This document shows positions 1 through 64,000 of a stretch of DNA of 64,000 bases, one piece after another. A program made the translations under genes and the position numbers. The stretch comes from Arthrobacter sp. MMS18-M83 (lineage in GTDB: Bacteria > Actinomycetota > Actinomycetes > Actinomycetales > Micrococcaceae). The notes below the pieces were generated by a model, which worked only from the letters and a program-made list of their open reading frames with translations, ran no database searches and had not been told where the DNA came from. The stretch spans positions 3,906,001 through 3,970,000 of the forward strand of contig NZ_CP113343.1 in the NCBI RefSeq assembly GCF_026683955.1, written 5' to 3'. The stretch's first letter is position 1. Each line of letters starts with the position of its first letter.

Positions 1-805
1 CGGACCGGGATTTTCGCTGGATGCGGTAGACGCCGATTCGACACCCGGCTACAAGGGGAAGAAGTCTGACGGCGTCGCTTTGCTGGCAGCCCAGGACGGT
101 CGTCTGGATGTCCTGCAGGAGATGCTCTTTGCCGAGGGAAAATTTGGCAGCCCCAAGCGGGTGCTGTTGATCCTCCAAGCCATGGATACTGCCGGCAAGG
201 GCGGGATTGTTGAGCATGTCGTGGGATCGATGGATCCGCAGGGAGTCAAGGTTGCCCCGTTCAAGGCGCCGACTGATGAAGAGAAAGCCCACGATTTCCT
301 CTGGCGGATCGAGAAGGCGTTGCCCCCCGCCGGATTCGTCGGAGTCTTTGACCGCTCCCACTACGAGGACGTGCTGATACACCGCGTGCACGGGTGGGCT
401 GATGAGGCCGAATTGGAACGGCGCTACGCGGCCATCAACGAGTTCGAGGCACACCTCGTCGAGCAAGGCACGGCGATCGTCAAGGTCATGCTGAACATCA
501 GCCGTGATGAACAGAAAGCGCGCCTGCTGGCCCGATTGGATGACCCTTCCAAGCATTGGAAGTACAGCACGGACGATCTCAAGGAACGCGCCTTTTGGGA
601 TTCCTATATGGACGCCTATCAGCTGGTCTTCGAGAAAACATCAACCGAGGTGGCGCCCTGGTATGTGGTTCCGGCGAACAAGAAGTGGTTTGCGAGGATC
701 GCTGTACAGGAGCTTCTACTCGAGGCCCTCGGGAAGCTGGATCTGGGCTGGCCGAAAGCCGACTTTGACGTGCCGGCCGAGCGGGCTCTGGCCGTCCAAT
801 CCTAG
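1..805 (+). CDS. Polyphosphate kinase 2 family protein (PPK2), 5' partial
   Basis: The reading frame is open from base 2, so the gene starts before the window; the TTG at 80 is internal. The visible 267 residues carry the PPK2 P-loop MDTAGKGG (codons from 181) and the Walker B-like [10 protein letters not shown] (about 346-375), followed by the conserved lid and C-terminal helices. PPK2 enzymes transfer phosphate between polyphosphate and nucleotides in the cytosol. Which nucleotide is preferred cannot be read from this fragment. The stop codon (TAG 803-805) overlaps the stop of convergent xseB by three bases. Confidence 0.9.
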
Positions 806-1059
806 CTGGCCGTCGGGCCGTCCTCGCCGTTGCTTCGAGCCGCGGCCAGCCTCCTGCGGGCACCCTCCAGCCACTCTTCGCAGCGCTTCGCCAAAGCCTC
901 GCCGCGTTCCCAAAGGGCGAGTGATTCCTCAAGGCTTGCACCGCCGGCTTCAAGGCGGCCAACCACGCCCATGAGTTGCTCGCGGGCTTCCTCGTAACTG
1001 AGGGCGTCCAGGTTCTCCGCCGAGGTTTTAGCCTCTGGGGAGGAGTTCTCTGCTGTCAT
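802..1059 (-). CDS. xseB: Exodeoxyribonuclease VII small subunit
   Basis: 85 residues, the usual XseB length. The central [20 protein letters not shown] and the following helix match the coiled-coil-forming XseB family. The small subunit binds XseA to form exonuclease VII, which degrades single-stranded DNA to short oligonucleotides during repair. It lies 3 bp downstream of xseA on the same strand, so the two are surely co-transcribed and probably translationally coupled. The extreme N-terminus is acidic and poorly conserved. Its stop overlaps that of convergent PPK2. Confidence 0.93.
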
Positions 1060-1062
1060 TTC

Positions 1063-2403
1063 TTAATCCTCGTTCTGCTGTTGCTTGCTTGGGTTTCCGG
1101 AAGCTCCGGAAGACACGGCTGAGAGGCGGCCTTCTGCCAACCGCAGGGTCAGCTCGGTTCCGTCCGGGGCTTGGTCCGGGCTCCGGACAACATCGTGGCC
1201 GATGCCGTCCGCTCCCGTCACTTGGACCACCGCATAGCCGCGGTCCAGTGTTTTTTGCGGGGACAATGCCCTCACCTGAGCGCGGAGGTGGTGCATCTGG
1301 TCGACTGCGCGGACGACGGCGGAGCTAACGGCCGTGTGCGCGTGTTTCCGGAGTCGCTCGATGTCCTCTGCCCTGGCTGTGACCATTCCCTCAGGGAAAG
1401 CAAGCACGGGGCGTGACCTCAACGCGTTGAGGCTATCCGTTTCGCGGTCCACCAAGCGGCTTACGTTACGGTGCAGTTGCTCTCGAGCCTGCCGGACCCT
1501 CGCCAATTCCTCGGCGACGTCCGGCACGATCCTCTTCGCGGCGTCAGTGGGCGTGGACGCCCTCAGATCCGCGACGTCGTCCAAGATAGGGTGGTCGGCC
1601 TCATGGCCAATTGCGCTGACCACCGGAGTAGCCGCGGCAGATACCGCCCGTACCAGTTCCTCGTTGCTGAAGGGAAGCAGATCCTCCAACGCTCCGCCGC
1701 CACGGGCGATCACGATCACATCGACGTGGGGATCGGCGTCGAGTTCCCTGAGGGCAGCCAGGATCTGAGTCACCGCGGTGACCCCTTGGACAGCGACCTC
1801 GCGGATGGCGAATTCCACGGCTGGCCAGCGAAGGGCCGCATTGCGCAGCACGTCTTTCTTGGCATCCGAATCGCGGCCTGTGATCAGCCCGATCCGGTGG
1901 GGGAGCAGTGGCAGCCGTTTCTTCCGCGACTCGGAGAACAACCCTTCGGCGCCAAGCGCCTGACGCAAGCGTTCGATCCTCGCGAGGAGATCACCGAGGC
2001 CAACAGGGCGGATGTCCTTGATCGACATGTTGAGCCGGCCGGTCTTAAGCCAGAATTCGGGTTTCACCAGGGCGACGACGCGGGAGCCACGCTCCAATGG
2101 GACCTTCTGGCGGTCCAGAACGTTGGACCACAGCGATGCGGGCAAAGAGATTTCAGCGTCGGTGTCCCGCAACGTCACGAATGCGCTGCCACCACGGCGG
2201 TTGAGCTCGATGACTTGGCCTTCGATCCACGCCGCCGGGGCCCGTTCTATGTGCGTCTTGAGCTTGCGGGACAGCAGCTGCAACGGCCAAGGATTGTCCG
2301 GCGTGGTCTCCGACGCCGTGGCCGGCAGTGTCGACTCCGCATCGGGGGAATCGGCAGTTGGCAACGGCTGTGGGGTGCCGCCGGGCACGGCATCATAGGA
2401 CAC
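1063..2403 (-). CDS. xseA: Exodeoxyribonuclease VII large subunit
   Basis: Catalytic subunit of exonuclease VII. Using the GTG at 2403 it is 446 residues: an N-terminal OB-fold (about 40-140, PWPLQLLSRKLKTHIERAP onward), then the exonuclease VII core with IGLITGRDSDAKKDVL and IARGGGALEDLLPF. The frame is open to 2487, but AGGAGG (plus-strand CCTCCT at 2412-2417) sits 8 bp before the GTG at 2403 and conserved sequence begins only after it, so I prefer that start. It is first gene of an xseA-xseB operon, divergent from the membrane gene at 2625. Confidence 0.93.
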   Translation of the reverse strand: MSYDAVPGGTPQPLPTADSPDAESTLPATASETTPDNPWPLQLLSRKLKTHIERAPAAWIEGQVIELNRRGGSAFVTLRDTDAEISLPASLWSNVLDRQKVPLERGSRVVALVKPEFWLKTGRLNMSIKDIRPVGLGDLLARIERLRQALGAEGLFSESRKKRLPLLPHRIGLITGRDSDAKKDVLRNAALRWPAVEFAIREVAVQGVTAVTQILAALRELDADPHVDVIVIARGGGALEDLLPFSNEELVRAVSAAATPVVSAIGHEADHPILDDVADLRASTPTDAAKRIVPDVAEELARVRQAREQLHRNVSRLVDRETDSLNALRSRPVLAFPEGMVTARAEDIERLRKHAHTAVSSAVVRAVDQMHHLRAQVRALSPQKTLDRGYAVVQVTGADGIGHDVVRSPDQAPDGTELTLRLAEGRLSAVSSGASGNPSKQQQNED

Positions 2404-2624
2404 GCGGGTAGCCTCCTGCTGGTGGCTGGTGCATGGTTCCGTCCTCGCTGGTACGTTGCTAAAGGCTGCCGGCGGCACTGCTGCCATCAGTGCCGCTGAA
2501 AAGTTTGCTACCGAAAAGTTGGTGGCAGGCTTCCAACTCTATCCATACCTTGTAGCACGCATGACTGACATTTACTGGTCGTCGCCCCGACTGGAACTGC
2601 TGTACTCCAAACCCGAGGAATCCA

Positions 2625-3503
2625 TTGCGCACGTTCGTCTCTGCTATCGCAGTGATCTTTGCCCTTCTGCTCACAGGAATCGCCGTCCCTATGGCGTGGA
2701 CGGACGCCAACATCGTCCGGGAAGAGGGGTTCGTGGGGCTCACTGCTTCGCTCGGCAAGGACCAGGCGTTCCAGGCCCGCCTGGCGGCTACCGCCGTCGG
2801 AAGCCTTGAATCCAAAGTCAACCTACCGGCGTCGGTGGAACAACTTGGTGCCTCGCTCCTTAAGAACGCTGCCTCGTCCATGTCCACATGGCCGGAATAC
2901 CCCCAAGCCTGGAATGAAACCGTCCGCCGGAGCCACCAGCTGAATTTTGACGGGGGTGCCGGTCCAGCGAACTCAGGTGCGCTGACGTCCCTAGTGCTCG
3001 ACGTCGGGCCCCTCGCCAAGCTCGCCGCAGACCGCCTGCGCGCGACAACCGGCCTCCCCATAACGCCCCCGGATTCCATCCAGATCAGTATCGGAGGTCC
3101 GGGCCAACGCCAGCAGGTAGACACAATCTCTGCGTACGCGCCGATGTGGTGGATCCCCGCCCTGGGTGCCATCCTGTTGTTGGCCTTGGCTCTGTTGGCT
3201 GCCAGGCGCAGGGGAGCGGTTGTCTTCTTCGCCGGACTTGGCTTGGCCGCGTTCGCAGGACTGTGGCAAGTGGCCGCCACAGTCTTGAAAGGCGTAGGGG
3301 ATGCGGGACTGGGGGGCACCGCCACGGGTGGACAGTTCGCCCAGGAGTTGGTGACCGCATCCGTCGACAACTTCACTGGCTGGATCGTCGTCGCCGGGAT
3401 TGCCGGGGGAGTCCTTGCCCTTCTCGGCCTGCTCGTTGTGATCGTGGCACTCAAAGCCAGGCCGAGCGTGCGGGCGAACGCTGCCGGTAGCATGGAGGGA
3501 TGA
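2625..3503 (+). CDS. Hypothetical membrane protein upstream of ispH
   Basis: 292 residues with an N-terminal hydrophobic segment (4-24, signal anchor or signal peptide), an extracytoplasmic domain of about 140 residues, and three further hydrophobic segments near 174-193, 198-217 and 252-276. I recognise no catalytic motif. Start TTG at 2625 is chosen because GAGGA (2615-2619) precedes it by 5 bp and translation from there opens directly with the hydrophobic segment. Its stop overlaps the ATG of ispH as ATGA, so the two are translationally coupled. Function unknown; the coupling alone does not show a role in isoprenoid synthesis. Confidence 0.75.
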
Positions 3504-4585
3504 CCAGCTCAGCAGTTTCCATTCCGATGCCCTCTGTCCCGCGTAGGCGTCGGACGCCGGACGAGGTGCTGGCCGCCGCGCCGGTACCCGGCCCCAAGCG
3601 AGTCCTGCTCGCGGCTCCCCGCGGATACTGCGCCGGAGTCGACCGCGCAGTCATTGCGGTAGAGAAGGCACTGGAACACTATGGTCCGCCCGTATACGTG
3701 CGCAAGCAGATTGTCCATAACGTACACGTCGTCACCTCTCTGGAGGACAAGGGTGCCATCTTCGTCGACGAGACGGATGAAGTACCCGAAGGTGCCCTGG
3801 TGATCTTCTCCGCACATGGAGTGTCCCCGGCCGTTGTGCAGTCCGCCGAAGACCGTGGCCTGCGCACCATCGATGCCACGTGCCCCCTTGTTACGAAGGT
3901 GCACCGCGAAGCCGTCCGCTTCGCCAAGGAAGACTACGACATTCTCCTCATCGGCCATGATGGCCACGAGGAAGTGGAAGGCACGGCCGGCGAAGCTCCG
4001 GACCACATCCAGATCATCAACGGACCGCACGAAGTGGACAAGGTGACCGTGCGCAATCCGGAGAAGACCATCTGGCTTTCACAGACCACCCTAAGCGTGG
4101 ACGAGACCATGGAGACGGTCCGGATGCTCAAGGAACGGTTCCCCACACTGCAGGATCCGCCCAGCGATGACATTTGCTATGCCACCACCAACCGCCAAGT
4201 GGCCATCAAGAAAATTGCCCCGCAGGCGGACCTGGTGATCGTGGTTGGATCGGCGAATTCTTCCAACTCCGTGCGGCTTGTCGAAGTGGCGCTCGAGTAT
4301 GGCGCCAAGGCCTCCTACCGGGTCGATTTCGCGAACGAGGTTGACGAAAGCTGGTTCGAGGGCGTTGCCACAATTGGACTGACCTCGGGCGCTTCTGTTC
4401 CCGAAGTCCTGGTCCAGGACGTCCTCCGCTTGCTGGCTGACTATGGCTATGGTGCTGTTGAAGAAGTGGTGACAGCGGAGGAAGACTTGCTGTTCTCCCT
4501 GCCGAAGGAACTGCGCGCCACCCTCAAAGAGGCCGGAGACGTTACACGCGCCCTGGGCGGACGCGGGAACCGCTCGACGTCGTAG
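3500..4585 (+). CDS. ispH: 4-hydroxy-3-methylbut-2-enyl diphosphate reductase
   Basis: Last enzyme of the MEP pathway; reduces HMBPP to IPP and DMAPP with a 4Fe-4S cluster. The three cluster cysteines are visible: Cys44 (PRGYCAGV), Cys128 ([12 protein letters not shown]) and Cys226 ([11 protein letters not shown]). The substrate-contact motifs SAHG (104-107), GHEEVEGT and GSANSSNS are also present. 361 residues, with a roughly 30-residue N-terminal extension relative to the E. coli enzyme, as is common in actinobacteria. The start overlaps the upstream membrane gene by 4 bp. Confidence 0.97.
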
Positions 4586-4647
4586 GCGGTACCCGGCGGT
4601 CCTAGGCCGGTACACATGGTCCAGTCCCGGGACGGTGCACGTCGGTC

Positions 4648-5886
4648 CTAGGCCGCGGATTCTCCTTCGATAAGTTCGGGCGCAGCCAGGGTCCGCGGCA
4701 CTGCTTCGACAGCGGACGGTGACACCAAACCGTCCGTGTCCATGGCATTGAGTTTCCGCGCCGTGGGCAGTACGCGAGCCTCCAGTGTTCCTACGAGCGC
4801 GTTGTAGCGATCCACGGAGGACTTCAGCGACGAGCCCAGCTTGCCAACATTGTCGCCAAGCGTGCCCATGCGTTCGTACAGCTGCCGGGCGAGCTCGAAG
4901 AGTTCCCGGGCGTTGTCCGTCAAAACGTCCTGGCGCCAAGTGAAGGCAACGGACTTGAGAACGGCCAGCAAGGTACCCGGCGATGCCAGGACCACGTTCC
5001 GGGAGAGGGCGTGGTCCAAAAGCGCCGGGTCCGCTTCCAGGGCCGCGGCGAGGATCGACTCTGCCGGCAAGAAGCAGATCACAAGCTCGGGAGAGTTTCC
5101 GGGGATGTCCCAATACTTTTTGGACCCCAGGGCATCCACATGGGACTTGAGCGCCTTCGCATGAGCCAGCAGCAAGGCCTCTGTGCTATTTCCTCCCGAC
5201 TGCATGCCATGGCCGTCCATCTGCGTCCTGTTTCCTGCCGCGTATCCTGCGCTGCCCTGTTCTTGGGCAGCGAGGTAGGACGCCAGCGGAACTTTGGCAT
5301 CGACCACCAACTGCTTCCCCCCGGGCAGCTGGACAACCAGGTCAGGCCGGACGGCGTTGTCCACGGAAGCGGAATGCACCTGCTCGTGAAAATCGACGTG
5401 CCGCAACATGCCCGCGGCTTCCACCACCCGGCGCAGTTGGACTTCACCCCACTGCCCCCTCGCACTGTTGGACCGCAGCGCGGATGCCAGAGCGTGGGTG
5501 GAGCGCAGGAGCTGCTCATCGGACAAGCGGGCTTCCTGGAGCTGCTGGGCAAGCTGCCCGTATTGCTCCAAGCGATCCCTTTCCAGAAGCGAGACCTGTT
5601 GCTGGACAGCCGTCAGTTTCTCGGCAACGGGGGCAAGGGCACGCAGCACACTGCCGTCTTGGTTCCTGGACTCGTTCAGTTCGCGGTTCTGCGACGACAG
5701 AAGGCGCCGTTCGGCGTCGGCGGCTGCAAACTGGGCGTTTACTGCGGCGAGGCGCTCGGAGACCGCGTCGAAATCATCTTCAAGGGCGACGTTCCGGCGT
5801 CGAAACAGAACGAACCCCGCCACTATGCCGGCGGCGGCACCGAGAAGAAGCATCAACAACGCGAGTATCACTGCAAATCCATCCAT
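4648..5886 (-). CDS. rmuC: DNA recombination protein RmuC homologue
   Basis: 412 residues: an N-terminal membrane anchor (about 6-28), a heptad-rich coiled coil (about 30-110), then the RmuC domain with the nuclease-like core VRPDLVVQLPGGKQLVVDAK and downstream LVICFLPAESIL. RmuC family proteins are linked to limiting inversions between short repeats; the exact activity is inferred from a PD-(D/E)XK-like fold. It converges on ispH. The 13-base sequence CGGTCCTAGGCCG occurs both at 4597-4609 and at 4643-4655, the latter including the rmuC stop codon. Confidence 0.9.
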   Translation of the reverse strand: MDGFAVILALLMLLLGAAAGIVAGFVLFRRRNVALEDDFDAVSERLAAVNAQFAAADAERRLLSSQNRELNESRNQDGSVLRALAPVAEKLTAVQQQVSLLERDRLEQYGQLAQQLQEARLSDEQLLRSTHALASALRSNSARGQWGEVQLRRVVEAAGMLRHVDFHEQVHSASVDNAVRPDLVVQLPGGKQLVVDAKVPLASYLAAQEQGSAGYAAGNRTQMDGHGMQSGGNSTEALLLAHAKALKSHVDALGSKKYWDIPGNSPELVICFLPAESILAAALEADPALLDHALSRNVVLASPGTLLAVLKSVAFTWRQDVLTDNARELFELARQLYERMGTLGDNVGKLGSSLKSSVDRYNALVGTLEARVLPTARKLNAMDTDGLVSPSAVEAVPRTLAAPELIEGESAA

Positions 5887-6002
5887 GACCCAACCTTGGC
5901 ACAGGGGCAGGACAATTTAGGGAAGGGGAGCTCACGGCACCCGGGACTCCGGTCCTCGGTTCTTCTCGGCAAACGGACAAGGGGCCTCAGCGGGTAGAAT
6001 CA

Positions 6003-7094
<1,092 letters not shown>

Positions 7095-7135
7095 TCGAGT
7101 TCCGCTTGTGAACAAGTAGTCGAGCGAATTGTCGG

Positions 7136-7915
7136 TTAGCCCAGACGCGCGACATCCTGGCTCAGAATATTGGGCCAGGTTTCGACATCAGCCGGGGTGC
7201 GGGCGACCGTCAGCGTTGCTTGCGGGAGCAGTGCGGCCAGGGATTCCGCGGTTGACAGCGGGTGGCCCGGATCGTCGACCCACGCCAGGATTGTCGTTGG
7301 TATGTCGATTCGCGCGACGGCCTCGGGAGCGGGCAGATCGCTGAGTGCGGCGCCTCGAAACACCGACGGCAACAGCTCGTCGGCGACGTCGGGCCTCGTC
7401 TCCGGCGCACCGTTTGTCGCCGGCGGCGGTGTTTCGCCGCGGGTGGTGGCGAGGAATGCCTCGACACCAACAGATTCGATAAGCCCTGCGGCAACCCCGT
7501 AGTTCGCAGCCTGTGCAGCTCTGGTTTCCCACGCGGTGGGTGGCACCATGAGCGTGAGCCCGGTAAAACGGTCCGGCTCGCGGGAAGCGGCGTGCAAGAG
7601 TGTGCCGGTACCCATGGAGGGGCCAACTCCGTGGACACGTTCACCTGGGAACCAGTGATCGAGCAGCCGTAGGAGGTCGTCGGCGAGGTTTTGCCATTGA
7701 TATTCCTCGGGAACCTTCCGCCCAGTCGACCGGCCATGGCCGCGTGCGTCGTACCGCAGCAGTCGAGTTCCACTGAGCCCTCGACCGAGGTCGAGGTTGA
7801 GTACCCGGTCGTGCGCGCGGCTTGAGGTAAGGCCATGCAGCTGGACAACCGGGTGTCCACCTTCGTCGCTCAAAGCAACCGCAAGCTCGGCTCCGGGTAC
7901 CTCGAAAGTGGGCAT
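7136..7915 (-). CDS. Alpha/beta-fold hydrolase
   Basis: 259 residues with the alpha/beta-hydrolase pattern: oxyanion-hole HGLTSS (27-32), RYDARGHGRS, and a nucleophile elbow GPSMG with Ser100. An acid is available in WVDDPGHP. The catalytic histidine expected after the last strand is not visible in the C-terminal TPADVETWP stretch; His in DPGHP is the only nearby candidate, so activity is uncertain. Substrate unknown. It is divergent from the condensation-GNAT gene at 8000 across 84 bp, so the two may share a control region. Confidence 0.82.
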   Translation of the reverse strand: MPTFEVPGAELAVALSDEGGHPVVQLHGLTSSRAHDRVLNLDLGRGLSGTRLLRYDARGHGRSTGRKVPEEYQWQNLADDLLRLLDHWFPGERVHGVGPSMGTGTLLHAASREPDRFTGLTLMVPPTAWETRAAQAANYGVAAGLIESVGVEAFLATTRGETPPPATNGAPETRPDVADELLPSVFRGAALSDLPAPEAVARIDIPTTILAWVDDPGHPLSTAESLAALLPQATLTVARTPADVETWPNILSQDVARLG

Positions 7916-7999
7916 CAGGCTCCTCGTTTCATGACTGACCGCGCCACCTTTAGCGGCTGCGTTGAGAATTCAGGCTATCTGGGGCGATAGGATACTGCC

Positions 8000-9766
8000 A
8001 TGCGGCTGACCAACGTCACGCACCTGCGCCTACCATTCGGACGACTTTGGGGCTACGACGTCAGTGTCTCGGAGCCCGGCCGTCGTCTTCCGGTGTCCTT
8101 TGACCAGCGGCTCCATGTCGGGACAGGCGACCGGCCCGGCTCCTGGATGGCAATGTCCTTTCGGCTGCCTACACCAACTCGTCGTGAGTCAATTGCCGAT
8201 GCCTGGCTGGCTGTCGTCGCCCGTCACGGCACGCTGCGAACGGCATTCGTGCCCGGTGCGGACGATGATCCGGAGCTTCACGAAATTGATATAGGTCCGG
8301 GAACCTGGGTGGAGCATCAGGTATCTCCTGGCCAGTCCGTCAATGACGCGGTGCGGGACATTCTCGATGCCGCGTGTTCGCCGTACCAACACCCCTCACA
8401 CCGGCTTTGCGTATTGGAGACTGCTGCTGGACTCACAGTCGTGATTGCGGCCGACCACGCCCACGTCGATATGTGGTCAATGCTGGTGATCGCGCGAGAC
8501 CTGCTGTCGGCGCTCGATGCTGGGAGGGCGGGCCGTGAACCGTTGCCCGGGCCAGCGCCCACATTTGTTGAACACACGCAGGCACTGCTGGATCGGAATG
8601 CGGCGCCGGACCACGTGCGTCACCGATGGGAAGACATCATCGGGGACAGCGGCGGCGTAATGCCGCAATTCCCACTGCCCCTGGGTGCGCCCGATCCGCA
8701 GCGCGAGCGTGTAGAAGTTCGCGATGTGTTCGATCTCGACGACGGTGCCGCATTTGCTGCGCAGGCCCGCAACGACGGTGTCTCGACACTTGCACTCGCT
8801 GTTGTTGCGATGACAGCGGTGACCCGCGAGTTGGCGGGAACCCCGCTGCGAGCCGTTTTTCCCGTGCACAGCCGTTTCGACGACCGCTGGCATGACTCAG
8901 TCGGCTGGTTCATTACTAATTCGGTACTTGAGTCGGCGGTCGCCGAGCCGCGCGCTGCGGCGGCCGCGGTAAAAGAGGCTGTGCAGCTTGGCTCGTGGCC
9001 GCTCGCGGACGTGCTGGCCCCATGGGGCGGCATGCCCGTAGCTCCTGGTATGTTCGCGATCTCCTGGCTGGACCTGCGCAGACTGCCAGTGCGAATCGAC
9101 TCCGTCGGACTCGACGCCCATTATGTGAGCGCGACAATCGATACCGACGGCGTCATGCTTTGGTTCATCCTGGACGAGTCCGGCCTGCACTTGAGATGCC
9201 GTTATCCCGACACCCTTGAGGCTCGAGCCAACGTCGGCGGATGGCTTGATCTGCTGGTCGCTCGTTTGCAGGCAGATGCGCGATCCTCAGTTCGAGGACT
9301 GCTGCGAGTGGCGGGCCGGACCTTCAGGCTGGAACGGGCGAATCGCGATGATGTCGAGGCCATCGCCGCGCTGCTGTCCGATGATCAGTTCGGTCCCGAT
9401 CGTGAGTGCGTCGAGCTCGAACGATACGAGGCGGCCTACAACTTGGTTGTTCGCGACAGTTCCAACTATCTGGGGGTCGTCCGAAATGATGCCGACCGCA
9501 TCGTTGCCACGATGCAATTGACCGTCATTCCAGGTCTTTCCCGGGGTGGTTCTTCCCGACTACAGATCGAGGGACTGCGAGTTGCGGCCGCGGAACGTTC
9601 ACATGGCTTGGGCACCGCGATGCTTGAGTGGGCACACAATTTTGGGCGTGCGCGTGGGGCGCATCTGGCACAGGTGACCACCGACGAAGCACGGGAACGG
9701 GCTCGAGCCTTCTACACCCGACTCGGATATCGGACTGCCCACGTCGGGCTGAAACGGCGCATATAG
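8000..9766 (+). CDS. Condensation-type acyltransferase fused to a GNAT acetyltransferase
   Basis: 588 residues. Residues about 30-430 resemble the nonribosomal condensation/PapA acyltransferase fold: RHGTLRTAF (75-83), a variant active-site motif DHAHVDM (152-158, replacing HHxxxDG but keeping the second His and the Asp), and VGWFITN (301-307). Residues about 443-588 form a GNAT domain with the acetyl-CoA loop RSHGLGTAM (533-541) and ARAFYTRLGYRT near the end. No carrier or adenylation domain is adjacent. A plausible role is acyl and acetyl transfer to a free small molecule, but the substrate is unknown. The gene is monocistronic and followed by a strong terminator at 9951. Confidence 0.78.
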   Translation: MRLTNVTHLRLPFGRLWGYDVSVSEPGRRLPVSFDQRLHVGTGDRPGSWMAMSFRLPTPTRRESIADAWLAVVARHGTLRTAFVPGADDDPELHEIDIGPGTWVEHQVSPGQSVNDAVRDILDAACSPYQHPSHRLCVLETAAGLTVVIAADHAHVDMWSMLVIARDLLSALDAGRAGREPLPGPAPTFVEHTQALLDRNAAPDHVRHRWEDIIGDSGGVMPQFPLPLGAPDPQRERVEVRDVFDLDDGAAFAAQARNDGVSTLALAVVAMTAVTRELAGTPLRAVFPVHSRFDDRWHDSVGWFITNSVLESAVAEPRAAAAAVKEAVQLGSWPLADVLAPWGGMPVAPGMFAISWLDLRRLPVRIDSVGLDAHYVSATIDTDGVMLWFILDESGLHLRCRYPDTLEARANVGGWLDLLVARLQADARSSVRGLLRVAGRTFRLERANRDDVEAIAALLSDDQFGPDRECVELERYEAAYNLVVRDSSNYLGVVRNDADRIVATMQLTVIPGLSRGGSSRLQIEGLRVAAAERSHGLGTAMLEWAHNFGRARGAHLAQVTTDEARERARAFYTRLGYRTAHVGLKRRI

Positions 9767-10197
9767 GCACCTGCACTTCACGTGCTGGATGGATCGGATT
9801 TCGTGGCGGAAGCGCGTACTCGCCTTATCGGCCTTAGGGCGGTGTCGGTAAGCGGCTGACGCTGTCATGCACATAAGCGCCAGAATGCGGCGGGGTTCCG
9901 CGTCAACGTATAGTGCCCCAGCCATCCTCAGTGATGGAGAATTAACTGATAAAAGCCCCGGTTCGCCTTGAATCGGGGCTTTTGTCACGTCGGCTGGATC
10001 GCGGAACCACTTGGACGTCCTTCAATGATTGCATCTCGATAACAAACTTTACTGGCGGGAAACTTTGGGCCCAAACATCCGGTCCGGGCGCTAGGCTACT
10101 GCTCATGTGAGACGACCCACAAGCCTGCTGAGGGGGTTGTGGCAGTCTGCCGGAGTCAACAGCGCCGGCTTTTTCCACTCAAAAAATAGGAGGCGGA
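9767..10197. other. Intergenic region between the condensation-GNAT gene and the first peptide transporter
   Basis: 431 bp without a credible gene. It holds a terminator (9951-9984) and then about 210 bp of upstream sequence for the binding-protein gene, ending in AGGAGG (10190-10195) before the ATG at 10198. I see no tRNA and no clear promoter. Confidence 0.6.
9951..9984 (+). terminator. Rho-independent terminator
   Basis: Perfect 10-bp inverted repeat AAAAGCCCCG (9951-9960) and CGGGGCTTTT (9974-9983) around a 13-nt loop, ending in a T run. It would terminate the condensation-GNAT transcript and insulate the peptide transporter operon. Confidence 0.85.
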
Positions 10198-11973
10198 ATG
10201 CGTTTCGGACGTACTTCCAAAGCAGTGGGCATCGCGGCAATCGCCGCAATCGCACTGAGCGCCTGCGCCGGCAATACCGGCGGCAACACCCCGTCCACCG
10301 GAGCGGCCAAGCAAGGTGGCACGGCCACCGTAGTCGAGGTCAACGCTTTCAACACGTTCAACCCCAACACTGCAGATGGCAACACAGACATCAACTCGAA
10401 GGTCAGCTACGCCACGCACTCGGGGTTTTACTACATCGACAACAAGCTGAATGTCGTCCACAACGACAAATTCGGCAAGATGGAAAAGGTCTCGGATAGT
10501 CCGCTGACTGTGAAGTACACCATCAACGACGGTGTGAAGTGGTCCGACGGCACGCCCGTTTCGGCCGCCGACCTCCTCCTCCAGTGGGCAGCGTTCTCCG
10601 GCTACTACGACGACGCCGACGCCAAGGCCAAGACCGGCACGTCGTACTTCTCCTACGCTGGTGACAACTCGGGCCTCAGCCTGACGGATTTCCCGGAGAT
10701 CAGCAACAACAACAAGACTCTTACGCTCAAGTACTCCAAGCCTTTCTCCGACTGGGAGATCGTCCTGGGTGGGCCTGGCATTGACATTCCTGCCCACGTC
10801 CTGGCCCAGAAGGCCGGACTGAAGGACACCCAGGCCCTGATTGACTTCTTCAAGAGCAAGCCACGCGGAGATGCCAAGGCGCCGCAGCCCGCCGACGCGA
10901 AGCTGAAGGCAATGTCGGACTTGTGGAACACCGGCTTCGACACGAAGACGCTTCCCGCAGACCCGACGCTGTTCCTTTCGAACGGTCCTTACATCGTCAA
11001 GAGCATGAACCAGGACCAGTCCCTCACCATGGTCCGCAACAAGGACTACAACTGGGGACCGACGCCGAGCCTTGACGAAATCACCGTCCGCTACATCGGT
11101 TCCGCCCCGGCTCAGGTCCAGGCCCTCAAGAATGGCGAGGCAGACATCATTGCCCCGCAGGCTTCCGCTGACACGCTCGAACAGCTGAAGGCACTCTCCA
11201 GCCAGGGCGTAACCGTTGACCAGGGCAACCAGCTGGCCTTCGACCACTTGGACCTGAACTACTCGGGACCGTTGGCCGACCAGAACGTGCGCCAGGCCTT
11301 CATGAAAACCGTGCCCCGCAAGGACATCGTCAACAAGATCATTGGCAAGCTTGACCCGAATGCCAAGCCGCTCGACTCGCAGATCTTCGTCCCGCAGCAG
11401 GCTGCTTACGCGGATTCGGCCAAGAACAACGGTTCCTCGGCCTACCAGGATGTCGACATTGACGGCGCCAAGAAGCTCCTCAACGGTGCCACTCCGGAAG
11501 TCCGCATCATGTACAACAAGGACAACCCAAACCGTGTTGACGCCTTCTCGCTGATCCGCGAATCGGCCACCAAGGCCGGCTTCAAGATCGTCGACGGCGG
11601 CCTTGGCAAGTCCGACTGGGGCAAGGCACTGGGCAAGGGGGGCTATGACGCCACCATCTTCGGCTGGATCAACCCGGGCGTTGGTGTCTCCGGCGTTCCG
11701 CAGATATTCAAGACGGGCGGCGGCAACAACTTCAACAAGTTCAGCAGCGCTGACGCGGACAAGTTGATGGAACAGCTCGTGGTCACCACAGACCGCAGCA
11801 AGCAAGATGACCTCGAGAAGCAGATCGACAAGAAGATCTGGGACTCCGCATACGGTGTGCCGCTCTTCCAGTCCGTGAACGTGGACGCTTACAGCGACCG
11901 CATCACCGGTGTGAAGCTCATGCCGAACCAGACTGGTGTTTGGTGGAACTTCTGGGAATGGGCTCAGAAGTAA
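10198..11973 (+). CDS. Peptide ABC transporter substrate-binding lipoprotein (SBP family 5)
   Basis: 591 residues. The N-terminus is a lipoprotein signal with lipobox LSAC, acylated Cys23. The mature part has SBP_bac_5 features: VKYTINDGVKWSDGTPVSA, NGPYIVKSM, ADQNVRQAFMKTVPRKDIV. It captures oligopeptides or similar ligands outside the membrane and delivers them to the permeases at 12154 and 13692. The leader around the start (TAGGAGGCGGAATGCGTTT) and the first residues (MRF.RTSKA) are nearly identical to the second SBP at 17794, showing shared ancestry of the initiation region. Confidence 0.93.
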   Translation: MRFGRTSKAVGIAAIAAIALSACAGNTGGNTPSTGAAKQGGTATVVEVNAFNTFNPNTADGNTDINSKVSYATHSGFYYIDNKLNVVHNDKFGKMEKVSDSPLTVKYTINDGVKWSDGTPVSAADLLLQWAAFSGYYDDADAKAKTGTSYFSYAGDNSGLSLTDFPEISNNNKTLTLKYSKPFSDWEIVLGGPGIDIPAHVLAQKAGLKDTQALIDFFKSKPRGDAKAPQPADAKLKAMSDLWNTGFDTKTLPADPTLFLSNGPYIVKSMNQDQSLTMVRNKDYNWGPTPSLDEITVRYIGSAPAQVQALKNGEADIIAPQASADTLEQLKALSSQGVTVDQGNQLAFDHLDLNYSGPLADQNVRQAFMKTVPRKDIVNKIIGKLDPNAKPLDSQIFVPQQAAYADSAKNNGSSAYQDVDIDGAKKLLNGATPEVRIMYNKDNPNRVDAFSLIRESATKAGFKIVDGGLGKSDWGKALGKGGYDATIFGWINPGVGVSGVPQIFKTGGGNNFNKFSSADADKLMEQLVVTTDRSKQDDLEKQIDKKIWDSAYGVPLFQSVNVDAYSDRITGVKLMPNQTGVWWNFWEWAQK

Positions 11974-12003
11974 GACCCAACTCCGCGAGCAATATCGCCA
12001 GCC

Positions 12004-12041
12004 GAGGCGCCGGGACCGACGTATCATGGTCCCGGCGCCTT
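12004..12041 (+). terminator. Hairpin between SBP and permease genes
   Basis: 14-bp arms GAGGCGCCGGGACC (12004-12017) and GGTCCCGGCGCCTT (12028-12041), with a 10-nt loop. It lacks a long T run, so it may act as partial terminator or 3'-end stabiliser, giving more SBP mRNA than permease mRNA. Confidence 0.65.
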
Positions 12042-12153
12042 CGGGTTGGTGAACCGGCATATTGTCTGCTTCCCAACGACCTCAAGCAGGGAAGGGGCAC
12101 GATTCTGCGATAGGCGCCGGCGACCCCGGGCCTGGATTTCGAGGTTCTTCACC

Positions 12154-13695
12154 ATGGTGACCTATATCGTCAGGCGGCTTATCACCGCCGCATTCATTCT
12201 TCTTGGAGCATCGTTCTTGGTGTATCTCCTGACAGCGTTGTCCGGAGACCCCTTGGAAGAGCTCCGCACCAGCAGTGCACCGAACCGGCAAGCATTGATG
12301 GATGCGCGAATCAATCTGCTTGATCTCGACACACCAGCGCCGCTTCGCTATTTCAAGTGGCTGGGCGGCGCCGCCCAGTGCCTGGTTCCCCTCGGCAACG
12401 CCTGCAATCTCGGCAAGAACATCGCCGGGCAGCCAATCACGGAGGCCCTCGGCTTCGCGCTGGTTCAAACCCTGACGCTTGTTACCGGCGCGACAATTCT
12501 TGCGATTCTCATCGGCATTTCGCTCGGCATCGTCACCGCACTCCGCCAGTACAGCGCGTTGGACTATGGCGTGACCTTCATGGCATTCCTGTTCTTCTCA
12601 TTGCCGATCTTCTGGGTAGCCGTCCTTCTCAAGGAGTTCGGTGCCATTGGCTTTAATGACTTCCTGCGAAATCCGGAAATACCCCCGGCCGTGGCCCTTG
12701 GAATCGGAGCCGTCTTGGGCCTCATTGGGGCCGTCGTCGTGGGCGGCGAAGTGAAACGCCGACTGATCGTCGCAGGCTCTGTCTTTGCGGCGGTTTCGGT
12801 TGTTCTTTTCTACTTCTCGCTGACTCAATGGTTCCGCAATCCGGGCCTGGGGCCGGTCATCATTGCGATCATGGGGGCGGGAATCGCCGTCGGAATCACC
12901 ATATTGGTTTCCGGACTCAAGAACCGCAAGGCACTGCAATCGAGCCTGATTGTGGTGGGGATCGGTGTGATCGCCTATTTCGCTGTGCAGCCGCTGCTCA
13001 ATGACGCGACCGCGCTCATGATCTTCCTCCTTGCAATCGCCACCATTCTGGTTGGCGTCGCAGTGGGGTACTTCATGGGCGGCTACGACCGCGGCCAATC
13101 CATGCGCGCCGCCGGACTCACGGCCTTCCTGGTCGGAGCCCTTGTGGTCATGGACCGGTTCATGCAGGCCTGGCCCTCTTATTTCAACAACAGCCGGGTT
13201 CGCGGACGTCCCATCGCCACTATCGGAGCGGGAACGCCGAACATCCAAGGCGATTTCTGGATCATGTCCACAGACACCTTGACCCACCTCGTCTTGCCGA
13301 CCATTGCCCTGATCCTTGTCTCGTTGGCCAGCTACGCGCGGTTCACACGTTCGTCGATGCTCGAAATCATGAACATGGACTACATCCGCACAGCGCGAGC
13401 CAAGGGCCTGAGCGAACGTTCCGTGGTCATGGGCCACGCCTTCCGGAACGCTCTGATTCCGATTGCAACGATCGTCGCCTTTGACATCGGTGCATTGATC
13501 GGTGGTGCCGTCATTACTGAAACGGTCTTTTCCGTTCGGGGCATGGGTTTCTTGTTCATCGACGGACTGCTGCACACGGACCCTAACCCGGTGATGGGCG
13601 TGTTCCTTTGTGTGGCTATCACCGCCATGGCCTTCAACCTGATAGCGGACCTCGCGTACTCCGCGCTCGACCCACGCGTAAGGATCAAAGCATGA
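12154..13695 (+). CDS. Peptide ABC transporter permease (DppB/OppB type) with a large internal insertion
   Basis: 513 residues from ATG 12154 (GAGG 9 bp upstream; the frame is open further 5' but without conserved sequence). The family is usually about 310-340 residues. The N-terminal MVTYIVRRL, the first membrane segment and the binding-protein-dependent core with its EAA-type loop (ARAKGLSERSVVMGHAFRN, 414-432) are normal. Residues about 172-365 are inserted and contain several extra hydrophobic segments (around 178-198, 206-222, 233-253, 264-280, 286-308, 319-333). Stop overlaps the next permease ATG as ATGA. Confidence 0.9.
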   Translation: MVTYIVRRLITAAFILLGASFLVYLLTALSGDPLEELRTSSAPNRQALMDARINLLDLDTPAPLRYFKWLGGAAQCLVPLGNACNLGKNIAGQPITEALGFALVQTLTLVTGATILAILIGISLGIVTALRQYSALDYGVTFMAFLFFSLPIFWVAVLLKEFGAIGFNDFLRNPEIPPAVALGIGAVLGLIGAVVVGGEVKRRLIVAGSVFAAVSVVLFYFSLTQWFRNPGLGPVIIAIMGAGIAVGITILVSGLKNRKALQSSLIVVGIGVIAYFAVQPLLNDATALMIFLLAIATILVGVAVGYFMGGYDRGQSMRAAGLTAFLVGALVVMDRFMQAWPSYFNNSRVRGRPIATIGAGTPNIQGDFWIMSTDTLTHLVLPTIALILVSLASYARFTRSSMLEIMNMDYIRTARAKGLSERSVVMGHAFRNALIPIATIVAFDIGALIGGAVITETVFSVRGMGFLFIDGLLHTDPNPVMGVFLCVAITAMAFNLIADLAYSALDPRVRIKA

Positions 13696-14789
13696 GCCAG
13701 CCAACTCAAGAGGACGAACTCCTCGCGCAACAGGCGCTTGCCGAAGCTGCAGCCACCCACGCAGGCAGCGAAGTTACCAGCGGCCTGAGCCAGGGCCAGA
13801 TTGTCCGTAAAAGATTCTTCGGCCACACGGGCGCCCTGATAGGACTCGCTGTTTTCGCGGTGATCTTCCTGCTTGCCTTTACCGCGGTGGGCGCGTTCGG
13901 GATTCCCGGGTGGTGGAAGTACAACCACCTGGACGTCGCGCCGCTCGTCAACGACGGTGCTCCAACCTCCTCGCTGTGGCCGTTTGCGTGGGGCGAGCAT
14001 CCGTTTGGCCAAGACCGGATCGGGCGCGATCTGTTTGCCATGACGATGCGCGGCGCACAGCAGTCAGTCACGGTGATGCTCCTGATCGGTGGGATTGCAG
14101 GTGCGATCGGCGCCATTGTCGGAGGACTTGCCGGCTATTTCCGAGGCTGGGTCGAAGCGATCCTCATGCGCTTGACGGACGTCATTATCATCATTCCGTT
14201 GCTTCTCCTCGCGGCCGTGGTGGGCCAGATAGCCAACCGCAGGGATGAGGGCAGTTGGTTGACCGGCTTTGCCGCCAACAACGGCGTCGTCATTCTCGGC
14301 GTCTTCCTCGGATTTGTGAGCTGGGTGGGCCTCGCCCGTCTTGTCCGAGGTGAGTTCCTGACCCTCCGTGAGCGGGAGTTCGTCGATGCTGCCCGGATCT
14401 CCGGAGCCTCCAACGCGAGGATCATCTTCAAGCACATCTTGCCGAACGCCGTCGGTGTGCTGATCGTCAACGTAACGCTGACCATGTCCGCTGCCATCCT
14501 GCTAGAGACGGCCCTCAGCTACCTCGGCCTTGGAGTGCACCCGCCAGATACCTCACTAGGCCTGTTGATTTCCCAAAACCAGGAAGCCTTTGCTACCCGG
14601 CCGTGGCTTTTCTGGTATCCGGGCTTGTTCATCATCCTCATCTGCCTCAGTATCAACTTCATCGGCGATGGCCTGCGGGACGCTTTCGACCCGCGCCAGA
14701 AGAAGTTCCGGGCCAAGTCCGCGGTTGAGACCGCAATGCACTCCAGCACGACGACGGCGCCGGTCGCCGATACTCCGAAGGGCAGCTGA
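13692..14789 (+). CDS. Peptide ABC transporter permease (DppC/OppC type)
   Basis: 365 residues from ATG 13692, which overlaps the previous stop by 4 bp. It has an N-terminal cytoplasmic tail, a first membrane segment (about 50-70), the OppC-type HPFGQDRIGRDLF, and an EAA loop FVDAARISGASNARIIFKHI. The C-terminal FDPRQKKFRAK is followed by a Thr/Ser-rich tail. It pairs with the 12154 permease to form the channel of the first peptide importer. The ATPase gene of the system follows only after an opposite-strand gene (14811-15440). Confidence 0.93.
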   Translation: MSQPTQEDELLAQQALAEAAATHAGSEVTSGLSQGQIVRKRFFGHTGALIGLAVFAVIFLLAFTAVGAFGIPGWWKYNHLDVAPLVNDGAPTSSLWPFAWGEHPFGQDRIGRDLFAMTMRGAQQSVTVMLLIGGIAGAIGAIVGGLAGYFRGWVEAILMRLTDVIIIIPLLLLAAVVGQIANRRDEGSWLTGFAANNGVVILGVFLGFVSWVGLARLVRGEFLTLREREFVDAARISGASNARIIFKHILPNAVGVLIVNVTLTMSAAILLETALSYLGLGVHPPDTSLGLLISQNQEAFATRPWLFWYPGLFIILICLSINFIGDGLRDAFDPRQKKFRAKSAVETAMHSSTTTAPVADTPKGS

Positions 14790-14810
14790 GTGGGACCCGC
14801 CAGGGGAGCC

Positions 14811-15440
14811 TCAGTATCGGAAGACCGCCCAGTAGCTGGCCGCGGCCAGCGCCACCGTGGCCGCCACTCGGAACCATCCGACCGTAACCGCCACTGTGGC
14901 GTCCTCCGCCCGGCCGGGCTCTACTCGGCCGGACTCCACCAGGGCCTGCCATCGGGTGCGGACCAAGACGGCTGCGGCACCCGAATCGGTGTTCTTGAGA
15001 TCTCCGGGTCGAACCGAACTGCCAGGACCGTATGTGGTGCCTGGGAGCCCCCTCAGGTGCTCGGGGCGGGCATTGCGCCCGCCCCAAATCCCGGGCGCCG
15101 GTGCGGCCCACGCGGAGTATTTTTTGCGGGGCGTCATGAGCGTGAGGGCGTAGCGGGTGTCCACTTGCACCAGGGCATCCCACGGGACCTCAACGGTGCT
15201 GTAAGGGTTCTCCAGCCGTACGCCGGAGTCCATGACCACCACCACGGGGCGCCAGAACAGCAACCAGCCGATGAAGGCAACAAGGAGCAAGGGAGCGGTG
15301 CCCGGAAGGGCTCCCGGACCGGCCGCCACAAGCGTCACGACCACCCCGAAGGCCGCTATTGCCCAACAAGCCCAGGCGAACAGCCTGCTGGTGCGGGCCT
15401 TGAAGATTTCGACATTTCCAGCATGGGGCTCTCGGCTCAT
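14811..15440 (-). CDS. PH-domain-containing membrane protein
   Basis: 209 residues with two N-terminal hydrophobic segments (about 20-40 and 44-62), then a small bacterial PH-like domain (FWRPVVVVMDSGVRLENPY, VPWDALVQVDTRYALTLMT, KKYSAWAAPAPG), and a last hydrophobic segment near 190-205. This matches the low-molecular-weight-antigen-type PH family common in actinobacteria, whose function is unknown. It lies on the opposite strand inside the first peptide transporter cluster, separating the permeases from their ATPase and convergent with the permease at 13692. Confidence 0.8.
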   Translation of the reverse strand: MSREPHAGNVEIFKARTSRLFAWACWAIAAFGVVVTLVAAGPGALPGTAPLLLVAFIGWLLFWRPVVVVMDSGVRLENPYSTVEVPWDALVQVDTRYALTLMTPRKKYSAWAAPAPGIWGGRNARPEHLRGLPGTTYGPGSSVRPGDLKNTDSGAAAVLVRTRWQALVESGRVEPGRAEDATVAVTVGWFRVAATVALAAASYWAVFRY

Positions 15441-15519
15441 GCCCCTAATAATTCAGGATTCCGGGCTACTTCACTAATCACCCCTTGGAGGGTGGCCCGG
15501 GCGGAAGGGAATACCCAAC

Positions 15520-17367
15520 ATGACTGACAATGCCAGCCCCGAACCTGAGGCAACCCCGCTAGAGACTGCCTCGGACAAGAGTGCGCTCGGGAGCGTGGTC
15601 CTGGAAGTGCGCGATCTCAGCGTCGACTTCGGTGTGGAGAAGAAATGGGTCCCCGCCGCCATCGGACTGAACTATGAGGTCAGGGCGGGTGAGGTCCTCG
15701 CCATCGTCGGTGAATCCGGTTCCGGCAAGAGTGCCAGTTCCATGGCTTTGCTGGGATTGCTGCCCAGCAACAGCCGGGTCACGGGGAGTGTGAAGCTCTC
15801 CGGCAAGGAGCTGCTTGGCGCCAAATCCGGCACCATCAGGGAGGTCCGCGGCAAGGATGTTGCCGTGATCTTCCAGGAACCGATGACGGCGCTCAACCCC
15901 GTCTACACGGTGGGTGCCCAGATCGTTGAGACGATCCGGCTTCACAACGTGGTCTCCCCGGACGAGGCCAAGGAGCGCGCATTGCGCATGTTGGACCTCG
16001 TGGAGCTTCCTGACCCGGAGAAGGCCTTCAAGTCGTATCCGCATCAGCTTTCCGGCGGCCAGCGCCAGCGGGCCATGATCGCCCAGTCGTTGTCTTGCGA
16101 CCCGAAACTGCTGATCGCGGATGAACCCACCACGGCCCTGGACGTGACGGTCCAAGCTGAAATCCTGGATTTGATGCGCAATCTGCGCAACAAGCTGGAT
16201 AGCGCCATCGTCCTCATCACGCACGACATGGGTGTGGTGGCCGACCTCGCTGACCGGATAGCAGTGATGCGCAAGGGTGTCATCGTGGAAACGGGTACGG
16301 CGCAGCAGATCTTCAGCAACCCGCAGCATGAATACACGCAGGCGCTGCTGGCAGCTGTTCCCCACTTGGGCCAGGGCGCGGACAGTCCCGATGTCGATGT
16401 CACTGCGGCCCTGGCTGCGGCCACCAACACCGAGCTCGAATCCGTTGAGCATGACGAACTGCTCCGCCGGGAACGTAAAAACCAAGCGGCTTTGAAGGCG
16501 GCGGCGGAAGAAGCCGCCAAGCCCAAGGGCAACCCTGTGCTTGAGCTGATCGACGTCGCCATCGAGTATCCCAAGCAGGGCCGTGTTCCTGCGTTCCGTG
16601 CTGTCGAGGGGGCAAACCTGGTCATCTACCCTGGTCAAGTGGTGGGCCTGGTTGGGGAGTCGGGATCCGGCAAGACGACCATTGGACGCGCCGCCGTCGG
16701 GCTCTTGCCTGTGGCCGCCGGCAGCATGCGTGTGGTGGGTCAGGACATTTCCGCAGCGAAACGGAATGGAAAGCAGCTTCGCGAGGTGCGTCGGGATATC
16801 GGCATGGTCTTCCAGGATCCGTCGTCGTCGCTGAACCCGCGGCTGCCTATCGGTGAGAGTATCGGCGAACCGATGTTCCTTGCCGGGGCCGCCAAGGGCG
16901 TGGAGCTGCAGAAGCGGATCGAGAACCTTCTCGACCAAGTGGAGCTGCCCCGCGGTTACCGCAACCGTTACCCGCATGAGTTGTCGGGCGGCCAGAAGCA
17001 GCGTGTCGGTATCGCGCGTGCGCTGTCCCTGCAGCCAAAGCTTATGGTGGCGGATGAGCCGACGTCGGCGCTGGACGTTTCGGTGCAGGCGAAGGTTTTG
17101 GAACTCTTCCAGAACCTGCAAAAGGAACTGGGATTCGCGTGCCTGTTCGTGACCCACGACCTCGCCGTGGTTGATGTGCTGGCGGACCGGATTTGCGTCA
17201 TGCAGCGCGGCCGGATCGTGGAGCAGGGCACCCGGGAACAGATTCTCCGTAATCCGCAGGAACCTTACACGCAAAGGCTGCTTGCCGCGGTACCGCTTCC
17301 GGACCCGGAGAAGCAGCGCGAGCGCAGGGAACTGCGGGCGCAACTCATGGCCGCCGGCATCGAGTAG
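15520..17367 (+). CDS. Double-domain peptide ABC transporter ATPase (OppD-OppF fusion)
   Basis: 615 residues with two complete nucleotide-binding domains. Domain 1: Walker A GESGSGKSA, signature LSGGQRQRA, Walker B LLIADEPTTALD. Domain 2: Walker A GESGSGKTT, signature LSGGQKQR, Walker [13 protein letters not shown]. Each carries the oligopeptide C-terminal extension (NPQHEYTQALLAAVP, NPQEPYTQRLLAAVP). It powers the importer formed by the genes at 10198, 12154 and 13692. The 79-bp gap to the divergent PH gene must contain its own promoter unless transcripts run through that gene antisense. Confidence 0.95.
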   Translation: MTDNASPEPEATPLETASDKSALGSVVLEVRDLSVDFGVEKKWVPAAIGLNYEVRAGEVLAIVGESGSGKSASSMALLGLLPSNSRVTGSVKLSGKELLGAKSGTIREVRGKDVAVIFQEPMTALNPVYTVGAQIVETIRLHNVVSPDEAKERALRMLDLVELPDPEKAFKSYPHQLSGGQRQRAMIAQSLSCDPKLLIADEPTTALDVTVQAEILDLMRNLRNKLDSAIVLITHDMGVVADLADRIAVMRKGVIVETGTAQQIFSNPQHEYTQALLAAVPHLGQGADSPDVDVTAALAAATNTELESVEHDELLRRERKNQAALKAAAEEAAKPKGNPVLELIDVAIEYPKQGRVPAFRAVEGANLVIYPGQVVGLVGESGSGKTTIGRAAVGLLPVAAGSMRVVGQDISAAKRNGKQLREVRRDIGMVFQDPSSSLNPRLPIGESIGEPMFLAGAAKGVELQKRIENLLDQVELPRGYRNRYPHELSGGQKQRVGIARALSLQPKLMVADEPTSALDVSVQAKVLELFQNLQKELGFACLFVTHDLAVVDVLADRICVMQRGRIVEQGTREQILRNPQEPYTQRLLAAVPLPDPEKQRERRELRAQLMAAGIE

Positions 17368-17420
17368 CAGCTGCGCGCGAAGCAGCTCGCGGCATAAACG
17401 GACTGCCGCTCGTTGCGAAA

Positions 17421-17457
17421 GAGTCCCCATGGCCAACGGTCCATGGGGGCTCTTTTC
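17421..17457 (+). terminator. Rho-independent terminator after the first peptide transporter
   Basis: Arms AGTCCCCATGG (17422-17432) and CCATGGGGGCT (17441-17451) pair over 11 bp with one G-U, followed by CTTTT. Confidence 0.85.
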
Positions 17458-17490
17458 TATGCCCCGGGTGTTCTTTCGCACTTCCACGAA

Positions 17491-17523
17491 AGGGGTTTCG
17501 GCATGCCCGAAACCCCTATTTTC
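17491..17523 (+). terminator. Second terminator-like hairpin
   Basis: Arms AGGGGTTTCGG (17491-17501) and CCGAAACCCCT (17507-17517) pair perfectly and are followed by ATTTTC. With the hairpin at 17421 it forms a tandem terminator insulating the second transporter operon. Confidence 0.75.
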
Positions 17524-17577
17524 CTGCGAAAAGTAGAGGTCAGGCATGCCGAGTGTACCAAGGAGTAACCCATTACG

Positions 17578-17615
17578 TGAAGTGACTGCTTCATTTACTT
17601 GAAATGACTGCTTCA
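17578..17615. promoter_or_regulatory. Twin operator-like repeats upstream of the second SBP gene
   Basis: Two 16-bp copies, TGAAGTGACTGCTTCA (17578-17593) and TGAAATGACTGCTTCA (17600-17615), differ at one base and start 22 bp apart, close to two helical turns. Each is an inverted repeat TGAAR-N6-CTTCA. The arrangement suggests cooperative binding of a dimeric regulator near the promoter of the second peptide importer. The regulator is not identifiable here. Confidence 0.6.
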
Positions 17616-17793
17616 TTACTAAAACTGTCAAGGCATACTTGGGTCCCATGTGCCAATGGGATTCCATATTTCGGACAAGGTGTGGTTAGGATTACACATC
17701 CATGTAGGCCGCGTCACAGGATAATTCTGTGCCTGGCCCCCGGGGCAGCCATGAGTTGCCCCGACCCATCCCCCTGAATCCATAGGAGGCGGA

Positions 17794-19476
17794 ATGCGTT
17801 TTTCGCGCACTTCCAAAGCTCTAGGCTTGCTGGCAGTCGCCGCACTTGCCCTTACCGGATGCGGCAGCGCCGGCTCCGGAAGCAGCGGCCAGGCTGCTGC
17901 CGGCGATCCGAACAAAATCATCACCGCATACAGCAATGAACCCCAGCACCCCCTGCTGCCGTCCAACACCAACGAGGTGTACGGCGGCCGCGTCGTCGAA
18001 CTCCTGTTCGAAGGCCTGCGCAGCTACGACGCCAGCGGAAAGTCCGTGAATGCCCTCGCGGAATCCATTGACACGACTGACGGCCAGAATTACACCATCA
18101 AGGTCAAGAAGGGCACCAAGTTCACCAACGGCGAGGAAGTCACCGCCAAGAGCTTCGTTGACGCCTGGAACTTCGCCGCACTGAGCACCAACGCACAGAC
18201 CAGCAGCAGCTTCTTCGAGTCGATTGACGGCTACGACGCCGTCAGTGCCACCAAGAAGGAACCTGGCGCGGACGGCAAGTCCAAAGACGTTCCTGCCCCG
18301 ACCGCGCAGACCATGTCGGGCTTGGTTCTGAAGGACGGCTCGACCTTCACGGTGAAGCTGGCACAGCCGGAAGCCGACTGGCCTTTGCGCCTCGGCTACT
18401 CCGCTTTCATGCCGCTCCCCGCCGATGCCCTCAAGGACCCGAAGGCCTTCGGCGAAAACCCCGTCGGCAACGGCCCGTACAAGATGGCCGCCAAGGGTGC
18501 CTGGCAGCACGACAGCCAGATCGCCCTCGTCAAGAACGCCGACTACCAGGGTCCCCGCGCGGCCAAGAACGGTGGCGTGACCTTCAAGTTCTATACCGAT
18601 CCGGCACCGGCATACACGGACATCCAGGCCAACAACCTCGACGTCACCGACGTCCTGCCGACGAACGCCCTGAAGACCTACACCACGGACTTCCCGGACC
18701 ACAACCTCAACAAGGCTTACGCGGGCAACGCAACTCTCAACATCCCGAACTACCTGCCTGAGTTCCAGGGAGACGCCGGCAAGCTCCGCCGCCAGGCCAT
18801 CTCCATGGCCATCAACCGCGACGAAATCACCAAGGTTGTCTTCAACGGCACCCGTATATCGGCCAAGGACTTCACGTCTCCCTCCGTTGACGGTTACAAC
18901 GCCAACGTAGCGGGCTCGGATGTTCTGAAGTTCGACGCCGCGAAGGCGAAGGACCTCTGGGCCAAGGCAGAGGCCCTCAGCCCGTGGCCGGCTGGCAAGG
19001 TTCTTCAGCTCGCGTACAACACCGATGGTGGCAACAAGGAATGGATCGACGCAGTTGCCAACAACCTGAAGAACAACCTCGGCATCAAGGCAGAAGGCCA
19101 GCCGTTCGCCAAGTTTGCTGAGATCCTGAACCTCCGCAAGGCCAAGACGCTTCCGGGCTTCACCCGCGCAGGCTGGCAGGCAGACTACCCGTCGCTGTTC
19201 AACTTCCTCGGCCCGCTGCTGAAGACCGGCGCTAGCGCCAACTACGAGGGCTACAGCAACCCGGAATTCGACAAGCTGCTGATCGAAGGCCTTGCGTCCA
19301 AGACCACGGACGACGCGAACAAGAAGTTCACCCAGGCACAGGAAATCCTGTTCAAGGACCTTCCCAACCTGCCCCTGTGGTACCAGGCACGCCAGGCTGT
19401 ATGGAGCCAGAACGTTACCAACGTTGACTCCGGCTGGAACGGCGTCCTGCTCTACTACAACATCACCGCAAAGTAG
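17794..19476 (+). CDS. Peptide ABC transporter substrate-binding lipoprotein (second system)
   Basis: 560 residues. Signal peptide with lipobox LTGC, acylated Cys23. OppA-like SBP_bac_5 motifs include VVELLFEGLRSYD, KKGTKFTNGEEVTAKSFVDA, NPVGNGPYKM and RRQAISMAINRDEI; the terminal VDSGWNGVLLYYN resembles OppA/DppE-type binders. It starts at ATG 17794 behind AGGAGG and heads an SBP-permease-permease-ATPase operon. Its upstream region carries twin palindromes at 17578-17615. A hairpin at 19505-19542 separates it from the permeases. Confidence 0.93.
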   Translation: MRFSRTSKALGLLAVAALALTGCGSAGSGSSGQAAAGDPNKIITAYSNEPQHPLLPSNTNEVYGGRVVELLFEGLRSYDASGKSVNALAESIDTTDGQNYTIKVKKGTKFTNGEEVTAKSFVDAWNFAALSTNAQTSSSFFESIDGYDAVSATKKEPGADGKSKDVPAPTAQTMSGLVLKDGSTFTVKLAQPEADWPLRLGYSAFMPLPADALKDPKAFGENPVGNGPYKMAAKGAWQHDSQIALVKNADYQGPRAAKNGGVTFKFYTDPAPAYTDIQANNLDVTDVLPTNALKTYTTDFPDHNLNKAYAGNATLNIPNYLPEFQGDAGKLRRQAISMAINRDEITKVVFNGTRISAKDFTSPSVDGYNANVAGSDVLKFDAAKAKDLWAKAEALSPWPAGKVLQLAYNTDGGNKEWIDAVANNLKNNLGIKAEGQPFAKFAEILNLRKAKTLPGFTRAGWQADYPSLFNFLGPLLKTGASANYEGYSNPEFDKLLIEGLASKTTDDANKKFTQAQEILFKDLPNLPLWYQARQAVWSQNVTNVDSGWNGVLLYYNITAK

Positions 19477-19504
19477 TCCTCTGGACTTGTTCCAAGCTCG
19501 CTAG

Positions 19505-19542
19505 TGCATGGGGGTCCGGTCGCAAAACCGGGCCCCCTGTGC
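19505..19542 (+). terminator. Hairpin between SBP and permease genes (second system)
   Basis: Imperfect inverted repeat, left arm about 19505-19520 (GCATGGGGGTCCGGT) and right arm about 19526-19542 (ACCGGGCCCCCTGTGC). There is no strong T run. Its position matches the hairpins after the other two SBP genes, suggesting a role in setting the SBP-to-permease ratio. Confidence 0.5.
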
Positions 19543-19611
19543 GCTTGATCCGGCACGAAAGCTGTCCCACATGAATCCCCTTAGTTTCAAGAGCGCCCAG
19601 GATACTTTGCT

Positions 19612-20541
19612 GTGATCCAGTACATCCTCAGGCGTTTGCTGCAGGTCATCCCGGTCTTCCTGGGAACCACCCTGCTTGTGTACTTCATGGTCTTCGCCCT
19701 CCCGGGCGACCCCATCCGCGCTTTGTTCGGCGACCGTCCGCCCAGCGAGTCCGTCATTGCCGCCCTGCGCCAGCAATACAACCTCGACCAGCCGTTCTGG
19801 GTCCAGTACGGACTGTTCCTCAAGAACCTGTTCACCTTCAACCTCGGCGTTGACTTCACCGGTCAACCCATTGCCGCCACCCTTGGCCGCATCTTTCCCG
19901 TGACCGCCATGCTTGCCGTTGAGGCCCTGGCTATCCAGGCCGTCTTCGGTGTGGCCTTCGGCCTGATCGCCGGCCTGCGCAAGGGGAAGCTCTTTGACTC
20001 CACCGTGCTGGTTGCCTCCCTCGTCGTCATCGCGGTCCCCACCTTCGTGCTGGGCTTCGTTCTTCAGCTCGTCGTCGGCGTGCAGCTCGGCTGGGCCAAG
20101 CCCACGGTGGGATCCAACGCGGACTGGGGCACACTGATCCTCCCGGCCACGGTTCTTGGCCTCGTGTCCTTTGCCTACGTGCTGCGGTTGACCCGCGCCT
20201 CGGTCATCGAAAACATGAACGCCGACTACGTCCGTACGGCAACCGCGAAAGGCCTTTCCCGTCCCCGAGTGGTCCTCGCCCACATCCTGCGAAACTCCAT
20301 GATCCCCGTGGTCACCTACCTGGGGGCGAACCTGGGTGGCTTGATGGGCGGCGCGATCGTCACCGAAGGCATCTTCAACGTGCCCGGCGTCGGACAGAAG
20401 CTCTACCAAGCGGTGATCCGCAGCGAGGGCCCCACCGTCGTTGCCATCGTTAGCGTGCTGGTGCTGGTGTTCGTTGCCGCCAACCTGTTGGTCGACCTCC
20501 TGTACGCCTGGCTTGACCCGAGGATCCGCTATGAAAAGTAA
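19612..20541 (+). CDS. Peptide ABC transporter permease (DppB/OppB type, second system)
   Basis: 309 residues, normal family length. It starts with GTG at 19612 (MIQYILRRLLQVIPV). It has FALPGDPIRALFGDRP, the periplasmic loop, and the EAA loop RTATAKGLSRPRVVLAHILRN. The C-terminus LLVDLLYAWLDPRIRYEK is typical. It overlaps the next permease by 11 bp. Compared with the first system's permease at 12154 it lacks the extra ~190-residue membrane insertion. Confidence 0.95.
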   Translation: MIQYILRRLLQVIPVFLGTTLLVYFMVFALPGDPIRALFGDRPPSESVIAALRQQYNLDQPFWVQYGLFLKNLFTFNLGVDFTGQPIAATLGRIFPVTAMLAVEALAIQAVFGVAFGLIAGLRKGKLFDSTVLVASLVVIAVPTFVLGFVLQLVVGVQLGWAKPTVGSNADWGTLILPATVLGLVSFAYVLRLTRASVIENMNADYVRTATAKGLSRPRVVLAHILRNSMIPVVTYLGANLGGLMGGAIVTEGIFNVPGVGQKLYQAVIRSEGPTVVAIVSVLVLVFVAANLLVDLLYAWLDPRIRYEK

Positions 20542-21481
20542 CCGTCAAATCGAGCACTACGTTGCCCCCATCGACGAGACACCGCTGCTCGCGACCGATA
20601 CCCTCAAGGTCGACGCAGCACCCCTGAGCCTCTGGGCAGACGCCTGGCGGAAGCTCCGCCGTCGTCCGCTGTTCATCATCTCCGCGCTCATGATCTTCCT
20701 GCTCCTCATCGTCGCGTTCTTCCCGGGTCTGTTCACGCAGACAGCTCCGAACGACAACTGCCAACTGGGCGACTCCCTGGCGGGCCCCTCGGCCGGCCAT
20801 CCCTTGGGATTCACCTTCCAGGGCTGCGACATCTATTCCCGCGTCATCCACGGCACGCAGGCATCCTTAACAGTCGGCGTCGTCTCGGTCATCTTCGTCC
20901 TGATCATCGGCGTCACGCTCGGCGCGCTGGCTGGGTTCTTTGGCGGCTGGGTTGACACCGTCATTGCCCGCATTGGCGACATCTTCTTCGCATTGCCTTT
21001 GGTCCTCGGCGCACTGGTCGTTACCCAGCTCCCCTTCTTCCGCGAGAACAAGAGCGTCTTCACGGTGGTCATGGTCATCGTGATGCTCGGGTGGCCCCAA
21101 ATGGCCCGTATCACCCGTGGTGCCGTGATCGAGGTCCGCAACGCCGATTTCGTCACTGCCGCACGCTCGCTAGGTGTCTCCAAGATCGGCACCCTGGTCC
21201 GGCACGTGGTTCCGAACGCGCTCGCGCCGATCATTGTCCTGGCCACCATGGAACTGGGTGTCTTCATCGTCACTGAAGCAACGCTCTCCTTCCTTGGCAT
21301 TGGCTTGCCCGGCAGCATCATGTCCTGGGGTAACGACATTTCCGCGGCGAAGGACACTCTGCGCACCAACCCCGAGGTGCTGATGTTCCCCGCAACCGCA
21401 TTGTCCATTACAGTCCTGAGCTTCATCATGCTTGGCGACGCGCTGCGTGACGCCCTTGACCCCAAGAGCCGCAAGCGATGA
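20531..21481 (+). CDS. Peptide ABC transporter permease (DppC/OppC type, second system)
   Basis: 316 residues from ATG 20531, overlapping the previous gene by 11 bp; the open frame upstream lies inside that gene. OppC features are PLFIISALMIFLLLIVAFFP, GFTFQGCDIYSRVIHGTQAS, and EAA loop FVTAARSLGVSKIGTLVRHV, ending in LRDALDPKSRKR. Its TGA (21479-21481) overlaps an ATG at 21478, but the ATPase more likely starts at 21493. Confidence 0.95.
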   Translation: MKSNRQIEHYVAPIDETPLLATDTLKVDAAPLSLWADAWRKLRRRPLFIISALMIFLLLIVAFFPGLFTQTAPNDNCQLGDSLAGPSAGHPLGFTFQGCDIYSRVIHGTQASLTVGVVSVIFVLIIGVTLGALAGFFGGWVDTVIARIGDIFFALPLVLGALVVTQLPFFRENKSVFTVVMVIVMLGWPQMARITRGAVIEVRNADFVTAARSLGVSKIGTLVRHVVPNALAPIIVLATMELGVFIVTEATLSFLGIGLPGSIMSWGNDISAAKDTLRTNPEVLMFPATALSITVLSFIMLGDALRDALDPKSRKR

Positions 21482-21492
21482 AGGAGGCAATC

Positions 21493-23205
21493 ATGACAAC
21501 GTCCAACGTCACCATCAACGAGGCCGGAACCGAAGAGCGCCCGCTCCTTGAAATCAGGGACCTCGCCATCTCCTTCCAGACGGCGAGCGGCGAGTTCCAG
21601 GCCGTCAAGAACGCCCACCTGACTATCATGCCGGGCGAGACAGTCGCCATCGTGGGAGAGTCCGGTTCGGGAAAGTCGACGACGGCACTCGCCGCCATCG
21701 GTCTCCTGCCGGAGAACGGCCGGGTTTCCGGCGGCCAGATCCTGCTCGACGGCGAGGACATCTCGCACGCGCCGGAACGGCGCATGATCGAGCTGCGTGG
21801 CAACACGATCGGCATGGTCCCGCAGGATCCGATGTCCAACCTCAACCCGGTGTGGAAGATCGGCTACCAGGTCCGCGAGACCTTGCGCGCCAACGGCAAG
21901 CCCCATGCTCCGGCTGATGTGGCCCGTGTCCTCGGGGAAGCCGGCTTGCCGGACTCGGCGCGGCGTGCCAAGCAGTACCCGCACGAGTTCTCCGGCGGCA
22001 TGCGCCAGCGGGCACTGATTGCCATCGGCCTGTCCTGCCAGCCGCGGCTGCTTATTGCCGATGAGCCGACGTCGGCCCTCGACGTGACCGTTCAGCGGCA
22101 GATCCTCGACCACCTCGAGACCATGACGGCGGAGCTCGGTACGGCAGTCCTGCTTATCACCCACGATCTTGGCCTCGCGGCTGAACGCGCGGACAAAGTG
22201 GTGGTCATGTACCGCGGCAACGTAGTGGAAGCCGGCCCTTCGCTAGAACTGCTCCGCAACCCGCAGCACCCCTACACCCAGCGGCTCGTGGCGTCGGCCC
22301 CGTCCTTGGCTTCCCGCAGGATCCAGGCAGCCAAGGCTGAAGGCATCCAAACGGAAGAACTCCTGGCACCCACCGAAGCTGTGGTTGAAAAGGCGCTCCC
22401 AGAGGACGTTCTGAAGGTCGAGAGCCTCAGCAAGGTCTTCAAGTTGCGCTCGGGAGTGGGCAGGTCCACCGACTTCACCGCGGTGGACAATGTCTCATTC
22501 AACGTCAAGCGCGGGACGACGACGGCGATCGTGGGGGAGTCGGGCTCCGGCAAGTCCACTGTGGCTCAAATGGTCCTTAACCTCCTGCCGCCGACGTCGG
22601 GCCGGATCGTGTTCGACGGGGTGGACACCTCCACGTTGAACAGCCGAGAGATCTTCAAGTTCCGGCGTCGTGTCCAGCCGATCTTCCAGGACCCGTACGG
22701 TTCCCTTGACCCGATGTACAACATCTTCAGGACCATCGAGGAACCGCTCCGGACCCACAAGATCGGTGACAAGGTCAGCCGCGAGAAGAAGGTCCGGGAG
22801 CTTCTGGACCAAGTGGCGCTGCCGCAGTCCACCATGCAGCGATACCCGAACGAGCTCTCTGGCGGCCAGCGGCAGCGCGTAGCGATCGCCCGGGCCCTGG
22901 CGCTGGATCCAGAAGTGATCATCTGCGACGAAGCGGTCTCCGCCTTGGACGTTTTGGTGCAGGCCCAGGTGCTGAACCTGCTGGCCGAGCTGCAGTCCAA
23001 TCTCGGCCTGACCTACCTGTTCATCACGCACGACCTCGCCGTCGTACGGCAGATCGCGGACCATGTCTGCGTGATGCAGAAGGGCAGGCTCGTGGAAACG
23101 GGCAGTACAGACAATGTCTTCGATTCGCCGCAGCAGGAGTACACAAAAGCACTCCTCAACGCGATTCCCGGAGCAAGCCTGATGCTGCCGCCCGCGGTGG
23201 CCTGA
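21493..23205 (+). CDS. Double-domain peptide ABC transporter ATPase (second system)
   Basis: 570 residues with two ABC domains. Domain 1: Walker A GESGSGKST, signature FSGGMRQRA, Walker [13 protein letters not shown]. Domain 2: Walker A GESGSGKST, signature LSGGQRQR, Walker B VIICDEAVSALD, where the usual EPTSALD is EAVSALD. Oligopeptide extensions follow both. Start ATG 21493 is preferred over ATG 21478 because AAGGAGG (21481-21487) is 5 bp upstream of it. A terminator follows at 23250. Confidence 0.95.
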   Translation: MTTSNVTINEAGTEERPLLEIRDLAISFQTASGEFQAVKNAHLTIMPGETVAIVGESGSGKSTTALAAIGLLPENGRVSGGQILLDGEDISHAPERRMIELRGNTIGMVPQDPMSNLNPVWKIGYQVRETLRANGKPHAPADVARVLGEAGLPDSARRAKQYPHEFSGGMRQRALIAIGLSCQPRLLIADEPTSALDVTVQRQILDHLETMTAELGTAVLLITHDLGLAAERADKVVVMYRGNVVEAGPSLELLRNPQHPYTQRLVASAPSLASRRIQAAKAEGIQTEELLAPTEAVVEKALPEDVLKVESLSKVFKLRSGVGRSTDFTAVDNVSFNVKRGTTTAIVGESGSGKSTVAQMVLNLLPPTSGRIVFDGVDTSTLNSREIFKFRRRVQPIFQDPYGSLDPMYNIFRTIEEPLRTHKIGDKVSREKKVRELLDQVALPQSTMQRYPNELSGGQRQRVAIARALALDPEVIICDEAVSALDVLVQAQVLNLLAELQSNLGLTYLFITHDLAVVRQIADHVCVMQKGRLVETGSTDNVFDSPQQEYTKALLNAIPGASLMLPPAVA

Positions 23206-23249
23206 CCCGGCTCAGAAACCTTCATTCAACGCCCGTAAGGCAATCAAGA

Positions 23250-23293
23250 AGGCCGGTGCCGCTTCCCCTGAGGGAGGGGCGCCGGCCTCTTTT
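23250..23293 (+). terminator. Rho-independent terminator after the second peptide transporter
   Basis: Arms AGGCCGGTGCC (23250-23260) and GGCGCCGGCCT (23278-23288) pair with one G-U and are followed by CTTTT. The remaining ~220 bp to typA (23294-23516) must hold the typA promoter; I cannot pin its -35 and -10 boxes. Confidence 0.88.
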
Positions 23294-23516
23294 GTGTTCC
23301 CCGGGAGTTCCACGCGGATCTCCACGCGGTTTTCCCCGCGGATTGTGATGAAGGGCACAATTAGCTGGCGTTGCGGGTGATTTTTAGGCCAATAAATACC
23401 ACAGCGTTTAGACTCTATGTAGGTGCCCTGTGTCAAAGGGTCTCTTCCGTCGTGCGTTCCGGTTGGAAATGTCGCGATACCACAGCTGACTTCACCACTG
23501 AATCGAGCAATAACGC

Positions 23517-25445
23517 ATGTCTGAAACCACCACCAACACCGCGGTAGCCACTGCATCGCGCAGTGACCTGCGCAACGTCGCGATTGTGGCCCACGTTGAC
23601 CACGGCAAGACCACCCTGGTCGACGCCATGCTCAAGCAGACCAACTCCTTTGCCGAGCACAACCACCTCGAAGACCGCGTCATGGACTCCGGTGACCTGG
23701 AGCGCGAAAAGGGCATTACCATCCTGGCCAAGAACACCACCGTGGCCTACAACGGACCGTCCTCCCATGGCGAGACCATCACCATCAACGTGATCGACAC
23801 CCCTGGCCACGCTGACTTCGGCGGCGAGGTTGAGCGCGGCCTGTCCATGGTTGACGGCGTCGTGCTCCTCGTGGATGCTTCCGAGGGTCCGCTGCCCCAG
23901 ACCCGCTTTGTGCTCCGCAAGGCCCTCGCCGCGCACCTTCCGGTCATCCTGCTGGTCAACAAGACCGACCGCCCTGACGCCCGCATCGAAGAAGTTGTCC
24001 ACGAATCCATGGACCTGCTCCTGGGCTTGGCTTCGGACCTCGCGGACGAAGTTCCGGACCTCGACCTGGACAAGATCCTGGAAGTTCCCGTGGTCTACGC
24101 TGCAGCCAAGGTCGGCCGCGCCTCCCTGGAACAGCCGGCTGATGGATCGGCGCCGGAGAACGAAGATCTCGAACCCCTGTTCAAGACGATCATCGAGCAC
24201 ATCCCGGCTCCGACCTACAACCCGAACGGTGTCCTGCAGGCGCACGTCACCAACCTGGACGCTTCCCCGTTCCTCGGCCGCCTCGCACTCCTGCGCATCT
24301 ACAACGGCACCCTCCGCAAGGGCCAGACCGTTGCTTGGGCGCGAGCCAACGGCGAACTGAAGAACGTCAAGATCACCGAGCTCCTGGCCACCAAGGCACT
24401 GGACCGCGTTCCGACCGACTCCGCTGGTCCGGGCGAGATCGTTGCTGTTGCCGGTATCGAGGAAATCACCATTGGTGAGACCCTGACCGACGCCGAGAAC
24501 CCGCAGCCGCTGCCGCTCATCACGGTGGATGACCCCGCGATCTCCATGACCATCGGTATCAACACCTCTCCGCTGGCCGGTAAGGTCAAGGGTGCCAAGG
24601 TAACGGCGCGCCAGGTGAAGGATCGCCTCGACAAGGAACTGATCGGTAACGTCTCCATCAAGGTTCTGCCCACCGAGCGTCCGGATGCCTGGGAAGTCCA
24701 GGGCCGTGGCGAGCTTGCGCTGGCTATCCTCGTGGAGCAGATGCGACGTGAAGGCTTCGAACTGACTGTCGGCAAGCCGCAGGTTGTCACCCGGACCATC
24801 GACGGCAAGATCCACGAGCCGATGGAACACATGACCATCGACGTTCCGGAAGAGTACCTCGGCGCGGTCACGCAGCTCATGGCCGCTCGCAAGGGCCGCA
24901 TGACCAACATGGCCAACCACGGTACGGGCTGGTGCCGCATGGAATTCATCGTTCCTGCCCGTGGCCTCATCGGCTTCCGCACCAAGTTCCTCACGGACAC
25001 CCGTGGCGCCGGCATCGCTTCCTCGATCTCCGAGGGCTACGAGCCGTGGGCCGGTCCCATCGAATACCGCACCAACGGTTCGATGGTTGCCGACCGCGCC
25101 GGCGTGGTCACCCCCTTCGCCATGATCAACCTGCAGGAACGCGGCTCCTTCTTCGTGAAGCCCACGTCCGAGGTCTACGAAGGCATGATCGTCGGCGAGA
25201 ACTCCCGCGCCGACGACATGGACGTCAACATCACGAAGGAAAAGAAGCTCACCAACATGCGTGCCGCTTCCTCCGACACCTTCGAGAACCTGACGCCGCC
25301 GCGCGACCTGACCCTCGAAGAGTCCCTCGAATTCGCTCGCGAAGACGAGTGCGTTGAGGTGACCCCGGAGTCCATCCGCATCCGCAAGCTGATCCTGGAT
25401 GCCAATGAGCGCGCCAAGGCTACCCGCGCCCGCGCCAAAGTCTGA
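23517..25445 (+). CDS. typA: GTP-binding protein TypA/BipA
   Basis: Ribosome-binding translational GTPase involved in stress adaptation and ribosome assembly. 642 residues. G1 is AHVDHGKTT, the switch I region contains [10 protein letters not shown]3 is [14 protein letters not shown], and G4 is NKTD. EF-G-like domains II, III and V follow, and the BipA-specific C-terminal domain includes [16 protein letters not shown]. It is followed 32 bp after the stop by a very strong terminator. Confidence 0.97.
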
Positions 25446-25477
25446 TCCAGCGCTGATTGCGTAGTGACGCATTGAAT

Positions 25478-25533
25478 AAAGGAGCCACCGGAGCAGCACG
25501 CGGCATTGCCGCAGCTGTTCCGGTGGCTCTTTT
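25478..25533 (+). terminator. Strong rho-independent terminator of typA
   Basis: 20-nt arms at 25478-25497 (starting AAAGGAGCCACCGG) and 25514-25533 (ending CCGGTGGCTCTTTT) pair almost fully, with an inner GCGGC-ATT-GCCGC hairpin in the loop and a terminal T4. It overlaps the region where the next gene's N-terminus would be expected. Confidence 0.9.
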
Positions 25534-25851
25534 GCTGCCCTGGCGGGCACCGCACTGCACCGGCAGGCGCTCCTTATTGCCGGCGTCGAGGTCTACTGGG
25601 GTGCTGCTGCGGCACTGCTCCTGCTCGCCTCGTTGCAACTCTGGCTGGGCGCCTGGTCGCGGTCTTTGCTCCCGACGGCGGTGGCCGGCATTGCCTGTTA
25701 TGTGGCGGTTGGCCTGCTGTCGGCTTCCGGAACGGGCAAGCAGCTGATAGTTGCTGACGTACCGGGAAATGTGTGGGTGTACGGCAGTGCGGGCGTGACT
25801 TTTGTGATGCTCTTGTGGTGCCGGCGATACAGGCATCCGCCGCGCGGCTGA
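25531..25851 (+). pseudogene. 5'-truncated remnant of a small membrane protein (Rv1171-like)
   Basis: The frame through 25534-25851 encodes a hydrophobic protein of about 105 residues (AALAGTALHRQALLIAGVEV, LLLLASLQLWLGAWSRSLLP, AVAGIACYVAVGLLSASGTG, VWVYGSAGVTFVMLLWCRRY) resembling the small actinobacterial membrane protein encoded beside mshB. It has no in-frame ATG, GTG or TTG until TTG 25633, which would remove the first membrane segment. The coding signal begins exactly where typA's terminator ends. In another frame the preceding bases could read IAAAVPVALL, so a one-base deletion near 25531-25536 is an alternative explanation to truncation. Its stop abuts that of the convergent regulator. 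Confidence 0.6.
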
Positions 25852-26355
25852 CTAGTCCGCGCTTGGATCCCGGTGGTGGGCGATCAAGAGCGAAGTGGCC
25901 ACGCCGTCGTCGTCCGCCGGAAGGCGCATGTATTCCTCGACGACTGCCCGCAGCTTGCCCATCATTTCCTGTTGACGCGCGGCGTTGAACTTTACTCCAA
26001 GCCGCCACACATCGATATCCCCAGGGGCGAGTCCCCGGGTTTCCTGAACGAATGTTTCGATCAAGACAGGGGAAATATCGTCGACCGGGGTGCTCCACGA
26101 TGTGCGGGTGGCGATGTACGGCACCTCCTTGGCGCCCCGCTTTCCCTTCCGGCCTTCCTGCGGCACGAGAAAACCCGTGCGGACCAAGGTTCGCACGTGG
26201 TGCAGGCTCGACGCGGGATTAATATCCAGCAGCCCGGCAATTTCTTTGTTTGTGCGCGCGTGATGCAGGCAGAGCCGGAGAATCCGCAGGCGTAGCGGCG
26301 AACTCAAGGCGCGCCCCTTGGCGACGAGATCGCCGTCCCCCAATTGTTCCGTCAT
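25852..26355 (-). CDS. Winged-helix transcriptional regulator (ArsR-like)
   Basis: 167 residues from ATG 26355; an in-frame ATG at 26373 would add six residues. The N-terminal half is an ArsR/HTH_20-type winged helix: LSSPLRLRILRLCLHHARTN, KEIAGLLDINPASSLHHVRT, LVRTGFLVPQEGRKGKRGAK. The C-terminal half is typical of regulators paired with MFS exporters. It is divergent from the MFS gene at 26419, and a 24-bp palindrome (26379-26402) lies between them, so it probably represses itself and the exporter. Confidence 0.88.
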   Translation of the reverse strand: MTEQLGDGDLVAKGRALSSPLRLRILRLCLHHARTNKEIAGLLDINPASSLHHVRTLVRTGFLVPQEGRKGKRGAKEVPYIATRTSWSTPVDDISPVLIETFVQETRGLAPGDIDVWRLGVKFNAARQQEMMGKLRAVVEEYMRLPADDDGVATSLLIAHHRDPSAD

Positions 26356-26378
26356 GGTGGCCAGTGTAGCCATCCATC

Positions 26379-26402
26379 AGTGATTGACATATATCAATCA
26401 CT
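26379..26402. promoter_or_regulatory. Palindromic operator between regulator and MFS gene
   Basis: AGTGATTGA (26379-26387) and TCAATCACT (26394-26402) form perfect 9-bp arms around CATATA. It sits 24 bp before the regulator start and 17 bp before the MFS start, in an ideal place to control both divergent promoters. The ligand or inducer is unknown. Confidence 0.8.
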
Positions 26403-26418
26403 GGGGAAAACTGGGCGA

Positions 26419-27716
26419 GTGAACGCCGGGACCACTGACAATGCTCCGCAAACTGACGCAGCACAACAAGCGGCCTCGCTCTGGCGGGACCGGAACTTCA
26501 CTACCTTCTGGTCAGGCCAAGCCGTCAGCCAGCTGGGGCACAACTGGGGCAACCGGCGTTTCCAGTCCTCGCAGGGTCTTTGCTCGGGGCCAGCGAGTTC
26601 GAAGTTGGCGCGCTCAATGCTGCCAGCCTGGCGGCCTTCCTGCTGATCGGTTTGCCGGCCGGAGCGTGGGTAGACCGCTGGTTGAAACGCCGCACCATGA
26701 TTGTGGCGGACCTGGTCCGGACTGCGGCGATGGCGACCGTACCACTCCTCTGGTGGGCAGGCATCCTGCAGATCTGGCACTTGTACGCAGTAGCGGCCGT
26801 CGTCGGGGCCGCAACAGTCTTCTTCGACGTCTCCTACCATAGCTACGTGCCTGTGCTCGTGGATGCCGCGAACGTGCCACAGGCCAATTCCAAGTTGGAA
26901 GCCACCTCCCAGATCGCGCGCATCGGCGGACCTGCCGCAGGTGGCGCGCTGCTGACGGTGGTGTCCGCCCCGGTACTGTTCGTCGGGGAAGCAGCCGGCT
27001 ATCTCCTGTCCGCCATTTTCTTGTTCAGGACACGCGATGCGGAACGGCCCGTGCCGGCCAAGGACCGGCAGCCGCTAGCAAAGGAAATCAAGGAAGGCCT
27101 TGTCTTCGTGGTCAGGCATCCGTTGATCAGCAGAATTGCGGCCTGCACGGGCGGGGTGAACTTCTTCACTACGATCGCCTCTACTTTGATGCCCGTGCTC
27201 GTGCTGAGGGAACTGGAGCTAGGGCCACCGGGCATGGGCCTCATCATGGCGGTCGGGGCCGTGGGCGGACTGATCGGGGCCGTTGCCGCGCCCAGGCTCG
27301 CAGCTTGGATCGGTGAGGGGACCGTCATTCCCGCGGCGTCGATGGTGAACTCGCTTTTCCTCGTCTTGGTGCCGCTGTCGGTGCTGGCTCCCGAGCGATG
27401 GATCTCCTTGGTGATGCTCATCGTCTCCGAGTTCGGCTTCGCCTTCGGGGTGCTGGTGTACAACATCATGCAGCTGAGCATGAGGCAGCGGGTGTGTCCG
27501 CCCCGGCTCTTGGGGCGCATGAATGCTTCCATTCGCTTTGTGGTCTGGGGTGTCATGCCAATTGCCGCGCTTGCTTCAGGCCTGCTTGCCGAAAGGCTTG
27601 GGCTGGCCCCGACGCTCTGGATCGGCGTGGCCGGGAGCATGGTCTGTGTTGCACCAGCGTTGTTCTCGCCGCTTCGGGGAATGCGCAGGCTGCCTGACGG
27701 CGTGCGCGGCGCCTGA
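26419..27716 (+). pseudogene. MFS transporter, interrupted by a one-base frameshift
   Basis: Translation from GTG 26419 gives the MFS N-terminus LWRDRNFTTFWSGQAVSQLG and then leaves frame; the rest of the protein is in the -1 frame from about 26538 to 27716 (AFPVLAGSLLGASEFEVGAL, FLLIGLPAGAWVDRWLKRRT, and later membrane segments). Adding one G to the G4 run at 26535-26538 restores a normal transporter of about 432 residues. TTG 26580 would give 378 residues lacking the first membrane segment. It could be a true inactivation or a sequencing error. It pairs with the divergent regulator at 25852. Confidence 0.8.
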
Positions 27717-27723
27717 CCTCCTT

Positions 27724-27826
27724 GGGACATGCCCCGCCTTGGCTCGCAGCGCTGGACATAATGGCATCATGCGCATTCCTTGGCACAAGTGCAGCGCATG
27801 CTCGGCGCAGATGAGGGCACATGTCC
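27724..27826. repeat. Decayed CATG-palindrome cluster upstream of the DUF559 gene
   Basis: Contains GGGACATGCCC (27724-27734), GGACATAATGG (27754-27764), a CATG at 27768, GCGCATGCTC (27795-27804) and GGGCACATGTCC (27815-27826). Several are 29 bp apart (27728 to 27757; 27768 to 27797), the same period as the clearer array at 28762-28962. Confidence 0.55.
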
Positions 27827-27908
27827 AACGTTTGATTTCAAGATTGGACCGGAAGTTCTCCACATACCCAATGTTGGCGCTTCCGTGCCTCCGGTTTCGA
27901 GCGGAACG

Positions 27909-28727
27909 ATGGGGCGCATGGTGAACATCAGTGAAGTCATTTCAGCGTACGACGGCGTGGCGCGGGCTAAACATCTCGCTGCGGCTGGGGTGTCGCATTT
28001 CCAGCTGAAATCCGAGTTGGCGAGTGGACGGATTCTCCGCGTGGCCCGAGGGGTCTATGCGGTGCCCGGCGCCGATCCCGGCTTGCTCGCTATCCGGTCC
28101 CTTCCTGCGGAACCGGCCTGCATTTCCGCGGCCGAATTCTCGGGGTTGTGGGTTCTGGATGCCCCCCAATCTCCCCACGTGGCAGTCCCTCACAGCCGAA
28201 AGTACGAAGGTTTTGTCTGCCATCGATCCGCGGTCCCGCCTACCTTAATGGATTCAGTCATCCAGGCCTTGCGTTGCTTGCCGGATCTGGAGGGTCTGGT
28301 CGTTGCCGAATCTGCGGTGGTTCTTGGCAGGCTGCCGCTCACGGCCATCAGGATGAGGCTGAGTGGTCGGAATGATGCGCGGGAGCGGAGACTCGTGTCA
28401 CAAATCGTTCCGCAGTCACAGTCGATTATTGAGTGCATCGCCAGATACCTCCTGCGAGAAGCAGGCTTTCTCGTTGAATCACAGGTAAACATTCCGGGCA
28501 TGGGGCATCTGGATCTGATGGTGGACGGAAGGCTGGGGATTGAAACCGACGGAGCAGGTTTCCACATGGACAAGCCGAGCTTCGAGGAGGACCGCCGTCG
28601 GTGGAATATCACCACAAGGTTGGGTGTCCCGACCTTGGTTGTGAGCTATTCGATGTTGAAGAACCGGCCTCGAGAATTTGTGGCGATGGTCCGGGACACT
28701 CTGAGGTCTCTCGACCGAGCCGCGTGA
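27909..28727 (+). CDS. AbiEi-type winged-helix protein with DUF559/Vsr-like endonuclease domain
   Basis: 272 residues from ATG 27909 (ATG 27918 is also possible; the frame is open to 27780 but without conserved sequence). The N-terminus (ISAYDGVARAKHLAAAGVSH, LASGRILRVARGVYAVPGAD) resembles the AbiEi antitoxin winged helix. The C-terminus has a DUF559, very-short-patch-repair-like fold: GMGHLDLMVDGRLGIETDG, then FEEDRRRWNITTRLGVPTLV. The Asp and Glu of the nuclease core are visible. No partner AbiEii toxin is adjacent. Palindrome clusters flank it on both sides (27724-27826 and 28762-28962). Confidence 0.78.
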   Translation: MGRMVNISEVISAYDGVARAKHLAAAGVSHFQLKSELASGRILRVARGVYAVPGADPGLLAIRSLPAEPACISAAEFSGLWVLDAPQSPHVAVPHSRKYEGFVCHRSAVPPTLMDSVIQALRCLPDLEGLVVAESAVVLGRLPLTAIRMRLSGRNDARERRLVSQIVPQSQSIIECIARYLLREAGFLVESQVNIPGMGHLDLMVDGRLGIETDGAGFHMDKPSFEEDRRRWNITTRLGVPTLVVSYSMLKNRPREFVAMVRDTLRSLDRAA

Positions 28728-28761
28728 CCCCCCGGTGGGCTACCCTACGCCTGTGTCAGAA

Positions 28762-28962
28762 GGGACATGCCCATCGCTGCTCATCAGGAGTGGACATGTC
28801 CCTCGCTCGGGCCCGCGTTAACAAGGGACATGCCCGTAGCAGAGGGCTAGGAGTGGGCATGTTGGCATTATGTCCAGTGGTTCGAACCAGCAGGGGGCAT
28901 GTCCCATGGTTCGAACCAGCAGGGGGCATGTCCCGTGGGTCGGAGCGGGAGGGGGCATGCCC
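28762..28962. repeat. Array of seven GGGNCATGYCC palindromes, 29-bp period
   Basis: Cores: GGGACATGCCCA 28762, TGGACATGTCCC 28791, GGGACATGCCC 28825, TGGGCATGTTG 28854, GGGGCATGTCCC 28894, GGGGCATGTCCC 28923, GGGGCATGCCC 28952. Their CATG centres are spaced 29, 34, 29, 40, 29 and 29 bp. The last units form 29-bp direct repeats that also carry a second palindrome GGTTCGAACC (28879-28888 and 28908-28917). Any two cores can pair as a hairpin, for example 28762-28802. The array fills the gap between the DUF559 gene and the convergent gene at 28991. Confidence 0.85.
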
Positions 28963-28990
28963 GGTGAGCGGGGAAGACGGGGGAGCAGGC

Positions 28991-29233
28991 CTACTGCGGG
29001 GCGGGGCGGGGTTTACGGCGTGGAGGCGGAGGCGGGACTTCTTTTGCTGCGACTACAAGGGCCAGCGGGATCTCGACGTCGGACCGGCGGGTGCGGATGG
29101 TGCACGCACCATCGGTGACGGAGAGCAAGTAGCCGAGGGCATCGGTGAAGCCGTTGTCCACCCGGTATCGGACAACTACCCGTGTTCCGGATGCGGTGTT
29201 GAGCAGGAAATCCTGGGGCCGGGGCGAATTCAC
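28991..29233 (-). CDS. Small SH3-like protein (Rv0428c N-terminal-like domain)
   Basis: 80 residues. TASGTRVVVRYRVDNGFTDA, LGYLLSVTDGACTIRTRR and VEIPLALVVAAKEVPPPPPR follow the pattern of the SH3-like domain found at the N-terminus of Rv0428c-type acetyltransferases and as a stand-alone actinobacterial protein. The terminal proline/arginine-rich tail (PPPPPRRKPRP) is also typical. Function unknown. It is convergent with the DUF559 gene across the palindrome array. Confidence 0.68.
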   Translation of the reverse strand: MNSPRPQDFLLNTASGTRVVVRYRVDNGFTDALGYLLSVTDGACTIRTRRSDVEIPLALVVAAKEVPPPPPRRKPRPAPQ

Positions 29234-29369
29234 TAGTTCATAGTAGGACGCCCGGCTAGGTTGGTGAGTTCACGCTGGTGGATAATAGGGTCAGAATTCG
29301 ATGTACCGGCCACAGGGCCGGTGGTACTACCCGGAAACTGTCCGGGACAACTGTGGAGAGGCAAGGGAC

Positions 29370-29696
29370 GTGACCTACGTAATCGCGCAGCCGTGTGTGG
29401 ACGTCAAGGACAAGGCATGTATTGAAGAATGCCCTGTTGACTGCATCTACGAAGGCGAACGTTCCCTTTATATCCACCCGGATGAGTGCGTGGACTGCGG
29501 CGCTTGCGAACCCGTGTGCCCGGTGGAAGCGATCTACTACGAGGATGACACCCCGGAGGAATGGGCGGACTACTACAAGGCCAACGTCGAATTCTTCGAT
29601 GATCTCGGGTCCCCGGGTGGAGCTGCCAAGATTGGCAATACCGGCAAGGACCACCCGTTCATCGCCGCGCTGCCTCCTCAGAACCAAGACCACTAA
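29370..29696 (+). CDS. fdxA: 7Fe ferredoxin
   Basis: 108 residues from GTG 29370, preceded by GGAGAGG at 29355-29361; the frame is open further upstream but conserved sequence starts at MTYVIAQP. The cysteine pattern matches Azotobacter-type 7Fe ferredoxins: Cys9, Cys17 and Cys50 for the 3Fe-4S cluster, Cys21, Cys40, Cys43 and Cys46 for the 4Fe-4S cluster, and free Cys25. It is a low-potential cytosolic electron carrier. It lies 6 bp upstream of dapC, the same pair seen as fdxC-dapC in mycobacteria. Confidence 0.95.
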   Translation: MTYVIAQPCVDVKDKACIEECPVDCIYEGERSLYIHPDECVDCGACEPVCPVEAIYYEDDTPEEWADYYKANVEFFDDLGSPGGAAKIGNTGKDHPFIAALPPQNQDH

Positions 29697-29702
29697 GAAC
29701 GG

Positions 29703-30857
29703 TTGTTTCCTTTGATTTCTGCGGCCCCCGCCTTTGGCCTCAACCTGCCCGACTATCCTTGGGAAGCTATGGCGCCGTACGTGGCCAAGGCTGCAGAACA
29801 CCCGGGCGGGGTAGTCAATCTCTCGATCGGCACTCCCGTGGATCCCACGCCGGAGCTCGTTCGCGAGGCGCTCGCCGGGGCAGCCAATGCTCATGGGTAC
29901 CCGACTGTCCACGGCACGGAAGCTCTTCGCGAGGCTGTGTCCACCTGGTTCGCTACCCGACGTGGAGTCCCTGGGATCGACCCCCGGGACGTTTTGCCCA
30001 CAGTCGGCTCCAAGGAACTGGTGGCCTGGCTGCCGTTTCTGTTGGGGCTCAGCGCAGGCGACGTCGTTGTCCGTCCTACGGTGGCTTACCCGACGTACGA
30101 CATCGGCGCCCTGCTTGCAGGGGCCACGGCGATTGCTGCAGACAATCTGGACGAACTGGACGCCGCAACCCGTAGCCGGGTCCGGCTCATCTGGATCAAC
30201 TCCCCGGGCAACCCCACCGGCAGTGTTCGCGATGTCGAATCCCTCAGGCAGATCGTTGCCCAGGCCCGCGAGATCGGCGCTGTGGTGGCGTCTGACGAAT
30301 GCTATGCCGAACTCGGTTGGGGCGGATGGGATGCCCAGCGTGGCGGCGAAGCCGTGCCCAGCGTTCTTGATCCGCGTGTCACGGGTGGGTCAGACGGACT
30401 GTTGTGCGTCTACTCCCTCAGCAAGCAGTCGAACCTCGCCGGCTACCGGGCCGCCTTCGTGGCCGGAGACTCATCGATCGTGGCGAATCTGGTCAACAGC
30501 CGCAAGCACGCAGGCATGATCGTGCCTTACCCGGTCCAGGAAGCCATGCGCATCGCGCTCGGCGACGTCGGCCACGTGCTGGCCCAAAAGGATCTCTACC
30601 GCGGCCGCCGTGAACGCCTCCTGCCAGCTCTGCAGAACTTCGGACTGGAGATCCACGAGTCCAAAGCGGGCTTGTACTTGTGGTCCACCGCAGGGGAGGC
30701 GACGTGGGACACCGTGCGGCGTTTCGCTGACCTGGGCATCGTCGTCGGGCCCGGAGTGTTCTATGGAGACGCCGGCAACGGTTTCATCCGGGTGGCGCTC
30801 ACGGGCACCGATGAACGCATCGACGCCGCTGTGGAACGCTTGAACACTGCACGGTAA
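29703..30857 (+). CDS. dapC: Succinyldiaminopimelate transaminase
   Basis: PLP-dependent fold-type I aminotransferase, about 384 residues, of the actinobacterial DapC type. It converts N-succinyl-2-amino-6-ketopimelate to N-succinyl-LL-DAP. Visible are VNLSIGTPVDPTP, NSPGNPTGSV, and the Schiff-base region VYSLSKQSNLAGYR with the PLP lysine. TTG 29703 and TTG 29712 are both possible starts and neither has a strong Shine-Dalgarno sequence. dapD (35817) and dapE (36929) of the same pathway lie nearby. A terminator-like hairpin follows at 30892. Confidence 0.92.
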   Translation: MFPLISAAPAFGLNLPDYPWEAMAPYVAKAAEHPGGVVNLSIGTPVDPTPELVREALAGAANAHGYPTVHGTEALREAVSTWFATRRGVPGIDPRDVLPTVGSKELVAWLPFLLGLSAGDVVVRPTVAYPTYDIGALLAGATAIAADNLDELDAATRSRVRLIWINSPGNPTGSVRDVESLRQIVAQAREIGAVVASDECYAELGWGGWDAQRGGEAVPSVLDPRVTGGSDGLLCVYSLSKQSNLAGYRAAFVAGDSSIVANLVNSRKHAGMIVPYPVQEAMRIALGDVGHVLAQKDLYRGRRERLLPALQNFGLEIHESKAGLYLWSTAGEATWDTVRRFADLGIVVGPGVFYGDAGNGFIRVALTGTDERIDAAVERLNTAR

Positions 30858-30863
30858 CAATGA

Positions 30864-30879
30864 TGTGACTTGCCGCACA
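30864..30879. promoter_or_regulatory. Possible Crp/GlxR-type binding site
   Basis: TGTGA-CTTGCC-GCACA matches the Crp-family consensus TGTGA-N6-TCACA with one mismatch. It lies about 210 bp upstream of gltA. In corynebacteria GlxR controls gltA; applying that here is inference, and the dapC terminator at 30892 lies between the site and the gene. Confidence 0.35.
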
Positions 30880-30891
30880 GGGCGCGTCACT

Positions 30892-30945
30892 CCGCCAGTA
30901 ACCGTAGCTTGTGGATTAGTTTGTCCCGCTTACTGGCGGTAGCTT
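30892..30945 (+). terminator. Terminator-like hairpin after dapC
   Basis: Perfect 10-bp arms CCGCCAGTAA (30892-30901) and TTACTGGCGG (30930-30939), followed by TAGCTTTT. The 28-nt loop is long, so efficiency is uncertain. Confidence 0.6.
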
Positions 30946-30997
30946 TTAACTGACTATCAATGGTGGCTTTCTCCACGAAGGCGGTCCAGCCGATGGT

Positions 30998-31013
30998 GCC
31001 TGCACCTGCAGGC
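30998..31013. promoter_or_regulatory. Perfect inverted repeat in the gltA leader
   Basis: GCCTGCA-CC-TGCAGGC, 75 bp before the gltA start. It may be an operator or an RNA hairpin in the 5' leader; no regulator can be named. Confidence 0.4.
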
Positions 31014-31087
31014 TCCCGGCTGGAGTCACCAGATGTTGGTTGGATCAAGCTTTCGACCGAGGCCAAGGGCCTCATGAAGGGGACTCC

Positions 31088-32371
31088 ATGACTGAGACCA
31101 CCAGTGCTACCCTGCGCCATGCCGGCGGAGAGCTCGAGCTCCCGCGGATCAAGGTTGTAGAAGGGAACGAAGGATACGACGTTTCCAAGCTGCTGAAGCA
31201 GACGGGCGCCGTCGCCTACGACCCCGGCTTCATGAACACCGCCGCCACCACGTCGGCAATCACCTACATCGACGGCGACGCCGGTATCCTGCGCTACCGC
31301 GGCTACCCGATCGAGCAGCTTGCCCAGCACTCCAGCTTCCTGGAAGTTTCCTACCTGCTGATCTACGGCAACCTGCCCACGCCCACTGAGCTGGATGCCT
31401 TTGACCAGCGCATCCGCCACCACACGCTGCTCCACGAAGAGCTCAAGGGCTTCTTCGGCGGATTCCCGCGTGACGCACACCCTATGCCTGTCTTGTCCTC
31501 GGCCGTCTCGGCGCTGTCCACGTTCTACCAGGACTCCTTGGACCCGTTCAACCCGGAGCACGTGGAAGTTTCCACCATCCGCCTCATGGCGAAGCTCCCG
31601 GTCATCGCGGCCTACGCCCACAAGAAGTCCATCGGCCAGCCCATGCTGTACCCGGACAACTCCATGAACCTGGTGGAGAACTTCCTGCGCTTGAGCTTCG
31701 GCTTGCCGGCGGAGCAGTACGAGTTGGACCCTGTTGTGGTCAAGGCGCTCGACCTCCTGCTCATCCTGCACGCAGACCACGAGCAAAACTGCTCGACGTC
31801 GACCGTCCGCCTGGTGGGCTCCTCGAACGCGAACCTGTTTGCTTCCGTTTCCGCAGGCATCAATGCGCTCTTCGGTCCCGCACACGGCGGCGCCAACGAG
31901 GCCGTGCTGAAGATGCTGCGCCAGATCCAAGCCGATGGCGTCAAGCCCGAGGACTACATGGAGAAGGTCAAGAACAAGGAAGACGGCGTCCGCCTGATGG
32001 GCTTCGGTCACCGGGTCTACAAGAATTACGACCCCCGCGCGAAGATCATCAAGGCGACGGCACACGAGATCCTGGGCAAGCTCGGCGGCAACGACGAACT
32101 CCTGGACATCGCAATGCGCCTTGAAGAGAAGGCGCTGGCGGACGATTACTTCATACAGCGCAAGCTCTACCCGAACGTGGACTTCTACACGGGCCTCATC
32201 TACAAGGCCATGGGCTTCCCGGAGAAGATGTTCACCGTCCTGTTCGCGATCGGCCGTCTCCCCGGCTGGATCGCACAGTGGCGAGAAATGATCAACGACC
32301 CCCAGACGAAGATCGGCCGTCCGCGGCAGCTCTACACAGGGGAACCGGAACGCAACTACCCGGCGGTCTAG
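31088..32371 (+). CDS. gltA: Citrate synthase
   Basis: 427 residues from ATG 31088 (AAGG 8 bp upstream). TCA-cycle entry enzyme joining acetyl-CoA and oxaloacetate. It is of the hexameric bacterial type I class, with an N-terminal beta domain, LHADHEQNCSTSTVRLVGSS, GPAHGGANEAV with a catalytic His, MGFGHRVYKNYDPR with the second His, and FYTGLIYKAMGFP with the catalytic Asp region. Transcribed alone, with a hairpin element (32432-32495) between it and convergent galE. Confidence 0.97.
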   Translation: MTETTSATLRHAGGELELPRIKVVEGNEGYDVSKLLKQTGAVAYDPGFMNTAATTSAITYIDGDAGILRYRGYPIEQLAQHSSFLEVSYLLIYGNLPTPTELDAFDQRIRHHTLLHEELKGFFGGFPRDAHPMPVLSSAVSALSTFYQDSLDPFNPEHVEVSTIRLMAKLPVIAAYAHKKSIGQPMLYPDNSMNLVENFLRLSFGLPAEQYELDPVVVKALDLLLILHADHEQNCSTSTVRLVGSSNANLFASVSAGINALFGPAHGGANEAVLKMLRQIQADGVKPEDYMEKVKNKEDGVRLMGFGHRVYKNYDPRAKIIKATAHEILGKLGGNDELLDIAMRLEEKALADDYFIQRKLYPNVDFYTGLIYKAMGFPEKMFTVLFAIGRLPGWIAQWREMINDPQTKIGRPRQLYTGEPERNYPAV

Positions 32372-32431
32372 TCCCCACCGGCTCCCAGGCCTCGCAAGCT
32401 CGGCCCGGATCCCTCGCCGGTGTGGGCCCTG

Positions 32432-32495
32432 CCAACGCGGGGTCACTTACAGCCTGTCCACAGGGACATCATGGGCCGTATGTGACCCCGCGTTG
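32432..32495. repeat. 64-bp palindromic element between convergent gltA and galE
   Basis: Left arm CAACGCGGGGTCACTTAC (32433-32450) pairs with right arm GTATGTGACCCCGCGTTG (32478-32495) at 17 of 18 positions, and an inner TGTCC-ACA-GGGACA hairpin fills the centre. It could act as bidirectional terminator. Its size and structure resemble dispersed REP/MITE-like elements of actinobacterial genomes; only one copy is in this window. Confidence 0.75.
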
Positions 32496-32498
32496 CTC

Positions 32499-33512
32499 TT
32501 AAGAGCTGTAGCCGAGGGGGTTGGTCTTCTGCCAGCGCCAGTGGTCTTCGCACATTTGGTCCACCGTCTTCGTGGTGGACCAGCTGAGGTCCGCCAAGGC
32601 AGAGGAAGCGTCGGCCCAGAACGCAGGCAGGTCTCCCGCGCGTCGTCCGGTGATCTCATACGGTAACGGGTGGCCCACGGCCTGTTCGAAGGCGTGGAGC
32701 ATCTCTAGCACGGACGTGCCTTTCCCGGAGCCAAGGTTCCAGCGGTGCACGCCCGGACGGGCCGCAACATAGTCCAGTGCGGCGACGTGGCCATCCGCGA
32801 GGTCGACGACGTGGATGTAGTCCCGTAGGCAGGTGCCGTCCGGGGTGTCGTAGTCTCCACCAAAGACCATGAGCTTTTCGCGGCGGCCCACCGCCACCTG
32901 GGCGATATACGGAACCAGATTGTTCGGGATGCCCTGCGGGTCCTCGCCGATCCTGCCGGAGGGATGTGCGCCCACCGGGTTGAAGTAGCGCAGCAAGGCG
33001 ATGTGCCAGCGCTCGTCCGCGGCGCCGAGGTCCGTAAGGATGTCCTCGATCTGCTCCTTGGTGCGGCCATAGGGGTTGTTGGCCCCGATCTCCATCTTTT
33101 CAACGTAGGGAATGGGGTTGTGCTCCCCGTATACGGTTGCCGAGGAACTGAAGACGATGGAGCGGACCCCATGCTTGTCCATGGCCCGGAGCAGGTTCAG
33201 CGTGCCCACGATGTTGTTGTAGTAGTAGTTCAGGGGCTCTTGGACCGATTCGCCAACGGCTTTGAGGCCGGCGAAGTGGATCACCGCGTCGATGCTGTGC
33301 TGATCGAACACCGACTCAAGCGCGGCCTCATCCACGAGATCCACCTGATGGAACGCTGCCGTCCTGCCTGCAAGTTCACCAACGCGGCGCAGGGATTCTT
33401 CGCTTGAGTTCACGAGGTTGTCCACCACGACTACTTCGTGTCCGGTTTCCAACAGGGACAGGACGGTGTGTGATCCGATGTAGCCGGTGCCACCCGTGAC
33501 AAGAATTCTCAT
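32499..33512 (-). CDS. galE: UDP-glucose 4-epimerase
   Basis: 337 residues from ATG 33512; the frame is open to 33692 but the NAD-binding N-terminus MRILVTGGTGYIGSHTV fixes the start. Short-chain dehydrogenase fold with GGTGYIG (7-13), catalytic Ser in FSSSATVYG, and the Tyr/Lys pair in NPYGRTKEQIE. It interconverts UDP-glucose and UDP-galactose for galactose use and envelope sugars. Divergent from the TetR gene at 33628. Confidence 0.96.
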   Translation of the reverse strand: MRILVTGGTGYIGSHTVLSLLETGHEVVVVDNLVNSSEESLRRVGELAGRTAAFHQVDLVDEAALESVFDQHSIDAVIHFAGLKAVGESVQEPLNYYYNNIVGTLNLLRAMDKHGVRSIVFSSSATVYGEHNPIPYVEKMEIGANNPYGRTKEQIEDILTDLGAADERWHIALLRYFNPVGAHPSGRIGEDPQGIPNNLVPYIAQVAVGRREKLMVFGGDYDTPDGTCLRDYIHVVDLADGHVAALDYVAARPGVHRWNLGSGKGTSVLEMLHAFEQAVGHPLPYEITGRRAGDLPAFWADASSALADLSWSTTKTVDQMCEDHWRWQKTNPLGYSS

Positions 33513-33627
33513 GCAAGCAACGCTAGCCGAAATTGATGCGTGCTCGCTGAGTGTTGCGTAGGACACAGTCCAGCATTCCCCGTGTGCCGGACGGCACGGT
33601 TCAAGCACATTTGTGCTAAAAAGATCT

Positions 33628-34287
33628 GTGCCCAAGATTGTTGATGCCGAAGCCCGGCGCCAGGAAGTAGTCGAAGCGGTCTTCAGGATCATCGCGTCTG
33701 ATGGCCTGGAACGTGCCTCCTTGCGGGAGGTCGCTGATGAGGCCGGCCTCGCCGTTGGTTCCGTCCGCCACTACTTTGCCAGCAGCGATGAACTACTGGT
33801 CCATTCCTTCGCTGTGGTCATCGACAGGATCGCCACAAGGCTCGAGGAGGCGTTCGCCGTCGTCGAATCCCTGGACCATGCCTCGGCGGAACACGACGAT
33901 GCCGTGTTAACCCTGCTGGGTCAATTCCTGCCGCTTGACGAGGAATCGGCCGTGGACGCTTGCGTGTGGATGGCGTTTCGCCACGCGGCCCGGATCCGAC
34001 CCGTGCTCGAGGAAGAAGCTGCACGAAGCCACCGTGCCGTGGCCGCCGTCGTCGGACGTTTGGTCATGCGTTTGATGCGCGACGCCGGGACCCGCCAGGA
34101 ACGTCTGGTGACGGAGGCCGAACGCCTCCTGTCCACCCTGGACGGGCTGTGCATGCATGCCCTGTTGCAGCCCGAGTGGATGACGTTCGAGGTCTGCCGA
34201 GACGTCCTGAGCGCGCATCTGGACTCCTTGTTGTCTCCCGTCCAACCGTTAACGTCAAGGCTCATCGGGAATAGACTGGAACCCTGA
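33628..34287 (+). CDS. TetR family transcriptional regulator (BetI-like)
   Basis: 219 residues from GTG 33628 (MPKIVDAEARRQEVVEAVFR); TTG 33613 would add five residues. The helix-turn-helix is clear: LREVADEAGLAVGSVRHYFA. The C-terminal ligand domain resembles the BetI/TetR_C_6 group. It is divergent from galE across 115 bp and 29 bp upstream of an unknown gene. No palindrome stands out in the intergenic gap, so its target is unknown. Confidence 0.88.
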   Translation: MPKIVDAEARRQEVVEAVFRIIASDGLERASLREVADEAGLAVGSVRHYFASSDELLVHSFAVVIDRIATRLEEAFAVVESLDHASAEHDDAVLTLLGQFLPLDEESAVDACVWMAFRHAARIRPVLEEEAARSHRAVAAVVGRLVMRLMRDAGTRQERLVTEAERLLSTLDGLCMHALLQPEWMTFEVCRDVLSAHLDSLLSPVQPLTSRLIGNRLEP

Positions 34288-34315
34288 GTGGGCACCTGCC
34301 AAGGGAGGCAATCGG

Positions 34316-34927
34316 ATGCATGACACAGGCGGTCAGGGGTGGCGGATCACAATGGACACCTCCGGACCGATGCTCATTGCCTTGTATCTGAGAGACGTTG
34401 CTGGACTGGACGGAGCCGGGACGCCGACGCTGTCCCACGCCACACCAAAAGTCAGACACGCTGATCACACGCACCTCACGGCCGAAGTCGGCGGTGTGCA
34501 GGCACTCAAGACGGAGTGGGAGGCCTGGTGGGAGCAACTGCTGAGGGCATATCCGGACGCCGCGCCGGAACTTTCACCGCCAGGGTTCAACGCATTCGGC
34601 AACTCGCCCGCCCTCCGCCGGGTGCTGCAGGCCCACTTCGGTGCTGCCCTGAGTTGGGCGGGTGAACGTCTTGAAGAGTACGAAAAACTTGAGGCCGAAC
34701 GCGAAGCCAGCGGTGCCACGTTGCTCCTGGGGGACCTGGTGGAGGACCGTTTGCTGGAAGTCGGCCGGAGCTCACGGGACTTCCAGCTAACAATCATCGA
34801 ATTGCCCCTCAACGAGCCAAGGGCGTGGTATTTGGAACCGGACAAGATGATCATGAGCCACCGGCTTTTGTCCGAGCCGGAAGTTTTCCGCAGCTACGTC
34901 CAGCCCGTGGTGGAACTCCTGGTCTGA
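34316..34927 (+). CDS. Hypothetical protein
   Basis: 203 residues. ATG 34316 lies 8 bp behind AGGGAGG. The protein is soluble, with no signal peptide or membrane segment; Trp-rich in the middle (KTEWEAWWEQLL) and ending in WYLEPDKMIMSHRLLSEPEV. I do not recognise a family. It follows the TetR gene on the same strand by 28 bp and is probably co-transcribed with it. Confidence 0.7.
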   Translation: MHDTGGQGWRITMDTSGPMLIALYLRDVAGLDGAGTPTLSHATPKVRHADHTHLTAEVGGVQALKTEWEAWWEQLLRAYPDAAPELSPPGFNAFGNSPALRRVLQAHFGAALSWAGERLEEYEKLEAEREASGATLLLGDLVEDRLLEVGRSSRDFQLTIIELPLNEPRAWYLEPDKMIMSHRLLSEPEVFRSYVQPVVELLV

Positions 34928-34965
34928 CGTAGGGCGACGTCGCCAGGCGCCACCCAGCCGTGGGA

Positions 34966-35805
34966 CTACGTTTTCGGAGCGGAAACCGTGATGGTCATGG
35001 GTCCCGGCGTTGCAGAATCCTGCCAGCCTTTGCGGTCCTGCCTGTTCCAGGTGGCTCCCGCGATATCCACCTGCGTCACCGAGAGGGCTTTGGCATTTGC
35101 CACTGCCCATTGAGCCACAGCCCACGCCTGCGCACCACTAATGTTCAGCTGGACCGTGCGGCCCTGGGCTGTGGCCGGCAGCGAGCCGAACGCCGCTGTC
35201 ATGGCCTCCGCAACAGCGTTCGGATCGCCGGCGGTGTCCGCGGCTCGGAGCGTGCAGTCCAGGGCCCTTTCGGAATGTCCGGTCAGCGCCGACGCGTAGG
35301 CTCGTCCCATCGCTTCCTGCTGCGCGTAGGCCTGGGGGTAGGCGGAATGCTGGACCGCCTGAGCTGCCTCGGTGATCGCCATGGTTTCGTAGCCGGGGAT
35401 CTTCACCAAGTGGTCATAGAAAGCGTTTGTCGCGTACACGGGGTCCATGACCTGGGCCTCGGTGCCCCAGCCCTGGGACGGGCGCTGCTGAAAGAGGCCC
35501 TTCGAATCCGGGCCGACCTCGTCGCCATGACCGATGTTGCGAAGCTTGGACTCCTGCATGGCCGTGGCGACGGCAATGGTGGCAGCTCGGGGAGGCAGCC
35601 CTCGCTGCACGGAGATAGCCGTGATGAGGGCGGCATTCGCCGCCTGGTCGGTCGCCAACTCGTATGGATCTGAGCCGACGACGGCGATGCAGCGCTCCGT
35701 AACCAAGGTTTCGGAGCGCTGCAGTACAGTCACCACGGCGTAGAAGGCGCCAGCCACCAGGGCGAGGGCCAGCAACAAGATGATGGTGCGTCGGAGACGG
35801 CGCAT
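34966..35805 (-). CDS. Membrane-anchored lysozyme-like (transglycosylase-related) protein
   Basis: 279 residues. The N-terminal [20 protein letters not shown] is an uncleaved anchor or signal. The central IAVATAMQESKLRNIGHGDE and GPDSKGLFQQRPSQGWGT resemble the lytic transglycosylase catalytic helix (Glu in QESKL) and GLFQ motif. It may cut or bind peptidoglycan outside the membrane; activity is inferred. It lies 11 bp downstream of dapD on the same strand, so it is likely co-transcribed with a gene for a cell-wall precursor enzyme. Confidence 0.72.
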   Translation of the reverse strand: MRRLRRTIILLLALALVAGAFYAVVTVLQRSETLVTERCIAVVGSDPYELATDQAANAALITAISVQRGLPPRAATIAVATAMQESKLRNIGHGDEVGPDSKGLFQQRPSQGWGTEAQVMDPVYATNAFYDHLVKIPGYETMAITEAAQAVQHSAYPQAYAQQEAMGRAYASALTGHSERALDCTLRAADTAGDPNAVAEAMTAAFGSLPATAQGRTVQLNISGAQAWAVAQWAVANAKALSVTQVDIAGATWNRQDRKGWQDSATPGPMTITVSAPKT

Positions 35806-35816
35806 CCAGGTATCAG

Positions 35817-36842
35817 CTAGTTTGCGTGGAGGGCTTCATTGAGTTCCACCGTCTGGCCCTTGCGCGGGAGGACCTCCACTTCTCCGGTGGTGGAGTTGCG
35901 GCGGAACAACAGGTTCGGCACGCCGGAGAGCTCCACAGCCTTGATGATGCTGCTGGTGTCCTCGCCGTTGGCGTCCTTCGGGCCGGGGATGCGCACGCGG
36001 GTTCCGGCCGTGACATAGAGTCCGGCTTCAACCACGGAGTCGTCGCCTATGCTGATGCCCACGCCGGAGTTGGCGCCCAGGAGCACACGCTCACCCAGCG
36101 CGATCTTTTCCTTGCCGCCACCGGAGAGGGTCCCCATGATGGAGGCGCCGCCGCCGACATCGGTGCCATCACCGGCAACAACGCCTGCAGAGATGCGGCC
36201 TTCCACCATCGAGGTGCCGAGCGTGCCGGCGTTGAAGTTCACGAAGCCCTCGTGCATGACCGTGGTGCCTTCGGAGAGGTAGGCCCCCAGGCGGACGCGG
36301 TCGGCGTCGGCGATCCTGACACCGGTGGGAATGACGTAGTCCACCATGCGGGGGAACTTGTCCACTCCGTAGACCGTGACTGCGCCGCGCTTGCGCAGGC
36401 GGGCGCGGGTCAATTCAAAGCCGTTCACGGCGGCGGGGCCAAAGTTTGTCCACACAACGTTGGGGAGCTTGCCGAAGATGCCGTCCAGATTGATGCTGTT
36501 GGGCTTGACCAAGCGGTGCGAAAGCAAGTGCAGGCGCAGGTAGGCGTCAACGGTGTCCGCGGGGGCCTCGTCGAGGTTGATCTGGGCGAAGACCACCTTC
36601 TGTTCGGTCCCGCGATCGGCGTCGTGGCTTTCGGCTGCAAGTGCGGTCAGCGATTCGTCTGCGTGCTCCACGGCACGCAGGGATTCAGCCGCTTCGCCCA
36701 GGGCCGGTGCCGGAAACCACACGTCCAGCACTGTCGCTTCTCCGGCGTCGGAGGTGGCGATGGTGGCCAGGCCAAAGCCATAGGCGGAACGATGGTTTGC
36801 AGAAGCGCTATCAAGCGCGGCAGAGGCAGCGGTTTCAGTCAT
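35817..36842 (-). CDS. dapD: 2,3,4,5-tetrahydropyridine-2,6-dicarboxylate N-succinyltransferase
   Basis: 341 residues of the actinobacterial DapD class. It succinylates tetrahydrodipicolinate in the lysine/DAP pathway. The C-terminal left-handed beta-helix shows as hexapeptide repeats ([56 protein letters not shown]). It is divergent from dapE across 86 bp, so both steps may share a control region; the same pair is neighbouring in M. tuberculosis. Confidence 0.95.
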
Positions 36843-36928
36843 GGCGCAAGTCTATCGAGAGCCACTGGTTCCATTGAAACCGTGTGTGGACCGAAGGGGT
36901 CGCAATTCGCTCGGGATACAGTGGACAA

Positions 36929-38053
36929 GTGACCGTTGAAACTACTCCAATTCTTCTTGACATCCGGCAAGACGTCGCGTTGCTGGCCGCCGCGCTCATG
37001 GACATCAACAGCGTGTCCGGCAACGAAGCCGCGCTGGCAGACGCCGTCGAATCCGCCCTCCGCGCGATCCCCGGCCTCCAGCTTCTGCGCGACGGCGACG
37101 CCATCATTGCCCGGACCGAACTGGGGCGCCCGGAGCGGGTGATCTTGGCCGGTCACCTTGATACCGTGCCGTTGCCTACCGTGGAAGGCTCACTCGGTAC
37201 CGTGCCCTCCACCTGGGAGTCCGGCGTCCCGGGTACCGGAATCTTGTATGGACGTGGAGCCACGGACATGAAGGGTGGAGTCGCAGTGCAGCTTGCGCTC
37301 GCCGCAACCATGTTCGACGGCGGTGCCGAGCCGGGCAAGGACGTCACGTTCGTTTTCTACGACCATGAGGAAGTGGAGGCAGTCAAGAGCGGCCTCGGCC
37401 GATTGGTCCGGAACCACGGCCATCTTCTGGAAGGTGACTTCGCGATCCTGCTCGAACCCACCGACGGCACGGTGGAGGGCGGTTGCAACGGCACCAGCCG
37501 CTTCGAAGCCACAACCGTGGGGGAGGCGGCCCACTCGGCGCGGGCATGGATGGGCAGCAATGCCATCCACGCCGCTGCACCCATCCTGAGCCGTTTGGCA
37601 GCGTACGAACCGCGCACAGTCAACGTGGACGGTCTGGACTACCGGGAAAGCCTCAACGCCGTGAAGATCAACGGCGGTACCGCAGGCAACGTGATCCCGG
37701 ACCGCTGCGTGGTGGAAATCAACTACCGCTTCGCGCCGGACAAGACCCCGGACCAAGCAGAAGCCCATGTCCGCGAACTGTTGGAGGGCTTCGACGTCGT
37801 CCGCACCGATGCCGCCGCTGGAGCGCGGCCCGGTCTCAACCACCCGGCCGCCGCGTCCTTCGTTGCCGCCGTCGGCGCCGAGCCCAAGCCCAAATACGGT
37901 TGGACCGACGTAGCGCGCTTCAGCGAGCTGGGCGTCCCCGCCGTCAACTTCGGCCCGGGGGATCCCTTGCTGGCCCATAAGGACAACGAACACGTCGACG
38001 CCGACGCCATCCGTGAGTGCCTCCGCGCGTTGCGGCTGTGGCTGGCGGACTGA
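36929..38053 (+). CDS. dapE: Succinyl-diaminopimelate desuccinylase
   Basis: 374 residues from GTG 36929. M20-family zinc peptidase that removes succinate from N-succinyl-LL-DAP. Metal-binding motifs are LAGHLDTVP, GATDMKGG and DHEEVE; the dimerisation lid follows and the C-terminal His is in LAHKDNEHVDAD. The GTG has no clear Shine-Dalgarno sequence and is preceded by a -10-like TACAGT about 7 bp upstream, so a leaderless mRNA is possible. The in-frame ATG at 36884 lies in non-conserved sequence. A shared bidirectional terminator follows. Confidence 0.94.
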   Translation: MTVETTPILLDIRQDVALLAAALMDINSVSGNEAALADAVESALRAIPGLQLLRDGDAIIARTELGRPERVILAGHLDTVPLPTVEGSLGTVPSTWESGVPGTGILYGRGATDMKGGVAVQLALAATMFDGGAEPGKDVTFVFYDHEEVEAVKSGLGRLVRNHGHLLEGDFAILLEPTDGTVEGGCNGTSRFEATTVGEAAHSARAWMGSNAIHAAAPILSRLAAYEPRTVNVDGLDYRESLNAVKINGGTAGNVIPDRCVVEINYRFAPDKTPDQAEAHVRELLEGFDVVRTDAAAGARPGLNHPAAASFVAAVGAEPKPKYGWTDVARFSELGVPAVNFGPGDPLLAHKDNEHVDADAIRECLRALRLWLAD

Positions 38054-38062
38054 CTCCGGCAA

Positions 38063-38108
38063 GAAATACGGAGGGTCCGCAAGCCATCGCTTGCGGACCC
38101 TCCGTATT
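38063..38108. terminator. Bidirectional terminator between dapE and gluD
   Basis: Perfect 20-bp arms at 38063-38082 (AAATACGGAGGG...) and 38089-38108 (...CCCTCCGTATTT) with a 6-nt loop and A/T-rich flanks on both strands. Confidence 0.92.
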
Positions 38109-38123
38109 TCCGGACTTGCGGAC

Positions 38124-38963
38124 CTACTTGGCCCCGGTGGGAATTTCGACCGCGGCCGCCGTCGCTACGCCGCCTGCTGCTTTCTTGGAGCCTCGCCGTT
38201 CGATCCAGATGGCCAAACGGGAGACGGAAAAATTAATAGCAATGTAGATTGCAGCAGCGACGAAGAACACCGGGAAGAGGAACTGCGGGCCGAGGAAGTC
38301 TGCCATGATCTGTACCTTCCGGAGGAGCTCCTCGTAGGAAACGATGTAGCCAAGCGAGGTGTCCTTCAGCAGCACAACGAGCTGCGCCACCAATGATGGC
38401 AGCATGCGCCGGATGGCTTGCGGAAGCTCAATGCTGAGGCGGGATTGAAAGCCTGTCAGACCGATCGCCAATCCAGCTTCCCGCTGGCCCTTGGGGAGTG
38501 ACTGCACACCGGCGCGGATGATTTCCGCGAAGATGGCGGCGTTGTAGAGCACCAGCCCGGCCACGACCGCCACAAAGGATCCCGTGGCAAAAACCAGCAG
38601 TACGAAGAACATCATCAGCACCACCGGCATGCCGCGAAGGAATTCGAGCACGATCCGCGTGGGTACCCGGATCCACGCCACGGTGGATATTCGGAAGAGG
38701 CAGAGGAGCAAGCCAAGGGGGAAGGCGAGCACGGCAGCCACCGCAGCAGCTGACAGGGTGGCCACGATGCCGTTGCCAATCAGCCCCCAGACGTCCGGGA
38801 TGCTAAAAACAGCCCAGCGCTGCGATTCGAAGATTCCTTGCTTGCCCAGTGTCAAGAGGGCAAGGCCCAGAAGGCCGGCGATCAGCAACCCTCCAATAAT
38901 GGAGGCGATCAGCGAAGCGCGGCGGGCCTTGGGGCCAGGGACATCGTAGAGGACCGAGCTCAT
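38124..38963 (-). CDS. gluD: Glutamate ABC transporter permease (GluD-like)
   Basis: 279 residues of the polar amino acid permease family (HisM type): FPLGLLLCLFRIS, RIVLEFLRGMPVVLMMFFVL, and EAA-like LPKGQREAGLAIGLTGFQS. It forms the channel with the 38960 permease and is fed by the binding protein at 39702 and ATPase at 40626. The start overlaps gluC by 4 bp. Naming follows the C. glutamicum gluABCD order; glutamate as substrate is inferred from that match. Confidence 0.88.
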   Translation of the reverse strand: MSSVLYDVPGPKARRASLIASIIGGLLIAGLLGLALLTLGKQGIFESQRWAVFSIPDVWGLIGNGIVATLSAAAVAAVLAFPLGLLLCLFRISTVAWIRVPTRIVLEFLRGMPVVLMMFFVLLVFATGSFVAVVAGLVLYNAAIFAEIIRAGVQSLPKGQREAGLAIGLTGFQSRLSIELPQAIRRMLPSLVAQLVVLLKDTSLGYIVSYEELLRKVQIMADFLGPQFLFPVFFVAAAIYIAINFSVSRLAIWIERRGSKKAAGGVATAAAVEIPTGAK

Positions 38964-39610
38964 CGCGCGATCGCCACCTTTCGTTCAACCTGGCTGGCAA
39001 CATACCCGAGGGGCACGGTAATGAGCAGATAGAAAATTGCGACACCGACCAGCACCCAGAGGACGCTGTCGCCGTGTGCGTTGGCAAGCTGCTTGCCGTA
39101 GCCGAAAAGTTCGAGAACAAAGAATGCGCCAGCCACGGAGGAATTCTTAACCAATGCGATCAGGATGTTGATCATGGGCGGGATGACGGTGCGCAACGCC
39201 TGGGGCAGGATGATGTAGTTGAGAACCTGAGCGAAGTTCATGCCGATGCTGCGGGCTGCCTCCGCCTGCCCAACCGGCACACTGTTGACGCCGGATCGCA
39301 CGGCCTCGGCGATGAAGGCGGAAGTGTAGGCACTAAGGGCAATTATTGCCGCGACCTCGAATTGCTCAAAGGTCACGCCCAGCCGCGGGAGCACCACTGC
39401 GGCGAAGAAGAACGCAATGGTCAACGGAGTGTTCCTGACGATCTCCACGTAGGCCATGCTGAATCCGCGCAGGGCTTTGACGGGCGAGACGCGGGCTGCG
39501 GCGAGCAAAGTACCGACAACCAGTGCAATAATGCCGGACACCACTGCCAGGAAAAGAGTTCTGAGGAACCCGTCCCAATACTGGGGGAGGCTCTCAATGA
39601 TGACGTCCAT
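38960..39610 (-). CDS. gluC: Glutamate ABC transporter permease (GluC-like)
   Basis: 216 residues, the typical short amino acid permease. Visible are SMAYVEIVRNTPLTIAFFFA, EAVRSGVNSVPVGQAEAARS and IGMNFAQVLNYIILPQALRT, the EAA region. It overlaps gluD by 4 bp and is separated from gluB by 91 bp containing an 18-bp perfect hairpin (39652-39695). Confidence 0.9.
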   Translation of the reverse strand: MDVIIESLPQYWDGFLRTLFLAVVSGIIALVVGTLLAAARVSPVKALRGFSMAYVEIVRNTPLTIAFFFAAVVLPRLGVTFEQFEVAAIIALSAYTSAFIAEAVRSGVNSVPVGQAEAARSIGMNFAQVLNYIILPQALRTVIPPMINILIALVKNSSVAGAFFVLELFGYGKQLANAHGDSVLWVLVGVAIFYLLITVPLGYVASQVERKVAIAR

Positions 39611-39651
39611 GACTTCCTTTGGCTACGTCGGGGAAAAGGATCATTGGAAGG

Positions 39652-39695
39652 GGTGGTTGTTGGACAGGCGCGAGAGAGCCTGTCCAACAACCACC
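39652..39695 (-). terminator. Hairpin between gluB and gluC
   Basis: Perfect 18-bp arms, 39652-39669 (GGTGGTTGTTGGACAGGC) and 39678-39695, with an 8-nt loop and no T run. It probably stabilises gluB mRNA or partly terminates, lowering permease expression relative to the binding protein. Confidence 0.75.
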
Positions 39696-39701
39696 GGGAC
39701 C

Positions 39702-40577
39702 TCAGTAGCGGTCGATGGCTGGAAGTTCCGGCACCGTCTTGATCACGGCGCCTGCGGTTCCTTCCCAAGCCTTCTTGTAGGTGCCGTCCTTGGCGAAAGC
39801 CTCAAGCTGGTCGTTGATCCAGTTTCGGAAGACAGTGTCATCCTTCTTCAGACCGATGCCGTAGGGCTCCTTGGTGAAGGTTGCATCGGAGGCGAGCTTG
39901 AAGGCGTCCGGCTCCTTGTTCACAAAACCGGCAAGAATGACATTGTCCGTGGTAACTGCTTCAACCTGCTTGTTGCGCAGGGGCTCAAGGCACGCGGAGT
40001 ACGTGGCAGCCGGCACCAGAATCGCGCCGTACTTGTCGACGATGGTTGCGGCCGGGGTCGAACCGGTGACGGAGCAGATCTTCTTGCCCTTGACGTCCTC
40101 GGGCTTGGTGATGGAGTTGTTGTCCTTGTTGACCATCAGTGCCTGTCCGGCCTGGTAGTACGGCCCAGCGAAGGAGACCTCGGTCTTGCGCTTGTCATTG
40201 ATGGTGTACGTGGCCACAATGATGTCAACGTCACCGTTCTTGATGAACTGCTCGCGGTTGGCCGAAACCGTTTCCTTCCACTCGATCTTGTCCGCCGCGA
40301 TGCCAAGCTTTGCTGCAATGGCCTTGCCGATTTCGACATCGAAGCCTACCGGCTTGCCGTCCAGCCCCTTCTGGCCAAACAGTGGCTGGTCGAACTTGGT
40401 GCCAATGGTGATCTTGCCGGCCTTGTTGAGCTTCTCCATCGTCGTGCCCGCCGCGAACGTCGGTTTCTCAACTGGAGTGGTGCCGCCTCCGCCGCCCCCA
40501 CATGCGCTCAGCGAAAGAGCGAGTACCGCGCTTGCGGCTACCAGGAGAGATTTCCTCCGGGTGATAAAAGACTTCAT
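39702..40577 (-). CDS. gluB: Glutamate ABC transporter substrate-binding lipoprotein (GluB-like)
   Basis: 291 residues. Lipoprotein signal ending in LSLSACGGGGGG, with the lipobox Cys followed by a glycine-rich linker. The mature SBP_bac_3 domain includes KITIGTKFDQPLFGQKGLDG, VGFDVEIGKAIAAKLGI, VDIIVATYTINDKRK and FAGPYYQAGQALMV. It captures glutamate or a related amino acid at the cell surface. Second gene of the operon. Confidence 0.92.
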   Translation of the reverse strand: MKSFITRRKSLLVAASAVLALSLSACGGGGGGTTPVEKPTFAAGTTMEKLNKAGKITIGTKFDQPLFGQKGLDGKPVGFDVEIGKAIAAKLGIAADKIEWKETVSANREQFIKNGDVDIIVATYTINDKRKTEVSFAGPYYQAGQALMVNKDNNSITKPEDVKGKKICSVTGSTPAATIVDKYGAILVPAATYSACLEPLRNKQVEAVTTDNVILAGFVNKEPDAFKLASDATFTKEPYGIGLKKDDTVFRNWINDQLEAFAKDGTYKKAWEGTAGAVIKTVPELPAIDRY

Positions 40578-40625
40578 GACATTCCTTTCATTGAGCGGCC
40601 GCCTCTGCGGCCCGAGCGCGGAGTG

Positions 40626-41381
40626 CTAGTGGGTGAGGAGTTTGGAGAGGAAATCCTTCGCACGGTTGCTTTGAGGATTGGTGAAGAATTCCTCTGGCGT
40701 GGAGTCTTCGACAATCTGGCCGTCGGCCATGAAGACCACCCGGTCAGCGGCCTTGCGGGCAAAGCCCATCTCGTGCGTGACCACGATCATGGTCATACCC
40801 TCTTTGGCCAGCTGGACCATGACGTCCAGGACCTCGTTGATCATTTCGGGATCCAGGGCAGAAGTCGGCTCGTCAAACAGCATGACCTTCGGCTTCATGG
40901 CCAGTGCCCGGGCGATTGCTACACGCTGCTGCTGGCCGCCGGACAGCTGTGCCGGAAGCTTGGGTGCTTGATGCCCGACGCCGACCCGCTCCAACAACGC
41001 CATCGCGTCTTTGTCAGCGGTTGCCTTGTCCAGTCTCTTGACCTTGATCGGCCCCAGCGTGACGTTTTCGAGAATCGTCTTATGGGCGAAAAGGTTGAAA
41101 GATTGGAAGACCATCCCGACGTCGGCACGGAGGACCGCAAGTTCCTTGCCCTCTTCCGGAAGCTTCTTGCCGTCGATCGAGATCTCACCGGTATCGATGG
41201 TCTCCAAGCGGTTGATGGCCCGGCACAGCGTCGACTTGCCTGAGCCCGATGGCCCGATCACAACTACAACCTCACCTTTTTTGACCTGGAGGTTGATGTC
41301 CTTGAGGACGTGCAGTTGACCATAGTGCTTGTTGACGCCATTCAGGGAGACAAGGGCATCGCTGGAGGCTTGAATAGTCAT
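40626..41381 (-). CDS. gluA: Glutamate ABC transporter ATP-binding protein (GluA-like)
   Basis: 251 residues. Walker [12 protein letters not shown]-loop MVFQSFNLF, signature [15 protein letters not shown], Walker [15 protein letters not shown] and switch His in VVTHEMGFA match the amino acid importer ATPases. First gene of the gluABCD operon, divergent from the LOG-family gene across 179 bp, which must hold both promoters; no clear operator was seen there. Confidence 0.94.
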
Positions 41382-41560
41382 AAGACGAATCTAGCGAAGA
41401 AATGACGCAAGATGAGACAGCTCACATCAACTTCCGTAGATCGTGATTCAACAGATACCTGACTCGCAGGTAGCGGACAGCAAATGGTGCAATTCCTTCG
41501 GCAACACCTAAAACAACAGGGCAACACCGGGACAGCAGCGGCCCGCATCCGCGCTAGCCT

Positions 41561-42415
41561 ATGTCAATGAGTACCAGCCAGCCCCAGGTTCCGAGTCCAG
41601 ACGCTAATGGCAAAGCGACAAGCAGCGGATCGGCAGCGTCAGCCGCCGTTGCCGCAGATGCTCCGGCCAAGCACAAAGGTCCCTTGGAGCTTCGGCGCAA
41701 ACAGGCCGCTATGCCGATGTCGGACCAGCGGCTCCTGGACACCCGGGGAGCGGACCACTTCATTCATACGGACCCGTGGCGGGTACTGCGCATCCAGAGC
41801 GAGTTCGTTGAAGGCTTCGGTGCTCTCGCGGAGCTTGGGCCGGCCGTAAGCGTCTTCGGCTCGGCCCGCACCAAGCCGGGCACGGGCTATTACGATATGG
41901 GCGTGCAGGTTGGCCGTCACCTTGCCGAAGCCGGCGTCGCCGTCATCACAGGCGGAGGCCCGGGATCCATGGAAGCCGCCAATCGAGGTGCCGTGGAAGG
42001 CAACGGGGTTTCCGTTGGCTTGGGCATAGAACTGCCCTTTGAACAGGGCCTGAACCGCTGGGTGGACCTTGGCATCAACTTCAGGTACTTCTTTGCCCGC
42101 AAGACCATGTTCGTCAAGTACGCGCAAGGGTTCATCGTCTTGCCGGGCGGTCTGGGAACCCTGGACGAACTGTTTGAAGCCATGGTTTTGGTACAGACCC
42201 GCAAAGTGACATCGTTCCCCATCGTCCTGCTGGGAGTCGACTTCTGGAGCCCCATGATCGAATGGATCAAGGGGACTTTGGTGGCCGAAGGCATGGTCTC
42301 CGCGAAGGACCTGGACCTCATCCAACTCGTGGATGATCCTGCGGACGCCGTCCACCGTGTCCTGCACGGTGTCCCGCGGCCCCCCTCGACCAACGGCGAT
42401 CAGCGCCCGGAGTAA
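41561..42415 (+). CDS. LOG-family protein (TIGR00730, Rossmann fold)
   Basis: 284 residues from ATG 41561 (ATG 41567 also possible). The lysine-decarboxylase-like/LOG motifs GGGPGSMEAANRGA and PGGLGTLDELFE are present. LOG-type enzymes release free cytokinin-like bases from ribonucleoside 5'-monophosphates; the bacterial role may be general nucleotide salvage. An Ala/Ser-rich N-terminal tail of about 60 residues precedes the domain. It is close to dapE, as in M. tuberculosis (Rv1202-Rv1205). Confidence 0.9.
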   Translation: MSMSTSQPQVPSPDANGKATSSGSAASAAVAADAPAKHKGPLELRRKQAAMPMSDQRLLDTRGADHFIHTDPWRVLRIQSEFVEGFGALAELGPAVSVFGSARTKPGTGYYDMGVQVGRHLAEAGVAVITGGGPGSMEAANRGAVEGNGVSVGLGIELPFEQGLNRWVDLGINFRYFFARKTMFVKYAQGFIVLPGGLGTLDELFEAMVLVQTRKVTSFPIVLLGVDFWSPMIEWIKGTLVAEGMVSAKDLDLIQLVDDPADAVHRVLHGVPRPPSTNGDQRPE

Positions 42416-42452
42416 CGTCGCCGGCACCCAGCTCTCAGGTGAGTCTGGCACG

Positions 42453-42788
42453 ATGGTTGTTGTGAGCTTCTTTCTGGTCTTTTTCGCGATCGCCGTGGTC
42501 GGCGCGGTGTTGTTCCTCGGCACTGGAATTGCCCGGTCCAGCCGCAACGCCGGTGCCGGTTTGGATGAACCCGTGCCGAACCTGCCGCCGGTGCTGCTCC
42601 CGGCCGGAGCCAAGGCGTCCGACGTCGACCGCGTGCGTTTTGCGCTCGGCCTCCGGGGCTACCGGATGGACCAAGTGGATGAGGTGCTCGATGAGCTGCG
42701 GGATCAGTTGACCGCCCGGGAGACGGAAATCGATCGGCTGAAACGGGCCCTTGAAGCAGCCGGGAACCCGGAAGACCCGAAAGCGTGA
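42453..42788 (+). CDS. DivIVA-domain membrane protein
   Basis: 111 residues from ATG 42453 (GTG 42462 also possible); the open frame upstream runs inside the LOG gene and is not conserved. It has an N-terminal membrane segment (about 3-24), a linker, then a short DivIVA-like motif FALGLRGYRMDQVDEVLDEL and a coiled-coil tail. Probably a polar or septal-associated small protein, equivalent in place to Rv1209. Its TGA overlaps the GTG of the next gene. Confidence 0.82.
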   Translation: MVVVSFFLVFFAIAVVGAVLFLGTGIARSSRNAGAGLDEPVPNLPPVLLPAGAKASDVDRVRFALGLRGYRMDQVDEVLDELRDQLTARETEIDRLKRALEAAGNPEDPKA

Positions 42789-44077
42789 CCCAGTTGCTCG
42801 AAACGCGGTCCCCGAAGGGGTGCCTGGCCGGACGGCTGGGCCGCGTCGCAGCCCACGCCGCAAGTTGGCCGTGGTGGGTCCAGATCACCCTCGTCTACAT
42901 CGCCGCGAGACTTGTGAGCGCTTGTATTTTCATGGCTGCCGCATTGCAGCAAGGCGTCAATCCGTGGTTCCCGCCCGCGCCCGACTACTGGAACTTCATC
43001 ACTATCTGGGATGGGCGTTGGTACGCGGAAGCGGCGAACAACGGCTATCCCTCGGTTCTGCCGCTGAACGCGAGCGGGAATGTCGCCGAAAACTCGTGGG
43101 CGTTCTATGCCCTGTTTCCCTACCTCGGCAGGGCACTCGGTGCCCTGACCGGCTTGGCGACCCTGCCGGCGTTGACTGCCCTTGCCATGGCAGCCGGGCT
43201 TGGGGCAGCCATGGTCGTCTACAAACTATTCCGGGACTACACCGGGCGCCGTACGGCGCTCTGGGCAGTAGTCTTCTTCTCGACCTTCCCCGTCTCGCCC
43301 ATCCTGCAGGTCCCCTACGCGGAATCCCTCAATATCCTGCTGCTGGCGGGTTCGCTTCTGCTTGTGGTGCGCCGCAAGTACCTCGCAGCGATGCCTGTGG
43401 TTCTGCTCATGTGCCTGTCGCGGCCCACCGGCGTCCCCTTCGCGGCCATGGCGGGGCTGCTTCTGCTCCACTACCTCTGGAAAAGGTTTGGGCGCAGCCT
43501 AGGGCCAGCCACGGCGCCCATGGTTCCCGCCGGGCCTAGTGACACTGCCCAGTCGGCTCCCACGCTCCGGGAACTCGCATCACTTGGAGCGCTCGTGGTG
43601 GTCAGCGCGGCAGGGGCCCTGGCTTGGCCAGCCATTGCCTGGGCAGTCACGGGGGATCCGCTCGCCTATACCAAGACCGAAACCGTGTGGCGCGGGGATG
43701 ATCTTGTTCCGTTCAAACCTTGGTTCGACACCGGTCAGATGCTCTTCGGGCCAGTCCTCGGGATTCTGGCGCCGTTTGTGTTCGTGGGCCTTTTTGCCAT
43801 GCTCATGTTCAGCAAGCCCGTCCGGGCTTTGGGCACTGAACTGCGGCTGTGGTGCACGTGCTACATGGGTTATCTCCTGGTCTTCCTGCACCCTCAGACG
43901 AGTACCTTCCGGATGCTCCTCCCTCTGTTCCCCCTGGCGCTCAGTGCAGCCTGGTTGTCCCGTTCCAAGGCTTACCGCGGCACGGTGGTGGTCATGTTTG
44001 TCCTGCTCCAGATCGTCTGGATTGTCTGGCTGTGGGCGTGGGCACCCCTGCCGGGCGGTGGCGACTATCCACCGTGA
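42785..44077 (+). CDS. Polytopic membrane mannosyltransferase-like protein (PIG-V family)
   Basis: 430 residues with about eight to ten hydrophobic segments. The first extracytoplasmic loop has the GT-C-like WDGRWYAEAANNGYP and the following ENSWAFYALFPYLGR, as in PIG-V proteins that use polyprenyl-phosphate mannose. It probably adds mannose to a lipid-linked glycan or protein outside the membrane; the acceptor is unknown. GTG 42785 overlaps the upstream stop, so it is coupled to the DivIVA-domain gene. Confidence 0.82.
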   Translation: MTQLLETRSPKGCLAGRLGRVAAHAASWPWWVQITLVYIAARLVSACIFMAAALQQGVNPWFPPAPDYWNFITIWDGRWYAEAANNGYPSVLPLNASGNVAENSWAFYALFPYLGRALGALTGLATLPALTALAMAAGLGAAMVVYKLFRDYTGRRTALWAVVFFSTFPVSPILQVPYAESLNILLLAGSLLLVVRRKYLAAMPVVLLMCLSRPTGVPFAAMAGLLLLHYLWKRFGRSLGPATAPMVPAGPSDTAQSAPTLRELASLGALVVVSAAGALAWPAIAWAVTGDPLAYTKTETVWRGDDLVPFKPWFDTGQMLFGPVLGILAPFVFVGLFAMLMFSKPVRALGTELRLWCTCYMGYLLVFLHPQTSTFRMLLPLFPLALSAAWLSRSKAYRGTVVVMFVLLQIVWIVWLWAWAPLPGGGDYPP

Positions 44078-44307
44078 TGCCGAGCGTCCTTTGGCCTGTA
44101 CAAGCGTGATCACGGCCCGCCGGGAAAAGTCCATCAATTAGCTACGGACGGGTAATTACGAGATAATGGACACAAGCAAGGACGAAAAGCACCCTCGGGT
44201 GCTCGGCGACGACGACTGAACTGCCATGACTGTCGACGCCGTACATTCCACGCGAGCCAGCCCGGCCGGGTTGGCGGGATTTGGGACAACTGGAGGGGAT
44301 TTTCCTA

Positions 44308-44475
44308 ATGGCGGCTATGAAACCACGTACTGGCGACGGCCCTATGGAAGTAACCAAAGAGGGCCGCAGCCTGATCATGCGTGTGCCGCTCGAAGGCGGA
44401 GGACGGCTTGTGGTCGAGCTCAACGCAGCAGAAGCGGCGAACCTCAAGGAATGCCTCGTAGGCGTTACCGAATAG
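44308..44475 (+). CDS. DUF3117 small conserved protein
   Basis: 55 residues from ATG 44308, with GGAGGGG at 44292-44298. MAAMKPRTGDGPMEVTKEGR and LVVELNAAEAANLKECL match DUF3117, nearly invariant across actinobacteria and of unknown function. The 230-bp upstream region contains a -10-like GATAAT near 44161 and a perfect hairpin AGCACCC-TC-GGGTGCT (44188-44203) in the probable leader. A terminator-like hairpin follows at 44485. Confidence 0.92.
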   Translation: MAAMKPRTGDGPMEVTKEGRSLIMRVPLEGGGRLVVELNAAEAANLKECLVGVTE

Positions 44476-44484
44476 ATTCAATGG

Positions 44485-44515
44485 GCAGGGCCCGGCAGAA
44501 GAGCCGGCGCCCTGC
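44485..44515. terminator. Terminator-like hairpin between DUF3117 and the O-methyltransferase
   Basis: Arms GCAGGGCCCGGC (44485-44496) and GCCGGCGCCCTGC (44503-44515) pair with a single bulge. There is no long T run; it may serve both convergent genes. Confidence 0.55.
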
Positions 44516-44563
44516 TTCCATGTTTAAGGCGGAACGCGAACAGTTCGTGAATCGCCCGGCGGG

Positions 44564-45196
44564 CTACTTCTTGACGGCTACCAGCAAGCCGTCGCCCGTG
44601 GGAAGCATTGCCGAGGAGAGACGCTCGTCGTCGCGGATGGCTTTGCCGATCTGGCGCAGCACCACGGTGGTGCTGTCCCTGGCGGCAGGGTTGGAAACCT
44701 TGTCCTTGTCCAGGGCGTCATTGATGACCAGCGTTCCGCCCGACTTCAGCAACCTGATGGCTTGCTCAACGTAGCCAGGAAAGTTCGGCTTGTCAGCATC
44801 GATGAACACGAGGTCGTACGCGGAATCGGTGAGGCGCGGCAGCACGTCCGCTGCACGGCCGGAGATGGTCCTGGTTCGGTTCGCCGGGCTGCCGGATTCC
44901 AGGAAGGCCTCCCGGGCGGCTTTTAGGTGCTCGACGTCGACGTCGATCGTGGTCAGGACGGCCTGTGGGCTGAGGCCCCGCAGAAGGCATACCCCGGAGA
45001 CGCCCGCCCCGGATCCAACCTCCACAACGGTCTGGGCCTTCGACGCCGCAGCCAGAACCGTCAGGACAGCGCCAACCCCGGGGCTGACGGGAGTAACTCC
45101 CAGCTCGAAGGAGCGTTCACGGGCGCGAAGCAACACATCGTCCTCGGCAGGCAGATCTTCTGCATAGGACCAGCTGGTTGACTTGTCGGCACTCAT
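44564..45196 (-). CDS. SAM-dependent O-methyltransferase
   Basis: 210 residues of the O-methyltransferase 3 family. SAM-binding VVEVGSGAGVSGVCLLRGL and the metal/substrate region YDLVFIDADKPNFPGYVEQA are visible. Corresponds in position to Rv1220c, divergent from sigE. Substrate unknown; relatives methylate catechol-like hydroxyls. Confidence 0.9.
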   Translation of the reverse strand: MSADKSTSWSYAEDLPAEDDVLLRARERSFELGVTPVSPGVGAVLTVLAAASKAQTVVEVGSGAGVSGVCLLRGLSPQAVLTTIDVDVEHLKAAREAFLESGSPANRTRTISGRAADVLPRLTDSAYDLVFIDADKPNFPGYVEQAIRLLKSGGTLVINDALDKDKVSNPAARDSTTVVLRQIGKAIRDDERLSSAMLPTGDGLLVAVKK

Positions 45197-45454
45197 GGGG
45201 GTTCGCTTTCCAGGCAGAGGGGTATTGGTTCCAGACTACTGTCTATGGGCCGCCCAGCCCGGACGCATGCGGCCCGTAATTCTGTGTCTTCCCGGTGTCC
45301 TCCAGACGATGTTCGCTCTGCGGAAAAAGGGTGCCTCCGATCAGCAAACTTTCAGACAACACTGGGATGATGTATATCTGGCCATCCAAGTGGCGGTCGG
45401 CAACGAACTCCTGAGTGACAGGCAGGATGGCAAACAGTTTGAGGGGAGCGGACG

Positions 45455-46099
45455 ATGCGGGCATCAAGTGCTGCGCCAGTCCAGACAACGGCAGCAGTCC
45501 TGGGTTCCACCGGCACGGCTCCGCCCGTGGAAGAGTGGGTCAGGCCCAGTTGGGAAGAAGTGGTGGAAAACCACTCCGCCAAGGTCTTCCGCCTTGCCTA
45601 TCGGCTGACGGGAAACAAGTTCGACGCCGAGGACCTCACCCAGGAAGTCTTCGTCCGGGTATTCCGTTCGCTCGAAAACTTCAAGCCCGGCACTCTCGAC
45701 GGCTGGCTGCACCGCATCACCACCAACCTCTTCCTCGATCAGGCCCGCCGGAAGAGCCGCATCCGCTTCGATGCGCTGGCCGAAGACGCCGAATCACGAC
45801 TGCCCGGGCATGAACCCGGACCTGAACAGAGCTTCGAGTTGAACAACCTGGACCTTGACGTCCAGCGAGCCTTGGAAGAACTCCCGCCCGACTTCCGCGC
45901 CGCCGTCGTGCTTTGCGATCTCGAAGGTCTCTCATACGACGAAGTTGCCGAAGCTCTGGGCGTGAAGCTGGGGACCGTCAGGTCCCGCATTCACCGCGGC
46001 CGGACGATGCTTCGCGAAAAGCTGGCCCATCGGGATCCGCGTCCGGTCCAAGCCCGCAAGCCGCGTCTCAAGATTCCGCGCATCGCCGGTCTCCTTTAG
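45455..46099 (+). CDS. sigE: ECF RNA polymerase sigma factor SigE
   Basis: 214 residues from ATG 45455 with GAGGGGA 7 bp upstream. Region 2 ([33 protein letters not shown]) and region 4 ([40 protein letters not shown]) are intact. Gene order O-methyltransferase/sigE/anti-sigma/tatB/mrp matches the mycobacterial SigE envelope-stress locus, except that htrA is absent here between the anti-sigma gene and tatB. The 258-bp upstream region presumably carries its promoters; I could not identify an autoregulatory site confidently. Confidence 0.92.
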
Positions 46100-46105
46100 T
46101 CGCCG

Positions 46106-47017
46106 ATGGGTGGTCTGCTGAACCGACGACGCGGTGGCTTGAACCGGGGAAACCGCCGGCACAGCCGTGCCCCGGGCCATCTGCGGGAATGCTCTGAGTG
46201 CCACGCCGCGGTACTCCGGGAACGCCAGTACCTGGAACGGCTCCGCCGCGCCGCGGTCCCCGAAGCGAGCCAGGATTTCACGAACCGACTGATCGAACAC
46301 ACCCAACGCTTGGCGCAGTCCGAGCTCCCTCACGGCCTGACACCCCGGCGAAGCGTGTGGCGCGGCATGCGGGTTGTTGGCTTGACGGCCGGTGGAGTCG
46401 CTGTCAGCGCCGGAATCCTGGCGGTCGCAGCCTATGCGCTCGGCGGCGACGTTGCGCCGCAGGCGTCGAACCGCGGAGAGCAGGAAGTCCGGACCCTGGT
46501 CAGTTCGACCATGGCCGGAAACGCTGGACAGCAACTCCCTGTCACGGGTTCACAGTTGAGCCTGCCCGTGACGGTGGCGGGAACCGCCAGCCTGAGCGGG
46601 CAGCAGTTGTCGGAACTGCGGAAAGACGGCTGGGCTTGCCCCGAGCTGGCAAGCATGGGATACCACGTTGTTTCTGCCCGGGCCATGATGCAGGACGGAC
46701 ACCCTGCAGTTGAGCTGCATCTCAGTAACGGCGACCATCACGCGACCTTGATTGAGGAGCACCTGGAGGGCAGCGGCAGGCCCGGGACCCAGATGTCCAT
46801 CACTCCGGGAGCCCCGTGGCAAGCGGTCTACTCCTCGCCCGCGGCCGTGCTGCGCTATTCCTCCGATATGCCAGCCGATCAGGCCGCGGAGGCCGTTCCT
46901 GAGCTTGTGAAAGCAGGCGATTCGCTCGCCGCTATTCCGGCCGTGGGCATCTCAGGCACCTGGAATGAACGGCTGCAGCGGGGACTCGGTGCCCTGGCAG
47001 CCCTGGCGGGTTTCTGA
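46106..47017 (+). CDS. Membrane-anchored zinc-binding anti-sigma factor (RseA-like)
   Basis: 303 residues, starting 6 bp after sigE. The N-terminal cytosolic part contains the ZAS motif HLRECSEC (His25, Cys29, Cys32), a single membrane segment lies near 91-113, and an extracytoplasmic domain of about 190 residues follows. It is expected to hold SigE inactive until stress triggers release. The extracytoplasmic domain, much longer than in mycobacterial RseA (about 154 residues in total), may sense the signal. Confidence 0.85.
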   Translation: MGGLLNRRRGGLNRGNRRHSRAPGHLRECSECHAAVLRERQYLERLRRAAVPEASQDFTNRLIEHTQRLAQSELPHGLTPRRSVWRGMRVVGLTAGGVAVSAGILAVAAYALGGDVAPQASNRGEQEVRTLVSSTMAGNAGQQLPVTGSQLSLPVTVAGTASLSGQQLSELRKDGWACPELASMGYHVVSARAMMQDGHPAVELHLSNGDHHATLIEEHLEGSGRPGTQMSITPGAPWQAVYSSPAAVLRYSSDMPADQAAEAVPELVKAGDSLAAIPAVGISGTWNERLQRGLGALAALAGF

Positions 47018-47048
47018 GCGGGCTGACGGACAAGGTAACCTTCGATAC

Positions 47049-47432
47049 GTGTTTGGAATCAATGGCCCGGAGTTTCTGATCCTGCTGATCATCGGCGTAA
47101 TCGTGATCGGTCCCAGCCGTTTGCCCGAATACACCCGGAAGTTGGCGAATCTGGTCAAGGAACTGCGGCGCATGGCGTCCGGTGCCCGCGAACAGATCAA
47201 GGAAGAAGTCGGCATCGACATCGATGAAGTCGACTGGAAGAAATACGACCCCCGCCAATATGATCCGCGCCGGATCATCAAGGAAGCACTGCTCGACGAC
47301 GACACGAAGCCGGTGAGCGCAGGCGCACCTGTCGCTGCCGTTGCCGTGGAAACAGTGCCCAAGGCCCCTAAACGGGTTATTGAACGGCTTCCCGTCGGTG
47401 ACAAGGCACCCTTCGACTCCGAAGCCACCTAA
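47049..47432 (+). CDS. tatB: Sec-independent protein translocase subunit TatB
   Basis: 127 residues from GTG 47049. N-terminal hydrophobic helix FGINGPEFLILLIIGVIVIG with the conserved Gly-Pro hinge (IGPSRLPEY), then an amphipathic helix and a charged tail (DEVDWKKYDPRQYDPRRI). It is part of the twin-arginine receptor complex. In-frame sequence back to 46965 lies inside the anti-sigma gene. Its stop nearly touches that of convergent mrp. Confidence 0.92.
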   Translation: MFGINGPEFLILLIIGVIVIGPSRLPEYTRKLANLVKELRRMASGAREQIKEEVGIDIDEVDWKKYDPRQYDPRRIIKEALLDDDTKPVSAGAPVAAVAVETVPKAPKRVIERLPVGDKAPFDSEAT

Positions 47433-47434
47433 AA

Positions 47435-48562
47435 CTACTTTGGCTGGATGCCAAGCGACATTCCGGCCAGACCGCGCGGCTTGGCGTTGAGCTTGCCCGC
47501 GATGCTTTGAAGCGCCTGTGCCGCTGGCGTCTCCGGAGCCGCCAACACGACGGGACGGCCCGCGTCACCGCCTTCGCGCAGACGGATGTCCAAGGGGATC
47601 TGTCCCAGCAGCGGCACGTCGGTGCCGACGGCAGCGCTCAGGCGCTCGGCCAGCACCAACCCGCCGCCGCTGCCGAACAATTCCATCCTGCCGCCGTCGG
47701 GCAACTCCAGGAATGACATGTTTTCCACGACGCCGGCAAGTTTTTGGCCGGTCTGCGTTGCGATAGTGCCGGCCCGCTCGGCAACATCCGCTGCGGCGGC
47801 TTGCGGGGTGGTTACCACGAGGATTTCGGCCTTGGGAAGCAACTGCGCCACTGAGATGGCGATATCGCCGGTGCCGGGCGGCAGATCCAGGAACAAGGCA
47901 TCCAGATCGCCGAAATAGACGTCGGTGAGGAATTGCTCCAACGCCCGGTGCAACATGGGGCCACGCCAGGCCACCGCCTTGTTCCCGGAAACAAACATTC
48001 CAATGGAGATCACCTTCACGCCGTAGGCCACCGGCGGGAGGATCATGTCGTCCACCCGGGTGGGCTGCTGCGTGATTCCCATGAGGCCCGGGACGGAGAA
48101 GCCGTGGACATCGGCGTCGACGATACCTACGCGCAGCCCCTGCGCTGCGAGGGCACACGCAAGGTTGACCGTCACCGAGGACTTTCCCACGCCTCCCTTG
48201 CCGCTGGCCACGGCAAACACCTTGGTCAATGACCCCGGCTCGTTGAAGGGGATTCCGCGTTGGCCGCCGGCGCCGCGCAGCCGCTCCTTGAGAGCATCGC
48301 GTTGTTCCTGCGTCATGACCTTGAGCTCGACTTCGACGCCGGTAACTCCCGGAACGCGCGTGAGGGCCGCCGTGGCATCGGCGGTGATGGTCTCACGAAG
48401 GGGACAACCGGCGATGGTCAGCAGCACCGCAACGCGGACGTTTCCGTCCGCTCCGGCTTCTACCGAATCCAGCATCCCCAACTCAGTGATGGGACGGCGG
48501 AGTTCGGGATCGATGACGGTAGCCAAGGCAGCATTCAGGGCCTCGACGGATGGTGTGCTCAT
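47435..48562 (-). CDS. apbC: Mrp/NBP35-type iron-sulfur cluster carrier ATPase
   Basis: 375 residues. An N-terminal MIP18/DUF59 domain (about 5-90) precedes the ParA-like ATPase with the deviant Walker A VASGKGGVGKSS, LFLDLPPGTGD and VTTPQAAAADVAER. It binds and transfers Fe-S clusters in the cytosol. The CxxC normally near the C-terminus of many Mrp proteins is not visible here, as in some actinobacterial members. Homologous to Rv1229c, in the matching position. Confidence 0.92.
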   Translation of the reverse strand: MSTPSVEALNAALATVIDPELRRPITELGMLDSVEAGADGNVRVAVLLTIAGCPLRETITADATAALTRVPGVTGVEVELKVMTQEQRDALKERLRGAGGQRGIPFNEPGSLTKVFAVASGKGGVGKSSVTVNLACALAAQGLRVGIVDADVHGFSVPGLMGITQQPTRVDDMILPPVAYGVKVISIGMFVSGNKAVAWRGPMLHRALEQFLTDVYFGDLDALFLDLPPGTGDIAISVAQLLPKAEILVVTTPQAAAADVAERAGTIATQTGQKLAGVVENMSFLELPDGGRMELFGSGGGLVLAERLSAAVGTDVPLLGQIPLDIRLREGGDAGRPVVLAAPETPAAQALQSIAGKLNAKPRGLAGMSLGIQPK

Positions 48563-48573
48563 GGAGTGGATGT

Positions 48574-49272
48574 TCAGCTTTCAGGCTGGTCGGAACCAGA
48601 AAGTGGCCCCGTCGAGGTTCCGACGGTCGATAGTCCGGAGTCAGCTGGCGTGGCGCTGGAATGCGCCGGGTGGACTTTGGGGATTTGCTGCGTGCGGGGA
48701 TTGCGCTGTTTGTCGCGCTTGTCCTTGGCCTTATCTTTGGCCTTTTCGCCGTTGTTCGAGCCCGTGGAATTGTTCGGACGCAATTCTTCCTGGGCTTCGA
48801 TGAGGTCCGAAAGGAGAGAGCGGAGTTCGGCACGCACGTAGTCCCTGGTGGCGACCTCGCGCAGGACAATGCGAAGAGCCGCGACCTCACGGGTCAGGTA
48901 TTCCGTGTCAGCAAGATTGCGCTCGTCACGGGCGCGGTCTTGCTCGATGGTCACGCGGTCCCTGTCGTCCTGCCTGTTCTGGGCCAACAGGATCAGGGGA
49001 GCGGCGTAGGAGGCCTGCGTGGAAAAGAAAAGATTGAGGAGGATGAACGGGTAGGGATCCCATTGGAAGCCGAACAACCCAACAACATTGAACGCGATCC
49101 AGACGATCACGAAGATCGTCATGTAGAAAAGGAAGTTCGCTGTACCCATGTAGCGGGCGAAGCGCTCGGCAAATTTGCCGAAAGCATCGGGATCATTGCC
49201 GAAATTCGGTAGCATACGGGAACGCAGCTCGAGCGGGGTGTCCAGTCCTCCGCTGATGGGCTTCTCAGCCAA
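48574..49272 (-). CDS. DUF1003 membrane protein
   Basis: 232 residues. The DUF1003 core has two hydrophobic segments (FLFYMTIFVIVWIAFNVVG and PYPFILLNLFFSTQASYAAP) followed by LILLAQNRQDDRDRVTIEQD and a long charged helical tail ending in a Lys/Asp-rich low-complexity region. Function unknown. Its start overlaps the end of the MgtE-like gene by 8 bp, the same pair as Rv1231c-Rv1232c, hinting at a joint role in divalent-metal handling. Confidence 0.88.
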   Translation of the reverse strand: MAEKPISGGLDTPLELRSRMLPNFGNDPDAFGKFAERFARYMGTANFLFYMTIFVIVWIAFNVVGLFGFQWDPYPFILLNLFFSTQASYAAPLILLAQNRQDDRDRVTIEQDRARDERNLADTEYLTREVAALRIVLREVATRDYVRAELRSLLSDLIEAQEELRPNNSTGSNNGEKAKDKAKDKRDKQRNPRTQQIPKVHPAHSSATPADSGLSTVGTSTGPLSGSDQPES

Positions 49273-50548
49273 TTCGGCCTCCTAGTTTCCTGATCGGGGC
49301 TCCGTCTTCGTGGGTTCGCCAGTCGTCCGGGAGCAAATGGTCTAAGAGGTCATCAACAGTCACCGCCCCCACTAGGCGACCGGCGCTGTTGACGACCGGG
49401 AGGGAGTTGAGGTTGTAGGAGGCCATGGTGTGGCTGACCTCGCTGACGCTGGCGTGATCGGAAACCGGTTCCAGGTTCTTGTCCACGATGCTGCCCAGCT
49501 GTTCGGGCGGTGCGCTGCGGAGCAATTGCTGGATATGCACCACGCCGAGGAATCGTCCCGTGGGCGTCTCCAACGGCGGACGGCAAATAAAGATGGCCGA
49601 CGCCAGGGCGGGGGAGAGTTCCTCGCTGCGCACATGCGCAAGCGCTTCGGCGACCGTAGCTTCCGGGGGCAGAATCACGGGCACCGGGGTCATCAGGCCA
49701 CCGGCAGTGTCTTCGTCATACTGCAGGAGCCTGCGGACGTCGTCCGCCTCGTCGGGCTCCATCAGGAGCAGCAGTTCCTCGGCCTTCGCGGAAGGCAGGT
49801 CGGCCAGCAAGTCCGCGGCGTCGTCCGGGTCCATTTCTTCCAGCACATCGGCTGCCCGCTCGTTGTCCAAGGCGGAAAGGAGCGTCACCTGGTCTTCTTC
49901 CGGCAACTCCTGGAGCACATCGGCGAGGCGTTCGTCCTGGAGCTCGCTGGCCACTTCGATCCGGCGCTTGTCCGACATCTCCTGCAGTGCGTCGGCAAAG
50001 TCCGCGGGTTTGAGGTCCTCGTGGGTGGCAACGAAGTGACTGGCGCCCTGGGGATCGTTCTCGGAGCCCTGCAGCGTGTCCGACCAGTCCACGAGCAGCG
50101 TGTGGCCGCGACGAAGCCCCCGAAGCCTGGAGGTTGACGTCCCGCGGCGAATGAAGAGTTTGGAGACCAGCCAGTCGCCGTTGCGTTGCTGGTCCATGGC
50201 GATGTCTTCGATGATGGCGTCGCCGCTGCCGTCCTTGAGCGTCACCTTGCGGTCAAAGAGCTCGCCGACCACCAGTTGCTCTGCACCGCGTTGCTGGAAG
50301 CGGCGCAGATTGACCAGGCCGGTGCAAATGATTTGGCTCTGGTCCATGGACGTCAGCCGGGTCATGGGAACGAAGACGCGTTTCTTGCCGGGAACTTCGA
50401 CGACGATGCCCACTGCATGCGGTGCCCCGCGCAAGCCGCGCGAGAGCACAACGACATCGCGCAGCCGGCCCAAACGATCCCCCAGGGGGTCGAAGACATC
50501 GAGGCCGAGCAGGCGCGCAACAAAGACGCGTGAAGGATTTGTGCTCAC
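49265..50548 (-). CDS. Soluble MgtE-like protein: PRC-like + MgtE N-domain + CBS pair, no channel
   Basis: 427 residues from GTG 50548. The N-terminus (VARLLGLDVFDPLGDRLGRL) is PRC-barrel-like, followed by the MgtE superhelical N-domain (LQEMSDKRRIEVASELQDER, LADVLQELPEEDQVTLLSAL, DEMDPDDAADLLADLP-type repeats) and two CBS domains (YDEDTAGGLMTPVPVILPPE, LPVVNSAGRLVGAVTVDDLL). The MgtE membrane channel is missing, so it may sense magnesium or ATP and regulate a partner, perhaps the overlapping DUF1003 membrane protein. Confidence 0.88.
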   Translation of the reverse strand: MSTNPSRVFVARLLGLDVFDPLGDRLGRLRDVVVLSRGLRGAPHAVGIVVEVPGKKRVFVPMTRLTSMDQSQIICTGLVNLRRFQQRGAEQLVVGELFDRKVTLKDGSGDAIIEDIAMDQQRNGDWLVSKLFIRRGTSTSRLRGLRRGHTLLVDWSDTLQGSENDPQGASHFVATHEDLKPADFADALQEMSDKRRIEVASELQDERLADVLQELPEEDQVTLLSALDNERAADVLEEMDPDDAADLLADLPSAKAEELLLLMEPDEADDVRRLLQYDEDTAGGLMTPVPVILPPEATVAEALAHVRSEELSPALASAIFICRPPLETPTGRFLGVVHIQQLLRSAPPEQLGSIVDKNLEPVSDHASVSEVSHTMASYNLNSLPVVNSAGRLVGAVTVDDLLDHLLPDDWRTHEDGAPIRKLGGRIG

Positions 50549-50624
50549 ACCTACAGGCTACCGAGTCTGCTCTCTTTTAGCTGAATTTCAGCCACTGCAC
50601 ATGTGAATGGGACAGAATGGGGCT

Positions 50625-51446
50625 ATGGCGAACATTTTCGGTACCCCAAAGGCCACGGAGGAATCCCGCAGCGTCCCCAAGGGCGACACCGTTGGCTCCT
50701 ACACGTCCTATCTTGATGCCCAGAAGGCGGTTGATTATCTGGCCGACCAGCAGTTCCCGGTCCAGCATGTCTCCATTGTGGGAAACGACCTCAAAATGGT
50801 GGAGCGGGTGACGGGACGGCTCAGCTACCCGCGGGTTGCACTGTCAGGCGCCCTAAGCGGCATGTGGTTCGGCCTGTTCGTGGGGGTCATGCTTTCGTTC
50901 TTCACCCCGGCCGGCGGACCGTTCTCGATTGTGACGTCTGTTCTCATGGGTGCCGCATTCTTCATGCTCTTTGGGATCGTCACTTATGCCGCCCAGCGAG
51001 GAAAGCGGGATTTCACCTCCACCAGCCAGGTAGTGGCGACGAACTATGACGTCATTGTCGCGTTGGAAGCATCGCAGGAAGCCCGCCGACTCCTTCACCA
51101 GTTGCCGATGAATCCCTCCGAGGCGGCGTTTGGCCGGCCGCCTCAAGCCTACACACCGCAGGACTACCGGAACCCGCCGGTCCAGCCAGGCCCGCAGGGC
51201 CCGGCCCCCGAACGGCCGGCTTCCTGGCAGGACCCCTACGGCCAGCGCGGACCCGAGGCCGGACACGGAACAGCCGGCGAGGCTGCCCAGCCGGCCGCGG
51301 ATGTTCCAGTCGAGGCGGCACGCCCCGCCACCGGCGTGCGCTACCCGGACCTTCCGGACGGCCGGCCACAGTACGGCGTTCGAGTGAACGACGCCGGAAA
51401 CGATCAGCAGCACGAAGCTGAGGGCGAAGACGCGGCCAAGCAGTAG
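50625..51446 (+). CDS. General-stress-protein-like (YflT/GSP17M domain) membrane protein
   Basis: 273 residues from ATG 50625; ATG 50607 would add six residues. The N-terminal GSP17M-like domain (VGSYTSYLDAQKAVDYLADQ, FPVQHVSIVGNDLKMVERVT) is followed by two hydrophobic segments (about 75-95 and 100-120) and a Pro/Gly/Gln-rich disordered tail. Likely stress-related; role unknown. A strong shared terminator follows. Confidence 0.82.
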   Translation: MANIFGTPKATEESRSVPKGDTVGSYTSYLDAQKAVDYLADQQFPVQHVSIVGNDLKMVERVTGRLSYPRVALSGALSGMWFGLFVGVMLSFFTPAGGPFSIVTSVLMGAAFFMLFGIVTYAAQRGKRDFTSTSQVVATNYDVIVALEASQEARRLLHQLPMNPSEAAFGRPPQAYTPQDYRNPPVQPGPQGPAPERPASWQDPYGQRGPEAGHGTAGEAAQPAADVPVEAARPATGVRYPDLPDGRPQYGVRVNDAGNDQQHEAEGEDAAKQ

Positions 51447-51460
51447 TTAGGGCCGCCCAA

Positions 51461-51507
51461 GCAAAAGGGAGGGCTACCGGATCTGTATCCGGTAGCCCTC
51501 CTTTTGC
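51461..51507. terminator. Bidirectional terminator
   Basis: Nearly perfect 21-22 bp arms, 51461-51482 (GCAAAAGGGAGGGCTACCGG...) and 51487-51507 (...TAGCCCTCCTTTTGC), with a 4-nt loop and A/T runs on both ends. It serves the 50625 gene and convergent pepP. Confidence 0.93.
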
Positions 51508-51521
51508 GTTTGCCTGACTAA

Positions 51522-53105
51522 TTACGCTTCGGCGTCTTGGTAAATGCCCGCCATCCAGGTCTCGACGTCGTCCGCCTTGCGGGGGAGGGCGGCACTGAGG
51601 TTGACGGGACCGTCGGCGGTCATCAGGATGTCGTCTTCGATCCGGACGCCGATTCCACGGTATTCCTCAGGAATGGCGAGGTCCTCGTTCTTGAAGTAGA
51701 GTCCGGGTTCGATGGTGAACACCATGCCCTCCGTGAGGACACCGTCCAGGTAGAGATCGCGCTTGGCCTGGGCGCAGTCGTGGACGTCCAGTCCCAAGTG
51801 GTGGCTGGTTCCGTGCGGCATCCAGCGGCGGTGCTGCTGGCCTTCGGGGTTGATGGCTTCCTCCACCGAAACCGGCAGGAGCCCCCACTCGGCAAGGCGC
51901 TCGGCAAGGACCGTGGTGGCGGCGGTATGGACTTCGCGGAACTTCGCGCCCGGCTGGGCCGCGGCGAATGCGGCGTCGGCAGCGTCAAGCACGGCCTCGT
52001 AGACCTTGCGTTGAACATCCGAGAACTTTCCGTTGGCCGGAATGGTGCGGGTTATGTCCGCCGTGTAGAGCGAATCCGCCTCCACGCCAGCGTCCACGAG
52101 CAGGAGCTCCCCGGCGTTGACCTTGCCCGTGTTCCGGGTCCAATGCAACACTGTGGCGTTGGACCCGGCGGCCGCGATGGTGTCGTAGCCGAGTTCGTTG
52201 CCTTCCTCGCGCGCACGGGCGAAGAACGCGCCCTCGACGACGCGTTCGCCCCGGTGGTGGGTCATGGCGCGGGGAAGGGCACGGACGACGTCGGCGAAAC
52301 CCTCGACCGTAGCTGCAACGGCGATCTTCATCTGCTCGACTTCCCAGGGGTCCTTGAGAAGGCGAAGCTCGGAGAGGGCCTCGCTGAGCAGTTCGTCCAG
52401 GGCATCGAGTTCGCTCAGGTCCAAGTTCTCCGGATCCTTGGCCGTGTTGTAGCGGGCGGTGTCTACGAGGGCGTCGATGTTCTCGTCCACTTTGCGGACC
52501 AGGCGGATGGACACGCCGCCGATTTCCGCGGCGCCCACGTTCTTGGTGATGGCCATCTCGAGTTCGTCGATATGAGCGGTCTTGAGTCCGAGGCGCGCTT
52601 CGAATTCGGCGAGCGTGGGACGGGCGCCGATCCAGAACTCACCGGAACGCGAGTCCGCGTAGAACTGTTCCGTGTCCCGGCCCGCCAGCGGACGGAAGTA
52701 GAGTGTCGCGAGGTGGTTGCCGCCGTCGTCGCCGGTTCCTTCCTCAACGGGCTCCAGGACCAGCACGGCATCGGGCTCGTGGTCCAGGCCCAAGCCCGTG
52801 AGGTGGGCAAAGCCGGAGTGGGGGCGGAAGCGGTAGTCGCAATCGTTCGAACGGACCTTGAGAGGACCCGCCGGTACGACGAGGCGCACACCGGCGAACT
52901 TGTCGGAGATGGCCCGACGACGCGTGGCGGCGTGGTCTGCAACGGCGTCGCGCGCGGGGGTCACCTGCGGTGCGGACGCCCAATTGCTGGCCATGAACGC
53001 CTTGAAGGCATCGGATGTGGGCCGCTGGGAGCGGTTGTTGACGCGCTCCTCCAGGGGCTGGGAGGCTGTGGTTTCACCGTTTTGGGTGTTATCTGCATCA
53101 TTCAC
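51522..53105 (-). CDS. Xaa-Pro aminopeptidase (aminopeptidase P family)
   Basis: 527 residues. An N-terminal creatinase-like domain precedes the pita-bread catalytic domain. Metal ligands are visible in LLVDAGVEADSLYTADITRT (two Asp), PHGTSHHLGLDVHD (His), VFTIEPGLYF (Glu) and GIGVRIEDDIL (Glu). It removes N-terminal residues from peptides with proline in position two. It starts with GTG 53105 and has a longer, poorly conserved N-terminus than E. coli PepP (441 residues). Confidence 0.93.
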   Translation of the reverse strand: MNDADNTQNGETTASQPLEERVNNRSQRPTSDAFKAFMASNWASAPQVTPARDAVADHAATRRRAISDKFAGVRLVVPAGPLKVRSNDCDYRFRPHSGFAHLTGLGLDHEPDAVLVLEPVEEGTGDDGGNHLATLYFRPLAGRDTEQFYADSRSGEFWIGARPTLAEFEARLGLKTAHIDELEMAITKNVGAAEIGGVSIRLVRKVDENIDALVDTARYNTAKDPENLDLSELDALDELLSEALSELRLLKDPWEVEQMKIAVAATVEGFADVVRALPRAMTHHRGERVVEGAFFARAREEGNELGYDTIAAAGSNATVLHWTRNTGKVNAGELLLVDAGVEADSLYTADITRTIPANGKFSDVQRKVYEAVLDAADAAFAAAQPGAKFREVHTAATTVLAERLAEWGLLPVSVEEAINPEGQQHRRWMPHGTSHHLGLDVHDCAQAKRDLYLDGVLTEGMVFTIEPGLYFKNEDLAIPEEYRGIGVRIEDDILMTADGPVNLSAALPRKADDVETWMAGIYQDAEA

Positions 53106-53185
53106 CGTCCCATCGTCCCATCAAGGCCGACACTAGGCCAACGCCGCAACGGTCCAAGCCGCCCCTGATCAAATAGGCTTGGAAA

Positions 53186-54031
53186 GTGAAGATCGACCTG
53201 CACGCGCACTCCAATGTTTCCGACGGGACCGAGGCTCCCGCGGGAGTGATCGCTTCCGCGTCTGCTGCGGGTCTGGATGTGGTGGCCCTGACCGACCATG
53301 ACTCCACTGATGGCTGGGATCAGGCTTCCGTTGCCGCCCTGGAATTCGGTGTGGCCTTCGTGCCGGGGATGGAGATATCCTGCCGTACCCGGGAGGGGAT
53401 CAGTGTTCATCTGCTGAGTTATCTCCATGATCCGGAACATCCCGGCCTGCTCGAAGAAATCACCAAGGCAAAGGACGCGAGGCTCACTCGAGCGAAGCGC
53501 ATGGTCACGCTCCTCGCCGAAGACTATCCCTTGAGCTGGGACGACGTCATCCACCATGTGGCTCCCGGCGCGACCGTGGGCCGTCCACACATCGCCGACG
53601 CCCTTGTGGCAGCCGGTGCCGTGGCTGACCGCTCGGAGGCCTTCACCGCGATCCTGACCTCGCACTCGCGTTACTTCGTGCAGCACTACGCACCTGACCC
53701 CGCGCTCGCCGTCGAACTCGTCCGGGCGGCGGGCGGCGTGCCCGTCTTCGCCCATCCGGTCGCCTCGGCCCGCGGCCGGGTGGTGGGGGAACGGACGTAC
53801 CGGGAAATGATCGACGCCGGGCTCCAAGGGCTGGAAGTGGAGCACCGGGACAACCCCGAGGAAGGCCGCGTGTTCCTGCGGCGCCTGGCTGCCGAGAACG
53901 GGTTGTTCATGACCGGATCTTCCGACTACCACGGAACCGGTAAGCCCAATCTGTTCGGGGAGAACCTGACGTCGCCGGAGGTCCTGGCGCGCATCGAGGA
54001 ACTCGGCACAGGAAGTTCCGTGGTCCGCTGA
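53186..54031 (+). CDS. PHP-domain phosphoesterase (TrpH/YciV-like)
   Basis: 281 residues from GTG 53186. The PHP metal motifs are DLHAHSNVSDG, LTDHDSTDGW, PGMEIS, GRPHIADALV, FAHPVA and SSDYHG. The family includes 3',5'-nucleoside bisphosphate (pAp-type) phosphatases and 5'-3' RNA exonucleases of the RNase AM group. Likely nucleotide or RNA-end processing. Divergent from pepP across 80 bp. Confidence 0.92.
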   Translation: MKIDLHAHSNVSDGTEAPAGVIASASAAGLDVVALTDHDSTDGWDQASVAALEFGVAFVPGMEISCRTREGISVHLLSYLHDPEHPGLLEEITKAKDARLTRAKRMVTLLAEDYPLSWDDVIHHVAPGATVGRPHIADALVAAGAVADRSEAFTAILTSHSRYFVQHYAPDPALAVELVRAAGGVPVFAHPVASARGRVVGERTYREMIDAGLQGLEVEHRDNPEEGRVFLRRLAAENGLFMTGSSDYHGTGKPNLFGENLTSPEVLARIEELGTGSSVVR

Positions 54032-54105
54032 CGGACAACAAATGCTTGGGCCCACGCCGCTAGGGTTCCCTGGCCGAGCTTGCGAGGCGAGGGTGGCGGT
54101 GGGGA

Positions 54106-54969
54106 CTAGTTGGGGTAGAAAGTGGCTTTGCCGTCCAGACGCTTCCGCATCACGTCGATAGCCGGGGCGTTCTGGTCCACGCACACGAACTTGCGCTCAA
54201 GCTTCGCCGCGACTGAACCGAGCGTGCCGGACCCAGCGAAAAAGTCCAGGCACCAGTCTCCCGGCCGGCTGGATGCGGTGACGATACGCCGGACCAGGCC
54301 TTCCGGCTTTTGCGTTGGATAGCCGGTCTTTTCCTTGCCGGTGGGCGAAACTATGGTGTGCCACCACACATCGGTCGGGAGTTTCCCCAGTTCCCGCTTG
54401 GCCGGCGTCACGAGGCCGGGTGCCATGTACGGCTCGCGGTCCACCTCGGCGTTGTCGAAGTGGTATTTAGCGGGGTTCTTCACGTACACGAGGATGTTGT
54501 CGTGCTTGGTGGGCCAACGGTTCTTGGCGCGGGCGCCATAGTCGTACGCCCAGATGATCTCGTTCAAGAAACATTCCCGGCCGAAGATCGAATCCAGCAT
54601 GACCTTCGCGTAGTGGACCTCGCGGTAGTCCAGATGCAGGTACAAGGTGCCGTCCTCGGCGAGTAGGCGCCAGGCCTCCACGAGGCGGGGTTCCAGGAAG
54701 GACCAATAGTCGCTGAAGGCGTCGTCGTAGCTGTGCAGGGCGCCTTTGATGGTGTCATAAGAGCGGCCCTTGAAGCCGACGCGGTCGCCGTCGCCGTCGG
54801 CGTTGCGCACCATGCGCGTTTCCTGGCGGCTTTGGACGCGGCCTGTGTTGAAGGGCGGGTCCACGTAAATCAGTGTGAAGGCGCCGTCCGGCAGCGTCGG
54901 GAGGAAATCCGCGTTGTCCGCGTGAACCACCAAATTGCTGCCGTCCGGCGCCCAAACAGTGTCAGTCAT
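54106..54969 (-). CDS. Solitary DNA methyltransferase (N6-adenine or N4-cytosine, beta-type order)
   Basis: 287 residues. Catalytic motif IV is IYVDPPFNTGR near the N-terminus, and SAM motif I FFAGSGTLGSVAAKL is at the C-terminus, so the order is that of beta-class amino-methyltransferases; DPPF fits adenine or cytosine amino methylation. RPTKHDNILVYVKNP-type and YPTQKPEGLVRRIV segments are also typical. No restriction endonuclease or specificity subunit is adjacent, so it looks like an orphan enzyme. It lies 8 bp downstream of the DEAD-box gene on the same strand. Confidence 0.88.
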   Translation of the reverse strand: MTDTVWAPDGSNLVVHADNADFLPTLPDGAFTLIYVDPPFNTGRVQSRQETRMVRNADGDGDRVGFKGRSYDTIKGALHSYDDAFSDYWSFLEPRLVEAWRLLAEDGTLYLHLDYREVHYAKVMLDSIFGRECFLNEIIWAYDYGARAKNRWPTKHDNILVYVKNPAKYHFDNAEVDREPYMAPGLVTPAKRELGKLPTDVWWHTIVSPTGKEKTGYPTQKPEGLVRRIVTASSRPGDWCLDFFAGSGTLGSVAAKLERKFVCVDQNAPAIDVMRKRLDGKATFYPN

Positions 54970-54977
54970 TGAGGCCG

Positions 54978-56693
54978 TTAAGCCTCGGTGCTCTCGGCAG
55001 AACCACCGGAAGCGGCCACCACTTCGCCGTTGCGGCGGCGGGTGCGCGAACGGCGTGCGCGGGAAGGCTTGTCCGCACCTTCGCCGGACTGCGGCTCGGC
55101 AGACTGGGCTGCAGCTTCGGCGGGGGCCGCGTCGCCTTCGGAAGTACGACGGCGGCGCGTGCGGTTATGTCCACCCTCGCCACTGCCCTCGCGAGAGGGA
55201 GCATCACCGGACTTCGCGCCACGGCGCCCACCTTCGTGTCCGCTGTCGCGGCCGGAGCGTCCACGCCCGGAATCGCCGCTGGAGCGCGAGTTTTTCTTTC
55301 CGGTCTCGCCGAGGTCTTCCAAGACCTCAGCGTCGACACCGGCCAGAACGCGCTTGTCGCGGGGCAGGCGGCCCTTGGTGCCCGCAGGGATGTCCAGCTC
55401 CTCGAAGAGGTGCGGCGACGAGGAGTAGGTTTCCACAGGCTCCGGGTAATTCAGGCCCAGCGCCTTGTTGATGAGACCCCAGCGCGGCATGTCGTCCCAA
55501 TCGACGAACGTCACGGCCGTGCCCTTGTTGCCGGCGCGGCCGGTGCGGCCAACGCGGTGCAAGTAGATCTTTTCGTCTTCGACGCACTGGTAGTTGATCA
55601 CGTGCGTGACGTCATCGACGTCGATGCCGCGGGCGGCGACGTCGGTGGCCACGAGGACGTCCACCTTGTTGTTGCGGAAGGCGCGGAGGGCTTGCTCGCG
55701 GGCGCCCTGGCCCAGGTCACCGTGGATGGCGGCGGCTGCGAAGCCGCGGTCCACGAGTTCCTCGGCGACCTTGGCTGCGGTGCGCTTGGTCTTGGTGAAG
55801 ATGATGGTCCGGCCGCGTCCGCGGGCCTGCAGGATGCGGGCGACTACCTCGACCTTGTCCATGCTGTGGGCACGGTAGATGAGCTGCCGGATGTCGCGCT
55901 TGGTCAGGCCCTCGTCATCCGGGTCGGCGGCACGGATGTGAGTGGGCTGCGTCATGTAGCGGCGGGCCATGGCGATGACCGGGCCGGGCATGGTGGCCGA
56001 GAACAGCAGGGTCTGGCGGACAGCGGGTGTTCCGGCAATCAGGGTCTCGACGTCCGGGAGGAAGCCGAGGTCAAGCATCTCGTCTGCTTCGTCGAGAATC
56101 ACCATGCGAACGTTCTTGAGGTTCAGGTGCTTCTGCTTGTAAAGGTCGATCAAACGGCCGGGCGTGCCGACGACAACCTCGACGCCCTTCTGCAGGGCCT
56201 CGATCTGGGGCTCGTAAGCGCGGCCGCCGTAGATCGTGGCGATGCGCGCGTTGCGCTTCCGGGATGCCGTCTGGAGGTCGTTGGCCACCTGAACGGCGAG
56301 TTCGCGGGTAGGAACAATCACGAGGGCCTGGGGTGCACCCGGGACAGCGAGCTTGTCGTGGCCGGCGTCGTCCGGTCCGACGACGCGCTGCAGGGCCGGA
56401 ATACCGAAGCCGAGGGTCTTTCCGGTACCCGTCTTGGCCTGACCGATGATGTCGTGACCGCCCAGGGCTACCGGGAGGGTCATGGCCTGGATGGGGAAGG
56501 GGTGGGTGATTCCGGCGTCGGCAAGGGATTCAACGATGTCGGCGCGGACGTTGTAATCGGCGAAGGACTTTTCTGCGATCTCGTGGGGTATTTCATCCGA
56601 GGAAATGGTCTCCTCGGGTTCGATCGTTTCGGTTCCGTCTGTCAGAACTTCATGGGTGTGCAATTCACTCACAGTGGAGTTTTCCTTATTCAT
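54978..56693 (-). CDS. DEAD-box RNA helicase
   Basis: 571 residues. Motifs in order: Q-motif THPFPIQ, I AKTGTGKT, Ia PTRELA, II DEAD in VILDEADEMLDLGF, III SAT, IV IIFTKTKR, V ATDVAARGIDVDDV, VI HRVGRTGRAG. The last ~120 residues are a highly basic, disordered Arg/Gly/Ser-rich tail (RGRSGRDSGHEGG), probably RNA-binding. Expected to remodel RNA in ribosome assembly or decay. The RNB ribonuclease lies upstream on the same strand, suggesting a shared RNA theme. Confidence 0.95.
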   Translation of the reverse strand: MNKENSTVSELHTHEVLTDGTETIEPEETISSDEIPHEIAEKSFADYNVRADIVESLADAGITHPFPIQAMTLPVALGGHDIIGQAKTGTGKTLGFGIPALQRVVGPDDAGHDKLAVPGAPQALVIVPTRELAVQVANDLQTASRKRNARIATIYGGRAYEPQIEALQKGVEVVVGTPGRLIDLYKQKHLNLKNVRMVILDEADEMLDLGFLPDVETLIAGTPAVRQTLLFSATMPGPVIAMARRYMTQPTHIRAADPDDEGLTKRDIRQLIYRAHSMDKVEVVARILQARGRGRTIIFTKTKRTAAKVAEELVDRGFAAAAIHGDLGQGAREQALRAFRNNKVDVLVATDVAARGIDVDDVTHVINYQCVEDEKIYLHRVGRTGRAGNKGTAVTFVDWDDMPRWGLINKALGLNYPEPVETYSSSPHLFEELDIPAGTKGRLPRDKRVLAGVDAEVLEDLGETGKKNSRSSGDSGRGRSGRDSGHEGGRRGAKSGDAPSREGSGEGGHNRTRRRRTSEGDAAPAEAAAQSAEPQSGEGADKPSRARRSRTRRRNGEVVAASGGSAESTEA

Positions 56694-56960
56694 TTGGGCT
56701 GCGCTGCGTGCTCAACGGTTGTGGCAGGGCCGTTCCGGAGCACGGATGGGCGCAAGCAAATCCAGTGGAAGCCGATCGCGGGCTATCTAAATACTGGCAC
56801 TGGGGACCAGCTGGTGTATCTCAAGATCGCGTAGGGGCGGGCTTGTTGATGTCAAAAAATTAACTGAATCAACGACCGGGCATCCATTACTACTCACACA
56901 GTCTAGCGTCTGGGGGCGATAAACCCCGGATCACGCCCCCGGGCCTGCAAGCGGACTCCG

Positions 56961-58469
56961 CTACGCGAGCAACTCGAAGGTGACTTGGCGGGTGGCGATG
57001 TCCGCGTCAAGCAGTTTCACGCGGACCTTCGTGCCGGACTCCATTTCGCCGTCGCAACGAGCGGTGACCGCGGGCTCGGCGATCTGGACGATGCCGTAGG
57101 GACCGTGCGGGGCTCCGTTCCCGTTGCCGTTGTTACCGTTGGTGCCATTCCCGTTGCCGTTGCCGTTGTTCTTGGCGGGTTTCGACCCGGAGATGACGAC
57201 GGCGTCGAACTCCTGGCCGACATGGTTCACCAAGAGCGCTGCCTCCACAGTGTCCAAGGCCAGGCGCTCAAGTTTCCCGGCAAGCTGATCGGATGACGCC
57301 ATGATGGCAGGCAAGCTCGGCAGGGCGTCCCGTGCCCACCCGGGAATTGCCGTCCCGGTGCTCAGGGCTTCACAGATGACCAAGACGAAGCGATCGATCA
57401 GCCGCCGCAACGGAGCGGTCGCGTGGGCATACGGGGCTCCGATCGCGGACTGCATCACGCCGTCTGGTACCTCGCCGTCGAAAGGCGTGTAGCCGGCGCC
57501 GCGGAAGAGCATCCCTGCCGAATGGAGGATAGCCAGCTGCCGGGGGTCCCTGGCATCGAGGGTGCGCAGGTACTCGCCGTAGCTGATCCCGTCGCGCCAA
57601 GGCTTGCCGAGGGCGCCCGTCTGCCGTTTGAAATGGAGCAACGAGCGCTCATCGGGGGCGGGCATGGTGCGCAGGATGCCCACTTTTCCGTCGAGCATCA
57701 GCTGGGCTGCGGCCATCCCGGTCATAAGCGAAATCTGGGCGTTCCAGTCTTCCACCGGCAACGGGGGAGCAGCGACGATCCTGTACCCCTCGCCGTCGGG
57801 CAGTTGGACGATTTCCTGCTCCGGCATGTTCAGGCTGGCTCCGCCTCGGCGGCGTTCGAGTTCCACCCGCTTGAGCCCTACCTCCTTAAGGAGTTGCAGG
57901 ACCGGATCAGCTGTTCCGGAATCGATCTCCGCTTGGACGCCCTTGTAGTTGAGCTTGGCGCGGCTGCGAACCCTGGACCGACGTACGGAGACCGTGCGGG
58001 ACTCCGCCTCGGCGTCGAGTTCGAAGTCCCATACGAAGGCGCCGCACGTCTGACCAGCCAGCAGGCTTCCGGCACGCTCGCTGATGATCTCGGGGTGCAG
58101 CGGGATGCGCCCGTCCGGGGCATAGTACGTTTGCCCGCGGTGACGGGTCTCGCCGTCGAGCGCCCCTCCCGGAGTGACGAAGGAGGGTACGTCGGAGATC
58201 GCGTAGAGAACCCTGTAACCACTGCCCGATCGCTCAATGAAAAGAGCTTGATCGAGATCCGTGGAAGATGGCGGGTCGATCGTGATGAACGGAATCTCCG
58301 TGAGGTCCTGCGCCGGCAGCGCGTGACCGGAAACCGCAGTTTCGGCGTCGCGCAGCGCTTCGATGGGATAGCCGGCAGGCAGCTCAAGCTCAGTTCGAAG
58401 CGCCGCCAGCGCCTCTGCGAGCGCGTTCGACGTTTCACTGAGATTCGGTGCTATCCGCTGATGTGACAC
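56961..58469 (-). CDS. RNB-domain exoribonuclease (RNase II/R family)
   Basis: 502 residues from GTG 58469; the frame runs further upstream through thiE territory without conservation. The RNB catalytic region is FITIDPPSSTDLDQALFIER with the metal-binding Asp cluster, followed by HPEIISERAGSLL and the substrate channel region. A short C-terminal S1-like segment ends the protein. An unusual Asn-Gly low-complexity insert (about 446-468, coded at about 57107-57175) sits before the last domain. It lies 37 bp downstream of thiE on the same strand. Confidence 0.9.
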   Translation of the reverse strand: MSHQRIAPNLSETSNALAEALAALRTELELPAGYPIEALRDAETAVSGHALPAQDLTEIPFITIDPPSSTDLDQALFIERSGSGYRVLYAISDVPSFVTPGGALDGETRHRGQTYYAPDGRIPLHPEIISERAGSLLAGQTCGAFVWDFELDAEAESRTVSVRRSRVRSRAKLNYKGVQAEIDSGTADPVLQLLKEVGLKRVELERRRGGASLNMPEQEIVQLPDGEGYRIVAAPPLPVEDWNAQISLMTGMAAAQLMLDGKVGILRTMPAPDERSLLHFKRQTGALGKPWRDGISYGEYLRTLDARDPRQLAILHSAGMLFRGAGYTPFDGEVPDGVMQSAIGAPYAHATAPLRRLIDRFVLVICEALSTGTAIPGWARDALPSLPAIMASSDQLAGKLERLALDTVEAALLVNHVGQEFDAVVISGSKPAKNNGNGNGNGTNGNNGNGNGAPHGPYGIVQIAEPAVTARCDGEMESGTKVRVKLLDADIATRQVTFELLA

Positions 58470-58506
58470 GAAAGTCAGGGTAACTCCAAAATCTCCCGGA
58501 GTCTTG

Positions 58507-59196
58507 CTAAGCCGCCGCGGCGTCCAGGGCGGCAAGGAGCGCTTGGGCTGCGGCCGTTGGATCCTCTGCCTCAGTGATGGCCCGGACCACCACGATGCGG
58601 CTGGCGCCGGCTTGCACCACTTCCTCAACGTTGCTGAGATCAACGCCGCCGATTGCGAACCAAGGGAGCACAACGCCGCCCACTGTCTCCGCGTCTGCCT
58701 TCTTGATGGCCTCGGCAGCGTACTTCACGAGATCGAGCCCGACGGCGGAACGCCCGGGCTTGGTGGGGGTTGCCCACACCGGTCCGACGCAGAAATAGTC
58801 CAGGCCGCTGCGGCCAGGCGATGCGGCAATGGCAGCGTCAATCTGTTCGGGCGTGTGGGTCGAAAGGCCGATGATGGTGGGGTCGTGGAGCAGCTTCCGG
58901 GCCGAGCGCAGCGGGATGTCCTTCTGGCCGATATGGAACACCGGAGCGCCGGAGAGGGACGCGATATCTGCGCGGTCGTTAACGGCCCAGAGACGGCCGT
59001 GACGGTGCGCCACGGAATGCAGGACTTCCAGGAGTTCCAGTTCCTCGGCCGCTTCAATGGTCTTGTCCCGCAGCTGGATGATGTCCACGCCGCCCTCGAA
59101 TGCGGCATCGACAAACTGCTCAAAGTCAGCCTGTTGCTTGCGGGCGTCGGTGCAGAGGTACAGGCGGGCGGTGGTGTGGACATCGTGCTGGGTCAT
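58507..59196 (-). CDS. thiE: Thiamine-phosphate synthase
   Basis: 229 residues, TIM barrel. Joins HMP-PP and the thiazole phosphate to form thiamine monophosphate. Visible: [73 protein letters not shown]. It is divergent from thiO-thiS-thiG; the TPP riboswitch lies on the other strand, so thiE is not under that switch. Confidence 0.95.
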
Positions 59197-59230
59197 GGAA
59201 ACAGAGTAGTTCCTCTAAACTGGGCTGGTA

Positions 59231-59327
59231 CCGCGGGAGCCGCGGCGGCAGTCACAATCGCCGCGCGGCTGAGAGGGCTTCAGCGCCGACCGCTTGACCT
59301 GATCCGGCTAGTACCGGCGTAGGGAAG
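59231..59327 (+). ncRNA. TPP riboswitch (THI element) upstream of thiO
   Basis: Conserved segments in order: CGGGAGCC (59234-59241), CTGAGAGGG (59269-59277), GACCGCTTGACCTGATC (59288-59304), and the closing GTACCGGCGTAGGGAAG (59311-59327). The last part includes AGGGAAGGA, the ribosome-binding site of thiO (ATG 59334), so TPP binding probably blocks translation initiation. It controls thiO-thiS-thiG. Confidence 0.95.
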
Positions 59328-59333
59328 GACTCC

Positions 59334-60671
59334 ATGGACGAAATGAACACTCAGCACGAACCCCTGCACGCCGATGTGGCGGTGATTGGGGGCGGTGTGA
59401 TCGGCCTCGGGATCGCGTGGGAGGCCCGCAGGTCCGGCCGCTCGGTGGTCCTCATCGACCCCGCGCCGGCCAGCGGCGCTACGTTTGCGGCAGCGGGCAT
59501 GCTGGCGCCCGTCAGCGAACTGCACTACCAGGAAGAGGACCTCCTGGAACTCATGCTCGAATCGTCGGCCTTGTGGCCGGACTTCGAACGTCACTTGTCC
59601 GGCTCAAGTACCGGACGTAGTACTGGATACCGCACGACGCCGACCCTCGCCGTCGGCGCGGACGCTGCGGACCGCCGGGCGCTCGCCGACCTCCGGGACG
59701 TCCAGCTGGCCAACGGTTTGGTGGTGGAATCTGTGCCCCTGCGCGAGGCACGCGAACGTGAGCCGTTGTTGAGCCCCCAGATTTCCTGTGCCTTCCACAT
59801 TCCCGGGGACCACCAAGTGGATCCGCGAAAACTTGCGGGTGCGATTGTTGGCGCGCTGGGAGACCACCAACCAGGTGACTCCAGTTGGGTTGAGGGGGCC
59901 GAGGATGGCTTTGCGGTCCGCAACAAGGCGGCGAGCCTTCTGTGGGAGGACGGGCGCGTCGTCGGGGCTGAGCTCGAGTCAGGCACACGGGTGCTGGCCA
60001 AGGAAACAGTGGTGGCCAACGGCCTGCACGCTGCCCGGTTGAACGGACTGCCGGATGGCTTGTCCCTCCCGCTACGCCCCGTGTACGGCGACATACTGCG
60101 GCTGCGCGTTCCGGAACACCTTCGGCCCCTGGTTACCGCAACGGTCCGCGGGATGGTGCGGGGGGTGCCGGTCTACATCGTCCCCCGGGAGGACGGGACA
60201 GTGGTGATCGGCGCAACGCAACGCGAGGACGGCTTGTCGACTTCGGGTGGATCCGCGAACTCGGTGTCGGCCGGTGGGGTATACCAATTGCTCCGCGACG
60301 CGCAGGTGCTGGTACCGGCCGTAGCAGAATTGGAACTCCTGGAAGCCACTGCCCGCGCCCGTCCGGGGACACCGGACAACGCACCCCTGCTGGGAAGGGT
60401 GGCAACAGGCGCCGGCCCCGAAGGAACTGAAGGCGCAGTGCACGGCCCCATCGTGCCCGGCCTCATTGTGGCCAGCGGCTTCTTCCGGCACGGAGTGCTC
60501 CTGACCCCGGCAGCCGCGAAAATCTGCGTCGGACTCATGGACGGCACTGGCGATCCACGCTGGAACAAGTTCCGCCCGGACCGCTTCTCCAAACCACCCG
60601 CACAAGCGGGCGTCGCGACAAACGGCTCGCAGCCTGCCACCTTAGACCCTCTTACGAAGGACCACGCATGA
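59334..60671 (+). CDS. thiO: Glycine oxidase
   Basis: 445 residues from ATG 59334, 4 bp after AGGGAAGGA; ATG 59343 is less well spaced. FAD-dependent oxidase with the dinucleotide motif VAVIGGGVIGLGIAWE and C-terminal LIVASGFFRHGVLLTP. It makes dehydroglycine for the thiazole ring of thiamine. Somewhat longer than B. subtilis ThiO (369). Overlaps thiS by 4 bp. Confidence 0.94.
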   Translation: MDEMNTQHEPLHADVAVIGGGVIGLGIAWEARRSGRSVVLIDPAPASGATFAAAGMLAPVSELHYQEEDLLELMLESSALWPDFERHLSGSSTGRSTGYRTTPTLAVGADAADRRALADLRDVQLANGLVVESVPLREAREREPLLSPQISCAFHIPGDHQVDPRKLAGAIVGALGDHQPGDSSWVEGAEDGFAVRNKAASLLWEDGRVVGAELESGTRVLAKETVVANGLHAARLNGLPDGLSLPLRPVYGDILRLRVPEHLRPLVTATVRGMVRGVPVYIVPREDGTVVIGATQREDGLSTSGGSANSVSAGGVYQLLRDAQVLVPAVAELELLEATARARPGTPDNAPLLGRVATGAGPEGTEGAVHGPIVPGLIVASGFFRHGVLLTPAAAKICVGLMDGTGDPRWNKFRPDRFSKPPAQAGVATNGSQPATLDPLTKDHA

Positions 60672-60904
60672 ACATCAAATTGAACGGCGCCGATCACACG
60701 CTGAGCGACGACGCCTCCGTGACCACGCTCGTCACCCACATCACTGGACGCGCCTTGGATGCCAAGGGCCAGGCGGCCGACGGACGAAAGATTGGGGTCG
60801 CCGTCGCGCGCAATTCCGAAGTGGTGCCACGCAGCCAATGGGCTGCAACCGCGCTCGCAGAAGGCGACGAACTCGAAATCGTTACCGCAGTACAGGGAGG
60901 TTGA
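60668..60904 (+). CDS. thiS: Sulfur carrier protein ThiS
   Basis: 78 residues, ubiquitin-like, ending in the essential Gly-Gly (IVTAVQGG) that is thiocarboxylated to deliver sulfur to ThiG. Somewhat longer than the usual 65-70 residues. Overlaps thiO by 4 bp and precedes thiG by 3 bp; the adenylating enzyme may be moeZ/ThiF encoded at 63837. Confidence 0.94.
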   Translation: MNIKLNGADHTLSDDASVTTLVTHITGRALDAKGQAADGRKIGVAVARNSEVVPRSQWAATALAEGDELEIVTAVQGG

Positions 60905-61714
<810 letters not shown>

Positions 61715-61778
61715 GGGGCTTCTGCCGGACGCAGGGGGCATCCTGCGAAGGAATCCACGTCAGCGAAGGAGCCCCCCC

Positions 61779-62444
61779 ATGGCCGGCAAGGATGACGTTC
61801 TCACCGGGTCCGCGATCAACGACGCCTTGGCGGAGCTGCCAGACTGGCGGTACCGCCTGGGCGGTCTCGTCACCGCCTACAAATGCCCGACCTCGGCTGC
61901 CGCGCTTGGACTGATTGCCGCCGTCGGGCACATCGCCGAGGAACAGAACCACCACCCGGACCTGGACTGGCGGTACAACCGGGTGTTCGTCCGCTATACG
62001 TCCCACGACGCCGGGAGCGAGGTAACGCAGCGCGACATCCGCGCAGCCACCCGCGCCAGCCAAGCAGCCAAGGAAGCCGGGGCCGTGGCCGAGCCGGGAC
62101 TCCACCGCACGGTTGAGGTTGGAATAGACACCCCTGATCCCGGAGGAATTTCGGAAGTCTGGCGAGTGGCGCTTGGATACCGCAAGGGCCGGTCCGGAGG
62201 CCTTGAGGATCCCTATGGCCGCGGGCCCAACGTGTGGTTCCAGGAAACCCAAACTCCCAACCCGAACCGGCTCCACCTGGACGTGCACCGAAGCCAGGCT
62301 GAATCGGAACCCGCCGTGGAGAAGACCGCCGCTACCGGGGCGTTAATGGACCATGACCACGCACCCAAATGGGTGGTGGTCACGGATTCACAAGGAAATA
62401 GGTTGTGCCTCTGCACCGAAGCAGGCGACGAGCCGGATCTGTAA
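61779..62444 (+). CDS. 4a-hydroxytetrahydrobiopterin dehydratase fused to a VOC/glyoxalase-like domain
   Basis: 221 residues. Residues 1-95 match the pterin-4a-carbinolamine dehydratase fold, including VGHIAEEQNHHPDLDWRYN with the catalytic His residues. Residues about 108-221 resemble a VOC-like domain (GPNVWFQETQTPNPNRLHLD, KWVVVTDSQGNRLCLC). It may recycle pterin cofactors or act as a DCoH-like protein; the fusion is found in other actinobacteria. Confidence 0.87.
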   Translation: MAGKDDVLTGSAINDALAELPDWRYRLGGLVTAYKCPTSAAALGLIAAVGHIAEEQNHHPDLDWRYNRVFVRYTSHDAGSEVTQRDIRAATRASQAAKEAGAVAEPGLHRTVEVGIDTPDPGGISEVWRVALGYRKGRSGGLEDPYGRGPNVWFQETQTPNPNRLHLDVHRSQAESEPAVEKTAATGALMDHDHAPKWVVVTDSQGNRLCLCTEAGDEPDL

Positions 62445-62480
62445 TCACAGCTTTAGCGCCAGCAGGAGCTTCAGCACCAG

Positions 62481-62783
62481 CTAGAGCCGCAGGGCTGCCG
62501 TCAGCTGCGCAGTGTCGTGCCGGAACCGATGGCGGCCCAGGAAGAACGCGACAACCGCGGCCGCCGCAGTGCCCAGAATGATGGGCAAGACCCACGGGAT
62601 CCAGGTCACGCCGGGCTGGTAGCCAAAGCCGAGCTGGATGAAGACCATCCAACTCAGCATGGCGACGGCTACCGAAACGCAGGCGGGGACGGCGATTCCG
62701 TAGGTGCCACGATGCTTGTCATTTCCCCAGACAATGAAGCCTGAAGCGATGGTGGCTAGCGCCACGATGACAAGTGAGAGCAT
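62481..62783 (-). CDS. Small hypothetical membrane protein
   Basis: 100 residues with three hydrophobic segments (about 2-18, 29-50, 61-84) and a charged C-terminus. No recognised family. On the same strand as DUF3107 and the TetR gene, 36 bp downstream of DUF3107, so possibly part of that operon. Confidence 0.7.
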   Translation of the reverse strand: MLSLVIVALATIASGFIVWGNDKHRGTYGIAVPACVSVAVAMLSWMVFIQLGFGYQPGVTWIPWVLPIILGTAAAAVVAFFLGRHRFRHDTAQLTAALRL

Positions 62784-62819
62784 GCGGACTCCTGGCTCGC
62801 TGGTGATCTGAGGTGAAGC

Positions 62820-63044
62820 TTAGAGGGCGCCGAAACCGACCCTGCGGACTTCCTCGGCCCCGATCTCAACGTAGCCGAGGACGTTGCCGGGGACGATGAC
62901 CTGGCGGCCCTTCTCGTCGGTGAGACGCAAGTCTGTTCCATTGGCAATGGCGTCGCCCACGATCTTGGCAACAGCCTCGGCATCCAGAGCGGACTCCAGC
63001 ACGATCTCACGGCCAACGTTCTGAATGCCGATCTTTACTTCCAC
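62820..63044 (-). CDS. DUF3107 small conserved protein
   Basis: 74 residues: MEVKIGIQNVGREIVLES, AVAKIVGDAIANGTDLRLTD and VIVPGNVLGYVEIGAEEVRR match DUF3107, equivalent to Rv3208A (TB9.4). Function unknown. It is downstream of the TetR gene on the same strand, as in M. tuberculosis. Confidence 0.92.
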   Translation of the reverse strand: MEVKIGIQNVGREIVLESALDAEAVAKIVGDAIANGTDLRLTDEKGRQVIVPGNVLGYVEIGAEEVRRVGFGAL

Positions 63045-63094
63045 AGCAGGGCCTCCCAGCCAATCAAGAATTTACACAGTCCTCTATTTGTAGC

Positions 63095-63751
63095 CTAGGA
63101 CTCTTTGGGGAAGCGACTGATTCCGCGCCAAGCTAAACGGTAGATCAGGTCGCTGGCCACATCGAGGTCCAAATCGCCGTCGGTTTCGAGCCAATAGCGC
63201 GCGCTGACCTGCGCCATTCCAGCCAGGCCCCGGCCCAGCAACTGTGCCTCCAGCGGGGGCAGCTTGGTGTCTTCGGCAATGACCTTGGCGACGGCGTCGG
63301 CGAACGTGCGGTTGAAAGTCTCCAGGCGGGAACTGACGTCCGGGTCATTGATGAGGTCGGATTCGAAAACGAGCCGATGCGCCTGGTCATCGGCCGCGAT
63401 GAAGCGATAGTAGGCGCGCATGACGGCCTGGACGCGTTCCTTGTTGTCCGAGGTCGAATTCAGTGCCGTGAGCATCTGGTCCGTGAGCATGGCCAGATGG
63501 CTGTCCAGGAGTGCCATGTACAGCTCCCGCTTCGACGGGAAGTGTTGGTACAGCACCGGCTTGCTGACATGGGCAGTCTCGGCGATTTCGTCCATGGCTG
63601 CGCCGTGGAAGCCGTTGGCAACAAACACTTCCAGGGCGGCGTTCAGGAGCTGGGCCCGGCGTTCATCGCGTGGCAGCCTCGCCGAGCGGGGCGAAACGGT
63701 CCGGTCTTGCTTGACCTGGGCCTCCTGTTTGATACGTGCGCTCTCAGCCAC
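63095..63751 (-). CDS. TetR family regulator (Rv3208-like)
   Basis: 218 residues. N-terminal helix-turn-helix: AMDEIAETAHVSKPVLYQHF. The 25-residue N-terminal extension is basic. It is in the position of Rv3208, upstream of DUF3107 and divergent from moeZ. The palindrome at 63786-63801, 35 bp before its start, is a good candidate for its own operator. Confidence 0.9.
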   Translation of the reverse strand: MAESARIKQEAQVKQDRTVSPRSARLPRDERRAQLLNAALEVFVANGFHGAAMDEIAETAHVSKPVLYQHFPSKRELYMALLDSHLAMLTDQMLTALNSTSDNKERVQAVMRAYYRFIAADDQAHRLVFESDLINDPDVSSRLETFNRTFADAVAKVIAEDTKLPPLEAQLLGRGLAGMAQVSARYWLETDGDLDLDVASDLIYRLAWRGISRFPKES

Positions 63752-63785
63752 TTGTCTGCCGCCTTTCCTTTGCAGTTATGACCAC

Positions 63786-63801
63786 AATACTGCGCAGTAA
63801 T
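63786..63801. promoter_or_regulatory. Palindromic operator between TetR and moeZ
   Basis: AATACTGCGCAGTAAT: the inner 12 bp TACTGCGCAGTA (63788-63799) is a perfect palindrome. It lies 34 bp before the TetR start and 36 bp before the moeZ ATG, a typical site for autorepression and divergent control by a TetR dimer. Confidence 0.72.
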
Positions 63802-63836
63802 ATGACCGGGCGGCACCGGCAGGCATACTTTGGAGT

Positions 63837-64000
63837 ATGGCCACTACTTTTGCTGCCCAAACGTTGCCGTCCTCACTGCCTCCCCTCGTGGAACCGGCCG
63901 GAGAGCTGACCACCGAAGAGGTGGAACGCTACTCGCGCCACCTCATTATTCCCGAAATCGGAGCGGCCGGTCAGCGACGGCTCAAGAACGCGAAAGTGCT
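63837..64000 (+). CDS. moeZ: Adenylyltransferase/sulfurtransferase MoeZ-like, 3' partial
   Basis: Only the first 54 residues are in the window: LPPLVEPAGELTTEEVERYS followed by RHLIIPEIGAAGQRRLKNAK, the standard start of ThiF/MoeB-family E1-like proteins. MoeZ activates ThiS-like and MoaD-like sulfur carriers, which fits the nearby thiS. Position opposite TetR and DUF3107 matches moeB1/moeZ (Rv3206c). The rhodanese domain cannot be checked because the gene is cut by the edge. Confidence 0.85.
   Translation, partial: MATTFAAQTLPSSLPPLVEPAGELTTEEVERYSRHLIIPEIGAAGQRRLKNAKV

Follow-up and report, generated by a model that had tools for sequence, protein, structure and literature searches.

The window, a stretch of 64,000 nucleotides from Arthrobacter sp. 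MMS18-M83 (contig NZ_CP113343.1), contains a gene bracketed by arrays of a CATG palindrome, and this arrangement is on balance best explained as a partnership resembling that of REPINs and RAYTs, built on an unrelated enzyme.

Downstream of the gene, a motif scan recovers all seven palindromes of the original prediction at the centre spacings it gave. They start at 28762, 28791, 28825, 28854, 28894, 28923, and 28952, that is, 29, 34, 29, 40, 29, and 29 bp apart, the fourth copy (28854, TGGGCATGTTGG) being degenerate. The upstream copies had been described as decayed, which holds for those at 27753 (CATA core), 27793, and 27816 and fails for that at 27724, a perfect GGGACATGCCCC. Across the window, GGGNCATGNCC has 11 matches versus 1.45 expected and a maximum of 5 in 100 dinucleotide shuffles. 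The upstream unit, U1, and the downstream side form a 61-nt inverted repeat that is 79% complementary (Table 1). A separate 17-nt inverted repeat (88% complementary) links the end of the MFS gene (27678–27694) with a segment inside U1 (27763–27779). The possibility that the arrays belong to a known RNA family was rejected, as a search of window positions 26500–30500 gave 4 matches at E ≤ 5, the best at 0.41 and far below gathering scores.

Table 1. Positions of the gene, its flanking palindromes and units, and its neighbors in the window
Feature	Position	Strand	Remark
MFS transporter gene, left neighbor	26580..27716	+	stop 7 bp ahead of U1
Upstream 81-bp unit U1	27724..27804	+ (relative to U2 only)	motif scan score 33/40; orientation profile; P1 27724–27735, inner arms near 27753 and 27768, decayed P2 27793–27804
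Lone extra palindrome GGCACATGTCCA	27816..27827	.	score 10/12
AbiEi-like winged-helix and Vsr/EDxHD-like (MTES_1575/DUF559) nuclease gene (putative), 269 aa	27918..28727	+	
Palindrome GGGACATGCCCA	28762..28773	.	motif scans
Palindrome TGGACATGTCCC	28791..28802	.	29 bp after the 28762 palindrome
Downstream 81-bp unit U2	28825..28905	-	scan score 37/40; P1 28825, inner arms 28854 and 28869, P2 28894
Palindrome GGGGCATGTCCC	28923..28934	.	29-bp partial duplicate
Palindrome GGGGCATGCCCG	28952..28963	.	stretch absent from G200 and G127 stops at most about 20 bp past it
Ferredoxin gene fdxC	29373..29693	+	locus anchor in relatives

The 29-bp spacing noted earlier is real, but it is part of a larger 81-bp unit that had been overlooked, in which two palindromes, P1 and P2, have a start-to-start distance of 69 bp. 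In the host-genome stretches read (the window and the surroundings of matches), this distance occurs in 13 pairs, followed by 29 in 7 pairs, and 18 gap-free 81-bp units pass the scan cut-off of 31/40. Each unit is laid out as GGGRCATGYCCC, 17 nt, TGGACATA, 7 nt, TATGTCCA, 17 nt, and GGGGCATGTCCC, and the consensus of the 18 starts with GGGACATGCCC and ends with GGGGCATGTCC. The 29-bp arrays resemble a single arm that was partly copied in tandem. With RNA energies, most units fold into a single hairpin with the two ends paired at its base; among three units folded as single-stranded DNA, the unit at 1932280 reaches a z of −7.5 and U2 a z of −3.4, and U1, being too decayed, folds no better than shuffles. 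Along the full stem, 70.7% of cells are paired across the 18 units versus 29–39% in slid controls, with modest support from shuffling (five measures reached in 4, 154, 18, 81, and 4 of 500 shuffles).

The palindromes are not limited to this locus: units sit between other genes too. In the host genome, GGGRCATGYCC has 82 strand matches versus 9 for the reversed pattern. Seventeen of the 18 units are intergenic, often just past a stop codon, according to our own gene caller, which relies on a dicodon score and failed to call the AbiEi/DUF559 gene; both neighbors were called for nine units, five of which lie between convergent genes. Repeats dispersed between genes, with doublets that form hairpins, as in RAYT-REP/REPIN systems, are a feature of this genome. 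The notion that every isolated single palindrome is an element was rejected, since 21 of 35 fall inside predicted genes; such palindromes are largely chance occurrences.

The flanking arrangement and the co-occurrence across genomes give strong support to the proposed link of the gene with the arrays. Of 43 loci examined (40 plus three more, from 50 orthologues of at least 65% identity), 42 carry palindromes both upstream and downstream of the gene; in G094 they lie on one side only. None of 14 homologues of about 50% identity adjoining the same ferredoxin gene has arrays, and thus gene and arrays need not travel together; 13 homologues of about 35% identity have at most two stray matches each. 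The arrays are likewise absent from the stretches read around the four other AbiEi/DUF559 homologues of the host genome, so that clustering near paralogues is rejected and the link belongs to one orthologous group rather than to the domain family. From the earlier suggestion that gene and arrays move together as a REP-like unit, the REP-like part fits best, whereas joint travel is not required, although some genomes lack the cassette as a whole. Inversion of the flanking pair did not emerge as a general rule: a profile drawn from the host genome alone called 12 of 35 loci inverted and 8 direct, with 15 not callable.

The unit pattern ATGYCC-N19-GGRCATGYCC, of which a single unit can yield two matches, was counted in 206 congeneric genomes, and the protein was searched in the same genomes; the reversed pattern gave one match, in G221. 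All 50 genomes with an orthologue of at least 65% identity have units (6–102 matches), the orthologues of G095 and G141 matching over residues 60–268 only, and all 27 genomes with only a 45–54% identical homologue have 0 or 1 matches. These cut-offs of 65% identity and 6 matches were chosen post hoc to fall at breaks in the observed values (identity, 66 to 54%; matches, 6 to 2). Six of the 128 genomes without a protein match at E 1e-50 reach at least 6 matches (G111, G127, G187, G188, G191, and G200); G187 and G188 are 68% and 83% complete, respectively, and a dapC match is likewise missing from both. Across 395 genomes of the family, none outside the genus exceeds 2 pattern matches. By these counts, the units co-occur near-strictly with the orthologous gene; other genes could co-vary with them as well. 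Against the association, G225 (7), G196 (6), and G005 (13) have few matches despite an intact-looking gene, and G067, whose orthologue is incomplete, has more (20) than its relative G005.

Gene loss and damage provide a second view of this association. At the fdxC locus, G191 retains a fragment (residues 1–58), G200, G127, and G018 retain nothing, G111 has palindromes only, and G067 has the incomplete gene; their pattern matches number 21, 16, 8, 2, 11, and 20, respectively. Nine intact genomes of the G191/G200 clade have 40–57 matches, and four sisters of G018 have 59–87. In most genomes in which the gene is lost or damaged, units are fewer, with exceptions. Comparison of loci with and without the gene, as had been suggested, revealed that the whole array–gene–array cassette is absent from G200 and G127: the stretch from the first palindrome through at most about 20 bp after the last is gone, and the join reads GGGACA or GGGACAT. 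The two losses may be one shared event. On a tree built from two adjacent genes by a quick search, with 60 of the 206 genomes chosen by us and G127 (7% contaminated) left out, 3–4 of five tree-corrected pairs are concordant and none opposite (2–3 of five at a cut-off of 25 matches); the p value of 0.125 at best is nonsignificant, as five pairs cannot reach significance. The dapC search covered 80 genomes, and dapC of G070, G074, G025, and G127 has an in-frame TGA or lies in two pieces, through assembly error or a broken gene.

Six orthologous sites away from the gene were compared in up to seven genomes; units there are single, tandemly doubled, reduced to one palindrome, or missing. The gene-less G200 is reduced at sites 2 and 3, yet keeps its unit at site 1, as does G191, and the gene-bearing G012 has lost units at site 6. 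The differences at these loci are copy-number changes, losses, or rearrangements, with no clean insertion into a demonstrated empty site among them. In G200, a long inverted repeat, GACTCGCATT..TGTCGTTTT plus complement (L324, 1320–1371), occupies a place where G000 has CATG units; a similar repeat lies at the same site in G012 and G191 and is possibly another hairpin family.

The original prediction assigned a winged helix and a Vsr-like nuclease to the enclosed gene, an assignment borne out by family profiles of homologues and by the modeled fold, the window protein itself scoring below cut-off: 24.9 bits for an AbiEi_4-type winged helix, just under the Pfam cut-off of 25, and 26.4 bits for the MTES_1575 REase domain, under the cut-off of 38.2. 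Among 14 homologues scanned at E ≤ 0.01, MTES_1575 is found in all 14 and AbiEi_4 in 13; NCBIfam gave zero matches for three proteins. In the model of a homologue, residues 1–163 match 6y8q (162 residues aligned) and the nuclease half adopts a Vsr/EDxHD homing-endonuclease fold, its sequence similarity to 3r3p being nonsignificant (E 0.42). D198, E208, D210, H215, D224, and R227 (L139 numbering) are invariant in all 14 aligned proteins, and we take the conserved acidic and His residues of the nuclease half to be comparable to the EDxHD/Vsr motif. The gene, with a dN/dS of 0.07–0.12, is under purifying selection, and the nuclease part has the lowest or tied dN/dS in 9 of 10 pairs. On the modeled fold, the protein is a predicted fusion of an AbiEi-like half with a Vsr/homing-endonuclease-like nuclease half. 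It fits the AbiEi-type class by profiles and fold, the profiles being weak for the window protein.

Other lineages display the arrangement with other palindromes. Homologues of the Arthrobacter echini type, which belong to another genus, are bracketed by TCCCA-N18-TGGGAWCGA hairpin arrays, and these hairpins are dispersed in G282 (71), G377 (53), G426 (47), and G543 (27), the last an 83% complete genome in which the gene was not found at the search cut-off; 34 other genomes of that genus have 0–3, and six others have 0. At the sequence level, this lineage repeats the gene–hairpin pattern with a different, also dispersed, hairpin. Among 80 named loci, the flanks in which repeated 9-mers exceed the 99th percentile of 456 mostly coding control windows number 20 of 80 on the upstream side and 19 of 76 on the downstream side. 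The two flanks have a median of 12 9-mers in common versus 5 in the likewise mostly coding controls (76 vs. 820 pairs), and the sharing is also significant for 47 pairs outside the CATG group. A scan of the 80 loci with ten motifs, picked after inspection of the loci, places one palindrome family on both sides in 41 and none of the ten so in 39. Lineage palindromes include TGTTCGAACA in A. agilis, GTCCCGGGAC in Tersicoccus, and AGCTGGGGA in Sinomonas, among others. On the protein tree, a single change accounts for each of the A. echini, Sinomonas, and GGCGCC groups, and CATG takes four and TCTAGA two; none of the ten motifs occurs in a clade of 13 loci that are titled Pseudarthrobacter or Arthrobacter. 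In Tersicoccus G270, arrays adjoin the gene and a 400-kb sample away from it has zero units, so flanking arrays do not imply dispersal. The A. echini and A. agilis lineages lack fdxC within the stretches read (L140, L144, L148, and L173), so the gene occupies another locus there than in the genus of the window. The downstream flank of L165 has eight copies of CAGAACCCC/GGGGTTCTG beside A. echini-type hairpins, a second repeat at the same gene, and that of L233 (Sinomonas) has nine copies of GGTGACCTC, which lie on only one of the two sides.

The closest known parallel is the REPIN–RAYT system, in which extragenic hairpins likewise have two palindromic ends at a fixed distance, 71 bp in the GI REPIN (PMC3116915) and 69 here. 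A RAYT gene is single-copy, resident, and flanked by its own repeats (PMC2817692 and PMC8049555), and repeats are fewer where the RAYT is missing (PMC8049555); the window system shares its single-copy resident gene, the flanking repeats (42 of 43 loci), and, for the most part, lower hairpin numbers after loss of the gene. It differs in that its partner is a putative AbiEi-like and Vsr/EDxHD-like nuclease instead of a Y1/HUH tyrosine transposase and in that a GTAG head is absent from the consensus of 18 units. An inverted orientation of the flanking pair was assigned to 12 of 35 loci only. A RAYT hidden elsewhere in the host genome was rejected, as a search for the Y1 transposase (PF01797) gave no match there and matches in 5 of 14 control genomes. 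This is not a RAYT system, since it has no such transposase and relies on an unrelated enzyme. With the AbiEi antitoxin of type IV toxin–antitoxin systems, whose own promoter contains inverted repeats to which it binds (PMC3985639), the protein shares the fold of its first 163 residues. It differs by its fusion to a nuclease and by the lack of a bicistron with an AbiEii toxin: the adjacent genes encode a ferredoxin and an MFS transporter, and Pfam detects no AbiEii-like toxin among five neighboring proteins scanned. The nuclease half shares its modeled fold with the EDxHD homing endonuclease I-Bth0305I and Vsr, but goes with short-repeat arrays and has no significant sequence similarity. Like MITEs and CGTC-tagged REPs, the units are short, noncoding, palindromic, and intergenic, and CGTC-tagged REPs share with them the lack of an association with transposase genes (PMC3733652); unlike these elements, the units are tied to one resident gene. 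In the literature covered, which is partial and lacks most subscription journals, no system joins DUF559 with repetitive extragenic palindromes.

Much of this evidence also bears on other explanations. The protein could mainly be a transcriptional regulator, with the gene-side arrays as its own operators, the dispersed units as operators of its regulon, and the nuclease fold as a relic or an aid to binding. Part of the arrays indeed lies directly upstream of the gene, the promoter binding of AbiEi provides a precedent, and lineage-specific operators co-diversify with regulators too. However, this is unlikely given that arrays also lie downstream of the gene, that the dispersed units are tandem 81-bp hairpins in variable number, often just past stop codons and in five of nine callable gaps between convergent genes, and that the six invariant residues and the low dN/dS of the nuclease part argue against a relic.

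It is improbable, in our view, that the units are a MITE or REP family moved by another, unlinked enzyme, with the gene merely located in a unit-rich region. Units do occur elsewhere in the genome, their 29-bp partial copies resemble slippage, and the search for mobile enzymes covered Y1 transposases only; yet that transposase is absent from the host genome, both-side flanking distinguishes 42 of 43 orthologues from 0 of 14 near homologues, and the same arrangement recurs with different palindromes in several lineages. Host protection, in which the nuclease processes hairpins or junctions of palindromic arrays that expand by slippage and are tolerated only in its presence, nothing being actively moved, is scarcely probable: slippage alone does not account for the spread into numerous separate gaps seen in two lineages, and gene-less genomes retain some units.

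Under the favored REPIN–RAYT-like partnership, a resident one-copy gene would encode a fusion of an AbiEi-like DNA-binding part with a Vsr/homing-endonuclease-like nuclease. This protein would recognize the palindromes at the ends of lineage-specific hairpin units, which are maintained beside the gene and, in the two lineages described, also dispersed between other genes. The winged helix may bind the palindromes, and the nuclease may nick or cut those extruded as hairpins, whereupon repair would copy or multiply the units at a low rate; in this way the protein would spread its hairpins. Without the gene, units would decay to single palindromes or scars. It is a serious though still tentative possibility that such hairpins make up a separate class of mobile repeat, multiplied through cut-and-repair by a dedicated AbiEi-EDxHD/Vsr-type nuclease, that evolved independently of REPINs with tyrosine transposases and in which every protein lineage has a palindrome of its own.

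A conserved nuclease with its own hairpin represents a concrete partner candidate, relevant to REP families that are not associated with transposase genes. It suggests that the arrangement of one resident gene plus a hairpin population arose more than once, with different chemistry. The diverse lineages furthermore offer natural protein–target pairs in which to study how a winged helix shifts to a new palindrome.
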